Assembly (NCBI GenBank): GCA_010093605.1
Contig: MU004203.1
Location: 24,156-88,155 of the forward strand
Direction of reading: 5' to 3'
Length of the DNA: 64,000 nt
Origin: Lophium mytilinum
Taxonomy: Eukaryota > Ascomycota > Dothideomycetes > Mytilinidiales > Mytilinidiaceae
Below are positions 1 through 64,000 of the stretch, piece by piece (positions within the stretch are counted from its first letter, which is position 1; each line of letters begins with the position of its first letter). Below the pieces are notes generated by a model. It saw only the letters and a program-made list of their open reading frames with translations, was not told where the DNA came from and did not search any database. The position numbers and the translations under genes are program-made.

Positions 1-1957
1 ATAGTATTATAAACTATAGGTACTATATAGGCGTAATATAAATTAGTATAGAAGTTAAACTTATAAACCTTTATATTACCTATTACCTAGTAGTCTACTA
101 GGTTAGCATCTTCTAACTAGAGGGGTTAGTAATTACTTAGCTAGCTAGCGCTAGTTAGCTTTAGTAATATCTAGCTTAAGTATCTACTTCTATAGTTTTA
201 ATATAATTATAGCTAGTATAGGTTTCTAGTACTTAGGTTTCTTAAAAGACTTATAAGAACCGGCGGCGTTAAAGTATTAATAATAGTAGTCTATTATAAT
301 ATTACGGTAATTAAATATGCTTTTATATAATTTCTACTTAGGTTTAGTATTCTAGTTAGAGTAACTAGTGTATTAAATTTTATATTATAAGAGGCCTTTC
401 TTACCTATAGTAGGATTAATTATTACTTTATTAATTTATAAGTTAATAATATTATCTATATTCTATTATTTAAAACCTTCTTTATTAACCTTAATAGGGC
501 TAGGTTTATTATATATTTAACCTTTAAGCGGCTTATAAGTAACTCTATAAAGTAGCTATAGATAAAAGATATTAAATAGTCCCTTTATAGTATAAGGCAG
601 TATAAGCTTATAGGCGCTATTATTAATAACACAAGTAATTTTATAGAGTTCTAGTTACTTATAGTCTAAGAACTTATTTAGGTATTAGGTCTTAATATTA
701 CGCGCGTTAAGTATTACTTTATCCCCTATTTTAAGCTTAGGCGCGGGCTTCTACTTAAGATTTATATAGTAAGCTTAATATATCTATACCTAGATAAGCT
801 TATTTTATAAGAAGAGTCTAAGCTTATTAATTTATTTAGTAAGGGCGTTAGCTTTTTCTTAAAGTAATTTCTAGGGGCCTTTTAGTTTAATAGTATTATT
901 AGCGGGCTTAAGTTCTAAGCGTAGGTTATAATCTTTTATTACTATAAATAGTAATACGCCTATAGTAGTTTTAGCGCAGTTAGCCTTAAATTTAGTAATA
1001 GATAGAAGATCTACCTAGTTATCTTATTTATAGTTAATATAGGCGCGTAGGTATTACTTAAGTACTATATTAGTAATCTTAGTCTAGCTATCTATTTTAG
1101 AGTAAAATAATAAGGATAACTTAGGTAATATACTAATACGGGCGTAGAGGTATTTCTAGAAGTATAATATAAACTATACGCCTTAATTAGATACTATAGT
1201 ATATAGATAGCTTTTCTTATACTAGACCTATTTAATAAATACTTAAATAACTAGCTTAACTTTTATAGAATTAAGCGGGATAAACTTCCTCTTCTTAAAT
1301 AGTTAATTAACTATAACTATAATATACTTATATTATCTACTCTATTATTTATAGATAGATAGTAGTCTAATAAAGTTAACTAAGATATTATACTAGTAGT
1401 AATATAGAATTAGTAGTAGATAAAAGAGGCCTTACTTACCTTCTCTAGAGTACTTTAAATAGTAATAGGTTATATAAGCGCCTATATACTAATTAACGTC
1501 TAAGGTTATAAAAGGCTAGTAGTAGTAGTTACTTAACTTAGTATATATAAAAGTTATTTCTATATAACTAGCTAGTTTAGATTTATATATAGAGCGGATA
1601 ATAGCTATATATAATTTTAGTATAGCTAGTATATAGAGCTTCTTATAAATATAGAGAAAGTTATTAATTATATTATAGTTACTAAGTTTAATTTATAGGT
1701 AATAATTGCAATAAAATTAAGCTAGTAGTTAGCGCTTATTATAGTACTTAGCGTATTTAATTACTTATATAATAGAGTTAGCCTAAGAAGCTTTCTTAAT
1801 ATAGTATAAGATTTAGTTACTAGTAAGAATAGGTTTTAATATATTATATAGCTTAGCGTTAGAACTATATTCTTACTTAGAAGAATTATTTATCTTATCT
1901 TCTATAGAGGGCTCCGGCGTAGAATTCTTTATTTTATCTACGCGCAGCTCTAGGCGT
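1..1957 (-). mobile_element. 3' portion of outer (older) LTR retrotransposon, interrupted
   Basis: This stretch resembles the 3' (integrase-side) part of the neighbouring inserted element: about 600-760 matches about 2930-3070 base for base over long runs. It is read on the minus strand. The element resumes at 10252 after the inserted copy and ends in its 5' LTR at 15946-16165. Its 3' LTR must lie left of the window. It is broken throughout and shows RIP-like loss of CpA/TpG, so it is a fossil. Family is Ty3/gypsy by similarity to the nested copy. Confidence 0.7.
1953..1957. repeat. 5-bp target-site duplication (GGCGT), left copy
   Basis: GGCGT directly precedes the LTR at 1958 and recurs at 10247-10251 directly after the LTR ending at 10246. 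A matched 5-bp duplication is usual for Ty3/gypsy integrases and fixes both ends of the inserted element. Confidence 0.85.
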
Positions 1958-2178
1958 TATTATAGTGTAATATAGAATTATAATAGAAAACTAGATAGTA
2001 TTAAGTATATAATAAAGTAGCTATAAGAAGAGAGAGTAGGGCGCGGAGCGCCGGCTAAGAGATAGGCGAGGCTGGCGCTAAGCGAGGTTATATAATAGTG
2101 GCACGTAATAGAGACTATATAACGCTATTACTTATAATAGAAATATATTATAATAAGAGTTATATTATAGCTATAATA
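1958..2178 (-). repeat. 3' LTR of nested element
   Basis: This is near-identical to 10026-10246 over 221 bp and is followed by the pyrimidine run CTACCCCCCTCTAAAAG, which is the polypurine tract on the element's own strand. It retains a GC-rich core (GCGCCGGCT) inside otherwise AT-rich sequence. Confidence 0.85.
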
Positions 2179-5100
2179 CTACCCCCCTCTAAAAGAAAGC
2201 TATATATATATAGCCTTTCTATTCTAGTATATATACTTACTATAAGGTAGTTCTTCTTTAGCTAATTATTTTAATAAATTATCTTATAATTATATAGAGG
2301 GCCTATTATTCTTCTAGTTTATACTAGGCGCGCGCTAAGCCTTAAATATAAGGTTAGTAATATAGTTAATCTTATATATATTACTAAGCTTTATTTACGC
2401 AGTCTATATAGTGCGGCGTTATCTAATTTATATAAATTAGTAATAGCTTAGCCGGCCGGTACTAGTTAAGTTTAGTAAGGTAGAGAATAGGCGTTATCTA
2501 TAGAGCGTTATTATAATTAGGGCAAGTAGCGGCTTCTAATATTTTAGTTTCTAGAAGGACTTATAGGGTTCTTTTACTTTTAGGTAGGCGTAGTAATAGT
2601 CTATAATAATATTATAATAGTTAGTAATACTAGTATAAAACTTCTATTAAGAATTAGCGTTCTATTTAGAGTAACCGGTATAAAGAATCTTATACTAAAG
2701 TAGGCCTTTTTAGTTTATAGCTAGGTTAAGTATAGCTTTATTAATACGTAAGTTAATAATTTTATTAACGTTCTACTACTTATAGCCTTCTTTATTAATT
2801 TTAATAAGTCTAGATTTCTTCTAGATCTAGCCCTCTAATAGCTTATATATAATATAATAAAGTAGCTATAAATAAAAGGTATTAAAGACTTTCTTTATAG
2901 TGCGCGGTAGGAATAGTTTATAAGCGGCGTTATTAATAACTCTAGTAACTTTAAATAGACTAAGCTATTTATAGTTAAGTAACTTATTTAGGCGTTAGGT
3001 CTTAATATTACAGGCATTAAGTATAACTTAGTTACTAATTTTAAACTCTATAGCCGGCTTCTATTTTTAATTAGTAAACTCTTCTTATCTAGCTTAAACC
3101 TATATTAACTTATTATAAAGAAAGAGGTAAAGATTATTTAGTTACTTAGTAAGCGCGTTAGCTTTTTCTCTTAGGGGTTTCTATAGTCCCTTAACTATAG
3201 AGTTATTAGCTAGCTTAAGTTTAGAGCACGGGTTGTATTCCTTTATAGCAATAAAGAGAGAGATACTAGTAGTTATTTTATCTAAATTAGCTTTAAACTT
3301 AGTAATAGATAGAAGATTAGCCTAGTTATTCTACTTATAATTAATATACGCGCGTAAGTACTATTTAAGTACTATATTAGCAATTTCCGTTTATCTATCT
3401 ATTTTAGAATAGAAGGTAGTAGAGAGCTTTAGCTTTATTCTAACCTAAGCGTATAGTTACTTCTAGAAGTAGAAGATAAATTAAGGGCCTTAATTAGAAA
3501 TAATTAAGTATAGGTATTCTTCTTCTTACTATATCTATTTAATAAACGCCTAGGTAATATTCTTAGCCTCTATAGAGTCTATAGTAATAAACTTTCTCTT
3601 CTTTAAGAATTAGTTAACTATAACTATAATATATTCTAGCTTACGGCCCTATTATTTATAGATTAGAAGAGGAGTAATAAAGTTAACTAAAATATAGTAC
3701 TAGTATTAGTCTAGAATAGGTAAAGGGCGGAGTAGTTCTTACTTACCTTTATAGGAGTATTTTAATCTCTTATAAGTAAGATAGGCGCTAATATATTAAT
3801 CTATATAAGAGGTTATCTATAGCTAGTAATAGTACTTATAGAGTTATATATAGATTAATATTATTCTAGTATATCTAGCGGGCTTAGGTTTATATATAGA
3901 TTAGATAATATAAGTGCATAGTTATTTAATATTTAGAATATAAAGCCGCTTATAGATATAAAGAAGGTTATTAATAACTTTATAGTTATCTAGTTCTATT
4001 TATAGATAGTAATCTTAGTAGAATTAAGTAGAGAGCTATTATTAGTTGCGGCGTTTAGTATATTTAACGGCTTATATAATAGAATTATCTTTAGAGTGCT
4101 TTTAAACCTTTTAAAGAATCTAGTTACCTATAAAAACTATTTTCTTAGATAAATTATTTAGCTTATTATCTATAGGCAGCTTCTTAGTAGTAGAATTATA
4201 TAGCTTATTTACTAGGGGTATCTTATTCTTCTTAGGGTGTTCTTATAGGCGAGCTAGGCTAGAGTTATTTATCTTATCTAGTATAGCTGCTGTTTAAGAG
4301 GCTGCAGGTGTAGTTAATTTCTTAGGGCGGCCTCTTATATAAACTTATAGTCTAGAGTTATTTAGCTTATCTAGAGTAGTAGGTAGAGGGCGTATATATA
4401 TAAATACTACTAAGTAGATATTATTATTATCTAGATAATTAAATTTACTAAAATTATATATTATTTTAGCTAATTTAATAGAAGTATATTTAAATGTGTT
4501 AGTAAGAATGTATATAAGCTTAATAGTATAATGCATTTCTAGTTTATAATTAGATAGCTTTAGTATAACTTATTTTTAATACTTATACCTATTATCTTCT
4601 AGGGCTAGCTTATTATCTAGTTATTAAGTTAGTAGATTAGGCTTCTTATTCTACTTGCCTAGTTTATATATAATCTTAAAGTTAAACTTAGCTAGAAACT
4701 TAGCCTAGTAAGCTTATTAATAATTAAGGCGCTTAGAAGTTATAAATATTTAAAGGTTCTTATAATTTAAGATAATATTAATAGGGCTATTATACTTCTA
4801 TTCTTATCTAGTAAGCTCTAGTCTCTATTCTTTAAAGGTAAGTACTATGGCAAGAAGCTCTTTATTATAGATAGTATAGTTAATCTATTATAGTATTATC
4901 TATTATAATATAAAGGCAACTAGGTAAAGTGTTCTATTAGGCTAGACCTATAATAGCACGGTAGTAGTTATATAGTTAGAGGAGTTATATTTAATCTAGG
5001 TATTATAGTTAGAGTTCTATAGTGTAAGCTATAGGGCTATATAAAAATATTCTTTAATATTATAGAACACTTTAGCTTTATTACTATTATCTAGCTATAG

Positions 5101-8100
5101 AAATTTAAAGCCTTTTTATATAGTAGAGATTAGCATTATTAGTAGAGCTATAAATATAGAGTAGTTAGCTATAAAGTATTAATAGAAATTATAGAAGCTA
5201 AGGAACGCTTATACGTCTTTAAGGTTTTATAGTATTAGCTAGTCTAGTACTATTTAGACCTTAGTTAGATCTATTTAAACTCTATTAACGCTAATAAGTA
5301 CGCTAAGATATTTAACTTTATTAATAGTAAATTTATATTTATAGATATTAAGAAACAGTTCTATATTATAGAGTTTAGTAATAACTATAAGAATATGCGC
5401 TTTATACTCTTCTAGTATATTACTATATATTAAGATATTATCTATATATACTATATAGAAGTTATTAAGGTATTTTTATAAGGTATTAGTTAAATATACT
5501 TAGAAGAAACTAGATGCGTTATATAAACTAAACGGAAGAACTATAAATTTAAATAAATTCTAATAAGTAAGAAAAGTAGTCTTATATTTATTACCTTCTT
5601 TAATATAGAGGGCGTTAAACGCGCTAATTATATCTAGTTTTATATAGTACTTAACTTTAGCTAGTAGTATAAAAGTATCTTTTACTAGCGGTAGTATATT
5701 ACAGCTCTTAATGCTAATTTTATTAAGGCTATAGTAATTAATATAGACGCGGAGTCCTCTACCTAGTTTCTTAATAACTAAAGTTAGTGCCGCGTATAAT
5801 AAGAAACTTAGTTAAATAAAACCTTTTACGCGCATCTTATTAATAAAGGCTTTAATAATAGCGGCTTAATCTCTTAAAAGGCTATATACTTTCTAGGCAG
5901 GCGGCTTAGAATTAGGGAGAACGTTAATTATATAGTCTATTAGTTAATAAGATAGAAGTTTATTAGCTTTATAAGGATTCTATACATCTACTATATAGTA
6001 TAGCTAATTAGAAAGTAGCTCCTTAATCTCTTTATTAGTAATTAGAGGTTAATTTATCTTCTTAAAGAACTTCTAGTAATTAAAAGAATTAATAGTAAAG
6101 ATATTAGCGGTAAAAGCAGCTATTTACGCATTATATAGAATATTATTAAGTTTAGTAAGGCTATATAGGGCTAGATCTATTTCTAGTATAGAGGTATAAG
6201 GCGTAGAAGAATAAGTTATAGGCTAAGGCTTTCTATATTTATATTTCTTAATCTATTACAGCTTTTCCTAATTATTATTCTAGAGTTAGATAATATAGTT
6301 CTCTTTACTATTATGCTAGAGCTTTTAATAGGCTATTATTATATTCTTTACCTTATCTAGTTCTAGGCTAAGCTTATAATACTTACTAAAGACTTCTTAA
6401 AGTACGGTATTATATATGCGCTTACCTACTTAGGTAATATTATAGTTCTTACTATTACTCTATATATATCTATATCTATCTATATATAGATAATAGTTAT
6501 AGTAGAAGTCTTTATTAAAATTAAGGGCGTGCTCGCCCTATATAATATTAGGCTTATATTTCTTAAACTATAGTATTTCTAGAATAATATTATAGCCTTT
6601 AAAGTTAGTAATATAATATTATATATTCTCTATATATACTTCTAAGAATAGTATAAGCTAGGCCTTATAGGTTATAAGTTTTATAAGTATACTATTAGCT
6701 AAGCGTAGAGGAATAGAAGTAGCTAGCGGCATTATTATTAGCTTATTAGCTTTAGCGTATAATTAAGAGATAAAGGTAAAGTAGAAGCATTCTATATTAG
6801 TAAGGCAGCGGCTATTAGTTATACTATTAGGTATATAAATTCTATACTTAAAATTTAACTACTTACTATAAGTAATATCTTAGGTAGAGTTAGTAGAATA
6901 AGCTAATAGTTAGATTTCGCCGGGCTTAGAAGGCGGCCGTTCTAATTCTTAAATGCGGGCTATAATAGTACTTAGAAAGAATTCTATATAGCTCTATCTA
7001 TAACTATAGTTAGAGTCTATATAAAACTCTCTCTCTTACTATTATTACTACTACTACTATTACTAAGAACGCTAGAAGATAAGACTTTATTAGCGTAAGT
7101 AATAATAGCTAGGTTCTCTCTATTACTATTAATAGAGATTAGGTTATTATTATTCTTATTAGTATAGTAGATTATAGAAAGCTTTAGTTTAAGGCTGTTA
7201 TTAGCTTTAAATAGGCGCTTAGTTAGCTTGCGCTTAGATAGAGGGGGGTTCTAAGCGTAAGGGCGCTTAGAGTTATTAGCTTAGTAACCCTTCTTAATAT
7301 AGTAAAAGTAGTAGCCTTTAGTGCGCAGAACCGCTATAACTATAGAAGAAAGGTAAATAGGGTAGTTATCCTAGTTCTTACTATTATTGCGAGTTAATAG
7401 TTATTATATATAGCTCTACTTAGGGCGGCAGTCTTAGTAGTTATTTAGTTAGTAATTACTTAAGTAGTTATTATAGTAGGTAGTATAGAAGCCGGGTAGT
7501 TAAGAGAGCTAGGTAGTTATATTATACTAAGTATTATTCTAAAGAAAAGCTTTAGTGCGGAATACTATAGTAATAAGTATAGGCTAGTCTTAATAGCTAT
7601 TAGCGCTGCTAAATACTTAGCCGCTAAGATCTAGGTATAGAAGGCGCTTAAGCTATTCTTTCTTAGAGGTAAAGGGCATCTAGTTCTTATTATTAATATT
7701 AGTTATCTCTTTAAAATATAGTATATATATATTCTATAACTTATAGCCCTTTATCTTTATCTTAGGGCTATAGAGGATATTATCTATATACGCAGGCTTA
7801 TTAAATATAGTAAAATATAGGTCTATATATATAAATATCTAGTTAAGAATTATAAAGTTCTTATTTAGTAAGGGCTTTTTAAACTAGGTATAGCTATAGA
7901 TAGTAGCTTCCGCGTAATTAATATAGTATAACTTAATATATTCTATCTTACTCTACTTATCTAGGTAGGCTAGGCCCTTATATTAGAAGATAGTATAGGT
8001 ATAGCTCTTCTAAGATAGGTATTAGTATTTATTACTCTTACTAGTAAATTTCTAGAAATTCTAGAATTTAGGCTTATAGTCTCTATAGAGCTATAGGTAT

Positions 8101-10025
8101 ATAAGCTAAGTTATAGTATTATTATCTATAATAGTAAAGTTATTATAATTAGTATTATTATTATTATCTCCTAAGTTATAGTTAAGGTTGCCTGCGGCGG
8201 CGGCAGTAGCGCGATATAATTAGGCGGGTACTAATACTACTATCTAGTTTACTTTTAGATTAGTATACTACTACTTATAGGTAAGGCTAAGCTCTTTAAA
8301 GTAGTTGCGCTAGGTTTATAGATAGTCTAAGTTTTATTATACTATAGTAATATCTTATTAAAGGGCTTTATTTACTAAATATACTTTAGTAAGAAGAAGG
8401 GTTTTAGCTTTATAAGCTTTATATTTAGTAGTAAACTATTAAGTATACTTAGTATATGCCTTCTTATTTTCTAATTAAAGACGCGTAATATCTTTATTTA
8501 GTTAAGTAACTTTAGCTTATAAGTATAAAATTTTAGAGTTATAAGCTTTAGCTTAGTTATAAAGGGTAGTTAGCTCTATATTATAGGCTTAGTAGTCCTC
8601 TTAAAGAGATTCTAGGTTCTACTAGAATATAGTAACTCTATAGTATATATTCTTATAATACTTAGAAACTATATTATAGAACGCTTTAGTAGAGTTAAGG
8701 TTAATATTAATAGTATTAGTAACTCTATTATAGTTAATATAGAATATAATTCCTTTAGCTATTATAGTAAAGTATAACTTTTAGTAGCTAGAGTTATAGC
8801 GTGCTAACGCTAATAGGCCTAGTATAGGTAATTCTAGATTAGGTTATAATAGTATAGCCGCGGTAGAGAGGCTCTATACTAATAGAGGTAGATTATTATT
8901 ATACTTTTTAGTGCGCTAGGCTTTCTAAGTAAATAGAAGGACTAGGCTAGCAGGAATATTATTATTTTATATATTAAGAAGGTCGCCTTAAGTAAAGTAG
9001 ACTACTTTCTAGAGGTCTATAGCTAACTAGAATTAGATATTATCTTCTTCTTTATTAAGTTTATTAAGCTTCTAGTTTAGTTATTTATTATCTTTCTTAT
9101 TAGAGGTAATATAGAACTCTTTATTCTCTAGATTAAGAGAGTAGTTACTGCGCTAGAGAATAGTAGTTAGCTAGAGGCGGCTATAGGCTATAGCTATACC
9201 TAGTCTAATAGTACTAGCCTTTAGTATATAGAGTTTACTATAAGTAGCTAGCTACTCTAGAGTAGAACTAATACTATATTAAGATAATTTACCTACCTTT
9301 TTATATAAGGCTTTAGTATATTAGGTCTCTTATTATACTTACTAAGAGTTAGAGGCTAGTATTAACTAGGTAGCCTAGCTATTAAGGGTAGAGTATAGGT
9401 TAGTATTACTACTCTTATTAGTATATATACTACTAGAGAAAGCTTCTAAATATACTATAGTATATTTACTACAACTTAGTATTATAGATAGTTAATTCTA
9501 CTTATAAAGTCTTAAATAAGAAGAAACTAGTATTAGAAGGTTGCGCTAGTTAACTATTACTAGTTAGGTAATAGTAGAGAGTATTCTAGTAGGTAGATAA
9601 TAGTCTAGATAGATAGATAGTAGTCTAGGTAGATAGATAAAGAAAAAGATTAGTATAGAAAGAAAGGTTATAGGGCCTCTATAAAAGCTAGAAAGTAGAT
9701 ATAGCTAGTATACTTCTTAGTAGCTATTCTTAGCAGCTAAGCTAATTAGTAAATAATAATAACTGCGCTAGGTTTAGTTAGTTTACGCGTATATAGATAG
9801 GGGCGTAATAGTAAGTAGATTTATAGAGCCTGCGCGTTAGTTTATATAAGTAATAGAGTATAGTATTCTTACTATAAGGCTATAGGGCCTTCTTCTATTC
9901 TAGTTTCTTATTAATAAAGGTTATAGAAATTAAATTTAGTAGCTATAGAGGTGCCGGTATATATATAGATAGATAAAAAAGAGTACTTTTAATATCTTCT
10001 AGAAGCTAGAAGGGTAGCTACTTTA

Positions 10026-10246
10026 TATTATAGTGTAATATAGAATTATAATAGAAAACTAGATAGTATTAAGTATATAATAAAGTAGCTATAAGAAGAG
10101 AAAGTAGAGTATAGAGCGCCGGCTAAGAGGTAGGTAAGGCTAGCGCTAAGTAAGGTTATATAACGGTGGCACGTAATAGAAACTATATAACGCTATTACT
10201 TATAATAGAAATATATTATAATAAGAGTTACGTTATAGCTATAATA
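10026..10246 (-). repeat. 5' LTR of nested element
   Basis: This is the right-hand 221-bp terminal repeat, followed by the GGCGT duplication at 10247-10251. The sequence just inside it (AGAAGGGTAGCTACTTTA) is shared with the corresponding position of the outer element beside 15946, so the two elements have the same 5' leader. Confidence 0.85.
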
Positions 10247-10251
10247 GGCGT

Positions 10252-13200
10252 AATCTTATTTAGCGCGTATATATAACTACTAGTTAGGCTCTATTATTCT
10301 CTAGCTAGTTAAACTTACTAAGGTTATATATTATAGAGGCTAGGTCTATAATAGTATACTTAGGGGCGTTATCTATAAGAATATAAGCTAGGTTAATAGT
10401 ATAGTATATATTAGGCTTATAGTTAGTAGGCTTAAGTATAACTTACTTCTAATATTTATAGTAAGCGTTATCTTTAAAGGGCTTATTACTAGGTTATTAG
10501 GTAAGGAGATCTAGCTTATTATTAAGCTTACTAGGCTTATATATAATTTTAAAGTTAAATTCTACTAAGAACTTAGCCTATTAGGCTTAATAATAGTTAA
10601 GTTATTTAGTTATTATAAATATCTAAAGATTCTTATAATTAGAGATAATATTAATAGAACTACTATATTTCTAACCCTAGCTAGTAAGCTCTAGGCGCTA
10701 GTCTTTAAATACTAGAATAATAGTAAGTAGTTCTTTATTATAGATAGTATAATTAATCTACTATAGTATTATTCTTTATAATATAAAAGTAATAGGTTAT
10801 AGAGTGCTATCTAGTTGTATTTATAATAGCACGGCGGCAATAGTATAGTTTAAGAAGTTATACTCTACCTATATTTTATAATCTAGATTCTATAGAGCTA
10901 GCTAAGAAGCGTTTCTAAAGTATTCTTTAATATGTATAAATATATATACTTTATCTCTATTATCTTTCTAGAGGAATTTAAATAATTTTCTAGCGGATAA
11001 TATAAGTATAGAGAGAGGTGCTATAAACTTAGAATATCTAGTAATAAAATAATAATAGAAGTTATAGAAACTAAGAAAAGCCTATATATTTTTAAGGTTT
11101 CTTAGTATAGGCTAGTTTAAAACTATCTAGACTTTTATAGAATCTATCTAGATGCTATTAACTTCTATAATAACGCTAAGGTATTTAACTTTTTATATAG
11201 TAAATTTAGACTTATAAATATTAAGAAATAAGCTAGCGTCTTATAACCTTATAACTATAGATATAATATATTTCTTATAATTATCTAGGTTATTACTAAA
11301 GATAAGGACGTTATCTATATATACTATGCAGTAGTAATTAAGATTCTTACGCAGCGTATTATTAATATAAGCTTAAAATAAGCTAGGCGCGTTATAGAGC
11401 CTAAATAGAAGAACTATAAATTTAAATAGACCCTATTATATTAGAAATACTATCTTATACTTATTATCTTCCTTAATATATAGGGCGTTAAATACGCTAA
11501 TAACGTCTAGCTTAGTATAATATTTAGCTTTAGCTAGTAGAGTAAGTATATCCTTAATAAGAGGTAGTATATTATAGTTTTTAACTATAATATTATTTAG
11601 TCCTCTATAGTTAATATAGATATAAAGGCCGCCTCTAGGTTTTTTAACTATAAGTATTAAAGTAGTAAAGAATAATAAGCTTAGTTAAATAAAGCCTTTA
11701 GAGTGTATTTTATCTATAAATACTTTAATAATAGTAGCTTAATCTCTAGAGAGACTATAGACCTTCTATATAGGTAGTTTACTATTAGGCTTAAGATTAA
11801 TAGCGTAATCTATATCTTAGTAAGAGAGTAGAATATTAGTAGCTTAGGGGTTCTAGGTATTATAGAGATAGTAAAGCTAATCTAGAAGAAGTTACTTAAT
11901 TTCTATATTAGTAATAGAAGGCCTATTTATTTTATTAAAGAACTTTCTATAGTTAGCTAGGTTAATTATAAATAGATTAGAAGTAAATATAGCTTATTTC
12001 TAGGCTAGAGTATTATTTAGCTTAGTAAGCCCATAGAGAGCTAGATTATTAGCTAGAGTAGCTTTATTCTTTTAAGTATTAAGGTGGTAAAGCTTATTAA
12101 AGTCTTTATCTTATAGTTAGATAATAGCGTCTTTCTTACCTTTACGGGTAAGCTTATAATATTTAGTAAGAAAGTTATTAGCTTTATCTAGGTTAAGGCC
12201 TAGCTTATAGTAATAGTTAATAATTTTATATAAGGCGCTATTATATAGCTTTTTTCCTTTATAGGTAATATTTTAGTTATAGCTATTACTTTAAACTTAT
12301 TAGTAGCTATCTATATATAGATAGTAGCTTATATAGTAATTAAAATTAAAATCTAGTATATACTCTCCCTATATAGGGCGGGGCTTATAGCGCTTAAACT
12401 AGAGTATACTAAGAATAATATTATAGCTTTAAAGGTTAGTAATATAGTACTATAGATATTTAATATACGCTTTAAGTAATAGCGTAATTTAAGCTTTATA
12501 TATAACTATTAACGTTAAGTAGCTATTAGTAAGCTATAGTAGTATTAGTTTAGTAATTATAATAGTAATAAGCTTATAGGCTTTTATAAATATTTATAAT
12601 ATAAAGACTAAGTAGAAGTATTCTATATTAGTTAAATAGTAACTATTTACTATAGTAGCTAGCTTAGTGCTAGTACTAGAGATATAAATTCTATATTTAA
12701 AGTTAAGTTATTTACCTTAGATAACTTCTTTAGATAAGTTAATAGCGTAAATAGAGAGCTAGAGTTTATCTAGCTTAGGGGGCGGTTACTCTAGTTTATA
12801 AATATAAGTAACTAGTATACTTAGATAAATATCTACTAGACTCTAACTATAACTATAGTTAGAGTCTAGGGAAAATTCTTACTATCTAAGAAGTTACCCT
12901 GTAAGGAGTTTCCTTATATAGTATTATTATTACTACTATTATTATTAATAGTAGCTAGAGTGTTACTAACTTTAATATCTAATATAGAATTATCTATATA
13001 GAAGACTATAGATAGCTTAAGATTAAGTCCCTTCTAGAAGTAGGTAAGTTATTATTAAACTATTTCTTTAGATAAGGGGGCGCTCTTTATATAGAGTTAA
13101 TTACAGTCTAATATATAATATTCTATCTTAAGGTAGTTATAGTAGACTTTTTCTATTTATTTACTAAGTACTATAGTTACTATAGAAGGAAGATAAATAT

Positions 13201-16165
13201 AATAGGTATTACTATTATAGTTATAGCGGCGTAAGCTATTATCTAGAATAGATTATAATAGGTATATCTTAGAGTTATAGTTAAAGTCCTATTAGAAGCT
13301 ATAGTTAGACTTATTAGTAAATAGCTTATTAGTATATTTTAAGCTATTACTATTATTCTATAATAGGCCGTTAGTATATTACTATTTATAGGCGCGTTTA
13401 TACTTACTAGCAAGATATAATACTGCGCAGTTAATAGTAGTAACTAGTTCTAGCTAGAACGTGTAATTATTAGCGGCGCTAAAGACCTAAGTCTAGAGTT
13501 TAGGGGTAATAAGGCGCTTAAGCTATCCCTTTTAATTAATAAAGTCTATCTCTCTATTATTATCTATAGAAATTATTTTCTAGAATTAAAAAAGAAAAAT
13601 AGACTATTTCTTATTATACTTTATATACGCCTGCTAGCTATAGAGCTTATTATTTATAGCTATAGCCTTATCTTTAATTATAAAGTAAGGATCTATTATC
13701 TTAAATATCTCTTTAACTATTTTAAAGTTATTATTTATAGGGCGGTTCTATTAGGTGTAATTATATACTACGCTATTAGTAAATTCTACGCAGTATAATT
13801 TAATATACTTAAGCTTAGCTTATTTATTATAGAAGTCTTAAGGCTTATTATAAAAGATAGTATAGGTATAAGCTTTCTATAACTTATATTTAGACTAGTT
13901 ATTATATTCTTTAAACTTCTATAGATTATAGAACTTAGTATATAGCTAATATAAGTTTATAGTAAGTTAGGCATTTAGATTATATAAAAAGTTAGGTTAG
14001 ATAAAGTAGTTATAGTTAGGTAGCTTATTATTATTACCTTTATTAGAGAGGTAGCTATAGTTACTATAGATAGTAGTATTATCTTATTAAAAGCGTATTT
14101 AGAGTTACTACTATATAGCTTACTTATACTTCTTCTTATATTCTATACCTTAGGCGTAGAAGGTATTACACTACTATTAGTATTAATTGCGGTAAAAGAT
14201 AACCTTAGCTATCTTAGTAGTAAGGCCTTTAATCTTAATACTAAGCTTAGTAATAAAAATAGCCTAAGTGTTATTTTTCTTATACTTATCCGCCAGCTAC
14301 TTAGTAAGGTAATTACGCTTATTAGTAAAGTTAGTAGCGTTAGTATATATTTTAGCTATCTAGTAATAGAGCTTTATATATTAGTTATAGAGGTTTTTAA
14401 GTTTAACCTTATTTAACGTGCCTATATTCTATTCTTAAAGTTATATAATCTTATTATCTTTCTATTAAATAGCTACTGCTATATTTCTAATATCTTTATA
14501 CAACTTACTAAGTTCTTAGTAATAGTTAAGTAGTGCGGCGTAAATACTAATATATTTATCTTAAGCTATATTATAGAGCTCTTCTATATTATTAATAGTA
14601 ATATTAATAGATTAGCTATCTCTAGCTTAGTTAATAGTAAAGACTATACTATTATTATTATCTATAAGAAGGGACTATTAATAATTAGATAGTTAGCCGC
14701 TAGTTCTAGTAGAACTTACGCCTGCGTTAGCTATATTAGGCTATTCTTAGCTAGGGTAGATATTTAGAATTATAATAGTATTAGTAGTAGAGGTAATAAC
14801 CTAGTTCTTTAAGGTAATTAGAATTTAAAAGAAGAATAGAGTAGTTAGGTTAACTAGAAGTTTAGTAAATTAGATAGCTTAAGGTATAGATATTTTAGTA
14901 AATAACTTAAAGTTCTCTTTATCTTTACCTTAATCTACGTAGGCCTTATTATTAGTATTCTACTTAGTAGAGTTAGTAAGGTTATAATAGGCTTAGCTCT
15001 ATAGTAGGTTAGTACTAAATTAATTTAGTAGAAGGTAAATATCTAGTTCTAGATTACTAAATTTCTTAGTACGCGTAGTAAAAGCTTCTAGAGTAATAGT
15101 TAGTTAGTATTATAATACTCCTCCGCCGCCTATTTTATAGGCGGCTTTCTTTTCTTAGTAATTAAGCTTATACGCCTTTTAAGAGTTAGATATAAAAGTA
15201 GATTAAGTAGCTTATAAGTTAAAAGAGAGAGTAGAAGTATAAGTAAGAATAACTAGATACTTATTAGCTTTACTACTAGAAGGTAAATCTATAGGCTGCG
15301 CGCTTAATATAGTTATACTGCGTAGGGTTAGAGTTTTTCTACTATAGCTTAGTATAGCTAGTTTTAGAGGTATTATTTATATCTTTACTAGTAAGCGTTA
15401 GTTAACTATCTAATAGAAAGGTTAGTATAGAATAGAGAGTATAGATTCTCTATAAAAGCTTAAAAGTAGGTATACTTTTAAAAATAGCTAGCACTATTAT
15501 TACTATTCTTAGCGGCTACCTTTAATTAGTAAATAAAAATAGAATAACTACGCATAGACTAGTTAGTTGCGCGTAATAGAAGTAAGTAGATATATAGAGT
15601 CTACGCGCTAGCCTATTACTAATAGAGTATATATAGTTCTTACTCTATTATTAAAAAGTAAGTGCGCTTATATTAGTTAGTTGCGCGTAATAGTAAGTAG
15701 ATTTATAGAGCCTATATGCTAACTATAGTAGATAGGGTATATAGAGTTCTTACTATAAGATTATAGAACCTTTTTTTAAGTCTTTCTATATTAATATAGA
15801 GAGTATTAAATTTATATATTAAAATTTTAGCCTATTAAGATAGCTACTTAGTTAATTATAGGGTTACTAGTATTAGTAGATAGATAGGTAGATAAAAAGA
15901 GAGTGCTTCTAGAAACTTCTAGAAGCTAGAAGGGTAGCTACTTTATATTATAGTATAATAGTAGATTATAAAAGAAGACCTAATATTAGTATATATAGAT
16001 AAAGTAGCTATAAGAGAGAAAGAAGGGCGCGGAGCGCCGGCTAAGAGGTAGGTAAGGCTAGCGCTAAGCCTAGTTATATAATAGTAATTATATACTAGAG
16101 GGTATATAATACTATTATATATATTAGAAATATATTATAATAGAAGTTATATTATAGCTATAATA
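10252..16165 (-). mobile_element. 5' portion of outer LTR retrotransposon (same family, older)
   Basis: This is the continuation of the interrupted element. A reverse-transcriptase core relic (Y-x-D-x context) lies near 11,300-11,345 on the minus strand, and the 5' LTR is at 15946-16165. The leader carries an internal duplication (about 15,553-15,650 and about 15,675-15,760). It is RIP-degraded with many breaks and has no intact frame. The LTR differs clearly from those of the nested copy, consistent with an older insertion or a distinct subfamily. Confidence 0.75.
15946..16165 (-). repeat. 5' LTR of outer element
   Basis: This 220-bp sequence begins TATTATAG and ends CTATAATA. It shares the GCGCGGAGCGCCGGCTAAG core and the terminal 30 bp with the nested element's LTRs, but diverges in the middle. 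Confidence 0.75.
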
Positions 16166-17045
16166 AGTAGTATTTCTCTAGTTAATAGTACTCTTAATAT
16201 CTATCTATATACTATTTCTTATCTATATAGTTTTTATACTTTCTATATCTACTATAGACTCTAGCTCTATCTAGCTACTTAAGCCTAACTTAATAATAGA
16301 ATAGATACCTTTTTTAATAACTATATTATAGCTATAGACTTAGTACTACTATACTACTATACTAAGAAGAAGAATAACTAATATAAATATACTATTCTAG
16401 GTACTTTCTATCTAATATATTACTTCTAGGTAATATTTATAGTACTTAGAGGCGTCTAGAAAAATATATAGTACTATACTAACTATAAGGCTATCTATAG
16501 CTATCTTAATAATCTAGAGAATAGACTAAGATTCTATCTTACTATAGTTATATAGAGATAGTATACTACCTTTACTACTAATAACTTAGCTTAGTAAGTA
16601 TAAGTTAAAAAGGGGGAAATTAAGCTAAATATACTATTTTTACCTTTTATTACTAACTATATTCTTTTTTTCTATACTTAGTCTTTTTATACCTACTTAT
16701 ACTAGCTCTAATAGTAGCCTTAGGTATTTAGTTTTAAAACCTAGTATAATACTAGCTATTTTATTATTACTATTATATATATATATATCTTTACTTAAGT
16801 AGAAGCCTTAATCTAGTAGAAGTTCTACTAATTACTATAAGCTTTAATTAAGTAGAAGTATTAAAAGTTATTAATCTAATACTTTTAGTTATATAACTTC
16901 TAGAACTACTAGTTATATATAGGCCTCTTCTATAGTATATATAGATAATGCCCCTTAAGTTAAATATAATAAGAATTTACTTTAATAGAGGATGCCTTAG
17001 GGGTGTTTTAGTTACTTATAGTAATAGTTAGAATTATAGTTATAG
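16166..17045. repeat. AT-rich, RIP-like unclassified repeat remnant
   Basis: The composition is the same CpA/TpG-poor, TpA-rich type as the retrotransposons, but I see no match to them. A purine run (AAAAAGGGGGAAATT) near 16,603-16,617 could be a polypurine tract of another element. There is no open frame. The block ends near 17,045, where CA and TG dinucleotides reappear at normal frequency. Confidence 0.5.
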
Positions 17046-18480
17046 GTTACTAAGTTGCACTACGATTCTCTTTAATTAATCCGTAGCTACCTGGGTGTAG
17101 ATTGCAGCTGCGCACCATCATTAAGAAAGTTCGAATCGACATCTTCCTCGAGCCTCGAAGCTAACAGACCACACCATGATTTCTTGGAAAAGACGCTCTT
17201 GACTACTCCATGACCATGGAGTTTCTCGGAAATGTGATATCTCCGTGGTGGCGTTGTCATCATCTGTTTGCAACCTGTTCCTCCTTCGTCTTGATTGAAT
17301 CTCCGAATGAAAGATTCTGCGGACTAGGACTCGGGGAGCTTATATACCTCTGGAGAACCCTCTTTTGCACGTGAGATTGCGTGACTTCATCGCGGCAAAG
17401 ACTCAATCACGTGCTGCTAAACGGTGCGGTAGAAGGACGCTTGTTGCCCAGCCTACAGTCATGGAGATCCGCCCAGGAGGATTCTAAGTCACGTGGCTTT
17501 CACGTGCTCTTTGCGTTTCGAGACATCCTCAGGCATAAAAACCCCAACCAGATCGCTCCTCGATTCTCTTACTCAAGGACGCAGAGTTAGGGAGGAGTGC
17601 AAAACTGGCAGCAGAAGCCTCTGATGGGCTAGTTGGATGGTCTACTACACTGGCTTAACGAGCATAACGGCACCCGTCTTCTTCCCATGTGGAGTACAAA
17701 GAAGAGGGAAAACAGCAATGGGAAAAACTCAATGGAAAGAGGGTATGAACAGAATCTCGGGGAGCGGTATGGAGTGAGAGGCAAAGCAAATCCACCAGGC
17801 CTTGATCCAATGGAAGTGGAGGTTGCGAATCTAGTGGTGATGATGATGGCCCGCTATTTGCGGATGAGAAGACGAACATCAGTGAAAGAACGATGTGGTG
17901 TAACAGGTATGCAGTGGGAGCCGAGCATGGTGATACCGTGGGTTCGTATCAAATGTTTTCGATGCGAATCATCAAACAACATCCGGCACCCGTTCTCACT
18001 AGCTAAACCACTCCCGACATCGAAGATTTCTTTGTCTGAGGTTTGATTCCGCCATGAGGCATTTGCAATGCCGGGTTTCGTACTCATACGCATAGTTGAA
18101 GTGGTCTGCTGAACCGTAAGCGCTCCGACGCCTGCTTCTTGGTCGCTGTGTTCCTGAAGTAGTACAGGAAGGTAGATCTTAGCCGCGGCCATGCGAAACC
18201 TCTCGTTGTATTCTAGCCTCGAAGATTAAGTATCCGAAATGAGGCTGAGTCATCGAGGAAGGACGTTACCAGGTTTGGTGAAATCAGATTAGTGCGGCTT
18301 TGGGATGCTGGCATTGATCTGCGAGGTGGCTTGATGGAGTGAAAGAGAGTGCAAAGGCTACACAGGTGTGCTACAGCGGCGGAGCGGAGATAAACGCGAT
18401 TGACTGAGGGCTTAGTATTATTTACTGGGACTGGGAGTTCCTGTATCAGGCAGTCTTTCGTCAAGCCGATGCGTTAGATA
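17046..18480. other. No recognisable gene
   Basis: Composition is normal. Overlapping frames of 70-137 codons occur on both strands (for example 17,633-18,046 plus and 17,854-18,192 minus), but none has a domain I recognise and opposing frames overlap. I call nothing here. Confidence 0.4.
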
Positions 18481-19453
18481 TCATCTTCTCTTCTTGTTGT
18501 TCAATTCCCGCATCTCACCACTGGCCTTACTTCCATCCGGGAGTATTCTTTCCGTCTTTCTAATCTGCCATAGCAGAACTGGGTACGCCAGATCGCACGC
18601 AAGAGCTGTGACCCATATGAAGACGCCAAACGGGCTGAAGACATACGGAAAGCCTTCGGGCCAGAAATACCATCCAGAGACCCAAACAGCTTCTGCACCC
18701 ACAATAGAACCAATTGTCCGGGATGCCCTGCATTGAAGCCTTAGCATGAATTAGAAGAGAGAGAAAAGAGTAACGTAAGAGGTGCCTCGCAGCCAAAGCA
18801 GCTGCACAAAAGCATTCCTTGGTACCCTTCACTGAGACCCAAAGTCTCAGTTCTATTGCCAGTTAATAGAAATCAAGAACTCACCAAATCCCCCATCCCA
18901 CACCTCCCGAATGCCCCCGAACCCCGAGCTGCACCAGCGCCGCCACACTCCCATACACCTGATTAGCACCGACGCTCCAGTAAGCCAGCTCCGTCATATC
19001 CGCTTCAAGGTCACCGGAGTACCTCTTCGCCCTACCCCCTCCCACTCTTTCCTGAACCCACCACGCGGCAAAAGCATAATGGCCCCACGCCGCCAGCACC
19101 ATCATCGCCGCAAAGACCTTCCCTAGGTTCCGCGCTACGAGAGGGCTGTGTGCCCATTCCTTTCGGCCATATACTAATACCGCGTAGACGAGCGGGATGT
19201 CGAGAACTAGCCAGATTGTGAAGACGAGGCGCTCAAGACGCTCCTCGGCAATGAAGAGACCATAGACGGCTTCCCACGCGAGATTGTTGGCTAGCGCGAA
19301 AAGAGGCATGCTGTAGGTTTTGTTGCGGCTAGCAGCGCGGATGGAGAGGATGTAGCAAAGAGTCCAGCAGAAGCCGCCGATTTGGAGCAGGAGGTCGTGG
19401 GCTGGGATTAGGTATGGGGAGATGTGGGGTGGGGGATGGTCTTGGGAACCCAT
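18481..19453 (-). CDS. Integral-membrane terpene cyclase, Pyr4/PaxB type
   Basis: I predict two exons, 19453-18885 and 18727-18481, around a 157-nt intron (18728-18884) with GTGAGT and GCAG boundaries. The joined frame gives 271 residues. Fungal Pyr4/PaxB/AusL-type cyclases protonate an epoxide or olefin of a meroterpenoid or indole-diterpene precursor and cyclise it within the membrane. Family signs are the N-x-A-W-E-x-x-Y motif near residue 57 (NNLAWEAVY), KEWAHSPLVARNL near residue 98, the W-S-x-G-A-N-Q segment near 160, and GWGIWASRTIG across the splice junction followed by WYFWPEGF. About seven hydrophobic segments are present, and the length is close to the family norm of 240-270. The splice restores a tryptophan codon (TG|G) at the end of a frame that otherwise stops. 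I see no prenyltransferase, monooxygenase or synthase next to it, so its product is unknown. Confidence 0.8.
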
Positions 19454-20028
19454 TCTGAGTTTAAGGAGAAGACTGAAGGGAACAGAGGAAGCCGAAGGAA
19501 ATACAGGAGGCTGAAGGGAACAGAGGGGGCTTGAGGTCTTACATAGTGGAGGACTGGTGGGGCTTGGCGCTGAGTCAGCTTCGTAATGCAGGATTTCTGA
19601 TGATACATCCAGAGATAGCTGTTCGGATATGTCAAGGGCCCTTTCGACTTTGGAGGAGCTCGAGAGTATATGTAGCTTAAAAGTTTATGTTGTGGAAGGT
19701 ACTGTTGCCTTCGATGGAGACTTGGCAGAGTATCTCTCGAAAGGGGGAAACCGAGAGAGGGAGTGTTTTCTAGCAAAATCTCCAGTGATGACACGCCCAA
19801 TTTAGTTCCCGAGGAGTATACGACCAGGATTAGTCAAGAGAAGTATCCGAGACTGAAACCCAGACTGAATACGATACCGTAAAAACTGCTTGACCTACAG
19901 GCCCAGACGCGCCTCCAAAAAAGATAGAGATGTGGAAAATAACGGAAACGGCCTTGGAAGACGAGCAACCCGATACCACCGCATCTGCATCACCATCTTT
20001 GCGTGTATATTCACACCCTTGAAGGACT
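19454..20028. other. Intergenic, promoter side of the terpene cyclase
   Basis: This lies between the start of the cyclase gene and the 3' end of the deaminase gene, both on the minus strand. It holds only overlapping short frames with no recognised domain. I see no clear promoter element. Confidence 0.4.
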
Positions 20029-20601
20029 TCAAGACGAGGCAACATGCCCCGCAGTCGCGACCCTCAAAATCTCCTTCTCCAACCCCCCAACCAGCACCAC
20101 TTCCACACCCGCATTTTCTAAAATCTTCCGCCCCTGGTTATCCCCAACGAAAGTCTCCGGCTCCTTGACTCCCACATACACCTTCCTTATCCCACCCCCT
20201 TTGCTCCGTGTCTCCACGATCCGTTCCACACAAGTCCGGTTCCCACTCAGCCTCTTTACGCACGGCTCTACAGTTGTGTATATCACCGCCCCCTCAGGCA
20301 GCACTTCCCCAACGCGCTCTTCGGGTATGTCATGTTCTGAAGCGTATTTCGAGAGGCAGCATTGTTCCGCGTGCGTGTTCCCGGGGAGCTCGAGCGTAAA
20401 TCCGGACGTAAGGATCTTATTAGAAGCGGAGTCGACTAGGAGTGCACCGACGCGGAAATTTGTAGGGAGGGGCGGGGATTCGTGAGCGTAGGAGAGGGCG
20501 AGGCGCATGTAGGAGGCATGGTCGTTCGGAGATATGCCTGTGTTGAAGTGCTGGTTGGGAGGAGGGTCGGTAGAGGAGGGTGGTGCGAGGGGAAGAGGCA
20601 T
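20029..20601 (-). CDS. DRAP/cytidine deaminase-like zinc enzyme
   Basis: This is a single-exon frame of 190 residues. It fits the CMP/dCMP-type deaminase fold: FRVGALLVD near residue 49, the zinc/catalytic motif HAEQ near residue 77, and the distal P-C-x-x-R-x-x-G-N-x-x-C cysteine pair near 112-123 (PCVKRLSGNRTC). The longer spacing and GNRTC wording resemble fungal diaminohydroxyphosphoribosylaminopyrimidine (DRAP) deaminases of riboflavin synthesis, which remove an amino group from the pyrimidine intermediate. A pseudouridine-synthase domain, as in yeast Rib2, is absent, so this is the stand-alone form. The ATG at 20601 is the first in frame. An alternative is a broader cytidine/deoxycytidylate deaminase; zinc-deaminase membership itself is secure. 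Confidence 0.75.
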   Translation of the reverse strand: MPLPLAPPSSTDPPPNQHFNTGISPNDHASYMRLALSYAHESPPLPTNFRVGALLVDSASNKILTSGFTLELPGNTHAEQCCLSKYASEHDIPEERVGEVLPEGAVIYTTVEPCVKRLSGNRTCVERIVETRSKGGGIRKVYVGVKEPETFVGDNQGRKILENAGVEVVLVGGLEKEILRVATAGHVASS

Positions 20602-20709
20602 ATCTGGAGTACTACGAATTGATTAGATTCTAGAATGTAAAGGTCAACGCAGTGTAAATCAGACTACGTTTTGGCTGACAGACTAGGTACCAGCTGAGCT
20701 ACTCTAGAT
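20602..20709. other. Short intergenic segment with a tRNA D-arm-like string
   Basis: On the minus strand 20,680-20,703 reads like a tRNA D arm with an A-box (TAGCTCAGCTGGTA), but no paired acceptor, anticodon or T arm follows. It is at most a relic. Confidence 0.25.
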
Positions 20710-20823
20710 AGTGGCATCCAGCTTCCAAAAGAGTTGCTGATATGGTTGCAAATATGGACCTTTACTCCGTAGTGCAGAGATATTAGGTTTGCTTGGATGC
20801 TAATTTGGAAGCTGGAGACCACT
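20710..20823. mobile_element. MITE-like element with 20-bp terminal inverted repeats
   Basis: Bases 20710-20729 (AGTGGCATCCAGCTTCCAAA) and the reverse complement of 20804-20823 (AGTGGTCTCCAGCTTCCAAA) match at 18 of 20 positions and enclose a 74-bp AT-leaning centre. The whole unit is 114 bp and non-coding. The C/TAGTGG ends resemble hAT-type termini, but I see no clear 8-bp target duplication, so the family assignment is tentative. Confidence 0.55.
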
Positions 20824-20824
20824 G

Positions 20825-20960
20825 CCAGGAGTGGCCTCACTACTGAGTAGTCAGTCAGCCAGGAGGCAGTCTGATATCAGCTGTGCATCGCTTTACATCG
20901 TGGATAGACATTTCAAAACCTCTCGGGGCACCCCAAACAGTGGCAGACGAGTGGCAGACA
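20825..20960 (+). repeat. Dispersed repeat copy shared with 43.7-43.86 kb
   Basis: The blocks CAGTCAGCCAGGAGGCAGTC, GATATCAGCTG and GGGGCACCCC...CAGTGG occur here in the same order as at about 43,735-43,860, and part of them at about 43,600. The copy ends in the GGGG(T/C)ACCCC-CAGTGG motif described under findings. Confidence 0.5.
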
Positions 20961-21225
20961 TATATCATGTATAGTAGGAACCGAAAGGCACTTACAAACT
21001 TCAGAATTGATGGAATAAGAAGCGTCACGAATGGTGGGGGTGGGGGGCGGAGGGGCGGAGGTGTATTACAGTGATTTAGGGGTAGGGGGTGGGGCCGTGC
21101 AGGCACTTCCGCAACGCGTCAAGTTCGCGTCAACCTCAACATTTTGCCCTCTTTGCACCTACAACCTCACCTTCCACCACCAACCACCCCCCTCCCACCC
21201 CCCTCCCACCCAGCAACTCGCCACA

Positions 21226-22408
21226 ATGCGTCCAATTAACAAGAAGGTCGCGCACAAAGAGGAAGTAGAGTTTGAGGAAGAAGAAGAGTATGAAGAAGAA
21301 GAGGAAGAGTATGAAGAAGAAGAAGACGAGGAGGAAGAGTCCGACGAAGAAGAAGAACTTGTCAACGAGGAGCCCCCGAAGGATGTCGATTGCTACAAGG
21401 TCCTCGGAGTAGAGAAGACAGCTACTGCAGATGAAGTGAAGAAGGCCTATCGCAAGGCAGCACTTGTGCATCATCCAGGTAAATTTATATTCTACTCTTG
21501 AGAGACGATATGAGAGCATCTATCTAGTCCCATTGTCTCGACTTCCTCGTACTAAAACTCCCCCAGACAAGGTCAAAGAAGAAGACAAGGCCGCCGCCCA
21601 CACTACCTTCCAGCGCATCGCTCTCGCCTACGCTGTCCTATCAACTCCTCACCGTCGTGCCCGCTACGATGCCACCGGCCGCACTGACGACTCCCTCTAC
21701 CCTGGCGGCGACGATGATGACGGCCCCTTCGACTGGCAATCCTTCTACCGTGCTCAATTCGAAAATGCGGTCACCGACGCCACTATCGAGAACGCCCGCA
21801 ACGGCTACGTCGGCACCGAAGAGGAGAAAGCGGATCTTCTCAAGGCATACGAGAAGGTCAAGGGCGATATGGCCAGGATCTATCAGCTCGTTATGTTCGC
21901 AGAGCCGTGGGAGGACGAGGAGAGGTTCCGGGTCATTATCGATGCGGCTATCAAGAACGAAGAGGTCACGGGTTGGAAGAGATACATGATTGAGACGCCG
22001 TACGATCGGGAGAGGCGCATTGCGAGGGCGAAGAGGATCCGGGATGGCGAGGCGAAGGAGCTAGAAGATGAGAAGGCTAAGAAGGCTAAGAAGGCGGGCG
22101 GGAAGAAGGGCGCGCAAGAATTCAAGGTGGAGGGCTTCGGCGATCTCGCGGCTATGATTCAGCAGCGACAGAAGGCGAGGAGCGGCTTCTTCGATCGACT
22201 TGAGGAGGCCTATACGCCGGCATCGCGGGGCAAGAAGCGACAGAGCGAGCCGCCGGAAGAGGCGTTCGCTGCAATGGGCGAGAGAATGAAAAAGAAGAGC
22301 AAGCAGAGCAAGCCAGATGAGGCCGAGGAAGAGTCTGAGGAGGCTGAGGAGGAGTCTGAAGAGGAGAAGCCGAGACCTCGTCGTCGCCTTGGTCGTAAGA
22401 AGACGTGA
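21226..22408 (+). CDS. J-domain co-chaperone, DNAJC9-like
   Basis: I predict two exons, 21226-21478 and 21567-22408, with an 88-nt intron. Its splice (CCAG|GTAAAT to CCCCAG|ACAAG) rebuilds the J-domain HPD motif (HHPDKVK), giving 364 residues. After an acidic N terminus (about residues 13-50, almost all Glu/Asp) comes a J domain at about 54-125 ([32 protein letters not shown] ... RRARYDATG). It is followed by the helical domain typical of DNAJC9 and S. pombe Spj2-like proteins ([28 protein letters not shown]) and a Lys/Glu-rich tail. Such proteins stimulate Hsp70, and human DNAJC9 also acts as a histone H3-H4 co-chaperone. Nuclear action fits the basic tail ([11 protein letters not shown]) but is inferred. 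The 5' leader is C-rich. Confidence 0.85.
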
Positions 22409-23986
22409 GTGGCTTCTGGCTGACGACTCCTTAATGATTTCATGAATGATCGGTATGGGTCTCAACTTTCAGCGTGGCGTTCGGCAGGGCATAGCATCTG
22501 GGAAGGCTGCGTGGCATTAGCATAGGTACATACCTTCCTCTAGATGAGGACACTGATACTTTTCAATTGCTCCAAATTCGGAGCTTCAATTCGAGACACT
22601 CATCACAAAGTTCCGTACGTCTTCTTGCCACTGTTTGCCGTGCTTCAAGGTATTTGAAAACTGTGAACCCGATTGCAGGCTAGTATTTTGATTGATGGGT
22701 AAACTCGCGAAGCCACCTCAGACAGCGGTAAATACGTATGCGCTGGAGCCCAAGCACCTTATTTCCATTCCTTCAGCTCTATCACTCAATTGTCCTGCAA
22801 GCAAGAGCATTTCCAAGCTGCCCAGCTGTATAGAATCCTCAGCATATAGCCGCTTTGTTCTCGTGGAACTACGAGGGTACCTCGTTTGATAACCCTTCCG
22901 TCTGGACTCCCCGACAGGCACTCCTGAGATATATAGCCTCCTCCGCCCGGTACTTACCATCTCAAACTGTTCAGATGTCACTCTTGGCAGGGCAGGTTCT
23001 CCACCCGTATATTCTGATTCTCCTGCTCTGGCTTCCCACTTCCCGAATCGAGCGCTACCCGAGTAGCTGTGGATGACACAGTACACTCCCCCTTGTGTGT
23101 CCAGAGCTCTGGCATAGCCGCGATCGATCCGGCCGTGCTTCATCCCGGCCGACCGAGAGGAGTGGGATTGGGCGTGGCCGGTGTGCCGAGTTTGGGGGTG
23201 ACTTGACGGTGCTGGGCGACATCTCAGCTAGCCCTTTGATGGACGAGAGTAAATTGGACCGTGAAATGGGTGTTTGAGGATCTAGATTGAGGATACGGTT
23301 CTGAAGAGCAAAGAAATTAGCGCGATGTTGAGGCTTGTAGGAACACGGCTAACCTGCTCGAATGGCAACATTGTTCTGCAGTCGTGGGGATCGAAACGAT
23401 GAGCTCGCCCGCTACAACTACAGGCCTGGAGACGCTCCAATGAAAGGTTCAGATTTGAGATATGGCCAAACCCACCACAGAACTCTGCTCGCGTTGCGTC
23501 GGTACTCTTGCGGTGTGTGAAGATGCATACGTCCGGCAGTCGATGTGACCTCCGGCCCACGAGGAAGATCGCCCAGTTGCGGATCGAAGCTGCTTCGGAG
23601 CTGGTTCTCGGGCGGCGGTATGGAAGCGAGCGGCTGAGTTCGGGCTTCTCTAGAGGCACTAGCTATCGAACAGGAATCTGAAGTATGGATTGCATTGCGG
23701 CTGCGGAGGTGGCGGGGGTGGAAGAGGCGGAGGAAGTGATTGAGGAAATGGGGGAAGCGATTGAGAAGATGGAGAGACGGAAGGAGGCAATTGCGCAGTG
23801 AGCAGGAATGCTCCCAGCAACACCCACAGGAGCCAGAAAACCATCCAGTGCCATCAATTGACCTGCAAATAGGGCCGTAGTAGCTATTCATGTCTGTCGC
23901 CTTGCCAATCGCGCCATAGTAGCGCCCAATCCCCACCGTGAACCTCTCACTTTACCATACCAATCCAAAAGTAAAACAAAAAGGGA
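22409..23986. other. No convincing gene
   Basis: Short frames lie on both strands. A minus-strand frame at 23,659-23,844 starts with a plausible signal peptide (MVFWLLWVLLGAFLLTAQL) followed by a proline run and could be an exon of a small secreted protein, but nothing continues it. A 141-codon minus frame at 22,718-23,143 is unrecognised. Confidence 0.3.
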
Positions 23987-24125
23987 AAACCGCACCCGGA
24001 CTCGAACCCGGTGCTCACCTACTATACTTGGGAAAAGCAAAAAAGGGCAAAAGGAAAGGGTCGTGCGCGAATCGACACACGACGGAAGAATAATATGATA
24101 AGAATATCTCATTAAGCTAACTTTC
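23987..24125 (-). pseudogene. Two tRNA-like (Pol III promoter-like) relics in tandem
   Basis: On the minus strand, about 24,118-24,050 has paired ends (GGAAAG ... CTTTCC), an A-box-like TAGCTTAATGAGA and a strong hairpin GTCGTGTG/CGCACGAC with a 7-nt loop, but the D and anticodon arms do not fold properly. After a T-rich stretch (TTTTGCCCTTTTTT) follows a second unit with a D-arm-like TATAGTAGGTGAGC and a B-box GGTTCGAGTCC (about 24,000-24,010). Neither is an intact tRNA by inspection. They could be decayed tRNAs, a SINE fragment, or a Pol III gene with an external B-box. Confidence 0.35.
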
Positions 24126-26155
24126 CTGAGAGAAGCGACGAAAATATTTGATATATATAGGTAAGTGAGAACGGGATTCTTTATCAGTTGCCTAGGGGAT
24201 ATAGCGGGAGGGAGATTGCCGCGCGGTGGGTGAGTGCCTGGCTATATCGGTGAGTGCCATAGCAACCGGCAATGGAGCGTCGATACGCCCACACCGATGT
24301 CGGCGCAAGCGAGACTGATATGAAGGGACGAGCTGTCTGTCGCGAGTTAGCTCTGATCTATCTTGGTGTTTGAGGGATCTCTTTCTTGATAGCGAATGGG
24401 TGCGGACTCGACCCGTTCGCACACGGCATCGCACTGCTGCCTCTCTTGCAAGGCTTTCGTCGCCTCATCCCAACTCTCACAATTCCGTTGCTTCGAGACT
24501 GCTCTTCATTGATGCGCATGAAACTAGACTCGTAGTCTAGCCAAGGCGAAGTCAACAGCCATTTCTCCGTACGTTTTTCTGCTGGGATCGGTTTAAGGGG
24601 CCCGAATCTTGTATGTGACTATCGGACTGACAGCATTCCGACTCGCACCTCCAACTAACGATTGCTCGTTCTGGCCATTCTTGATTTTAACTGTTCTGTT
24701 TTGTGTTTCCATATCGAGTATCGAGGACCCACCTAGAAGTTCAATGCGCCCTTCTTATTTTTCCTCCTCAATATCTGTACAATCTCAGCATCTCGGGTGG
24801 TCTTGGTGTTGAGTAGGAACCAGACGTGTCCTTTTCTTTTTTCATCTAGGTTGTCATCTATTCTTTTCTTTCCAGACAGAGATTGCGTCATTTAAGACAG
24901 TAAAAGATATATAGGGATGTTCGCTTCTTGAGGTTTCTAGTAACCATCGTATAGCGGCTAGTCTAGATTTGTTATATCGGATCTGTTTAGGCATCGAATA
25001 GACTGCCAGGGCGAGAATTACCTCCTACAATGGGTTAGCGTCGGCATTTCCTGAGAGTGTGACTTCTCGACCTCGAACGAAACATCTATATCTTCACAAC
25101 GCTGTCTTGAGCTAGATCTAGGAGTAAAGGAGGAACACTGAAAACTTGGGTTTTGGCAATGAATCTGGGGTCCTTTTGGCCCGCTCGCCGCCTGCTGGCC
25201 GAGCCGCTCCTAACGCTGGTAACGGGCGTGCAAGAATGGAGATCCAGGGGTGCGATATCCGTGTACATGTACTCACAGTCCCCAGGAGTTGACAGCTAGG
25301 TGTGATATGACATCTTGCACACGAGTTTGAAAGGGTCTAGAGAGCAGTGACTTGTAGTCATGATGATATTCTGAAGAGGTTACGTTAAAGTATTCTATCT
25401 ACCTGTGCGTAGTGGGCTGAGTCCCAACCTGGCGGTACCGAGCCCAACAAAACGCGGTGAATATCTCTAGCCAACTGGGGTAAATTATTGTGTAGATCAC
25501 AACTGGGCTACCGTATGACTGGCCAAAGACGTGCTAGCTGGGGTACTCCTGACAGTGGCGTCGAGCAAGCAGTATTGGTTGCCGGGCATTGGGATATCCG
25601 TGTGCACTGGGCCGGAAAAACCACGAAGAAGGCCATCTAGACCCAAGTTTTCCCAGACGGGCAGCACTTCTGGGGATTTTTTGATGTCGTGGCTCTCTAA
25701 AAATGGTCAAGGAGCTGATATACGGGCCCTTATATCCTGCACATCTCATCGAGCCTAATGGAAAGGTGCTGGAAATGTAAATCTTGGATGCGTAGGCCGG
25801 TTAGCTCTGGGGTTCCTGACTCGGTATAGAAGGTATCAACTCGGTTCATGTAGAGCTTCAATACTGCATTACCAAGAAATCACATGTTTAGATAAGCTTG
25901 GGTATAAACCTAGTTGAACATACTGCTAAAACCCGATCTAGGCAAGAGAAAAGGTACCAGAAGGAGACATGTAGTGCAAGGGGAGTACAATTTATCGTAG
26001 TTTGCCCTATCAAAGCCACATGAAGAGGCACAAGATGCCTGACTTGGATCACAAGTCGCCGTAATCTACCAACATAATCCGAAAAACTAGACAAAGAAAC
26101 AAAGATGACTGCCGGCACTGATGAGAGAAACTATTACCGCGGTAGGGCCTTCAAA
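24126..26155. other. Gene-poor stretch
   Basis: I see only short frames on both strands. The single notable item is a GGGGTACTCC...CAGTGG dispersed motif at 25,540-25,558. Confidence 0.4.
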
Positions 26156-27385
26156 CTACTCCTCATCCAGGGTGCGATCAAGTCGAGCAATCTTGTCCCT
26201 TACTTGCCCCAATACACGAAACAAGGACTTGTTCGGGGACGTCGAATCTTTCAGACGCCGTACCAAACCGTTCACGAGGAGGTAGGCCTCCAAGATTGCT
26301 TCACAACGGCGTAGCGACCGTCCCTTGACAGAAATAACAAACGAGCGAAGTCCATCAGGGATTGAGTTCATCCCCTCGCCCAGTGTGTCCTTGTCGACGT
26401 CGAAGTCGACGGTGTTTCTGCTGCGTGGCTTGAAGCCATCCTTCTCCAGCACCACCTGTAGCGTTTTCAGTCCCGTGAAGCCCCTCTCCCGCAAGTCGTA
26501 GAACTCCCGAAGTTGTTTCCCCAAGCTGTCGTCGTACTCCCAGCGGTGAGCGTCGAGGTGGAAGGCAACCTTGTGGATGAGAGGACGAACGGCCGGCTGT
26601 GGTAGGTTGATGACCGGAATAGCTCTGTCTTCGTCGTGGCTACGGCGGTTCAAGTGGTTATGCGGGAGAACAATGTAGGTGTTATCGCCGTCCGCTGGGT
26701 AAGGGGCCCCATCTAAACGCTGTCTCGCGTTCAAGGCCGGTACTCGCACTAAAGCCGTTCGATTGTCAACCTCCCATTGTTTGAGATACTCAATCTTCGT
26801 GACTTTCTTTTGCTTCCCTCCTCGGGGTCCTTGGAAGGGGAGTTTGCGCTCTTTTAGCAGGGCGTCTAAGGCGTCAAGTGCCATGCTGTTGTAGTCGTAC
26901 TCAGGTAGTGGGCCAGGACGTACGAATTTGAACCCGGCGGGATGGACAGACTTGTCATACTGCTCGATGTAGAATGTGATGTTTCCGTAGTAGACCTGCT
27001 CGGCCTCCTCGCGAAGCTGTTTGCTCACCCTGGCCATACGTTGGATACGGGTTTGGTAGAGCGGACGGTGCAGTCCGATGATAGGGCCGTTCGTGTGGAA
27101 GAGATGGCGTAGAATATTTTGCCTGAGTTCTAGCGGAATACCCATGAGAGAGGGAGTGGCGGACATCATGCCGTCGGGAAGCGGTGGCAGGGCGAAAAAC
27201 GGGGTAGTTATGCTGGGCGTCGGGACGAAGAGACCCTCAGATGTCACCTTTCGGCGCTTTGCTGTATGCTCGTAATCGTTCGAGTTTCCCGCATATTGCT
27301 TCACCGCACCATCTGGGCCAGTTTTCATGATGATTGTGGAGTTGTCATGGGGATCGCCCTTGGAATCGACCGGATGAGACGCCAT
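26156..27385 (-). CDS. F-box-like protein, copy 1
   Basis: This single-exon frame has 409 residues from the first ATG (27385); the open frame extends 20 codons further upstream without another ATG. An F-box-like segment (SLMGIPLELRQNILRHLF) begins near residue 78 and is followed by a helical region (RIQRMARVSKQLREEAEQVYYGNITFYIEQYDK) of the kind seen in large lineage-specific F-box families of dothideomycetes. F-box proteins recruit substrates to SCF ubiquitin ligases; the substrate is unknown. A nuclear-type basic cluster AKRRKV lies near residue 42. It is clearly a tandem paralogue of the next gene upstream (27,938-29,014), with the F-box, the TRI-x-R-x-A-x-VSK block and the C-terminal part (FYDLRERGFTGLKTLQVVLEKDGF) all matching. 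Both genes are on the minus strand. Confidence 0.7.
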   Translation of the reverse strand: MASHPVDSKGDPHDNSTIIMKTGPDGAVKQYAGNSNDYEHTAKRRKVTSEGLFVPTPSITTPFFALPPLPDGMMSATPSLMGIPLELRQNILRHLFHTNGPIIGLHRPLYQTRIQRMARVSKQLREEAEQVYYGNITFYIEQYDKSVHPAGFKFVRPGPLPEYDYNSMALDALDALLKERKLPFQGPRGGKQKKVTKIEYLKQWEVDNRTALVRVPALNARQRLDGAPYPADGDNTYIVLPHNHLNRRSHDEDRAIPVINLPQPAVRPLIHKVAFHLDAHRWEYDDSLGKQLREFYDLRERGFTGLKTLQVVLEKDGFKPRSRNTVDFDVDKDTLGEGMNSIPDGLRSFVISVKGRSLRRCEAILEAYLLVNGLVRRLKDSTSPNKSLFRVLGQVRDKIARLDRTLDEE

Positions 27386-27937
27386 ATTGGGGTTGTCGTG
27401 TGCGATTGACTGGCTGCAGGAATCTTTGGAAATGGGATACGACAAGGACCCCGGGACGTGAGGTGAAGGGAAGAGAAGCGCAAGGTGTGCGTTCGAGCTG
27501 GGGGCGAGGGTGTGTTGGGTTGGTGTCGGCAGGTTCGGGAACGGATTTAGCCAGGAAAGCTTCTCGAAGCGAGCTCTTATCAGCGGGAGTGCACAAAATC
27601 AAAAGTGAATGGGGTAGAATTTATGAGCGGCATCTTTGTGAGAGTGGACCAGGCACTCACGTCCTGGAGCCCCGCCGGGCATTAATTCACCGGTCGAAAC
27701 CTGATAGTGGATATTAGACTACCTTTTGCGGAAGCTGGTGCTTGCTGGCAGGGGACTCCTTACAGTGGTGTTCACCAAGAAAGATTGGAGTTGAAGCACT
27801 GTGGAAGACGCGGAGTGAGTAGATCACGTTATCAGACAGGTAAGGAAAATGCATGGATTGGCGATCTGTTCCAAATGGTCTTGTACTTCCTACCAACTTG
27901 GAAAGGAACATGCACCCGCAGGCCGCACTCAGAGATT
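27386..27937. other. Spacer between the two F-box-like genes
   Basis: About 550 bp serve as the upstream region of copy 1 and the 3' flank of copy 2. A dispersed GGGGACTCC...CAGTGG motif lies at 27,751-27,768. I see no gene. Confidence 0.4.
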
Positions 27938-29014
27938 TCAACCACCTCGTACTCCCTGTTCTCTGCACATATCCATGTAACGCCGAAGTACTGCCTCGCA
28001 GTCGCCCTGTTCCCTTTCCAACGACACGATCAGCGATCTCAGACCCTTCGGTACAACGTAAGACATGCCAAGCTCCTCCTTCTCGAGATCAACATCAATT
28101 GGAGTCGTCGTATTCTGCGCAAAGCCGCCCTCAACCAGCACCACTTGTAGTATCTTCAAGTTCGTGAAACCGTTCCTCAGTGCGAAGTAGACCCGTCCGA
28201 CAGCCGGGTCTAAGCTGTCCTTGTACTCGCTTAGACGTAACCGGACGGCGACTGCACGGAGCAGCGGTCGGATTGAGAGTTGAGGAAAGCTCAAGACCCT
28301 GGTGACTTCTGCCGCTGTATGATCGGAAGTTCGCACAATGGCCTTTTCCACTATTGTCGTGTTCCCGTCATCAGTAGGATGTGTCGTGTAGGTGAGGGGC
28401 TCGCGGCGGATGAGAGAAAGCCAACGGTCGGTTTTTCTAAGATAACGACGCATGTTGTCGCTCTGCTCAGCTGTTGTGAGTCCGTGTTGAAGACCGTGGA
28501 CCTCTCGGGGGTCGGGACGCCCATAATACTCCTCGAGCACAGGTTTGTTGTATTGCCCAATGAAAAAAGTGTTCTTCCGGTAGTAGAACGTTGTCGCCTC
28601 TTCGTAGAGTTTCTTGCTCACGCAAGCTACGCGCATGATACGGGTCTGATGGAAGGGACGCGCATGGCTACGAACAGGGCCATTCACAGTGAAGATTTCC
28701 GCCAGTATCTTCTGCCTTAGCTCCCGTGGTATTCCCATCAGGGAAGGCTTGGCCATAGTAAAGCCATGAGGCAGCGATGGTAGTGACATGACCGGATTGG
28801 GATTTGATGGTTCGTCATTTTCCTGGATCGTGCGCTTCTGCTCTAGCTGGGTCTGAAGGTCATGATCTAACAAACTGTTAATTTGTGCTTTCGAAGTAGT
28901 TATTACCATCGTAAGCTTACCAACGTGCCGATCCTCGGGTGAAAACACTTCAGTAGCTGGTACTTGCCACACCATCTCAAGTTCGGTGACGCAGCGCTGC
29001 TTTTCCTCCATCAT
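27938..29014 (-). CDS. F-box-like protein, copy 2
   Basis: The frame has 358 residues from the first in-frame ATG (29014). The N terminus is uncertain because a GTAAGC-like donor and CAG acceptors in the first 80 codons could mark an intron. The F-box-like segment SLMGIPRELRQKILAEIF, the following TRIMRVACVSKKLYEEATTFYY and the C-terminal FALRNGFTNLKILQVVLVEGGF mirror copy 1, so the two arose by tandem duplication and have since diverged widely, with the central part of this copy shorter. Its role is presumed to be substrate recognition for an SCF ligase. No clear promoter element was seen. Confidence 0.65.
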   Translation of the reverse strand: MMEEKQRCVTELEMVWQVPATEVFSPEDRHVGKLTMVITTSKAQINSLLDHDLQTQLEQKRTIQENDEPSNPNPVMSLPSLPHGFTMAKPSLMGIPRELRQKILAEIFTVNGPVRSHARPFHQTRIMRVACVSKKLYEEATTFYYRKNTFFIGQYNKPVLEEYYGRPDPREVHGLQHGLTTAEQSDNMRRYLRKTDRWLSLIRREPLTYTTHPTDDGNTTIVEKAIVRTSDHTAAEVTRVLSFPQLSIRPLLRAVAVRLRLSEYKDSLDPAVGRVYFALRNGFTNLKILQVVLVEGGFAQNTTTPIDVDLEKEELGMSYVVPKGLRSLIVSLEREQGDCEAVLRRYMDMCREQGVRGG

Positions 29015-30133
29015 GTGGCGAAACGCGAGTGTTGGAGAGAGGTGGAGGTTCCAAACTCGGAGCGAGGGAACCAAACATGGACGGACTGTCGGCGGCTTAT
29101 TGGCCCCGTCATCGGACGTCTTAGGTACCCCACCAGGGAAAAAGTGGCACCTTCCAGCAATTCAACACCGTCTGAGGTGGCCCGAAGAGCTATCAGGCTC
29201 GCCAAAGTTGCCATTTCATAAAAAGTAATAGAATAATGGAGGAACTCAGACGGTGCTATACAAACCTGTATATGTACAGAGATAACAGGTGTATCTTACA
29301 GGTTCGTAGAGTCTCATTTGCTGCTGCCACGCTGTCTCACCAAGTAGATTGGCGCACCTGTCTGCCACTGTATGGGGTACCTCAGCATGTGTCCGTATAG
29401 CCCAGAACTAAGAGTTTACATCTTATTCACGGTTGAAATAATGCATTGAAGTACCACAAACGGCGGCAGACAGGTGTATCAAAGGCAGAAGAATGCTTGC
29501 GAGGTGTGCCACTTTTATTATGCCCCCGCGTGCCCCAGTGGTTCCACCTGCTCGACCATGGAATGACCATAAAAAGTACTGGATATGCGATGGGAACCAA
29601 GATTAGAGACAAAGCATATCTCAACGTCTTCACAGTATTATAAAATGATTTACAAGCCTCAAAATGTATCTAGTCCACAAGATGTTCAAATCCCCCGCGC
29701 TTCTATTAGACATGCTTCGCCAATACTACGAAGTCTCGGGGCGGGACCATGATAGCGGCGTCGGAGAAGCTCGTTGAACCTGGGACTCGAATAGCGCTTC
29801 TCGATGATGAGAATCGGGAATCAGTAAGCCCAGCTTGACCTCCGAGCAACTCTCTTCACATAAGCACGCGCAAGAACAGGATCAAGTGAAGAGCATGGAT
29901 TTGCGGTCTCTACGCTTGCAGGATGGGAATCCGGCTCCTCAGACCTCAGAGCAATCTATTCTACACATCAACTCCCGGCGAAGCCACCCCAGAGCTCTAT
30001 CCCATGCGACAACACGAACTCATGCTTGGCCATATTCGCTTTGCCGCCCGGGTCCTATGAAATAGCCACTGAAACCACGAGTAGTCCTGGGGGAGGAAAC
30101 GAACCCATTGACGGCACTGGAGACGGGTGCGAG
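29015..30133. other. Intergenic, containing an inverted repeat
   Basis: Apart from the inverted repeat at 29,353-29,480, only short frames are present. Confidence 0.4.
29353..29480. repeat. Imperfect inverted repeat with CAGTGGCAGACAGGTG-type arms
   Basis: The left arm at about 29,353-29,380 (minus strand GTACCCCATACAGTGGCAGA) and the right arm at about 29,450-29,478 (GTACCACAAACGGCGGCAGA, continuing CAGGTG) face each other across about 70 bp. The arms belong to the dispersed GGGGTACCCC-CAGTGG motif family. This could be two facing element ends or a small foldback element. Confidence 0.45.
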
Positions 30134-30470
30134 GATGTTGGATAATCTCCCTGGGCCAGTCCACCAACACCAATGGTAGGCGACGGACGTGAGGTCGCCA
30201 CCTGCTGTCGATACTGGTTCTGAGCCATAGGGGGGCTCCACTCCTGTGCCTGTTGAGCTTGTGGGTCCTAGTGCATCTGAAGGCGATCGGTTGCGAGCTC
30301 GATTGTTGGATGACCTCCCTGAGCCAGTCCACTGACGCCGAGGTTGGGCGACGGACGCGAGGTTGCCACCTGCTGTTTGTACTAGTTCTGAGGCATTGGG
30401 GCGCTCCACCCTTGTGCCTGTTGGACCTGCGGATCCCAGTGCATCTGGGAGCGATCGGCTCCGAACATGT
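30134..30470. repeat. Direct tandem duplication, about 168-bp unit, two copies
   Basis: Copies at about 30,134-30,300 and 30,301-30,470 share long blocks (GGGCGACGGACG-type, TGCCACCTGCTG, CAGTGCATCTG, GCGATCGG). The second copy includes the end of the coding frame of the gene on the minus strand, so the first may be a duplicated 3' end of that gene. Confidence 0.6.
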
Positions 30471-31111
30471 AACCACCCGTAGGAACAGGGTAGTTTCGGG
30501 GCACCTGATGCTCGAAAGCAGCATACTGGCTGCCCGAAGGGGCGTAATGGTTGATTCCTGGTTGCGAGTTTAGAATCGCTTCGGGAAGTTGGTAGTTCAG
30601 CACATCGAAGCCCGGAGGATTAAAGGGCATCAGACCCTCACGAATCTTCTTCGCGTTCTCCATCATACTGACTTTGTCGCGATCTGTGACAGATTAGTAC
30701 AGTACGGAGGCAAGGATAATAGAGACCAGCTGGCAGGGAACACATACAAGAGCCGAATCCATCTTTGTCGATGGAGGCAAGTGGAGCGTTGAAATCTTCA
30801 TTCATGACATGGAAATTGGTGGTGTATTGGAGCGGGTATCTTTGGGTCCAATGGTGCCAAGGTGGACTGTTGACGGCGGAGGAACGCTGCTGGTTTCTGT
30901 GGCGGATGCAAAGGACGCGGGATTGGCTGCCGATATCTAGGAGGGAGTGCTGTACACCTAGGATGTGTCCGTAACCAGCACGATGAAGCCACCCTTTCGA
31001 AGCGGCTGCGGAGGCGGTGAACTTCGGCTTGTGGTTCTGGATCCAAGAGTTCAAGAGCGAGATCGTGATGAAGGGAGCTTCGAAGCTTCGTTCTGAAAGG
31101 AGATGCGTCAT
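30382..31111 (-). CDS. Unrecognised two-exon protein
   Basis: The exons are 31111-30748 and 30683-30382, joined over a 64-nt intron with GTATGT donor, TACTAAT branch site and CACAG acceptor. The splice gives a continuous frame (DKDGFGSYRDKVSMMENAKKIREGL) and 221 residues. I recognise no domain. The C terminus is rich in Gln, Pro and Tyr (YAPSGSQYAAFEHQVPRNYPVPTGGY). The open frame extends upstream of the ATG at 31111 through a 17-bp minisatellite to about 31,690 without another ATG, so a further 5' exon is possible. The strong intron signals and matched frames are the main support. Confidence 0.45.
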
Positions 31112-31149
31112 GGTAGTGGCAAAGGCAGTGGCTGGGCCGTGATGGAACG

Positions 31150-31370
31150 AGTCATGGGATTGCGGACGTGGGTCGAAGGCGGACGTGGGTCGAAGGCGTA
31201 CGTGGGTCGGATGAGGACGTGGACTGAAGGAGGACGTGGGTTGGAGGCGGTCGTGGGTTGGAGGCGGTCGTAGGTTGAAGAAAGACGTGGGATGAAGGCT
31301 GTCGTGGGTTGAAGGCGGACGTGGGTTGAAGGCGGACGTGGGTTGAAGGCGGACGTGGGTTGAAGACGGA
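31150..31370. repeat. 17-bp minisatellite, about 12-13 units
   Basis: The unit CGTGGGTTGAAGGCGGA (plus strand) is repeated with small changes. Because 17 is not a multiple of 3, three units make a 51-bp, 17-residue period (THVRLQPTSAFNPRPPS on the minus strand), and more than one frame stays open through it. Confidence 0.8.
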
Positions 31371-34300
31371 GGGCTACCGGAAGAGTTTCCGAGGCCGGCC
31401 TGAACACAAGTGTCAGCTATTCGGCTCACGAGATCTTGGAGAAGCTTCGTACCACCGGGTGATGAGAATGTCGCTTTGAAAGCACTCAGCGGCGGTTCAA
31501 TCCGAAGGTTAGAACCATGAAGTAGATGAGTGTGGAGTGACTGTACTGCGATAGTTCGCGGTTGGTGGGAAGAAGAAGGTGAAGGTTCTGGAGTAGAATT
31601 GTGGCAAGACGAGGGCCTGAGTAGTTTGGCGAGGTACCCGTCCACTAGTGGCGCCGAGGAGTGACGAAATGGAGATGCTTCGCGTTGTAAGGACCCATTT
31701 CATCGGTTCCAAGGCAACGCGCTTAGCTTTGTTACACTGAAGATGCAATTACCCAGTTCCATCGGCCTTTGGCTAATTGAGAAGTATCGTACGTACCAAA
31801 CATACGCTGTTGTTCACTGAGGGAGGCAGATTTTCTTGGCACTGCTTCAAACCGGAAGTTCATAACACATTTAAAAATAATAAACTGTCAATATAGCTAC
31901 GCGATGAGGATTAAATTTTACAGTAAATCTACAGTACTAAAGCTGTGCAGCACAGTATCTCTGTAGGTGTGATTACTATGCACTGAAGAATAACCAATCT
32001 GATCCCTCCCGCTGAGAACACTCCGCCATTTATCTACCTACTATGCCTTGCCGCATGGAAGATATACAATTTCATTTCCTATCTATGCCAGAACGAATTA
32101 CAAACACATAAAGTCCAAGGATACCGGCGATGTAACGAAAAAAAGTACGTGGCTCGACGAGATCGAACTGCCCGGCGATGTAGCCGAACTTGATGTACTT
32201 TCAAACTGCAGACAGTTCGAGGCGCCTGGACAGGCGGGTAGGCTCAAGTGCTGGCCCTTTCCAGGCGTCGCCTTGGAGGTAGCTGCCTCTCTCCTTTTCT
32301 CACCGCGTTCCTCCCAGATGCATATGGACAGTCATTCGGCATCGACGCCTTCTTGATAGATGGTGTGACATCCTCGCCCTCTAATGCCTTGCGAGGGCCC
32401 AGAGTGGACAGACCTTGCTCCACAACGCGGCTGGGTGCTCCTTACCGCCGCAAGTACCGCCGTCTCCACGTCCTTTGGGGTAAGTCAGCCGGCCTACCTC
32501 CACTGTTGTATTGATTGGGTATCCTTGTTTCGGACTTGTACGAAGCGTCTTTGGAGGAAGCTACCCTTTCCTCCCTCGACCAACAGAGTATGTGGCAAAG
32601 CACATGGGGTATGGGATATCTCTTTCAGTGCCATCTCCGCACCGCCAAAAGACGACTCGCCTATGGGCTGGCCGGTGCTGACACGGCCTCGGGCTTGTGG
32701 TACGCATTTGGTAGATTCGTGGAAGAGGAGGAGGGATCGGCTTCAGGGTCAGAAGAAGGAATCGTCAGCATGCGATGGAGCTATGCTTGGCAAGTCGGTG
32801 GTGTTTCGGAACAAAACTCTGTCATTCGTTAGTATTTGTCTCTGGAACTGGTATAGTGTGCAACCGAAAAAGTGGAGTCTGACCCACTGTCATCTTGCAC
32901 CAGAGGCGCTGTTGCGTCGAAGGTATCCTGAAGTAATGGGATCTTGGTATCCTCATGCCCTACCATCATCCCATTTCGTAGGTCCGACTCTCAGTCAGAT
33001 CTTCTCTCACTTGTCATCGTCTTCTCGGAGTGGTTCGAGGGTCGAGAGGGGCATCTATCGAAGTAGCCAGAGAAAGAATGTCGAGCAATGGTACCGAAGC
33101 ACCTCGAAACTTGTCAATGAGCATGTGCTCGATCATCTGTGGCATGAGTTTCTATGATCTGGCGACCGAGCCGCTGACAAAATGCCAGAAGCCTCGCCTT
33201 CGCCCTCCTTCAACAGCAATGCCCCAGCACCAATGTAACCATCCCAATCTCGGCCTCCCAGAGACCCTTCGAGTATGTGTTGATGTGCTGTGTTTGAGAA
33301 GGTGAGGAAGCGGTATTCAACTGGGGAGACCCGTCGTCTGCCTCTGCAGTAATCTTGGAAGAGTCACACCTGCATCGAAGCCGCAGACCACGGAAGAAGG
33401 CAACCAGGCTACTCCCATCTCATTGTGTTATAAGTCCCGTTCTCATCTCGAATTTGGGGGCGAGCACGGTCGAGGAGGAGGAGGGAGGGAGGAAAGGAGG
33501 TCGGCTTCGGGGAAGTCAGGTAGGAATCGTTTGGAAATGGCGACGATATGTGCGAAGAGGCACATGAAAGTTCCCTCGTCTCTCTTGCGCAATTGTTCAG
33601 AGATTTACTTTCGACTTCGCCGTACTCGAGAAGATGAGTGCCGCTCGAAAGGAACGGAGGTCGGGTGCTCCGCAGCGAGGAAAAGATGGCCCAGTCGCCG
33701 CACTCTATCACGTCAGCATTGCCTTTGATATCCAGCGGTCTCTTTTCGTACCGAATGTGCCCAGTTCCAGCCCGTGTCGCTCTCCTGGAAACCGTGGATC
33801 GTTCGGGGAGGCTCGGAGGCTCGAAATTGGGCTTTCAGGTAGGCAGGCAGGTAAGAATTCCTAAGCGGCGGCATCGCTAAGCGGGCTGAGGCGACCTGCA
33901 ATTGTCCAAGTCGTCTCTGGTGTCAGGTATGCCACATATCTAAATCGAGTTGCGAAAGTTGAAAGCTGTAGGTCGGCCGAGGAGGGGAGATCAGCCTTCG
34001 AGAGAGGCACAGTAAGGCGCCGAACGATAGTAGTGCCTTGCTGAGGGCTGGGAGAGCTGCTATCAAGCTGATTGTCTTCTAGTATGCTAGGTTTATCAGA
34101 TCTTTGTTCCAGTTTGCCGTTCCTTGAGGTTGAAGGTCGGTCGGGGGAGAGGGGTGAGGAGTCGGACTTCAGGGCCGCCACAAGAGAATGGTTTCGGGTC
34201 AACACAGCATCGCGCTGAGGATGCTGCGAGGCCGATGCAGCGTAAGGTAGGTCAAGAGTGTCGAATCTCCGTCCCAGCTTGCCGTGCTGGAGAAGTGAGG

Positions 34301-35880
34301 GATGGGAGTGTCGTTGGTGGAAGAGGGGTGTCTGGCGGAGGAATTGTGCACGGTAAGAGGGCGCGGCGGCAGCACAACAACGTGGAAAAGCTTGCCGCTT
34401 TTGTATAGTAGGACTGCAGTCAGCTTATGGAATTGGGTATCATCAGGCTATATCATGGTGTTTCACTGCGAGTTCTCGTGCCTGCAGCCCAGCTCCGCAG
34501 CCTCGGGGAAGTATTTCGAGGCCCTCAATCCACACCACGCTACCACACTAAGCACTGAGGATGCCTGCCCTGTTAGAAAGCTTGCCCGCCAGTATGAGGC
34601 GAGTCCAACCATAGAGAGAAGCTGTACACATTCACTGAGGTACGATGCCCGCGGCCGTCTTTACACCAGCAGCCCGTCTCTGTAAGACTAGAGGCACCGT
34701 AGGGTCTTATCTTGGCCTGCACGTCTTTATCAGGCTTTCAGAAGCTACTGAAGATATCTAGGAGCTATTTCTACAAGAATGAGGTTGGTGATGGATCATG
34801 ATGCGGCCCCGAGGGCGCGAGTAGGCTTCCTCAATCGGACCGCATAACGTCTGCACCACAGCAGCTGGAGATTCCAGAATCGAATAGCACCGTGTTGAAT
34901 GTATATAGACTCTAGAATCAGAATCATGGAGTCCAGGAAGCCGTGTGGTGGTTTGCCTATCGTCGAGTCTCAGGGCACCATCTACCCTCACCCTTACGGC
35001 ACACCACATCCGCATGACGGCCTAGACCTATACAAGAAGAAAACGTAGAGATATTTAAAAGGATTTCAGATCTTCTGCGAGAATGTTGGAATGCTACGGC
35101 GTTGTGGTGGACCTCAATCCTAAGGTTTTGGCCGCCGGCAAGGCCGGCGCGACCAGCAAAATCCTACTCATCATCTTCTCGATGACGTGCCGCCACCACC
35201 ACACCTTTGTTCACTTCAGAAATAGTGCGCGATTGAGGCCAATTGCATGCTCAGTGACTTCGTCCGCAGGACTTTCAGCAAAAAATGTGGTGGTGATGCA
35301 TGCCCGCACCGTTCTCCGAAGGGCCCCAAGCGGCCTCGGTCACCAGAACGCCCACAGCTCCCAACACCACATCAATGTTGGTCTATCCGATCCGAACCCA
35401 AGCCTCTCTTTGGAATGGCATTTGAGATGTCTTTCAATGACGGGAGCTCGATGCAAGGCCACAGTAAGCCATGGCACTCGGAATTCGTTGCTCTACGCTA
35501 GGGTCTGCGCAACTCAACACCATGCCAACCTGACGATGCGCTGTGTTGGAAGCAATATGCCTGGGTATCTAAGCTTCAAGGTCGGCATAATTTCATGGAC
35601 GCAAGACTCGGAACGGCTCATGGGTGATGCAGATTGGTGGTCAAGGTCACTGCGACTCCAAGGGAGGATCTCACGATGCATATCACTTGCTTCAAAGTCA
35701 CCATGATTGAGCACAATTGTTCAAAGGCAGATGATTCATTCATCAATTGAAGACAACATTGTTTGAGACAGGCCCCATGCACGCACTGCTCCGTCCACTC
35801 CATCCAAGGGGATACATGACTGAGTGGTCCGCGCGAAGGAAAGGAAAGGAAGGGAGAGAGAAAAAAGGAAACCTGATACG
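31371..35880. other. Gene-poor region without recognisable genes
   Basis: Several long frames exist (plus 32,384-33,157 and 35,083-35,706), but they overlap frames on the other phases, show no domain, and lack convincing intron signals. 31,750-32,040 is AT-leaning and empty. Confidence 0.35.
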
Positions 35881-35884
35881 GTAC

Positions 35885-36305
35885 CACCAGTGTCGCTGTC
35901 GCCGTCGCCAGTCGCCGTCGCCGTTGCCGTTGCCGTGCCGGAAAGGAAAGGGAAAAGGAAAGGGAGGACGTACCTTGGAGTTGCCCACCCACCCACCGAA
36001 AAGTGAGAAGAAGTTGTTGTCGCCAGTCGCCGTCGCCGTTGCCGTGCCAAAAGAAAACAGAAAGGAAAAAGGGACGTACCTTGAAGAAGCCCACCCACCC
36101 ACCAAAAGAGTGAGAAGAAGTTGTTGTCGCCAGTCGCCGTCGCCGTGCCGTGCCATGATGCGCAAAGAGAACAAAAAGGAAAGGGGACGTACCTTGAAGA
36201 AGCCCACCCACCCACCAAAAGAGTGAGAAGAAGTTGTTGTCGCTAGTCGCCGTTGCCGTTGCCGTTGCCGTGCCAGAACATGAAAGAAAATGAGACGTAC
36301 CTGTC
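35885..36305. repeat. Tandem repeat, about 110-bp unit, about 4 copies
   Basis: The units start near 35,892, 36,014, 36,121 and 36,235. Each has a CGCCAGTCGCCGTCGCCG block, a GACGTACCTTGAAGAAGCCC block and a CCCACCCACC run. The similarity between units is high. Three minus-strand frames remain open across the array, so open frames here are not evidence of coding. A related single unit lies at about 58,880-58,975. Confidence 0.75.
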
Positions 36306-38700
36306 ATGGAGGAAGTCGATGGTGAAGATGCATGGTGATGAAGGTGACCGAAGATGGTGGAGGAGAAAGGTGATGGAGAAAGGTGATCGAGGAAGATGGA
36401 TGAGGATGGTTGATGAGGAAGGTTGTTGTTGGAGGAAGGAACGAAGGCGGACCCGGCTCTTATACGAAAAACGGCAGGCGCCAATCGAGTGATGACTCAT
36501 CAGCGCTAGACAGTTTAACCGGGGGCAGTTTAATCGTGGCAGGCGCCACTGGAAGGTGCAGCGTGTGTAGCGTAGCCGGGAGCTTTAGGTGCCGTGTCAT
36601 GTGATTTTTATCTGGGGCAATGCTTTTTCGCAGTGCCCAGGCCACCAGCTATTGGGACTAGTTGCCTTCTCTGCCGTAGGGGACTCTGAAATGCATTGGA
36701 GTCAGAGGGAAGTGATAGTAATGCCTCGACCGCAAGCAGGTTGTGCTCACGTGCTCGGCCTTTTATCCCCTTATCACTGAGAAGCGTAAAAGGTACTCCT
36801 GCCAAGTATTCAAGGGGTAGCATCACAGGCCCTGGACTCGACAAGATCTAGCATGTACAATCCACGGTCTCGTGGTCTGACTGCGGCGTCGATTTGGTCG
36901 CATCACTGCGGCATTACAGTCAAGCGCCAAAGAGCGGGCTATGGCTTAAAGACGCCCGGCGGCACCCAGATACGCCAAGTAACACAATGTAGTATTTGCC
37001 GTTTTTATCTAATGCTTCCTATAATCCGAGCTATAAAGGTAATACGGCCGCGCGCCATTCTCCGAGTGGAAGAGATATTCGAGCGACGACGCATGCCCCT
37101 GTTTATCTAGAAAGACAAAAGCCCGCCGTGAGGCACCATTGTAACATGGTAGCGTTCGTGATTCCAACTGTAGCCTCACACAGCCACTGGGAAAAACCCC
37201 TAGCTATGCAACATAGATGAACGGGGCGGTGGGGTCTGTCACTGCAGAGCTACTCGTCGCCCAACCACAACCATAGCACAATGTTGGGACGGAAGCGTCG
37301 CCAAAACTGCACAGACTGTCACCAGGAGCCTGCTGATATCGTTCCCTCAAGATTGCATGACCATTGGCTAGTCTGGCTGGATAGAGAGCCGGGTTGCCAA
37401 AGTGGGACAGACTTCATTTTCAAAGCCAGCGGCTGGCCGAATCGCGGATGTCCGTCTCGCCAAAGGCTTCAGCAACACCCTCCCCTCGCCCACATCGTGT
37501 GCATCCACTCCTATCTCTTTCGCCCTCAAAGCTGCGCGTTTCTGTGCTAAGTGGTCTCGTTGCGCCCTTCGTTCCTCTGCTAGTCGCAGCGACCGCTCTG
37601 CGCAAGCTGCGTCACATCGTCTCGTTTCTCCAGCTGTCAGATCTGTTGCAAATGTAGAAAACCTTCGAATGTAGTACCTACACCGGAATCTCCACACCTC
37701 GCAAGCGATCCTACGTCTCCTCTACGTCATGTCGTCCTCCTGCCGTTCATACCATAGCCAGACACAATGGTGGAGAGCGCGGTGCAGAATCTTCAGACTG
37801 GGACGGCTTCTTCATCATCATGATGTTCGGTTTGCGTAGGCCAGGCTCTCTCTAGACTACCATGTCCCCAAAAGCATTGCTGACACACTGTGGAGCAGTA
37901 GGATTTCTGCCAAACTCATTGCGGAACTCAATTACGCCATGGGGGTCCCCACGAATTCCTCCCTCCTTCTCCTACACGAGTCATTCAGGTAACAAGGAGC
38001 CAGGTCGCATCTCAAAAGAAGACGCTCTTTTCATACGCCTTGGCCTCCATTCTCCCCTTTTCGCGACCTGCGACTAGGCCTCCAGAAGCGCGCTGCCTCT
38101 GTCCTCAGACAAAGGGATCGAAAAGCTCCCCTGGGCAAGGAGTGATGGCACAAGTTTGACCTCGTCATGAAGAAGACTGGGGACGTTGCGGGCTCAGGGG
38201 TATAGCAGTGCAGTGTCGTGAGACGCTCTGGCAAGACCGTCCTAGAGGCTCACGATGTGGCCATAGTCAAGTCCGAGAGCGGATCAATCAGGTAGTTGGC
38301 ATCATGCATAAAGAAGGCCCGTTCCAGAATCGTTCAAGATGTCTGTCTGATGCATCCGTCCCTCGAAGCTAGTAGGCTCTGACCTCGTCTTTGATGCTCG
38401 AATTATGGTCTAGGGGCGACTTCATTATGTGTTGGCTGGCCGCCGAGTAGCAAGACGAGATCTTCCAATTGAAACCTCTAGACATTACACTGACTGAGAA
38501 CTCGTAACGAGAGTCTTTTCGAGGCGTACTGGAGTGCCTCATAGCTACCCTTGCTGCTGCAGGAGTAGCGTGACTGATTGAATATTCAAAGTCACCTTTC
38601 CCCAACGGATGAAGCAACGAAAGAGCGATACCACTCTGGGGCTTATTACTGGATAGTCTGACGCTGGAGTGTAGAGTGCCTGCTGTTCGCGTTAGCGTGT
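36306..38700. other. No recognisable gene
   Basis: Short frames occur on both strands. A minus-strand frame at 37,368-37,697 has an Arg/Ala-rich helical stretch (AERSLRLAEERRAQRDHLAQ) but no domain. A minus-strand TATAAGAG near 36,456-36,463 lies upstream of the 110-bp array in that orientation. Confidence 0.35.
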
Positions 38701-38874
38701 AAACAACTTGGCATGGACTACAAAAATCTCTTGCCCTCTTCCTCCTCTTCTTCTCCCAACACCAACAAAAGCCAACGCCGCCCGCGCCCACAAGACCCAC
38801 GCCCGCGCCCAACAAGCCAAAGAAGAAGCCAAAGAAGAAGAAGATGGCCGGCCCGGCCAAGAAGAGGGCCGCTG

Positions 38875-39100
38875 CCCTCGCCGCCGCCCCCACTCCCCCC
38901 TCCTCCTCTCCCTCCTCCTCCTCCGCCGGCTCCTCCGGCTCCTCCACCGCCTCCACCACCTCCACCGCCCCCACCTCCACCACCTCCTCCTCCGCCTCCT
39001 CCACCGCCTCTCCCCCTCCGCCTCCCCCCGCCCCGCCCAACACCCCCACCGGCTCCCCTCCCCCTCCCTCCACCCCCGTCGCCGTCGCCACCACCTCCTA
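38875..39100. repeat. Pyrimidine-rich (CCN)n tract
   Basis: About 225 bp of almost pure C/T with CCT, CCA and CCG triplets on the plus strand. All three plus frames and one minus frame stay open because of the composition. A real proline- or serine-rich gene cannot be excluded: a possible donor (ATGTGAGT) follows at about 39,119 and an acceptor (CTCCAG) at about 39,202, but the joined frame ends at once. Confidence 0.6.
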
Positions 39101-39689
39101 GTGTGCTCCTTATTCTGATTATGTGAGTCTTACTGCACGAAGCGTGGTCTTTTCGGCCTCGAAAAGGTAGAGAGAACTCACACTAACGATCACTTTCTCC
39201 AGTATTATGCCCTAAAGGACCCTTACTCAACATTCCTACCTTAATGTCTAATGATAATACCACCTTATTGGGTGCGGTATCCTCGGACATCAAGGCCTTC
39301 CGGCCTTGAACGCCTCCTGGTTCCTTGATCTTCATGTTCGGCAACATTACTGGATAGTTCGACTTCGTGGAGGCACGTACTTTCTTCCGGATCATTGTCG
39401 GTATCCTCGGACATCATGTCCTGTGCCGGTTCTCCCTTTCCATCGACGAGACCGTTGTCGCCTCTATCTTCTCGGACACCTTCCACTTTTGCCAGCCCGT
39501 CACCACCGTCTGAAGGCTCTCGGAGTGCCAGAATTGATCCGAACTCAATGTCAAAGACGTCAACTCTCAGGTTTCACTTCGGCACATCGGATCAGCTTAA
39601 TTCGAATGTGAGTCTCCCGCACTATTCAAGCCATCCACGTGAACTGACTGTGTCCTAGTCTCCGCCATTCGCTGCTCATCTTGCTGGTA
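39101..39689. other. Non-coding or decayed sequence with a small internal duplication
   Basis: GGTATCCTCGGACATCA occurs at about 39,279 and 39,400 with related surroundings. I see no convincing gene. Confidence 0.35.
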
Positions 39690-40095
39690 TTCTGCCACTG
39701 TCTGGAGACCTCCGAAGCCTCGCAAAAAATCGTTCTCGATGTCATGATCAGCACCACTCGCATCGTACACCAAACCTTTGCGAACTCTTTGCGCAGACTC
39801 GCCACACTCTGGGCGTCTCCAAAGCTCCACAGACGATCAGCATTCGATGTTACTGTTGCCGCAAACCAAATTGCATACACGGTGTGCGAGCTTGCGACGT
39901 TGATGCCACTGCCTGATGACCTCCGAAGCCTCGCCTTCGGTCATCACACAATGCCACGACTGGCACAGCTCAAACCACTCTTCGACGGTTCCTCCAAAGC
40001 TCCGCGGACGAGCATGGCTCCATGCTGCAGCCACTTTTCAGATTGCACCAAGGCAAGCAGAACGAGCCTGAAGTCTGATGGCATTGGCTAACAAT
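39690..40095. repeat. Direct tandem duplication, about 205-bp unit, two copies
   Basis: Copies starting at about 39,696 and 39,903 share GCCACTG(T/C)CTG, GACCTCCGAAGCCTCGC, CACCA and TCTCCAAAGCTCC-type blocks in the same order. A 136-codon plus frame runs through both, but its codon content gives no domain. Confidence 0.55.
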
Positions 40096-40880
40096 CTACA
40101 AAGCTTCACACCCAACCGTCGTCGATGCCACAACTGGCGCCGTTCAGATTAGAGACGACGGCTCACTATCATGGAGCAGACGCTTCACTCTCTTGAAGAC
40201 AACACCTCACTTTCTTCCAGAGGACACTTCACTATCTTGGGTTGGACCAGGAGTAATGGACCGATGGCAGGCTTGTGTGTTGGTGAGCTTCACACTTTCT
40301 TGGAGTGCCTACTCGATTTCTCAGCTCAGACTTGGGTCGTGTTGGTGAGTTGTCAGAGGACAAAGATCGGCAGACTTTGGAAGAGCCTTAGAGGTGAAGG
40401 ACTCCGCGAGGCCTGGAGAGTTGCATCAGAGCGCATTGTACAAGGCAATCAGTTTTAGAGAATCGGGAAAGGCAGCCAGCAACTCGTTCACAAATCACAA
40501 TGCACCTCAAGCAACACAATTGATCCCGTGATGATTCACAATGCACATTACACCGCTCTCCGCCGGCTTTGATAGTGAATTTCTGCTCCCTGCATTACTC
40601 TATGTCCACGTGATCCTCAACGTCACACGTCCATGATAACTTTCTCCCGCTGCTCTCCCGGAACCTCAACTCCCCCACGTATTCCACCGCCCATCCGAGA
40701 CTCCATCTTCGAGCGTATCGCCCACCAACACAGATACACGAAACTGCCTTTCGAAGACACGTCTCTGCAAGCAAAGACTGCATTCCCTACCACCACCTTT
40801 CGAACCATTCTCGACTCCTTCCCACCCTCCTTCCCCACGCCGCAATACAAAGCTACACACCGGCCTCTATCGCTCTCAAC
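40096..40880. other. Intergenic, leader side of the next gene
   Basis: The last 250 bases are C-rich and resemble the 5' leaders of fungal genes. A frame at 40,633-40,926 overlaps the next start in a different phase and is probably incidental. Confidence 0.4.
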
Positions 40881-42209
40881 ATGTCCTCCTACACAAACCT
40901 CGCCGACAAAGCCACGACCGATATGAACATCGTCGCCGATGTCAAAGTTGTGGCGCAGCGCGAGAGAATCGCCGTCAAAGCCGACCTCAGCGAAGCAAAC
41001 TCCAACAAGCCGATGGACAACGGACCCATCGATCGAGTCTCCGACACCCATACTTCCTTTCACAATGCTGCAGAAGATGATCTCGGCAATCCATTCCCCG
41101 GAGAAGACGACACTACCTTGGTGGAGAAGGAAGATATAACGTCATCGGATATTTACACTGCTGGGCTGGACAAGACATTCGACAAGAATTTCGGCAGCGA
41201 AGAATTCGTGAAGTCTGCCGGGCTGAGCATAATTGCTCCACCCCGCGGACGTGCCAAATCCATCCTCCGAAGCCCTTCTTGGATCGTCACAGAAAACGAA
41301 TCAACCTCTTCGCGACCATCTGCATCGATCCCAGTCACCCCCATCGCTCGCTCGACTAGCAACGGCACGCCTTCGAAGAAACGAAAGCGAGTCTCCTTCC
41401 ACGAGTCTGCCACCGTCGTCCACATCGATCGCACGGACGTGACGGAAGTTGAACAATTGCCGGTGGACAAGTTGGGTGTCCGGAGCGGCCATTTCCTTAA
41501 ACATCAGTGCGTAGAATTGCCCGAAGAGATACGGGAGCGGGTCAAGCGTGCTAGGGACCGTTCACCACATCCTGTTCTCCAAGCACAGCGCTTGCGCGAG
41601 GAATCAACGCTATCGAATGGGGAACGGTCACTTCCAACCTCGATGGCCATAGCGCACCGAGAGACGCTTTTGGATGAAACACCTCTTGATACACCGCAAA
41701 AGCGTCGTAGGATGCGGTCACCAGCTCCCTCACCCCCCACACCGTCTTCCTTTGGCCCTTTAAAGGATGAATCCTTTACAGAAGCGTCACACAGAGGTCG
41801 ACCAAAAGGCCTGCCGAGCGACATTCGTAAGATGATAGTACCAAAGCTACAGCCACCTCGTCCGTCCAAGCGGGTAACAGACCCCAAGAAGCGTCGCGCA
41901 CAATCCGTTGTTCTGACGACTCCGGCCAAACACCCGTTCGAGGGCCCACTCGGCGTAGGGCCAGATGGCAACCCTATTGCTCCGGCCCCACTCCAGAACG
42001 CGATGAACGAGCTGCACGAGGCGCAACATACGTACGAGGAGGCCATGAAGACGCTAGAAACTGCGAAAGACATGAAGAAAAAGGCCACGGAGAGGGCCCT
42101 CAACGAGCTGAAAGTTGCGCACGAGGCGTACGGTGAGCCACAGAATGGCTTCTACTACCCTCTGCGTACGGATCTGGTTGATAATGTTGACATGAGCGAT
42201 GACGAGTAG
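40881..42209 (+). CDS. Disordered fungal protein with a PP1-docking KRVSF motif
   Basis: This is a single-exon frame of 442 residues starting at ATG 40881. I do not recognise the family. Residues 1-330 are rich in Ser, Thr, Pro and charge with no evident fold. Two details stand out. A basic cluster with an RVxF-type protein phosphatase 1 docking motif (SKKRKRVSFHESATVV, near residue 165) follows a RAKSILRSPS segment, an arrangement found in chromatin-associated PP1 regulators. Second, a helical, probably coiled-coil segment (about 375-425, NELHEAQHTYEEAMKTLETAKDMKKKATERALNEL split by no break) ends in an acidic tail. Possible nuclear signals are KKRKR and QKRRRMR. A phosphatase-targeting role is inference from the motif alone. 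Confidence 0.7.
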   Translation: MSSYTNLADKATTDMNIVADVKVVAQRERIAVKADLSEANSNKPMDNGPIDRVSDTHTSFHNAAEDDLGNPFPGEDDTTLVEKEDITSSDIYTAGLDKTFDKNFGSEEFVKSAGLSIIAPPRGRAKSILRSPSWIVTENESTSSRPSASIPVTPIARSTSNGTPSKKRKRVSFHESATVVHIDRTDVTEVEQLPVDKLGVRSGHFLKHQCVELPEEIRERVKRARDRSPHPVLQAQRLREESTLSNGERSLPTSMAIAHRETLLDETPLDTPQKRRRMRSPAPSPPTPSSFGPLKDESFTEASHRGRPKGLPSDIRKMIVPKLQPPRPSKRVTDPKKRRAQSVVLTTPAKHPFEGPLGVGPDGNPIAPAPLQNAMNELHEAQHTYEEAMKTLETAKDMKKKATERALNELKVAHEAYGEPQNGFYYPLRTDLVDNVDMSDDE

Positions 42210-42494
42210 GCGCCTCTTTGCGGTCTTTTACTTGATGTTGTTACAATTGGCGGAACATTTCCCCCCAAGATGGGTGGTATGCCGCGACTTCTGTCAAATT
42301 TACTTGAAATTGAAGATATGTGGACATTTTTAGTGGAAGAATGAGTGGTTCTTCTGTCATTTGGAACGAGTTCGAAAGACTAGGCGTTTGCTGGGACTAG
42401 GCTGCAGTATTCTCAAATTGAAGCATATTTTTCTACTGTCTGCGATGTGACATGGTGACTTGAGGAGCTCCTGGGCACTGCACGACCTTGCTAT
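42210..42494. other. 3' flank of the preceding gene
   Basis: This is AT-leaning sequence after the stop codon, presumably containing the 3' UTR. No further gene is seen. Confidence 0.4.
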
Positions 42495-43140
42495 AAATGT
42501 CTATTGCAGATGGTTACCGCCGTTAGAGTGACTTCAGCGTATTCAAATCTATTTGAGAGCATGTTAAGTTCTTGAGGGTGTGAATCGAAAGATCGAGATG
42601 CACAGTCGCTCGTTACCGTTGGGGGAGCTTCAACGTATCTAAATTTATTCTGGAGGATGTTAATTTCTTAAGGACATGAATTGAAAAGTTTGAAAACCAC
42701 CGTTGCTTGTCACCGTTAGAGGTGGTTCGACGCATCCAGATTTTTTAGGATGGATGTCAAATTCTTAAGAGCATAGATTGAAAAAATGAGAGATTGCGGT
42801 TGCTTGCCGCCGTTAGAGGTACTTCAACGCATTCGACATTTTGAAGGGTAAATGTAAGATCCCCAATAGCTCGAACTGAAGCAGTCAAAAAGCACAGTTG
42901 TTTACCGCCGTTAGAGGCGCCTTAGCGCACTCAATATTTTCTGACAGGATGTTAAGTTCTCGAGGGCGTGAACTCAATACACGGTAAAGTATGGTTGCTT
43001 GCCACTGTTGGAGGTACTTCAGCGCCTTTATATATTCTCTAAGAGATGTCAAGTTCCCGAGAGCTCAAATTAGGGACATTCTACAAGTGGGCGGTCCGCC
43101 CCCTTGCCGCTATCTATAGTACTTCAGCACCTTATCGGCT
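42495..43140 (+). repeat. Tandem repeat, about 97-bp unit, 7 diverged copies
   Basis: The anchor CCGTTAGAGG(T/C) recurs with its G at 42522, 42618, 42715, 42812, 42910, 43007 and (weaker) about 43,111, giving spacings of 96-98 bp and a last interval of about 104. Each unit also carries ACTTCAGCGCATTC, an AT-rich middle with GATGTTAAGTTCTT, and GGGCGTGAATTGAA. It is non-coding. Confidence 0.8.
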
Positions 43141-43384
43141 TCAGACAGATTATTCCGAGATGTTGCTAATTTGCAGTGGACCCTGCGATCGCGGTTGAAG
43201 GGCGCCCTAAACCAGGTCACTTGCCTGCAAAACTTGGGATGACGTTGGGCAGTCTGAGATATACTCCGTGATGAGATCTACAGGGCAGGCGAGGTGAGGT
43301 CAAGGCATGCATGCAGTATGCAATACTAGACCGTAAATTTCAATATACCAATCCAGTACTGCTGGACTTATGTTTTGTTCGCTC

Positions 43385-43770
43385 AATGCAGCTGTAAGGG
43401 GTGGCCCAACTAGTAGGTGTGGAACTATCTAAAAGGTAGCCCTGACATCCACTACGTTGACCTTGACATTGATACCGCTACCGCCATCATGGACCATAAA
43501 GCTGGACACACATATTTATCACAGCTTGAGTTCTATCCTGCTCGCTCGACGCCACTGTAAGGGGTAGCTCGGCTTGCAGGTGTATAATCATTCAAAAGGT
43601 AGCCTGATATCAACTGCATCGAGCTATACGTTGTGTTTCTACTACAGTACTGGGACTATATGTCTAGCACGCAGATCAACCGCTGCATGGCTCATGTTCC
43701 GCTCACTCAATACCACTGTAAGGGGTAGCGTGGCTACTAAGCAGCCAGTCAGTCAAGAGATAGCCTAATC
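43385..43770 (+). repeat. Tandem repeat, about 160-bp unit, 3 copies
   Basis: The anchors GCTGTAAGGGGTGGC (about 43,391), CACTGTAAGGGGTAGC (about 43,553) and CACTGTAAGGGGTAGC (about 43,713) are each followed by a GTAGCCTGA(T/C)ATC-type block. The array runs into a copy of the dispersed repeat also found at 20.8-20.96 kb. Confidence 0.6.
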
Positions 43771-43799
43771 TCCGCTGCTTGAAACTCAACATCATCTTG

Positions 43800-43860
43800 G
43801 ATCTTCAGAATACTGTGGGGGTACCCCAAGCAGTGGTGAGCGAGTGTCCGCTGAAGGTGA
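43800..43860 (+). repeat. Dispersed repeat end (GGGGTACCCC-CAGTGG)
   Basis: GGGGTACCCCAAGCAGTGG at 43,817-43,836 matches the copy at 20,925-20,943 and the other dispersed occurrences. Confidence 0.5.
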
Positions 43861-44031
43861 AGTCGTCCCGTATCGGCATCCCGTTGACGGGCCGGAGTTG
43901 GCCTAGCGCCGATCTGACGGCTCGGATTTTGCTCAACCCACACTCCATTTTTTTGACAGTCCTCTCCTCTCCGTCACCTTCGCACCAACATCGTCACCAC
44001 AACTACACATCTTACACCATCATCTGCCAAT

Positions 44032-44776
44032 ATGGCCAAAGTACTCTCAATCATCATCAGGGCTCAGCCCCCAAACCCCGCCATTCCCGCCCGCCTCGTG
44101 CCCAAACCTCAACACCGCGTGAACTTGCCACCCTCCGTGGCAGCCACTGCCACAGCGAGGCTCTCTCATGGGCCATTCAGGCCCAGCGCAGCCTTCGCCA
44201 GCTGGCCAGAGCTTGTGGGGTTGTTTGGACAGTGGTGGAAGAAGTGAGCGCGACCTGCTGGTATGTCTTTGCATCCCTTCATCGATGCGGACCGTCTCCG
44301 TGTTGACACAAGCTCTAACCCCTCATAGGCGGGAGATTCCCCACGACGTTGAACCCGACGACTGGGGCGTTCAGGTAGGTAATCTCTTCTAAGCAGACAC
44401 ATATTCCTATCACGCCCTGCCTTACTATGATGATTGACACGTACATACGACATCCGATAAGCGGCATTCCGTAAGGATTGTAGCTATGTGGATTAGAAAG
44501 TGTCGGGCGGTCTGAGTTCAATGGCTTCGTCCTCTCGCAATCAATCTCCATTTCGGCAGCACACAGTGGCTAACTGCGAGAATTTCTAGGCAGGACGGCT
44601 CGCCACCCTCCTACAACCGCCGCAAGACCGCTGGTCCCACTCGAGGCCTATCCTTGACTGAGTTCGACTCTGCCATTGAGGAGATGGAAGATCAGATGGA
44701 GGAACTCTCTGCCTACAGATGCTACAGCGAGCATGCCGTTGGTCTCGGCGCCGGCCGTCTGACAATACCTCGTTAG
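44032..44776 (+). CDS. Small unrecognised three-exon protein
   Basis: I predict exons 44032-44243, 44329-44374 and 44594-44776, giving 146 residues. Intron 1 (85 nt) runs from GTGAGC to CTCATAG with CTCTAAC upstream. Intron 2 (219 nt) runs from GTAGGT to GGCAG with a GCTAAC branch site. Each splice preserves the frame: QWWKK|REIPHDVEPDDWGVQ|DGSPPSYNRRK. The N-terminal 30 residues are basic and hydrophobic-leaning (MAKVLSIIIRAQPPNPAIPARLV) and might target mitochondria. The C-terminal part is a short acidic helix (LTEFDSAIEEMEDQMEELSAY). A pyrimidine-rich leader and an AATATGG start context precede it. I know no family for it. Confidence 0.5.
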
Positions 44777-47700
44777 ACTTTTCTTTCCGGTAAGAGACAA
44801 ATGGTTCTTTCTGTACTTCAAGGGCAGTTGATACTCGAAGGATGAACAACACTACTCTTGCCAGACAGCTCAACCGCTTCTCCCGTCCGTTTTGGGCCGA
44901 CGCGTCGCTGGTTGAGCATGCTGAGAACAACACATTCTGACATCGTCTCAAATCCCAAAAAGCCAGTCTTCATCTTGACTGTGCCCTTGTTAACAACCTT
45001 TCTCACCAGTCAGCGAACCTGGTGATCTATCCGCTCATGCTCCGAGCCCACGCCTCCGACGCCTTCATCACAACGAAGTTTTCCTTTCCTTAAGCATCGA
45101 CCAGCCGCTCCGCCATCTCTTCTGAGTAAGACGTGTCCCCCTCGCTCACCAGGAGTGGTCCGGGAGTCTGGATCCTCAATCAACACGTCGTTTGGGTCAT
45201 GTGCAGCCTGATGCCTTGGGGCAGGGTTGCATATACAATGTCTTGCCGCAAGCCATGGGTGGATTCGTACAACGGCATGCCGCAAGCCATGGCTGCCTGT
45301 ACAATGCCATGCCACAAGGTATGGTCGGCTTCAAAGTCCGATCATGGGGGGTATGGGGCGCGGTTTTTAACTTTCATGGCCATGGGGCTGCTGTACAACT
45401 AGCTATACTATCGGCCTAAGCAAAAATAACAATACTTTCCCTCTTGAAATTAAATGTTTTTCTATATACTATGCTCGTCTGTTTGCTCTTCTATCTACTT
45501 AAAAGTAGACCCATATACCAAATTCACCTCCCTACATAGTTGTAGAGGATTCACACACTTCCTTAAGAGGATGCAAATCCTTCAATTTCTCGGCCATTAT
45601 CCCTTGCGGCAGTGAATTTCATCTATTCTCAGTAGAAAGATGCTGCTAAGACTACAACACATGCGCCTTCTTGTCCTTAGTAAGTATCGCTCTTTAAACG
45701 ACCTTACGAAGTATTATTCCTTCATCCTTTTTCTTCACCCACCTTCCACCGCCGAAGTCCATCTGCCAACTCGTCCATCTGTATCAGTCTCAGACCGCTT
45801 CGCGCTGCTTTTCACCTTGGCCTTACTATTTGCAGTTCTCGGCTCCGGCTATAGCAGACCTGACAAAAGCTGTCATCGCCAACCGACTTTGCTGGTGTAA
45901 GGGCGGGAAACGTCTTCGCATCCACCTATTTATACCTAAGAGGCTCGCATTAATAATTTCTAGGCTCCTTCTCTCCCTCGTGTAGCTCCAACTTCACCGT
46001 TCTAGTCGAAGTGAAGTCCTGCGTCACGGTCGTCTCTCGTATATGGCGCCTAGCCGATAGAAAAATGTTGCTCCGGTAAGGGGTCAGTGCTGGCCAGAAG
46101 GTGGGCCAGTGCAGCGCTGGTCGGTAGTATAGCGCCTACGTAGAATGTCTGGATAGGAACAAAAGCAGGGAAGAGCAGCATAACATCGTCCATCAGAGAT
46201 CTGGACAACCTGAAGAGTTACTGCAGAACTCATATATCACGATCCCCACCCAGGCACGTCATATCGCTTGTCTGACTCCGATTAGGTCGAACCGATGGCC
46301 CGTTCGATTATCGGAAGGGCGCGTGAGGGCAGGCAGACGGCTGATGGTTGAAAGGAGAACGAGAACTTGCGACAGCAGGCTTTTTTGCAGTACTGGAGGG
46401 GGGCGGCCAGGTAAAGCGATCTGGCTCGCACAATGAAACACAGGTGAAAGATAAAAGAGACCAAGACCGTCAGGCTTAGGGTGGCCGACGATTCTCAAGG
46501 TACTGGTGTTTTGGCGAGGGAATGGCTCGACTAGGTAGGGGCCATCGTCTTTCTGCACGAGAACTACCGTCTTACAGACTTATGTGCTTGTCGTTGCTCC
46601 TAGTACTTCTCGCTCCCCCTAACTGAATCCCGCTGACCGGTTCCATTCTCCCAAACCGCGGTATATGTCCAAGCTACTAGATGGGAGACTTTGATCGATG
46701 GCTCTGTCAGCGTCTAAATAACCTATGCAGTTTACTAAGCATTCGCGTTTGGTATAGCCGTCGACTAGACATGCATCAGTCTTTTTTTTCTGCTGCTGGG
46801 GCTTCTCTTTAATCGGCGGCTTGGGTTCCCTTCCTGGCCTCAAGCTCGCCCTTGCGACTGGATCTTTTAGGCTCGGGCCCCCCTTGGACTTCCTCTCATT
46901 CATCTAGACTAGCTAACCGTGCACTTCTCCGATAAGAACTAGCCTTCGATTGTTCGATAGCCGCCGTGGTAGCGGTTATAGCACCGGCGTAGTCCAACGC
47001 AGTAACTGTCTACCTCTAAAAGCTCCTCAGCCGAGCTAGAGTTGAATGCCTTCGCCTCGTACTCCTCAGGTGAGATCGACATATCCATGTTGTTGTTGCT
47101 GCTGCTGCCAGGGTCATCCGTCAGCATCTCTGGAGTTGAGACCGCTCTGATTTCTCTTCCTGGTAGAGGCTTACGCGGCGAGTACGCCTTCTTGCAGGTC
47201 TTTAAGTCGCTGGCTTCGCAACAATCTCGTGAGGTCTCCTCCAAGGTGCCAGGACTAAGCGAACGAAGAGAGTGATATGCGACCGGAGGGTTGCAGTGTA
47301 GCGGACGAGGTGTCTGCGATGTATCAACATGGATTGCGGAATGCCTGTCGCGCGTCCAGGGACTGGGGAAAGCGGGCTCGCTCGGTATCGCGGAGGTCTA
47401 TAGGAAGAGGCCGAAAGGATTTCCGTCGTCCTGAGTAACGGTCGTATTGAGGAGAAAGCAAGGAAGCGGTAGCTTAGCGGAAGGATACCTCGGGGTACTC
47501 ATTTCGATGGGCTGTCCGATCATTCGCGGGTGGATTCCTTGTTCCCTCGGCATTTCCTGACGAATCAACCTGTACTTCATACCTGTATCAAAGTCAGTAT
47601 ATTCTGTTCAAAAATGACTTTGAGAGATCCTAAAAATACGAGCCTTCAATCTGACTAGCCCGCAGCGACACGCGTCGCGCTCTTGAAACTGGTGAAGCTG

Positions 47701-48185
47701 AGCGACCCAAGAGGAACGAATAGACAGCGGATTTCGACTCCCTTGCTACGGTTGATGAAGGGGGCTCGACGCTACGACTCCTGAGATGGAAGAATGTGTA
47801 TAGTCTGATGGCGCGAAGTTGGCGGCGGCCGTTCTCTCATCGTGCCCAAGAGCGCGTTGGGCCTTTTGCTGCGCAGTTGTAGCACTTCACTCCGGATGCT
47901 TGTTCGACGATAACTCAGGATAACGATTCCGCGCATACCTGTTAGAGAGTCGCTCTTCAGCCTCTCGTAAAGCGCGCAGCTGCAAACAAGAATGAAGACA
48001 ATCAGTTCCAAAGGTTGGTGATGACGTCCACTCCCCAGCTCTTCCGCACTCCAACCATGCGACAGATGATGGGAGCCATCACTAACACAACACCACAACA
48101 AGCCAAAATTCTCCAGACAAGCAGCCAAAGCAAGGATGATTTCTTCTTCGAAGCCCCAGACAAGCTGAGAAGTTCAATGAAAAAA
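44777..48185. other. Gene-poor region
   Basis: Short frames only. A degenerate 30-45 bp duplication around TGCCGCAAGCCATGG lies at about 45,240-45,330. A CTG/TTG trinucleotide run is at about 47,088-47,110. A minus frame at 46,939-47,244 and a plus frame at 45,640-45,900 have no recognised domain. Confidence 0.35.
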
Positions 48186-48332
48186 AGTTCGCGTCGGCCC
48201 GAGGCAGTGCAATACGAGCGACACTGTGCCCCCGGACATAGGCAAGCCCAGCGGCCCAGGAGCGGTTTCCAAAGAGTGGATTAATCAGAAGGAACCCCGT
48301 AGGGCTATCCCAGCGATTAAACTGAGAAGAAC

Positions 48333-48387
48333 CTGAGAGGATTGTTAGCAGGAGGATCAAGAAGAGTGAGAGGGAAGAGGAACTTAC
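48333..48387 (-). other. Intron 2 of U2 snRNA
   Basis: 55 nt, GTAAGT donor, GCTAAC branch-site match 13 nt or so before the CAG acceptor. It lies directly after the branch-site recognition segment and before stem IIa. Confidence 0.9.
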
Positions 48388-48418
48388 AGATACTACACTT
48401 GATCTAAGCCAAAAGGCA

Positions 48419-48471
48419 CTGAGAATTTTATTAGCCAAGGTCGAAAGGAGAGGAGTGAGGTCGAAACTTAC
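48419..48471 (-). other. Intron 1 of U2 snRNA
   Basis: 53 nt, GTAAGT donor, GGCTAATAA branch region and TCTCAG acceptor. It splits the U2 segment that pairs with U6 (helix II), leaving only about 10 nt in the first exon. Confidence 0.9.
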
Positions 48472-48512
48472 AAGAGAGCTGGAAAAAGGAGGAAGGTCGG
48501 GGGGCGGGCGGT

Positions 48513-48520
48513 CTTATATA
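48513..48520 (-). promoter_or_regulatory. TATA box of the U2 gene
   Basis: TATATAAG on the minus strand, about 31-38 bp upstream of the estimated U2 5' end, the distance expected for a Pol II core promoter. Confidence 0.7.
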
Positions 48521-48591
48521 CCTGGCTGACAGAGAATTTGCCAGCCGCTTACTAAGCTATTGGTAAGCTGCTGCCTAGAATTTAGGAGCGT

Positions 48592-48615
48592 GGAATGTCG
48601 CGGAACGTGGCGGAA
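48592..48615 (-). promoter_or_regulatory. Triple GGAA motif with exact 10-bp spacing upstream of U2
   Basis: Plus-strand GGAA at 48592, 48602 and 48612. The same three-fold motif with the same spacing and similar intervening bases lies upstream of a TATA box at 59.1-59.2 kb. It is a candidate proximal element for snRNA-type transcription. Confidence 0.5.
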
Positions 48616-48639
48616 CGTCGTTGAATGAGGTGTCTGGGG

Positions 48640-51587
48640 ACGTGCGGTGAGCGGCCGGCCTTCGACTGTTCACGTGACTGAGCCGCCACCCCGTTCCAAG
48701 GGCAGTGTCGCTAGTAACGTGTTTGTTAGAGGGCTCTATAGGTATATGTCTTTCCAGAGTAGGTCTAATCTTCTTCACTTCTATCCCTCTATCTTCTCAC
48801 TACTATGTGGCGGTGTGAACTCCGTTTCTCCTCAGGCTCAGTAGTCATCTCTCTACAGTTGACTTTCCTCAAAAATTAGGTGATCCCGTGCACTCATCCA
48901 GCGGCCAAGTTGTGAACTAGGCTTGACTGCTTTCTTCCATCTCCGTCACTACTTCTAGATCTTTTTTATGTCTACACCATCTTCGGGCAGCTCTTACCCT
49001 ACACCGACAGCGAACCAAGCATGGAAATTCACAGAAACGTCCCGTCTACAGCAATCGATGTCTGAGGTATGTGTATACGTATCCTTCGTACTCGCTAGTT
49101 ACGGCTAAAGCTCCTACGAGAATCCACAGGGACTATTCGAAATCCCGACGGCGACCAGGAGTTGGAAAGACCGTCGCAAATGAAATGTCCCGCACCAACC
49201 TCGACCTCCCTGGCGGGGCAGACTTGGATTATCCGAGGCGATGTTTATCACGGCATCGCGGACTGTGAAAAACGTAAAGAGGGTACCTATGGAGCTGCTG
49301 GATAGGTAAGACGGAAGAAAGAATGGTTTCACATCACTCACGAGCTTCCCAAAATTCTCTAGGCCGACAAAGTCAATCTCTAGTTATATATAGGTAGTCA
49401 CAGAGATTTACTCCAGCTTTCATTGAATGGCTCAGCTTTGAGCACTCTTCAATCTTTCGAATGATGATGCCATGGCCTGAGGCCGACGGGTGGGCTATCT
49501 GGCTGCCAATAGGATACAAGTACAGCATGGGGTTTTACTCGCATCCAGGTACCACTCATTGAAGAGAACCGTGGCCCTTTGCATCCTTATTCCAGATCTT
49601 GCTCTAGCTTGCTTAGCCGGTTCGATAATAGCAAAAACTCTCAAAAGTTCCGTCGTGATCGGAACCGCCTTTGCTGCCCCTTCTAATCTAGATACTTGGA
49701 AAACGCGAGGATCTTTCTCCAAGCATCCTTGCGGTCTCCTAACTTTAGCAACTTGGAAAACAGCACAACATCCTTTTCCATCTAAGCTGGCTGACACTCC
49801 CCAGTCATCCTCGCCGGCCTCATCCCCCAAAGCGTGATCAGCTCAACCTAAAGCACCTCCCTCTACTTCTGCACCAGGTTCGGCCTCCTCGGCGTCTTAC
49901 TGGAGACAGTAACCCACCAAACCTTCTCCATCGGCTTCCAACCCCTAGTCCTTCACTACCTCGAACTCAACCGCACCTCCGTCATGCCCCGAGTAAATGG
50001 ATCCTACGGTTATCATCCCAGCTCTACCCACGCCATCGGCTGCAATGCCAGTGTTCGCTTCGAAACCTCCGCCGCCTCCTACGCTTTGCCTCCTCAAAAT
50101 GCAAGACCACCGACCTGGCTATCCTATACTTTGCCTTCCTTCGCGAACACTTCACACGGGTGTGAATGAGACCCCGCTCCGCAGCCGCCGACCCCGTTCA
50201 GATGGCCGGTGCCCCCTGCGAGACCTGGCAGATGAACAAGACACTCTCACTCGTGGTCGACTCTCATCTGAGTGGGTTGATCTGTACACCGACAACAGCG
50301 AGGCGTGAGGCTACTCCTGGATCCTTGCGCTGGGCCCTCGCGTCACTGATTGCTGAGGACTGGCTGCTGGCGGATGAGGGAGCGGTGGGAGAGGAGGCGG
50401 ATTCGGTCTAGGCTGGTGCTCATACTGATAACACGGCGAATGCTACTATTACGAGCCCTGTAGGTGAGGATCGCCCGGGAACTCCATGTCGAGCTCTTTG
50501 AGGCGAGCGGCGTGAATTGCAAGGAGGCGATGATTTTCCTAGACGTCAGCATTAGGTCGTTTGGTGGTATGGTCTCTGACGCTAGTAGTGCATCGGACGA
50601 AACTTCAGATTCGCTTCCTTCTTCGTCGGGTGGAGAAAGCAACAAGACTGTAGAAGAGAAGATGAGCGGTATTCTGGGTTTCTCAACCTCTAATAAATCA
50701 AGCATCAACGGCGACTTTACCTCGAAGAACGCGTTGCCAATTCCGGAGACCTATTTGAAGGGCTTACTTCGAAGACATCCAAAGGGAAAGATCTACTAGT
50801 TTGATGAGGAAGGCCGCATATCTTCGTCAGACTCGTCAGGCGAAGACAGTTCAAAGCGGGTGGGTCGACGAGGATTCGACTCTACGAACAGAAGACAATG
50901 AGCTCTGAATGGGCTTACGGGGTCAAACGTGGGCCGTCAAGAGGCTACCTGGGGAATCAACATCTGGTTGCACCCCGTGGGGACGGCGGCAACGGAGGGA
51001 GTATATGCGGCGATTGAGCGGACTGAGGTTGATAGGGTACAGTACGGCACCATCGCTGTTGATGCTTACATGCCTGAGCTAGGGTCGGATAAGGAGAAGC
51101 CGGTGGATTTTCGACCGAGGCTTTGAGGGACATGTTGGGGAGGGATACGGGGGATAAGCGAAGCAGTCCGGCTACTAAACAGGACAAGGTCTGTGGGATT
51201 AGAAGAAGATGAGTACGAACCTTTGGGAGCACGGGAGGTTAGTCCCTTCATCGGCCAATGCGTAAGGTGAACAGATGCGTACAGAGGGCTTGGATTACGA
51301 CGATGTAATATGTGGGAGCTGCATATTAGTGGTCGGTTTTTTGGTAGAGTTAATGGAAATTTCCCCATGTGCTAGGCATTAACGGTAGAATACTATGCTT
51401 ATTTCATTAATATGAATCTCTTAAGGCCCAAGCACTGCTGGCTGTGCTCCGTGAACGGCATAAGATAAAATTTGAGGTCGAAGTGGCTCCATATCTGTAT
51501 CCTGAACTATCTTAATTCCGTGAGACGCTTTTCATTATGAAGACATCTCCCTCTACAATATAAGAAGTTGCTGCCGAAATCGCTCTT
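48640..51587. other. Gene-poor region with possible decayed coding remnants
   Basis: Between about 49,850 and 50,800 several plus-strand frames in different phases read like protein (for example LETVTHQTFSIGFQPLVLHYLELNRT, and later SDASSASDETSDSLPSSSGGESNKTVEEKM). This suggests an old gene that has lost its frame, but I do not recognise it. Confidence 0.3.
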
Positions 51588-52028
51588 ATGTCCAGCCCTT
51601 TGACATCCACTCCTCTTACCGCCCTCGCTAATATCGACAGTGAAGTGACGAAATCCCCACCCTCCCGACCCGCCCCAAGCTCCACCTTCACCTTCACCCT
51701 ACCCGACTCCTACCTACCTATTTATACGATAATATTCTACCCTCCTTTTACCCTTAGGGATCTGGCACCTAGGCGGGCTATGTTATGGACCAGTGTAAAG
51801 TTACTGTACTATTGTCCGAGTTGCTTGTTTCCTTGTTTGGCTTTCTGTTTCCTTGTTTGGGTTGTTGTTTGTATTTTTGCTTCTTTTTGCGCTACGCTAG
51901 GGTCTTGGGTTCGAGGCGCGGTGGGCTGGGTGTTATTTTTGTGTTTAGGGTGGAAGGGTTTTTTGGTTTTTGCTTGGGTGTTTATGTCTTATGCGGTTAG
52001 AAAACTTCTTGAACTAGTGGAAGACTAG
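51588..52028 (+). CDS. Hypothetical small membrane protein
   Basis: An ATG-started frame of 146 residues. The first 65 residues are Ser/Thr/Pro-rich and the rest is strongly hydrophobic (about 72-140), with room for two or three membrane segments (CLAFCFLVWVVVCIFASFCATL and GWVLFLCLGWKGFLVFAWVF). A short charged tail (RKLLELVED) follows. No family is recognised. The hydrophobic half comes from T/G-rich DNA and could be a composition effect, so coding status is uncertain. Confidence 0.35.
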   Translation: MSSPLTSTPLTALANIDSEVTKSPPSRPAPSSTFTFTLPDSYLPIYTIIFYPPFTLRDLAPRRAMLWTSVKLLYYCPSCLFPCLAFCFLVWVVVCIFASFCATLGSWVRGAVGWVLFLCLGWKGFLVFAWVFMSYAVRKLLELVED

Positions 52029-52635
52029 CTAGCTTTAGTGCTGTAAGAATCTAAGGCCTTACTTCAAGTACCAAAGTAATATCTCCAGGTGCCACAGGCA
52101 ACATAAGTGTTGAATAGTTGTTCACATCGACGGGTTCATAGCTAGCATTACGATATCCCCAGCACGTAATGTTGTGACTTGATGGTGTAGAAACATCTCT
52201 TATCTCCAGTCTTACTACAGAAACTAATCCCAAATAATACGCCGACAGCCCTATAGCCCTATAGCCCTTCTCTTCTCACCACGAGCCTCGGTACTGAAGT
52301 ATGTGATCCTTGCCCATATGAGCATAGTGACAACATGCAAGGCAATTGGTCGAGCCTAGAACAGAAGGAAAGAGAACGAAGCCAATGTCAAACCAATATC
52401 AAGCCAATCTGATCCTAGGTGAGACCGCCAGTAGCCTCGGTTCCTTCCATAGCCTCTCCGCCGTTAGAGATGTGGTGTAGCGGACATGGGTGTCCATTTG
52501 GCATTTACGATGGGAGAGCCATCAATCGTATGGAGGAAGATATGTGGACCCAGTGAAGATTGAGTGAGGGCTCTGAGAATGGTGACAGCTAGTATGTAGC
52601 TTGCCTGTTTACCGGCGTTGTGGAACCATAATGGC

Positions 52636-53225
52636 TCAATCCCGTATCGAAAGAAAGAGACCACCGTACTGGTTTCCGGTGAACTTGGCTGTGCAAAGGT
52701 TAGATGATATCTTTGAGGCCGATAGGACGTGACGTACAAAAGGCAGTGACGGCGTCCTCCAGCTTTTCGAACTGAACCACACCGGTGCCACACGAGCGAC
52801 CGTTGGCTTCGCATTGAATCTCGGCACGGCTGACCTTTCCGATAGTACTGAAGAGCTCTACCAAGTCCTCGTTGGATGTTGACCACGGGAGCTGAATGCT
52901 GTCAGTCTCTCGTGTGGAAGAGAGGAGACACGCCACTTACATTCTGGACGTAGATGACTTCACCCTCCTCGCCGCCAGAGGTTGTTCCTCATTGCCGTCT
53001 TCGGGGTGAGATTCAACGGACACCCTGGTCTGAATGGCTCAGTGAGGCCTTCGGACTGGCCCTAGGGGGTCGAGAGCGTCGGTCGGTGCGACGGTAGTCT
53101 TCGCGGTCGCCGGAGCTGCTTCGGGGGGAGTAGGATTGACGACTACGGCGTGGGGACCTAGACCGACGAAGGGCAGAGCGGGATCGCTCGCGCTGGAAAT
53201 CTTGAGCATTAGTGTTGATCGACAT
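52636..53225 (-). pseudogene. Broken Gbp2/Hrb1-like SR-type RNA-binding protein
   Basis: An N-terminal exon from ATG 53225 encodes an RS domain (RERSRSALRRSRSPRRSRQSYSPRSSSGDREDYRR), then meets a stop at 53013. About 60 bases later comes EEGEVIYVQN, which joins over a 49-nt intron (52892-52940) to LPWSTSNEDLVELFSTIGKVSRAEIQCEANGR and the RNP1-like GTGVVQF. A second 49-nt intron (52689-52737) leads to KFTGNQYGG and a premature end. This matches the start and the third RRM of Gbp2/Hrb1 proteins, which bind poly(A)+ RNA and serve in mRNA export quality control. The first two RRMs are missing and the third is truncated after QYGG. Intron-like segments with GTAAGT upstream (53,260-53,480) may be leader introns. 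It is probably a partial duplicate of an intact gene elsewhere. Confidence 0.6.
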
Positions 53226-56200
53226 GATGTCGGTCAACGCGGAGGTATCGAGCAGTGGGGCCTAGCAAGTGTTAGTAGCTGATGCACCAGGACACATCAA
53301 GAACTTACTTACGTGACCACGCCGATGAAGAGCGGGCGTGCGCCCTCTGTTAAACCATAACGCAGGTGTCATAAGGGGTGGCGTCCAAGCGCGAGTCGCT
53401 GTGGAAGAAATGAAGTTTAGTTGAAGTTCTGAAGGTGAGGGGCTCTATGTTGCGGAAGTGAGGAGCTGCGCGAGCCGTAAACTTACCTGACGGTCGGTGG
53501 TCTGGCTGCTGCCATGTTGTCGGAGAGGCTGACGGAGTGGCCCTGTCTGCGGTGGGTGGCGTGAAGCTGGTCTGGTTGTGTGATGAGGTTGGTGATGGTA
53601 GGTCAGAGGGAGGACGGTGAGCTGTTGGTGGTTGAAGCGGCGGGGTGACGGCGACTTCGAGCTCGCGGCGGAAGTATTCTCCGACTCTGCCCCGTGGAGC
53701 CTAGTAGTGGATTGGCGGAGTGTTGGAACCAAGCCAGCTGCTTCACTGGGAGAGCTGTGAATTCCAGAGCAGTGAGCAGGCACGGCTAGGAGAACAAGGC
53801 TTCACTCATGGAGAGCTGTGAGGGGTAGAGGGTCACGAGGAAGCCTGTCCTCTTCCAGGTGTGTAAAGCTCTCTGAGGAACGGACCTTGAAGAGATTGGG
53901 ACCCGGCCGAAGGAGGGCTGGAGGCCTTGGTTCCCTCCATGGATCATCGACGCTAGACGTGAAAGAGAACGTCTCCTACATTGTGAGAAAAGATCTGAGA
54001 TATTGAATTTGGCCTTGCAGCGTGTGTTGCCAGCCCGGCAACATCCAGTCCGGTTGCAAATTGGCACAATTTGGATATTGAGGCTTTGATAAGAATTGCT
54101 CGAGAAAAAGAATATCACCACGGCTCTGGCAAACAAGCCTGTGACTCTCTTCGGAGCCACACAGTAGTACTATCTCCACAACTACCCAGGTTCTCAAAAC
54201 TCCTGAGCAAAATAGATTGACCATCGCTGTGTCGTATCTTGCTCCCGCATGGCAATCGGGAAGCCCATATAATGATTCAAGAGGCAGTCCATAACATGTT
54301 TCATACCGCTACCTCGATTCATACTTGCCCACATAGGTGCTATGTCCCCCTTCAACTACTACTTGGGCCCTGATCTTCTTCTCGCACAGCCGACGCTTTC
54401 CATTTTTCCCCCAATTATGCACCTACCAGCCGAGGTGTTTCTGCTGCCACATAGACCTACCCCGTTATGTCGTAGAGGATGCCATGTCTCCTGGCGCGGT
54501 CATACCGAACGCCGCACCGCTTCGTAACAAGTGTATGTGAATAAAGAGCCCGATGCGTCTCTTGTTCTAGAAATTGACGGCTGGGACGACGACGGAGCCG
54601 ACGCGGAAAGGCGCTAGGCTCTCGTGAAGAGAGAGAAGCGAAGGCGTCAAAGAAGAGCGGAGAGGGTATGGCAAATGGCGGAGATGATGCTGCGAGCCGG
54701 GAGCATAGACGCTTCATCGCCATCTCAGTCTGTGGTTTGCTACGAGTTGTTAGACCTTTCTAGCCAATAAGGCGTCTATGCCACGTATTCAATGAGCTTA
54801 CGCAGAGTCTTTACGATGTTCCGATCCTCTGTGACTGTCTACGCGGCAACTTCTCTCACGATGTCAGGAACACTCCCGGTTGGCTGTCAGGCGAGTTGTG
54901 AGGTGACTGAGAGAGCCAGCATCTGCTCGCTCAGATCTACAGTCTAAAAAGATGGAGATTCGATGCTTCTCAGGGTTTGTAATGATCAACAGATTATGTT
55001 TTCTTCAGACAGGGATAACTGTACAAAACGTTTTATCGTGAAAGCCGATGCAAGGATGTGCAATAGCACGAAGGGAATCTTACCTTATTAGAAATCATGC
55101 ATTCGAAGGACATAGCCGTCAGCGCCCTCGAATACAAGAACTTCTCCGAGTTTGTTGAGCTTCAGGTACTCGGTAGAAGTGATCAGCCGGCACAGTCTCA
55201 AAAAACGCGTACAATCAACAGCGCCTTGGTCTGTGACATACGAAGCCTCCGTGACTGTGACTCGGATTGGGCTAGCTGGTCTTTCCTCTCCGTACCGGAA
55301 GCCGGCCGGTCGTGTGCTTCGCCGGATGACTGCATGGGCTCTCGGTCGTGGTATGCGGCCGTGAGGTCCTCGCTGTCGCACTTGCTCTTCAAGAATAGTA
55401 TCTCCGTAGTCTCCTTGGTGCGTGGCATCCTTGAAACCGAAGATGAACGGTTCATGGAAAGCCTCGAGAGGGGACGAGGGGCTCAGCGTTGGGTGGAAGA
55501 GAGGAGACACTACCCAACCTTACGGCATGCGACCTGGAAGCCAGCCGCAAGTGAAAGAGAGATTGATGTTGGGTAGAGCTGCGAGACACGCGGCGCAGAT
55601 CAAACGAACCGGTCGGGGAAAGGCTTCGACAGAATGACTGCGAAGGCATCATTAGCAATAGTTGGTCCTTAACGCAGCGATGCAATGGAGTTGGGATCCT
55701 GTAGAGTTTGACGCCGGACCTGCCGTGGCCGTACCTACATGATCTTGTCCCAGACACATGGGAACTTGGAGGCTTGTGAATGTCGACTCGCCATGACCTT
55801 GCTGCGACTGCAAGTGAATCCGGTGACCTAGCATCTCAATTCAGTCTCGGTAAGCTCAGTCCAATGAGCCACCAGAAGCAACTGAGAGCCGTGAAGACGT
55901 GTTCGACAGTCGAGGAAGGGTGTAATATCGAGGAAGACACGGGAGTATTTTTCTTTTTGTTGCTGGTCGCGCGGCTAAGACGACAATCTGGACGCTCATT
56001 TGGGGCGTCAGTATACTCGGCGTCGGTGTAGACATCTCCCTCTACCCTTGAGTCATCTGGGGGGATGCTGTAGCTCATTGCGTCCGTCATATTGAAAACT
56101 CTAATTCCAGCATTGTCGTTAGCTTCTCCAGCTATCCTCTTCATGGTGCGCTCGTCCACGACGATGTGAAGTTGAGCTGCTTCTGGCGTTCTTGGCTCAA

Positions 56201-58654
56201 TATTGAGAGTGGTCTCAAGCTTCTTTTGCTACGTCTTCTCTCTTCCTTTTTGACCTCAAGCACCTGATCGTTGAGCATGTCAGTGTGGGATCCATCACAG
56301 TTGCGGTCTGATCGGAGATGGCTTGCTTCAAAGGATGGAGCGAGGGATTCCTTGTCGAGTAAATTTCAGTTGTGAGTCAGATTGCCAGTCGGTGCCCGAA
56401 CGTTACGCTCAAGATGGAGCCGTAAGATCTCCTGGTATCTTGTGCGTCCCGAGGAAGGCCATGGCTCACTACAGTCGGCGGAGCTGGCAGAGCGAACCGC
56501 GTTCGATGCCAGGCAGTTCCATCAGTCCCATCAGCTCCTCATCTTCCCTTCCAGTATGTCTGGTCCGGGCCTCCTGCTATGATGCCCCCATCGTGTTTTG
56601 TCCTCCTGCGACCCGCCATTTCTGGGAGCTTTCCAACAAAAGTCTTTATCTTTGACACACACACGGCTCGCAGGGAAGATTCCCAACCGAGGAGGATTGT
56701 AGGATCGTTCCAGATTGCGGTAGATTGTACCAGAAGTGTCCTAAGCATTCCCACTCACCAGGGTCGCCATTCCCTCTCCCGATCGCATCAAGCTTTAGTT
56801 GTAGCTGACAGGCAACACATTGAAGCGCCACCATAGCAGAATTTTGTTCTCGCCGGCCCACGAGAGATCTTGACTAACCTGTCTGCCCGGCACGGACATC
56901 TTCCACTGTCGTGTTCGGTCTGACCGGCCGTGTGCTAGTAGTTTTGAAAGTTCGAGGGAGGATGAAGAGGCTAAGTTTGGAGCGGTTGACTTCGACATAG
57001 GCGGGCCGGTGTCTGAAATTGCGTAGTACGCCTCGGGTAAGGTAGGTGGGAAGGGAATGGTTTTCTAGGACTATTCCAGCTCTGTCTGTCTCAATCAGCT
57101 AAGTGCTACATGGAAAGGGTCTAAGTTACAAACCTGAAGTCCATCAACGTCTTCTGTACCAACAAGAGAGATGCAAGGAAGCCTCCAAAGGTAGCTTACC
57201 ATAACTGTCTAGTACTTTGTTCCACGGCGATTCCGTCATAGGTATGGATCCCAGACCGGAGGGTTGTTCGCGTCAAAATGAGACTACTGCGGCAGCACGA
57301 GTGCGATGGCAGACGGTTCTTCTCCATATCCCGATCCTCTGCCAGGCCAGCGGTGCGGCGAATGAATGCTGCAGATATTGAAGGTTTCTGTTCCCTTCTC
57401 CCAGCTATTTCTTCCAGAATGAAGGGCCCGCAAACAACCCGGTGGTGTCTCTGGGAGTCATCCCACCAACTTAAGGACACCATCATCTCCCCCACCGTGC
57501 CCGTGAGAAATATCCTGCTGCCTGGGTAGCCTCGCCGTATCTCTCTGGCCTCCGCATGAACCGGTAGGAAGAGAGGCTGAGTTCAAGGGGACCTTCGGAG
57601 TGCCGTTCACAACGCGGCTCCAATTCGCGCTCCTGGAGTGGTTCCGTCAAGACGAAGAGCACCCACCGCACCTGCTGGCCGGGTTCCACGGAAGCTTAGG
57701 AAGAAGTAGGTAGCTGCTTTGGTTGCAGATGACGCCGCTGTCATGGTGGAAGAGCAGAGAGCAGTCCCTGGGAGGAATGATGCCCTCACGATGAGAGATG
57801 AACGACGAGGCCGTGCCGCTCTAGGGAACTTGTCAGTTACTGGCCGCATAATGGAGAGGAGTGGTAGGCAGACCAATCTTCCGGCAGCAATTATCCTTTT
57901 GGTGTCGAGAGAGGCGGTTTCTGGTGTGCGACGAGGAACAGACGAGTTCCATCTCTCATCTCACGTCGCAGTGCGAAGCATACATCCATCGTAGTTGTTC
58001 CTCCTCCTCTTCAGCTGAAATCCCGCGTGCTCTCCAATCTGTTATTCTGCCAGTGCCTGCTTTGCCGACATTGTTGGCCAAGCACCGCCCTCTGCGCATC
58101 GGACTGAGTTGGCAGGGCCATGACCGTCGGGCTAAGGGGAGCTCAACACTTCTCTCGGCGATGGACAGCAATTGCTTGTCGAGGCGTTTGGAGTGGCGTC
58201 TGTCCGCAGATGAAGAGATGGCCGCGCGTGGTTACAACCGCGAGACCTTCGAGTCCAGTGTCCATCGTGAGAGCCTCTACGGCTGAACCTACGGTAGAGT
58301 GTAAGATGTAGAGCAGAGCGGAGGATGATTAAGCTGAAGGAGTTGCTGCCGTCGTGGATGCATGCGTTGTGCCCTGCTCCGCTGCGCGGTCGTAGTCGCA
58401 TCTTGCATAGCCTCTTCGAACAAAGAAAGACGAACTCAGCTGGTGGATGGGTAAACAGTGGCATAGACATAGACAGGACTCTTCTGTGTGAGACTCCGCA
58501 ACGGAAGGCATCAGGGCTGCTAGGCGTGGGACTGTACCAGCGCGGACGCGTCTTGGACGCGCTCAACACCATAACAAAGCTTCAAGAACACCACGAAGCA
58601 ACAGCAAGACATCAGATCACATCAAGATGGGAAGAGGCAGAAGCAGAGGAAGGG
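53226..58654. other. Gene-poor region
   Basis: Short overlapping frames only. The 5' flank of the broken RNA-binding protein gene lies at 53,226-53,800. A minus frame at 55,836-56,144 starting MKRIAGEANDNAGIRVFN reads more like protein than its surroundings but is unrecognised. No repeat array was seen. Confidence 0.3.
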
Positions 58655-59211
58655 AAAGATTGTTTGTTTCTTCTTCAAGGTCCCGCACAAGGCGAGAGGC
58701 TCAATGAAAAAAAGGTGGTGACTAGGTCACAAGAGAGTTCATTGAAGGTAATCTGCCTATCCGAAGACAAGCCATCGACCATCGCTGAAGCTGAAGACTC
58801 CGAAGAGACTTTGAAGATAGGCCGCCCCAAGAGAGAGAAGAAGATCCGGTCCAGTAGGAGGAGAACAGATTGAAGAAGTTTGTCGAAGTCGCCATCACCA
58901 GTCGCCGTCGCCTTTACCTTGCCGCGCCGTGCGGAAACAAACAAAACTGGGAGGAGTGACGTACCTTCAATGCACAAACAGGTGAAATCCCCGAAGGGAG
59001 GTGGATAGGCGGTCTCGCATGCGCTCCATACCTAGAGCCACCTGAAGAGGAGAAAGAAAGAGATGAAGAGGAGAAAAAACTGATCTGAAGAGTGTGTTGA
59101 AGGAGAGTTGGTTGGGGGGTCGGAGGTCCTTATATAGTGGAAGATTCCTGCGAACCGCTAAGCGAGATCACGCCTTGGCACGTCCATGGAAAGTCGTGGA
59201 AACTGGCGGAA
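58655..59211 (-). ncRNA. Candidate Pol II snRNA-type locus of unknown identity
   Basis: On the minus strand this locus shares three things with the U2 gene: GGAA at 59188, 59198 and 59208 (plus strand) with exact 10-bp spacing; a TATATAAG box at 59129-59136; and a 3' flank of about 65 bp beginning at the T7 run (58707-58713), including TTTCATTGA and GAAGAAGAAA. A hairpin GTGAC/GTCAC lies just before the T run, and GCTTGTC-TTCG-GATAGGC can form a 7-bp stem with a UUCG loop. It does not contain the diagnostic U1, U4 or U5 segments I looked for. It may be a different Pol II RNA, a heavily intron-split one, or a decayed copy. Confidence 0.3.
58880..58975. repeat. Single unit related to the 36-kb tandem array
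   Basis: CAGTCGCCGTCGCC, GCCGTGC and GACGTACCTTCAATGCAC occur in the same order and spacing as in the units at 35,885-36,305. Confidence 0.5.
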
Positions 59212-62200
59212 GGCTGCAGGTGAGGTGCCGGGCTGCTACAGGCGGGGCGCCGGGTGGCTACGTGCCAGGGTCCGTGCGTAGAGGCGCCGGATAGTGAAGT
59301 ACAGCAACTACTGGCATGGGAAAGGGCAATGACGGGCTCGGACAGGGCAAAGGATTGGCAAGCTACATGGTTAGCTAATGGGAGTGACGTATGACGATTC
59401 CTTTGTATAGCAGCAGGGTAGTATCTACGCATGCTATGAAAGCTCTCCATCTGTAGATCGGTTGAGACGAAACCACTCTTCAGCTCCTAGCTCGAATCGA
59501 GGTTGTAATGGCAGAGAAGTATCCTTCATAGGCCAAAGCGGCATGTAAATCATTACATATGTCACTCTTTAAAGATAATTTTACGGATGTTATAGTGGTG
59601 TGAACGATGTCAATCCACTGACGCGCCACACGGGAGCGCGTCACGACCCGAGGAGTAGCCGGTGGGCATAGAGTTGAAGCATCCCCTATTACCATAGGAG
59701 GTTCAATTTTGCAATGCGGAGGCTATTATGAACTGTTCAAAGTAGGGTCGAATGTGTGCTTGTGTCTAGATAGTTTACCCAAAGAGATTAGACTCAGTGA
59801 GGGAGGGCTATTGGATACATGGGACACCGCGCTCCGAGCAGCAAACTGTGAATTGATGATGTCGTAGTATTATGACCACATAAGCAGCTGAGACGCGTTG
59901 AGGCCCAGACTAAATGACATTGGCATTGAATGCGATCGAATGATCTTTGGGAGTAGCCTAGCTCACTGAGGGACGAATACCAGATAGCGTCAGAACAGCA
60001 CCGCCCATCAACACCCCAGCAAAGAACCCGGTCTGAGAAACGCTGGTGGAGTACCGAAAAGCTTCAGGTATTTGCACTGGCCTCTAGCATAAGGATATTG
60101 GGCTTGAATCCGGTCGCTGAGGCTCGGGTGATGCGCGATTACAAGCAGCTCGCCGGTTCCCTTGATTTGGCCCGAATTTCCACAATACGGTAACACAACA
60201 TAACGAGGCGGGTTAGCTGAGTTGCCGGAGTTGCTATAAGTACCAAAGAAGCCAATCTGGAAGCATATGAGTCGAGATCTATTAACTGAGGCAGGGGCGT
60301 TGGCAGCGAAGATGCTGTGCGTGCTGCTCAGGGCCGACACGAGCCATCAACAACGCGTCTTGAACACAAGACGCGAAGCATCAAAGGATCATCCTCCTCT
60401 ACCTGAGCGTTCACATCGAGTACTTCACCATCACTACCTCGAAGTCTCGTTCACTGCGCAAGAAACTCCACGAATCCCGTCTTCACCACCCTCAGCTGTA
60501 TAGCAAGTCCGAGACTGCCACATCTGCTACCAGTCCTTTTGCGAAAATACCAAAGGCCCGTCTATTTGGCATGCTTTGTCACATACTCGGCCTAAATTCT
60601 CGCTATTTCACATTAGACAAATGGTGCTACCTCTTCAGAAGTATCATCACGTTCTCATTGCCTTAAACAACCGCTCCACCTCCAACTACCGAGCTAATGG
60701 GAACAACATACCAGCATACTCTACACACCTCAAGCTTAGGCAGAGAGAATCACTCCCGCTCTATCATCACCGCGCAGCCCCAATCCACAACCTCGATGTC
60801 TTCCCCAGGAAAGGATATGGGGGTCTGCGAATTCAGACGGTTTTTCTAGAGATATAACTCCAACAATAGGTCACCCGAGATATAGGGGGAAATCCCCTTG
60901 CGTATTGCCCTCCTTAGTCCATGGGGATGCCTCCTCCACCTTCTACTTCCGAGACCAAAGATATGAAGCTACCAAGAACACCACCAATAGCACTCAAATC
61001 TGCGTCCAGCATGCCGCTGAACGAGCCACTACTCATAGCATTCGCTGTCGAGCCAGTTGACACCACGAAAGACGTCCACTCCAACATTACGAATGACGTG
61101 AGGTACGTCCCGCTACCCCTGGCGGTCCTCCTAAGTCCTGGCAGCTGGGTTGTGACTTCGAGCCGGAAGACAAACTCGGAGGCGTGGTCGTGTCTCGATA
61201 AAAAGGCGAGGAATGTCAAAGAAAGTGATGTTGCGGACTAGTAGTAGTAAGACGAATTGGAGGAAAGAGTGAATTGTGCTCTGTGGGGAAGACAGCTTTG
61301 TCCGTATCGTCAAGAATCCTCCGATCTATCCCGGCACATCTCAGCGGTGCTCGACTTCGCGTCAACGTCTCCTGTCTGGAAGGAGGTCTTGCCATCTTGG
61401 CGGATAGGGAAGCAATTTCGCTCTGAGTTGGTGAGCCCGGATTGTGCAGAGGCGAAATCGCGACAATGCTTGTAGAAAAGGGAGGCGTTGCATCTTTTGC
61501 ACAGCACGATGCTAGTATCTTGGGCGTGAGAATACCATGCTAGAAGTATGTCGGCGCGTTCAAAGTGTTTGATGCTGATCAAAACGCTCCAATCCATACC
61601 TTTCATAACAGTAAGACATAAGACTCTCCTAGGAGATAAAAGGTGCATATCCTATTTAAGTCACTTCGAGGGTGGGAAGTAAACTTGCTGACTACTCGAT
61701 ATTGTCAACGTGCTGCCATAAAGGTAGCACATCAAATTACTTCGGAATGTCGCGGTTTGGAAGGGTAGATGCATAAATGAAGACTGCATTCCCTTCGCTC
61801 CTTTCCCGTCTCTTATTCCGCATCGAGTATAAGGTGTCCACCTTCTTGCTGTAGCCAAGTTCTTAGCCATCTTTACAAAGCCAGGCAAAATCAATAAATC
61901 AGGATATACCTAACTAGAGCGATTCAGAGCCTTTCTATCGGCCCGTCCTTCCGTTGCCTAGGGCGCCAGGTTATTGAAAAAATCAAGGACAATGCTCCGA
62001 GTGATTGTATAGAAGAAAGTCGTCTTTACCTGGATACTGTCTATGATGTCGCTTTGGGGCCGCAAAGCCCGAGTTGACGAGACAACACCGAGCAGGCTAA
62101 CGTGATCGGCCTGAGTCTTGTTTCCATGGGAAAGGCCCGGCATCGCCGGCGACGCAGACCTTCCTGATTATCTTGCAGCTTGCCTGGGAGCAGAAACCTC

Positions 62201-62743
62201 TCAAGCTATCATTCTTGGGAAGCATCTTCACTGTCCACCGCTCAGAATATGGCCATCATTGGGGTAATAGAGCGGTATGTCTCGTGTAGTCCGTGCCAGG
62301 GACCATGCCAAACCTGCTGAGGGAGCTATTGCGCATGCGGCGGGTTGGCGGACTTCATTCGACAGCCGCCAGATGGCCTATAGTGCATATCTCCTCAACT
62401 GATGCCACAGTCGACTGCGCAGGATGGCGCCTCAGATGTCGGTATGAGGGCATCAAAGCAACCGGAAGTCTATGAGAGGTCTTATTCAGCATGTTTGAGC
62501 GACTCGTACAGCTTGCAGGGCGTGAGATCCGGCTTGAACACCTTGATGTTGCGATAACAAGGCGGGTGTCCTGGGCAGTGTCTTTATAGGTTGGGTATCT
62601 AAGGAAAGCATCACTTCGCCTCCAACGAAGGTCCAAGCATCGCGCGGTCGAAGAGGACTTGGGGGGAGGCCCGAGCAGAAGCCTTCATCTGCATGGGAAC
62701 TAGACGGGCAGCGGAGAGGGCGAAGGAGGAGGAAAGAATGGTT
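59212..62743. other. No recognisable gene
   Basis: Short frames on both strands. A minus frame at 60,914-61,219 has a protein-like Gly/Ser-rich end (SGMLDADLSAIGGVLGSFISLVSEVEGGGG), and another at 61,310-61,648 lies upstream of it, but no splice joining them is convincing. Confidence 0.3.
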
Positions 62744-63238
62744 CTATGGCGGGCGGTCTCGATCCGGCTTGATGTGAAGGGCGGCGTGTAGGAGGGGACG
62801 GGCGTGAAGTGATGGAAATGGCACTCCCCGTAACTCATCGCATTCATCCTCCCGGTTTAGTGCGTAGGGTTTTTGGAAAGAGTGACGAGAGGAGTGGCGA
62901 ACGGGTTCGTGTAAGCGGTAGAGATGGGCCCGTAGAACGATGGCTGGTTTCATTGTCAGCGAGTCTCTTGTAAATTTGGCGTTGGGGAGGAGAGGACTTT
63001 TGTCAACTATGACCGTTACCATTTGGAATGGGTCGAACGTGATTTCCAGACTTCCGATGCAATCTACCGATGCGCTGTTCGTGATCGCTCCGGAATCATT
63101 GTCTTGGTAGCATCTATATCGAGAGTTTTGTGGATGATGCGCGCTGGTGACATGAGGTAATTCGCGCGAGAATTTGCCCGGGGTTTTGAATTTGGCTGAC
63201 GGAACAACCACCGACAAGAACGTACGGACCCTCATCAT
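62744..63238 (-). CDS. Hypothetical protein
   Basis: An ATG-started frame of 164 residues without a recognised domain. It contains CIGSLEITFDPFQMVTVIVDKSPLLPNAKF in the middle and a His/Arg-rich C terminus. No competing long frame covers most of it. It has no neighbours on the same strand until U6 about 400 bp upstream. It could be a chance frame. Confidence 0.3.
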   Translation of the reverse strand: MMRVRTFLSVVVPSAKFKTPGKFSRELPHVTSAHHPQNSRYRCYQDNDSGAITNSASVDCIGSLEITFDPFQMVTVIVDKSPLLPNAKFTRDSLTMKPAIVLRAHLYRLHEPVRHSSRHSFQKPYALNREDECDELRGVPFPSLHARPLLHAALHIKPDRDRPP

Positions 63239-63617
63239 CGGAGCGTTCTAGAACTCAAAAGGACACTCTGGGTAGATCGCCAAAGGGAACATACAGATTG
63301 TAGACGAAGTGTCCGCTCTAAGTTCAGCGGCTTCACAAAGAATACCCAGACATCTGGGGAATGGGGGAGACGCTCTTACGTCATTGAGCCTTGTTGCTCA
63401 TGAGATGATCGCCTCAGCCATGGGGCTGGCTCTTTTTTTACAAGTCCTTGAAAAAGCTGAGCCGACATGCGCGACCGTCAGTGACCTGTTCTGAGGGTGA
63501 AGATATGCCGGAGTGTACAACATGTAGTGATTCAGTTTACAATGAAGACTGAACTGCCATCACCATGTGCGAAGCCTAGCAAAAAGAATCTGCGAAAAAT
63601 AAAGGGCTGCCGCTGGC

Positions 63618-63628
63618 GGGCTCGAACG
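63618..63628 (-). promoter_or_regulatory. Downstream B-box of the U6 gene
   Basis: CGTTCGAGCCC on the minus strand differs from the TFIIIC B-box consensus GGTTCGANNCC only at its first base. It sits about 24 bp downstream of the T-run terminator, within a small stem (CTGGCG/CGCCAG). Yeast SNR6 uses an external downstream B-box, whereas S. pombe U6 has it in the intron; no B-box is seen in this intron. Confidence 0.6.
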
Positions 63629-63651
63629 CCAGCTAGTGAAAGAAAAAGGGC

Positions 63652-63659
63652 AAAAAAAA
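63652..63659 (-). terminator. Pol III terminator of U6
   Basis: Run of eight T on the minus strand directly after the U6 3' tail (GTAGCTTCAAAA). Confidence 0.8.
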
Positions 63660-63715
63660 TTTTGAAGCTACTCTTTGATAAAGCGTGTCATCCTTAGTGC
63701 AGGGGCCATGCTAAT

Positions 63716-63765
63716 CTGGAAGATGTTAGTTTTGAAGCTGAGTGTTGGGGGGTGGGGTGGTACAC
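63716..63765 (-). other. Intron of U6 snRNA
   Basis: 50 nt, C-rich, donor GTGTAC, branch-site match ACTAAC 13 nt or so before the CAG acceptor. It separates ACAGAGAAG from ATTAGC, that is, between the ACAGAGA box and the AGC catalytic triad. Confidence 0.9.
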
Positions 63766-63828
63766 CTTCTCTGTGTTGTTTCAAATTGACCAAATGCCCG
63801 AAGGCGAAGTGCGTTAAATTTATACCAA

Positions 63829-63836
63829 ATATATAG
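63829..63836 (-). promoter_or_regulatory. TATA-like element of U6
   Basis: CTATATATTT on the minus strand about 20 bp upstream of the estimated 5' end. A second AT-rich string TATAAAT lies closer (63,818-63,824). Which is used cannot be told. Confidence 0.45.
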
Positions 63837-64000
63837 GCTCTATTGGCGAAATTGCTTTCACATGTGACCAGCCACCAGCCACCAGCAACTAGACTACTAC
63901 GCCACACCGTCAATGTCACAGTTTCTCCGTATGTTCATCGGCGCTAATGTCTACATTATCGCATACTTGTTGTTCCTCCATCTCACCCAGCTTTTGTTGT
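63837..64000. other. U6 upstream flank to window end
   Basis: A short duplicated CCAGCCAC string is present. Nothing else is recognised. Confidence 0.3.

Follow-up and report, generated by a model that had tools for sequence, protein, structure and literature searches.

The 64-kb window, i.e., the whole stretch of DNA that was analysed, carries on its minus strand a locus that we take, with a probability of roughly 0.86, to be a functional U2 snRNA gene from a filamentous fungus with two ordinary spliceosomal introns inside it. A U2 gene split by two introns had been proposed in the first-pass annotation, and the proposal stands, on the minus strand, both in the match of the locus to the Rfam U2 family and in the agreement of its joined exons with yeast U2. 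Read along this strand, the locus consists of TATATAAG, 30 nt, CCAGCTCTCTT, an intron of 53 nt, TGCCTTTTGGCTTAGATCAAGTGTAGTATCT, a second intron of 55 nt and the remainder of U2, with its parts placed as follows:

48513..48520, minus strand: TATATAAG, a TATA-box-like element by its sequence, with a putative promoter function
48472..48482 (approximate), minus strand: U2 exon 1, CCAGCTCTCTT, about 9-11 nt, placed by identity to yeast and by helix II pairing
48419..48471, minus strand: intron 1, 53 nt, GTAAGT...GCTAAT...TCTCAG, placed by splice motifs, removal tests and pairing
48388..48418, minus strand: U2 exon 2, 31 nt, with stem I and GTAGTA, placed by Rfam and the yeast alignment
48333..48387, minus strand: intron 2, 55 nt, GTAAGT...GCTAAC...CTCTCAG, placed by splice motifs and removal tests
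about 48183..48332, minus strand: U2 exon 3, with stems IIa, IIb, III and IV and the Sm-like site ACTCTTTGGA, placed by Rfam, folding and sequence

The element TATATAAG stands about 38-40 nt upstream of the putative U2 5' end, exon 2 ends 3 nt past GTAGTA, and in the mature RNA the two introns would fall after about nt 11 and nt 42. Exon 3 runs into seven consecutive T residues (48186-48180), with 48183 as the approximate U2 3' end, and this 7-T run suggests that the gene may be transcribed by Pol III.

The membership of the locus in the U2 family is apparent even in the unspliced DNA, on which the covariance-model search advocated in the first-pass annotation recovers U2: the Rfam model RF00004 matches 48429-48183 of the minus strand at 83.6 bits (E 5.3e-15), as against a gathering score of 46, and its alignment sets aside 67 nt where intron 2 sits. 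The 19-base U2 core AGATCAAGTGTAGTATCTG has a single site in the 64-kb window with up to three mismatches allowed, and occurs in none of 100 shuffles. The branch-site recognition sequence GUAGUA is likewise intact, with its conserved context kept.

Excision of the two introns had been claimed to restore the U2 order exactly, and it does so: the joined exons are identical at 42/42 positions to nt 6-47 of the S. cerevisiae U2, taken as printed in PMC12359043, with yeast nt 1-5 lying outside the local alignment. Exon 1 by itself is identical to yeast nt 6-11, and its putative extent agrees with the first exon of about 10 nt that had been annotated. GT-AG removals of 25-150 nt each were tried in the U2 5' region from 48560, singly (56) and in pairs (420). 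No other pair equals the annotated one, which scores 84, with the next at 78 and the unspliced sequence at 68; the two introns also head the single removals (78 and 74). Both introns, for which the annotated lengths and GTAAGT, branch and TCTCAG motifs are found at 48471-48419 and 48387-48333, fit a donor GTRWGT, a branch site RCTRAY and an acceptor YAG, which are given as fungal intron patterns in PMC5832005. The composite pattern GTAAGT-N25-55-CTAAY-N3-20-CAG has two starts in the window, namely those of intron 1 and intron 2; it yields three matches (two with one start) where 0.91 are expected, and, since at least three are reached in 8 of 100 window shuffles, the intron motif alone is not significant.

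Of the two, intron 2 falls between two conserved U2 blocks and is close to certain. A second CAG lies inside U2, 11 nt downstream of the acceptor of intron 2, and is a possible wrong acceptor, the use of which would result in a broken RNA. A duplication of one intron from the other is not proposed, as their interiors resemble each other weakly (equalled in 26 of 1000 shuffles) and in part through the shared branch site.

The evaluation of intron 1 draws on a further spliceosomal RNA gene, that of U6, which lies 15 kb from U2 in the window and is itself interrupted:

63656..63805, minus strand: intron-containing U6 snRNA gene (Rfam RF00026, 58.9 bits)
63765-63716, minus strand: U6 intron, 50 nt, between ACAGAGAAG and ATTAGC, its bounds read from the sequence

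The U6 intron combines an atypical donor, GTGTAC, with a typical branch site (ACTAAC) and acceptor (CCAG), and is situated directly before the AUUAGC segment. As a separate observation, CCAATAG occurs upstream of both U2 (48557-48563) and U6 (63840-63846) on the minus strand, and is the sole 7-mer shared between the upstream segments compared (250 versus 195 nt).

Intron 1 is harder to prove than intron 2, and less certain, because its end, TTCTCAGTGCC, resembles the 5' end of an animal-type U2, TTCTCGGCC. One could thus suppose that only intron 2 is real and that U2 begins near 48429, within what is read here as intron 1, which is where position 1 of the Rfam U2 model aligns. The score against L001, the animal-type U2 from genome_contigs used for comparison, is likewise no better for the additional removal of intron 1 (89 with both introns removed and 90 with intron 2 alone removed). 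Neither Rfam nor L001 favours the removal of intron 1, because the last bases of this intron are what looks like the animal-type 5' end. However, a start near 48429 would leave U2 poorly paired with the U6 of the same window: the predicted energy of the U2 5' end with the U6 3' domain is -13.2 kcal/mol for the spliced form and -4.2 for the unspliced form, and it is the spliced 5' end that is predicted to form U2/U6 helix II. Exon 1 ranks second among 332 upstream 11-mers in this pairing, and shuffled versions of it are as good in 4 of 2000 cases. Such a start would also entail a weaker 5' hairpin (-4.7 versus -8.3 for the spliced form, part of the difference stemming from an additional helix of 3 bp that does not belong to stem I), and would place TATATAAG about 90 nt upstream as opposed to about 40 for the putative start. 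Moreover, the full set of donor, branch site and acceptor would have to be there by chance: when the 142 nt preceding exon 2 were shuffled 5000 times, a motif-bearing intron with equal restoration never appeared, whereas any motif-bearing intron was seen in 116 of the shuffles and an equal score by any GT-AG removal (35-120 nt) in 9. We accord a U2 with intron 2 alone little probability, and proceed with the gene interrupted twice. If intron 1 is real, it sets a practical trap, in that the 5' end as positioned by the standard U2 model falls within the intron.

A distinct concern is that the locus might be an unused or decaying copy of U2, with an intronless gene elsewhere supplying the RNA. 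When exon 3 is folded alone (150 nt), helices form where stems IIa, III and IV belong (z = -2.28 versus shuffles), although its sub-domains folded singly have weak z-scores (-1.8 and -1.3). This expected fold of exon 3 argues against decay, as do the complete splice signals of both introns and the retention of the TATA-like element together with the conserved U2 blocks; further, a copy made from RNA would be expected to lack both introns and promoter. On the other side, the minimum-energy fold predicted for the full 192-nt spliced RNA (-64.9) is devoid of the canonical U2 stems, and that of the unspliced RNA (-74.6) has stems III and IV, folding a complete snRNA from one sequence, with its proteins left out, being a weak test. 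As modelled, the non-canonical fold of the spliced RNA would count against an intact gene rather than in its favour. The Sm consensus is AUUUUUGG-like, in agreement with the Rfam line of the U2 match, and the Sm-like site ACTCTTTGGA, while correctly placed, has two C where U is usual, which again would suit a decaying copy. The mixture of intron-bearing and intronless U3 copies described for eight fungal genomes in PMC5832005 points in the same direction. All considered, we give very little credence to a decaying copy, and hold to a working U2 gene.

The first-pass annotation had also called for a search of related genomes for the same intron positions, and this could be followed in part. Relatives were sought in viral_contigs and genome_contigs by the exact 19-base U2 core, a search that misses changed or split cores; it returned no match in viral_contigs and five in genome_contigs, on four stretches from three contigs. 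All four stretches match U2; a U1 match is present as well in L001 and L003, and histone stem-loops in L001. Because of these matches we take the stretches, which are assigned to bacterial or cyanobacterial bins, for eukaryotic DNA. In 5/5 of the matches the core is directly followed by TTCTT, with no intron at this point. Neither a fungal relative nor any relative with the two introns of U2 was found by this search in viral_contigs or genome_contigs. The loop of stem IV reads TTGCACT in the U2 of the window, L001 and L003, and TTGCAGT in L002, the alignment being poor in the 3' half. We also observed at 775-793 of L003, on the minus strand, a second U2 core that soon diverges from U2, in DNA binned as a cyanobacterium.

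The surroundings of the gene are informative regarding the host. Positions 1-17000 of the window form an AT-rich block, with a GC content of 26-29% up to position 16000. Over 1-16000, TpA/ApT is 1.83 and (CA+TG)/(AC+GT) is 0.10, compared with 0.78 and 1.17 over 18000-64000; the block thus carries a RIP-like signature, i.e., one of repeat-induced point mutation, and such a signature points to a filamentous ascomycete as the probable host rather than a red yeast. The GC skew is positive across the whole of 1-16000 (0.13-0.23), which is unexplained by RIP on both strands. The block has no tRNA and no Rfam match, and its longest stop-free frame has 130 codons. Outside it, a Pfam run on 20 open frames of the window and the search for structural RNAs recovered the following:

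18884-19684, minus strand: partial Pyr4-like transmembrane terpene cyclase (Pfam PF25129, E 2.8e-34)
21479-21566: coding intron of a DnaJ gene, 88 nt, GTAAAT...CCCAG, splitting the Pfam DnaJ domain
54963-55047, minus strand: near-threshold match to the C/D snoRNA snoR38 (44.3 bits, gathering 45)

The terpene cyclase fragment adjoins the AT-rich block and is in keeping with a filamentous ascomycete as host. The DnaJ intron is firm, since it leaves the two parts of the DnaJ domain in different frames; it has ACTAAA as its branch region, which departs from RCTRAY. The other coding introns of the host are candidates from a crude script. The snoR38-like snoRNA is possibly intron-encoded, as an open frame ends ahead of the match, with a GTAAG between the two.

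Beyond the sequence of the locus, its fit to U2 and the motifs of its introns, which are directly observed, we infer a course of transcription, splicing and feedback. The TATA promoter would drive transcription of the gene as a precursor, from which the existing pool of spliceosomes would excise both introns. The joining of exon 1 to the rest would create the strands that U2 contributes to U2/U6 helix II and to stem I, and the excision of intron 2 would place the branch-site recognition region beside stem IIa. Unspliced U2 is expected to form helix II poorly; hence, the supply of U2 would depend on splicing capacity, constituting a positive feedback. This would involve no start-up paradox because a cell always inherits some spliceosomes. 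As to origin, the U2 introns might possibly have entered by reverse splicing into a spliceosomal RNA. A broader proposition, which we regard as rather doubtful and offer tentatively, is that the introns of U2 and U6, the two active-site RNAs of this spliceosome, arrived by reverse splicing while it was at work, in stretches through which the two RNAs pair or which adjoin the catalytic core, such that the core could be renewed only by itself and the resulting self-reinforcing loop would set the number of spliceosomes. If splicing proceeds as supposed, this would be a two-intron U2 in a host that has an interrupted U6 as well. Two ideas would then become testable, namely, that introns enter structural RNAs through reverse splicing at the active site, and that snRNA introns couple the supply of spliceosomes to splicing capacity.

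In the literature searched, which omits most subscription journals, we found no report of a U2 intron in an ascomycete. The U3 snoRNA genes of fungi often have an intron near their 5' end, with two introns in four genes from three species, and no small structured RNAs other than U3 and U6 are said to be known as frequently interrupted (both as given in PMC5832005). These U3 introns are akin to those of the U2 described here in lying near the 5' end of the RNA and in having the same motifs; in contrast, an interrupted U3 entails no self-dependence, because U3 is outside the spliceosome. The U6 of fission yeast has an mRNA-type intron that is spliced during U6 maturation and is thought to derive from reverse splicing, according to PMC10484740. 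That intron is near the catalytic nucleotides of a core snRNA, as is the one in the U6 of the window, although the fission yeast case concerns U6 and the present one U2. Intron-bearing U6 genes in other fungi are said to have been described by Canzler et al. in 2016. For U2 itself, Takahashi et al. reportedly found in 1993 one mRNA-type intron in the gene of Rhodotorula hasegawae, said to sit immediately past the branch-site recognition sequence. That intron is also spliceosomal, and its reported site resembles that of intron 2, whereas the present gene has two introns, the first after about 10 nt, and a host that is probably an ascomycete. Since a single U2 intron is known in R. hasegawae, the U2 of the window belongs to a known kind and varies it by having two introns; while interrupted U2 has thus been known already, the combination of two U2 introns with an interrupted U6 is new as far as our searches could show.
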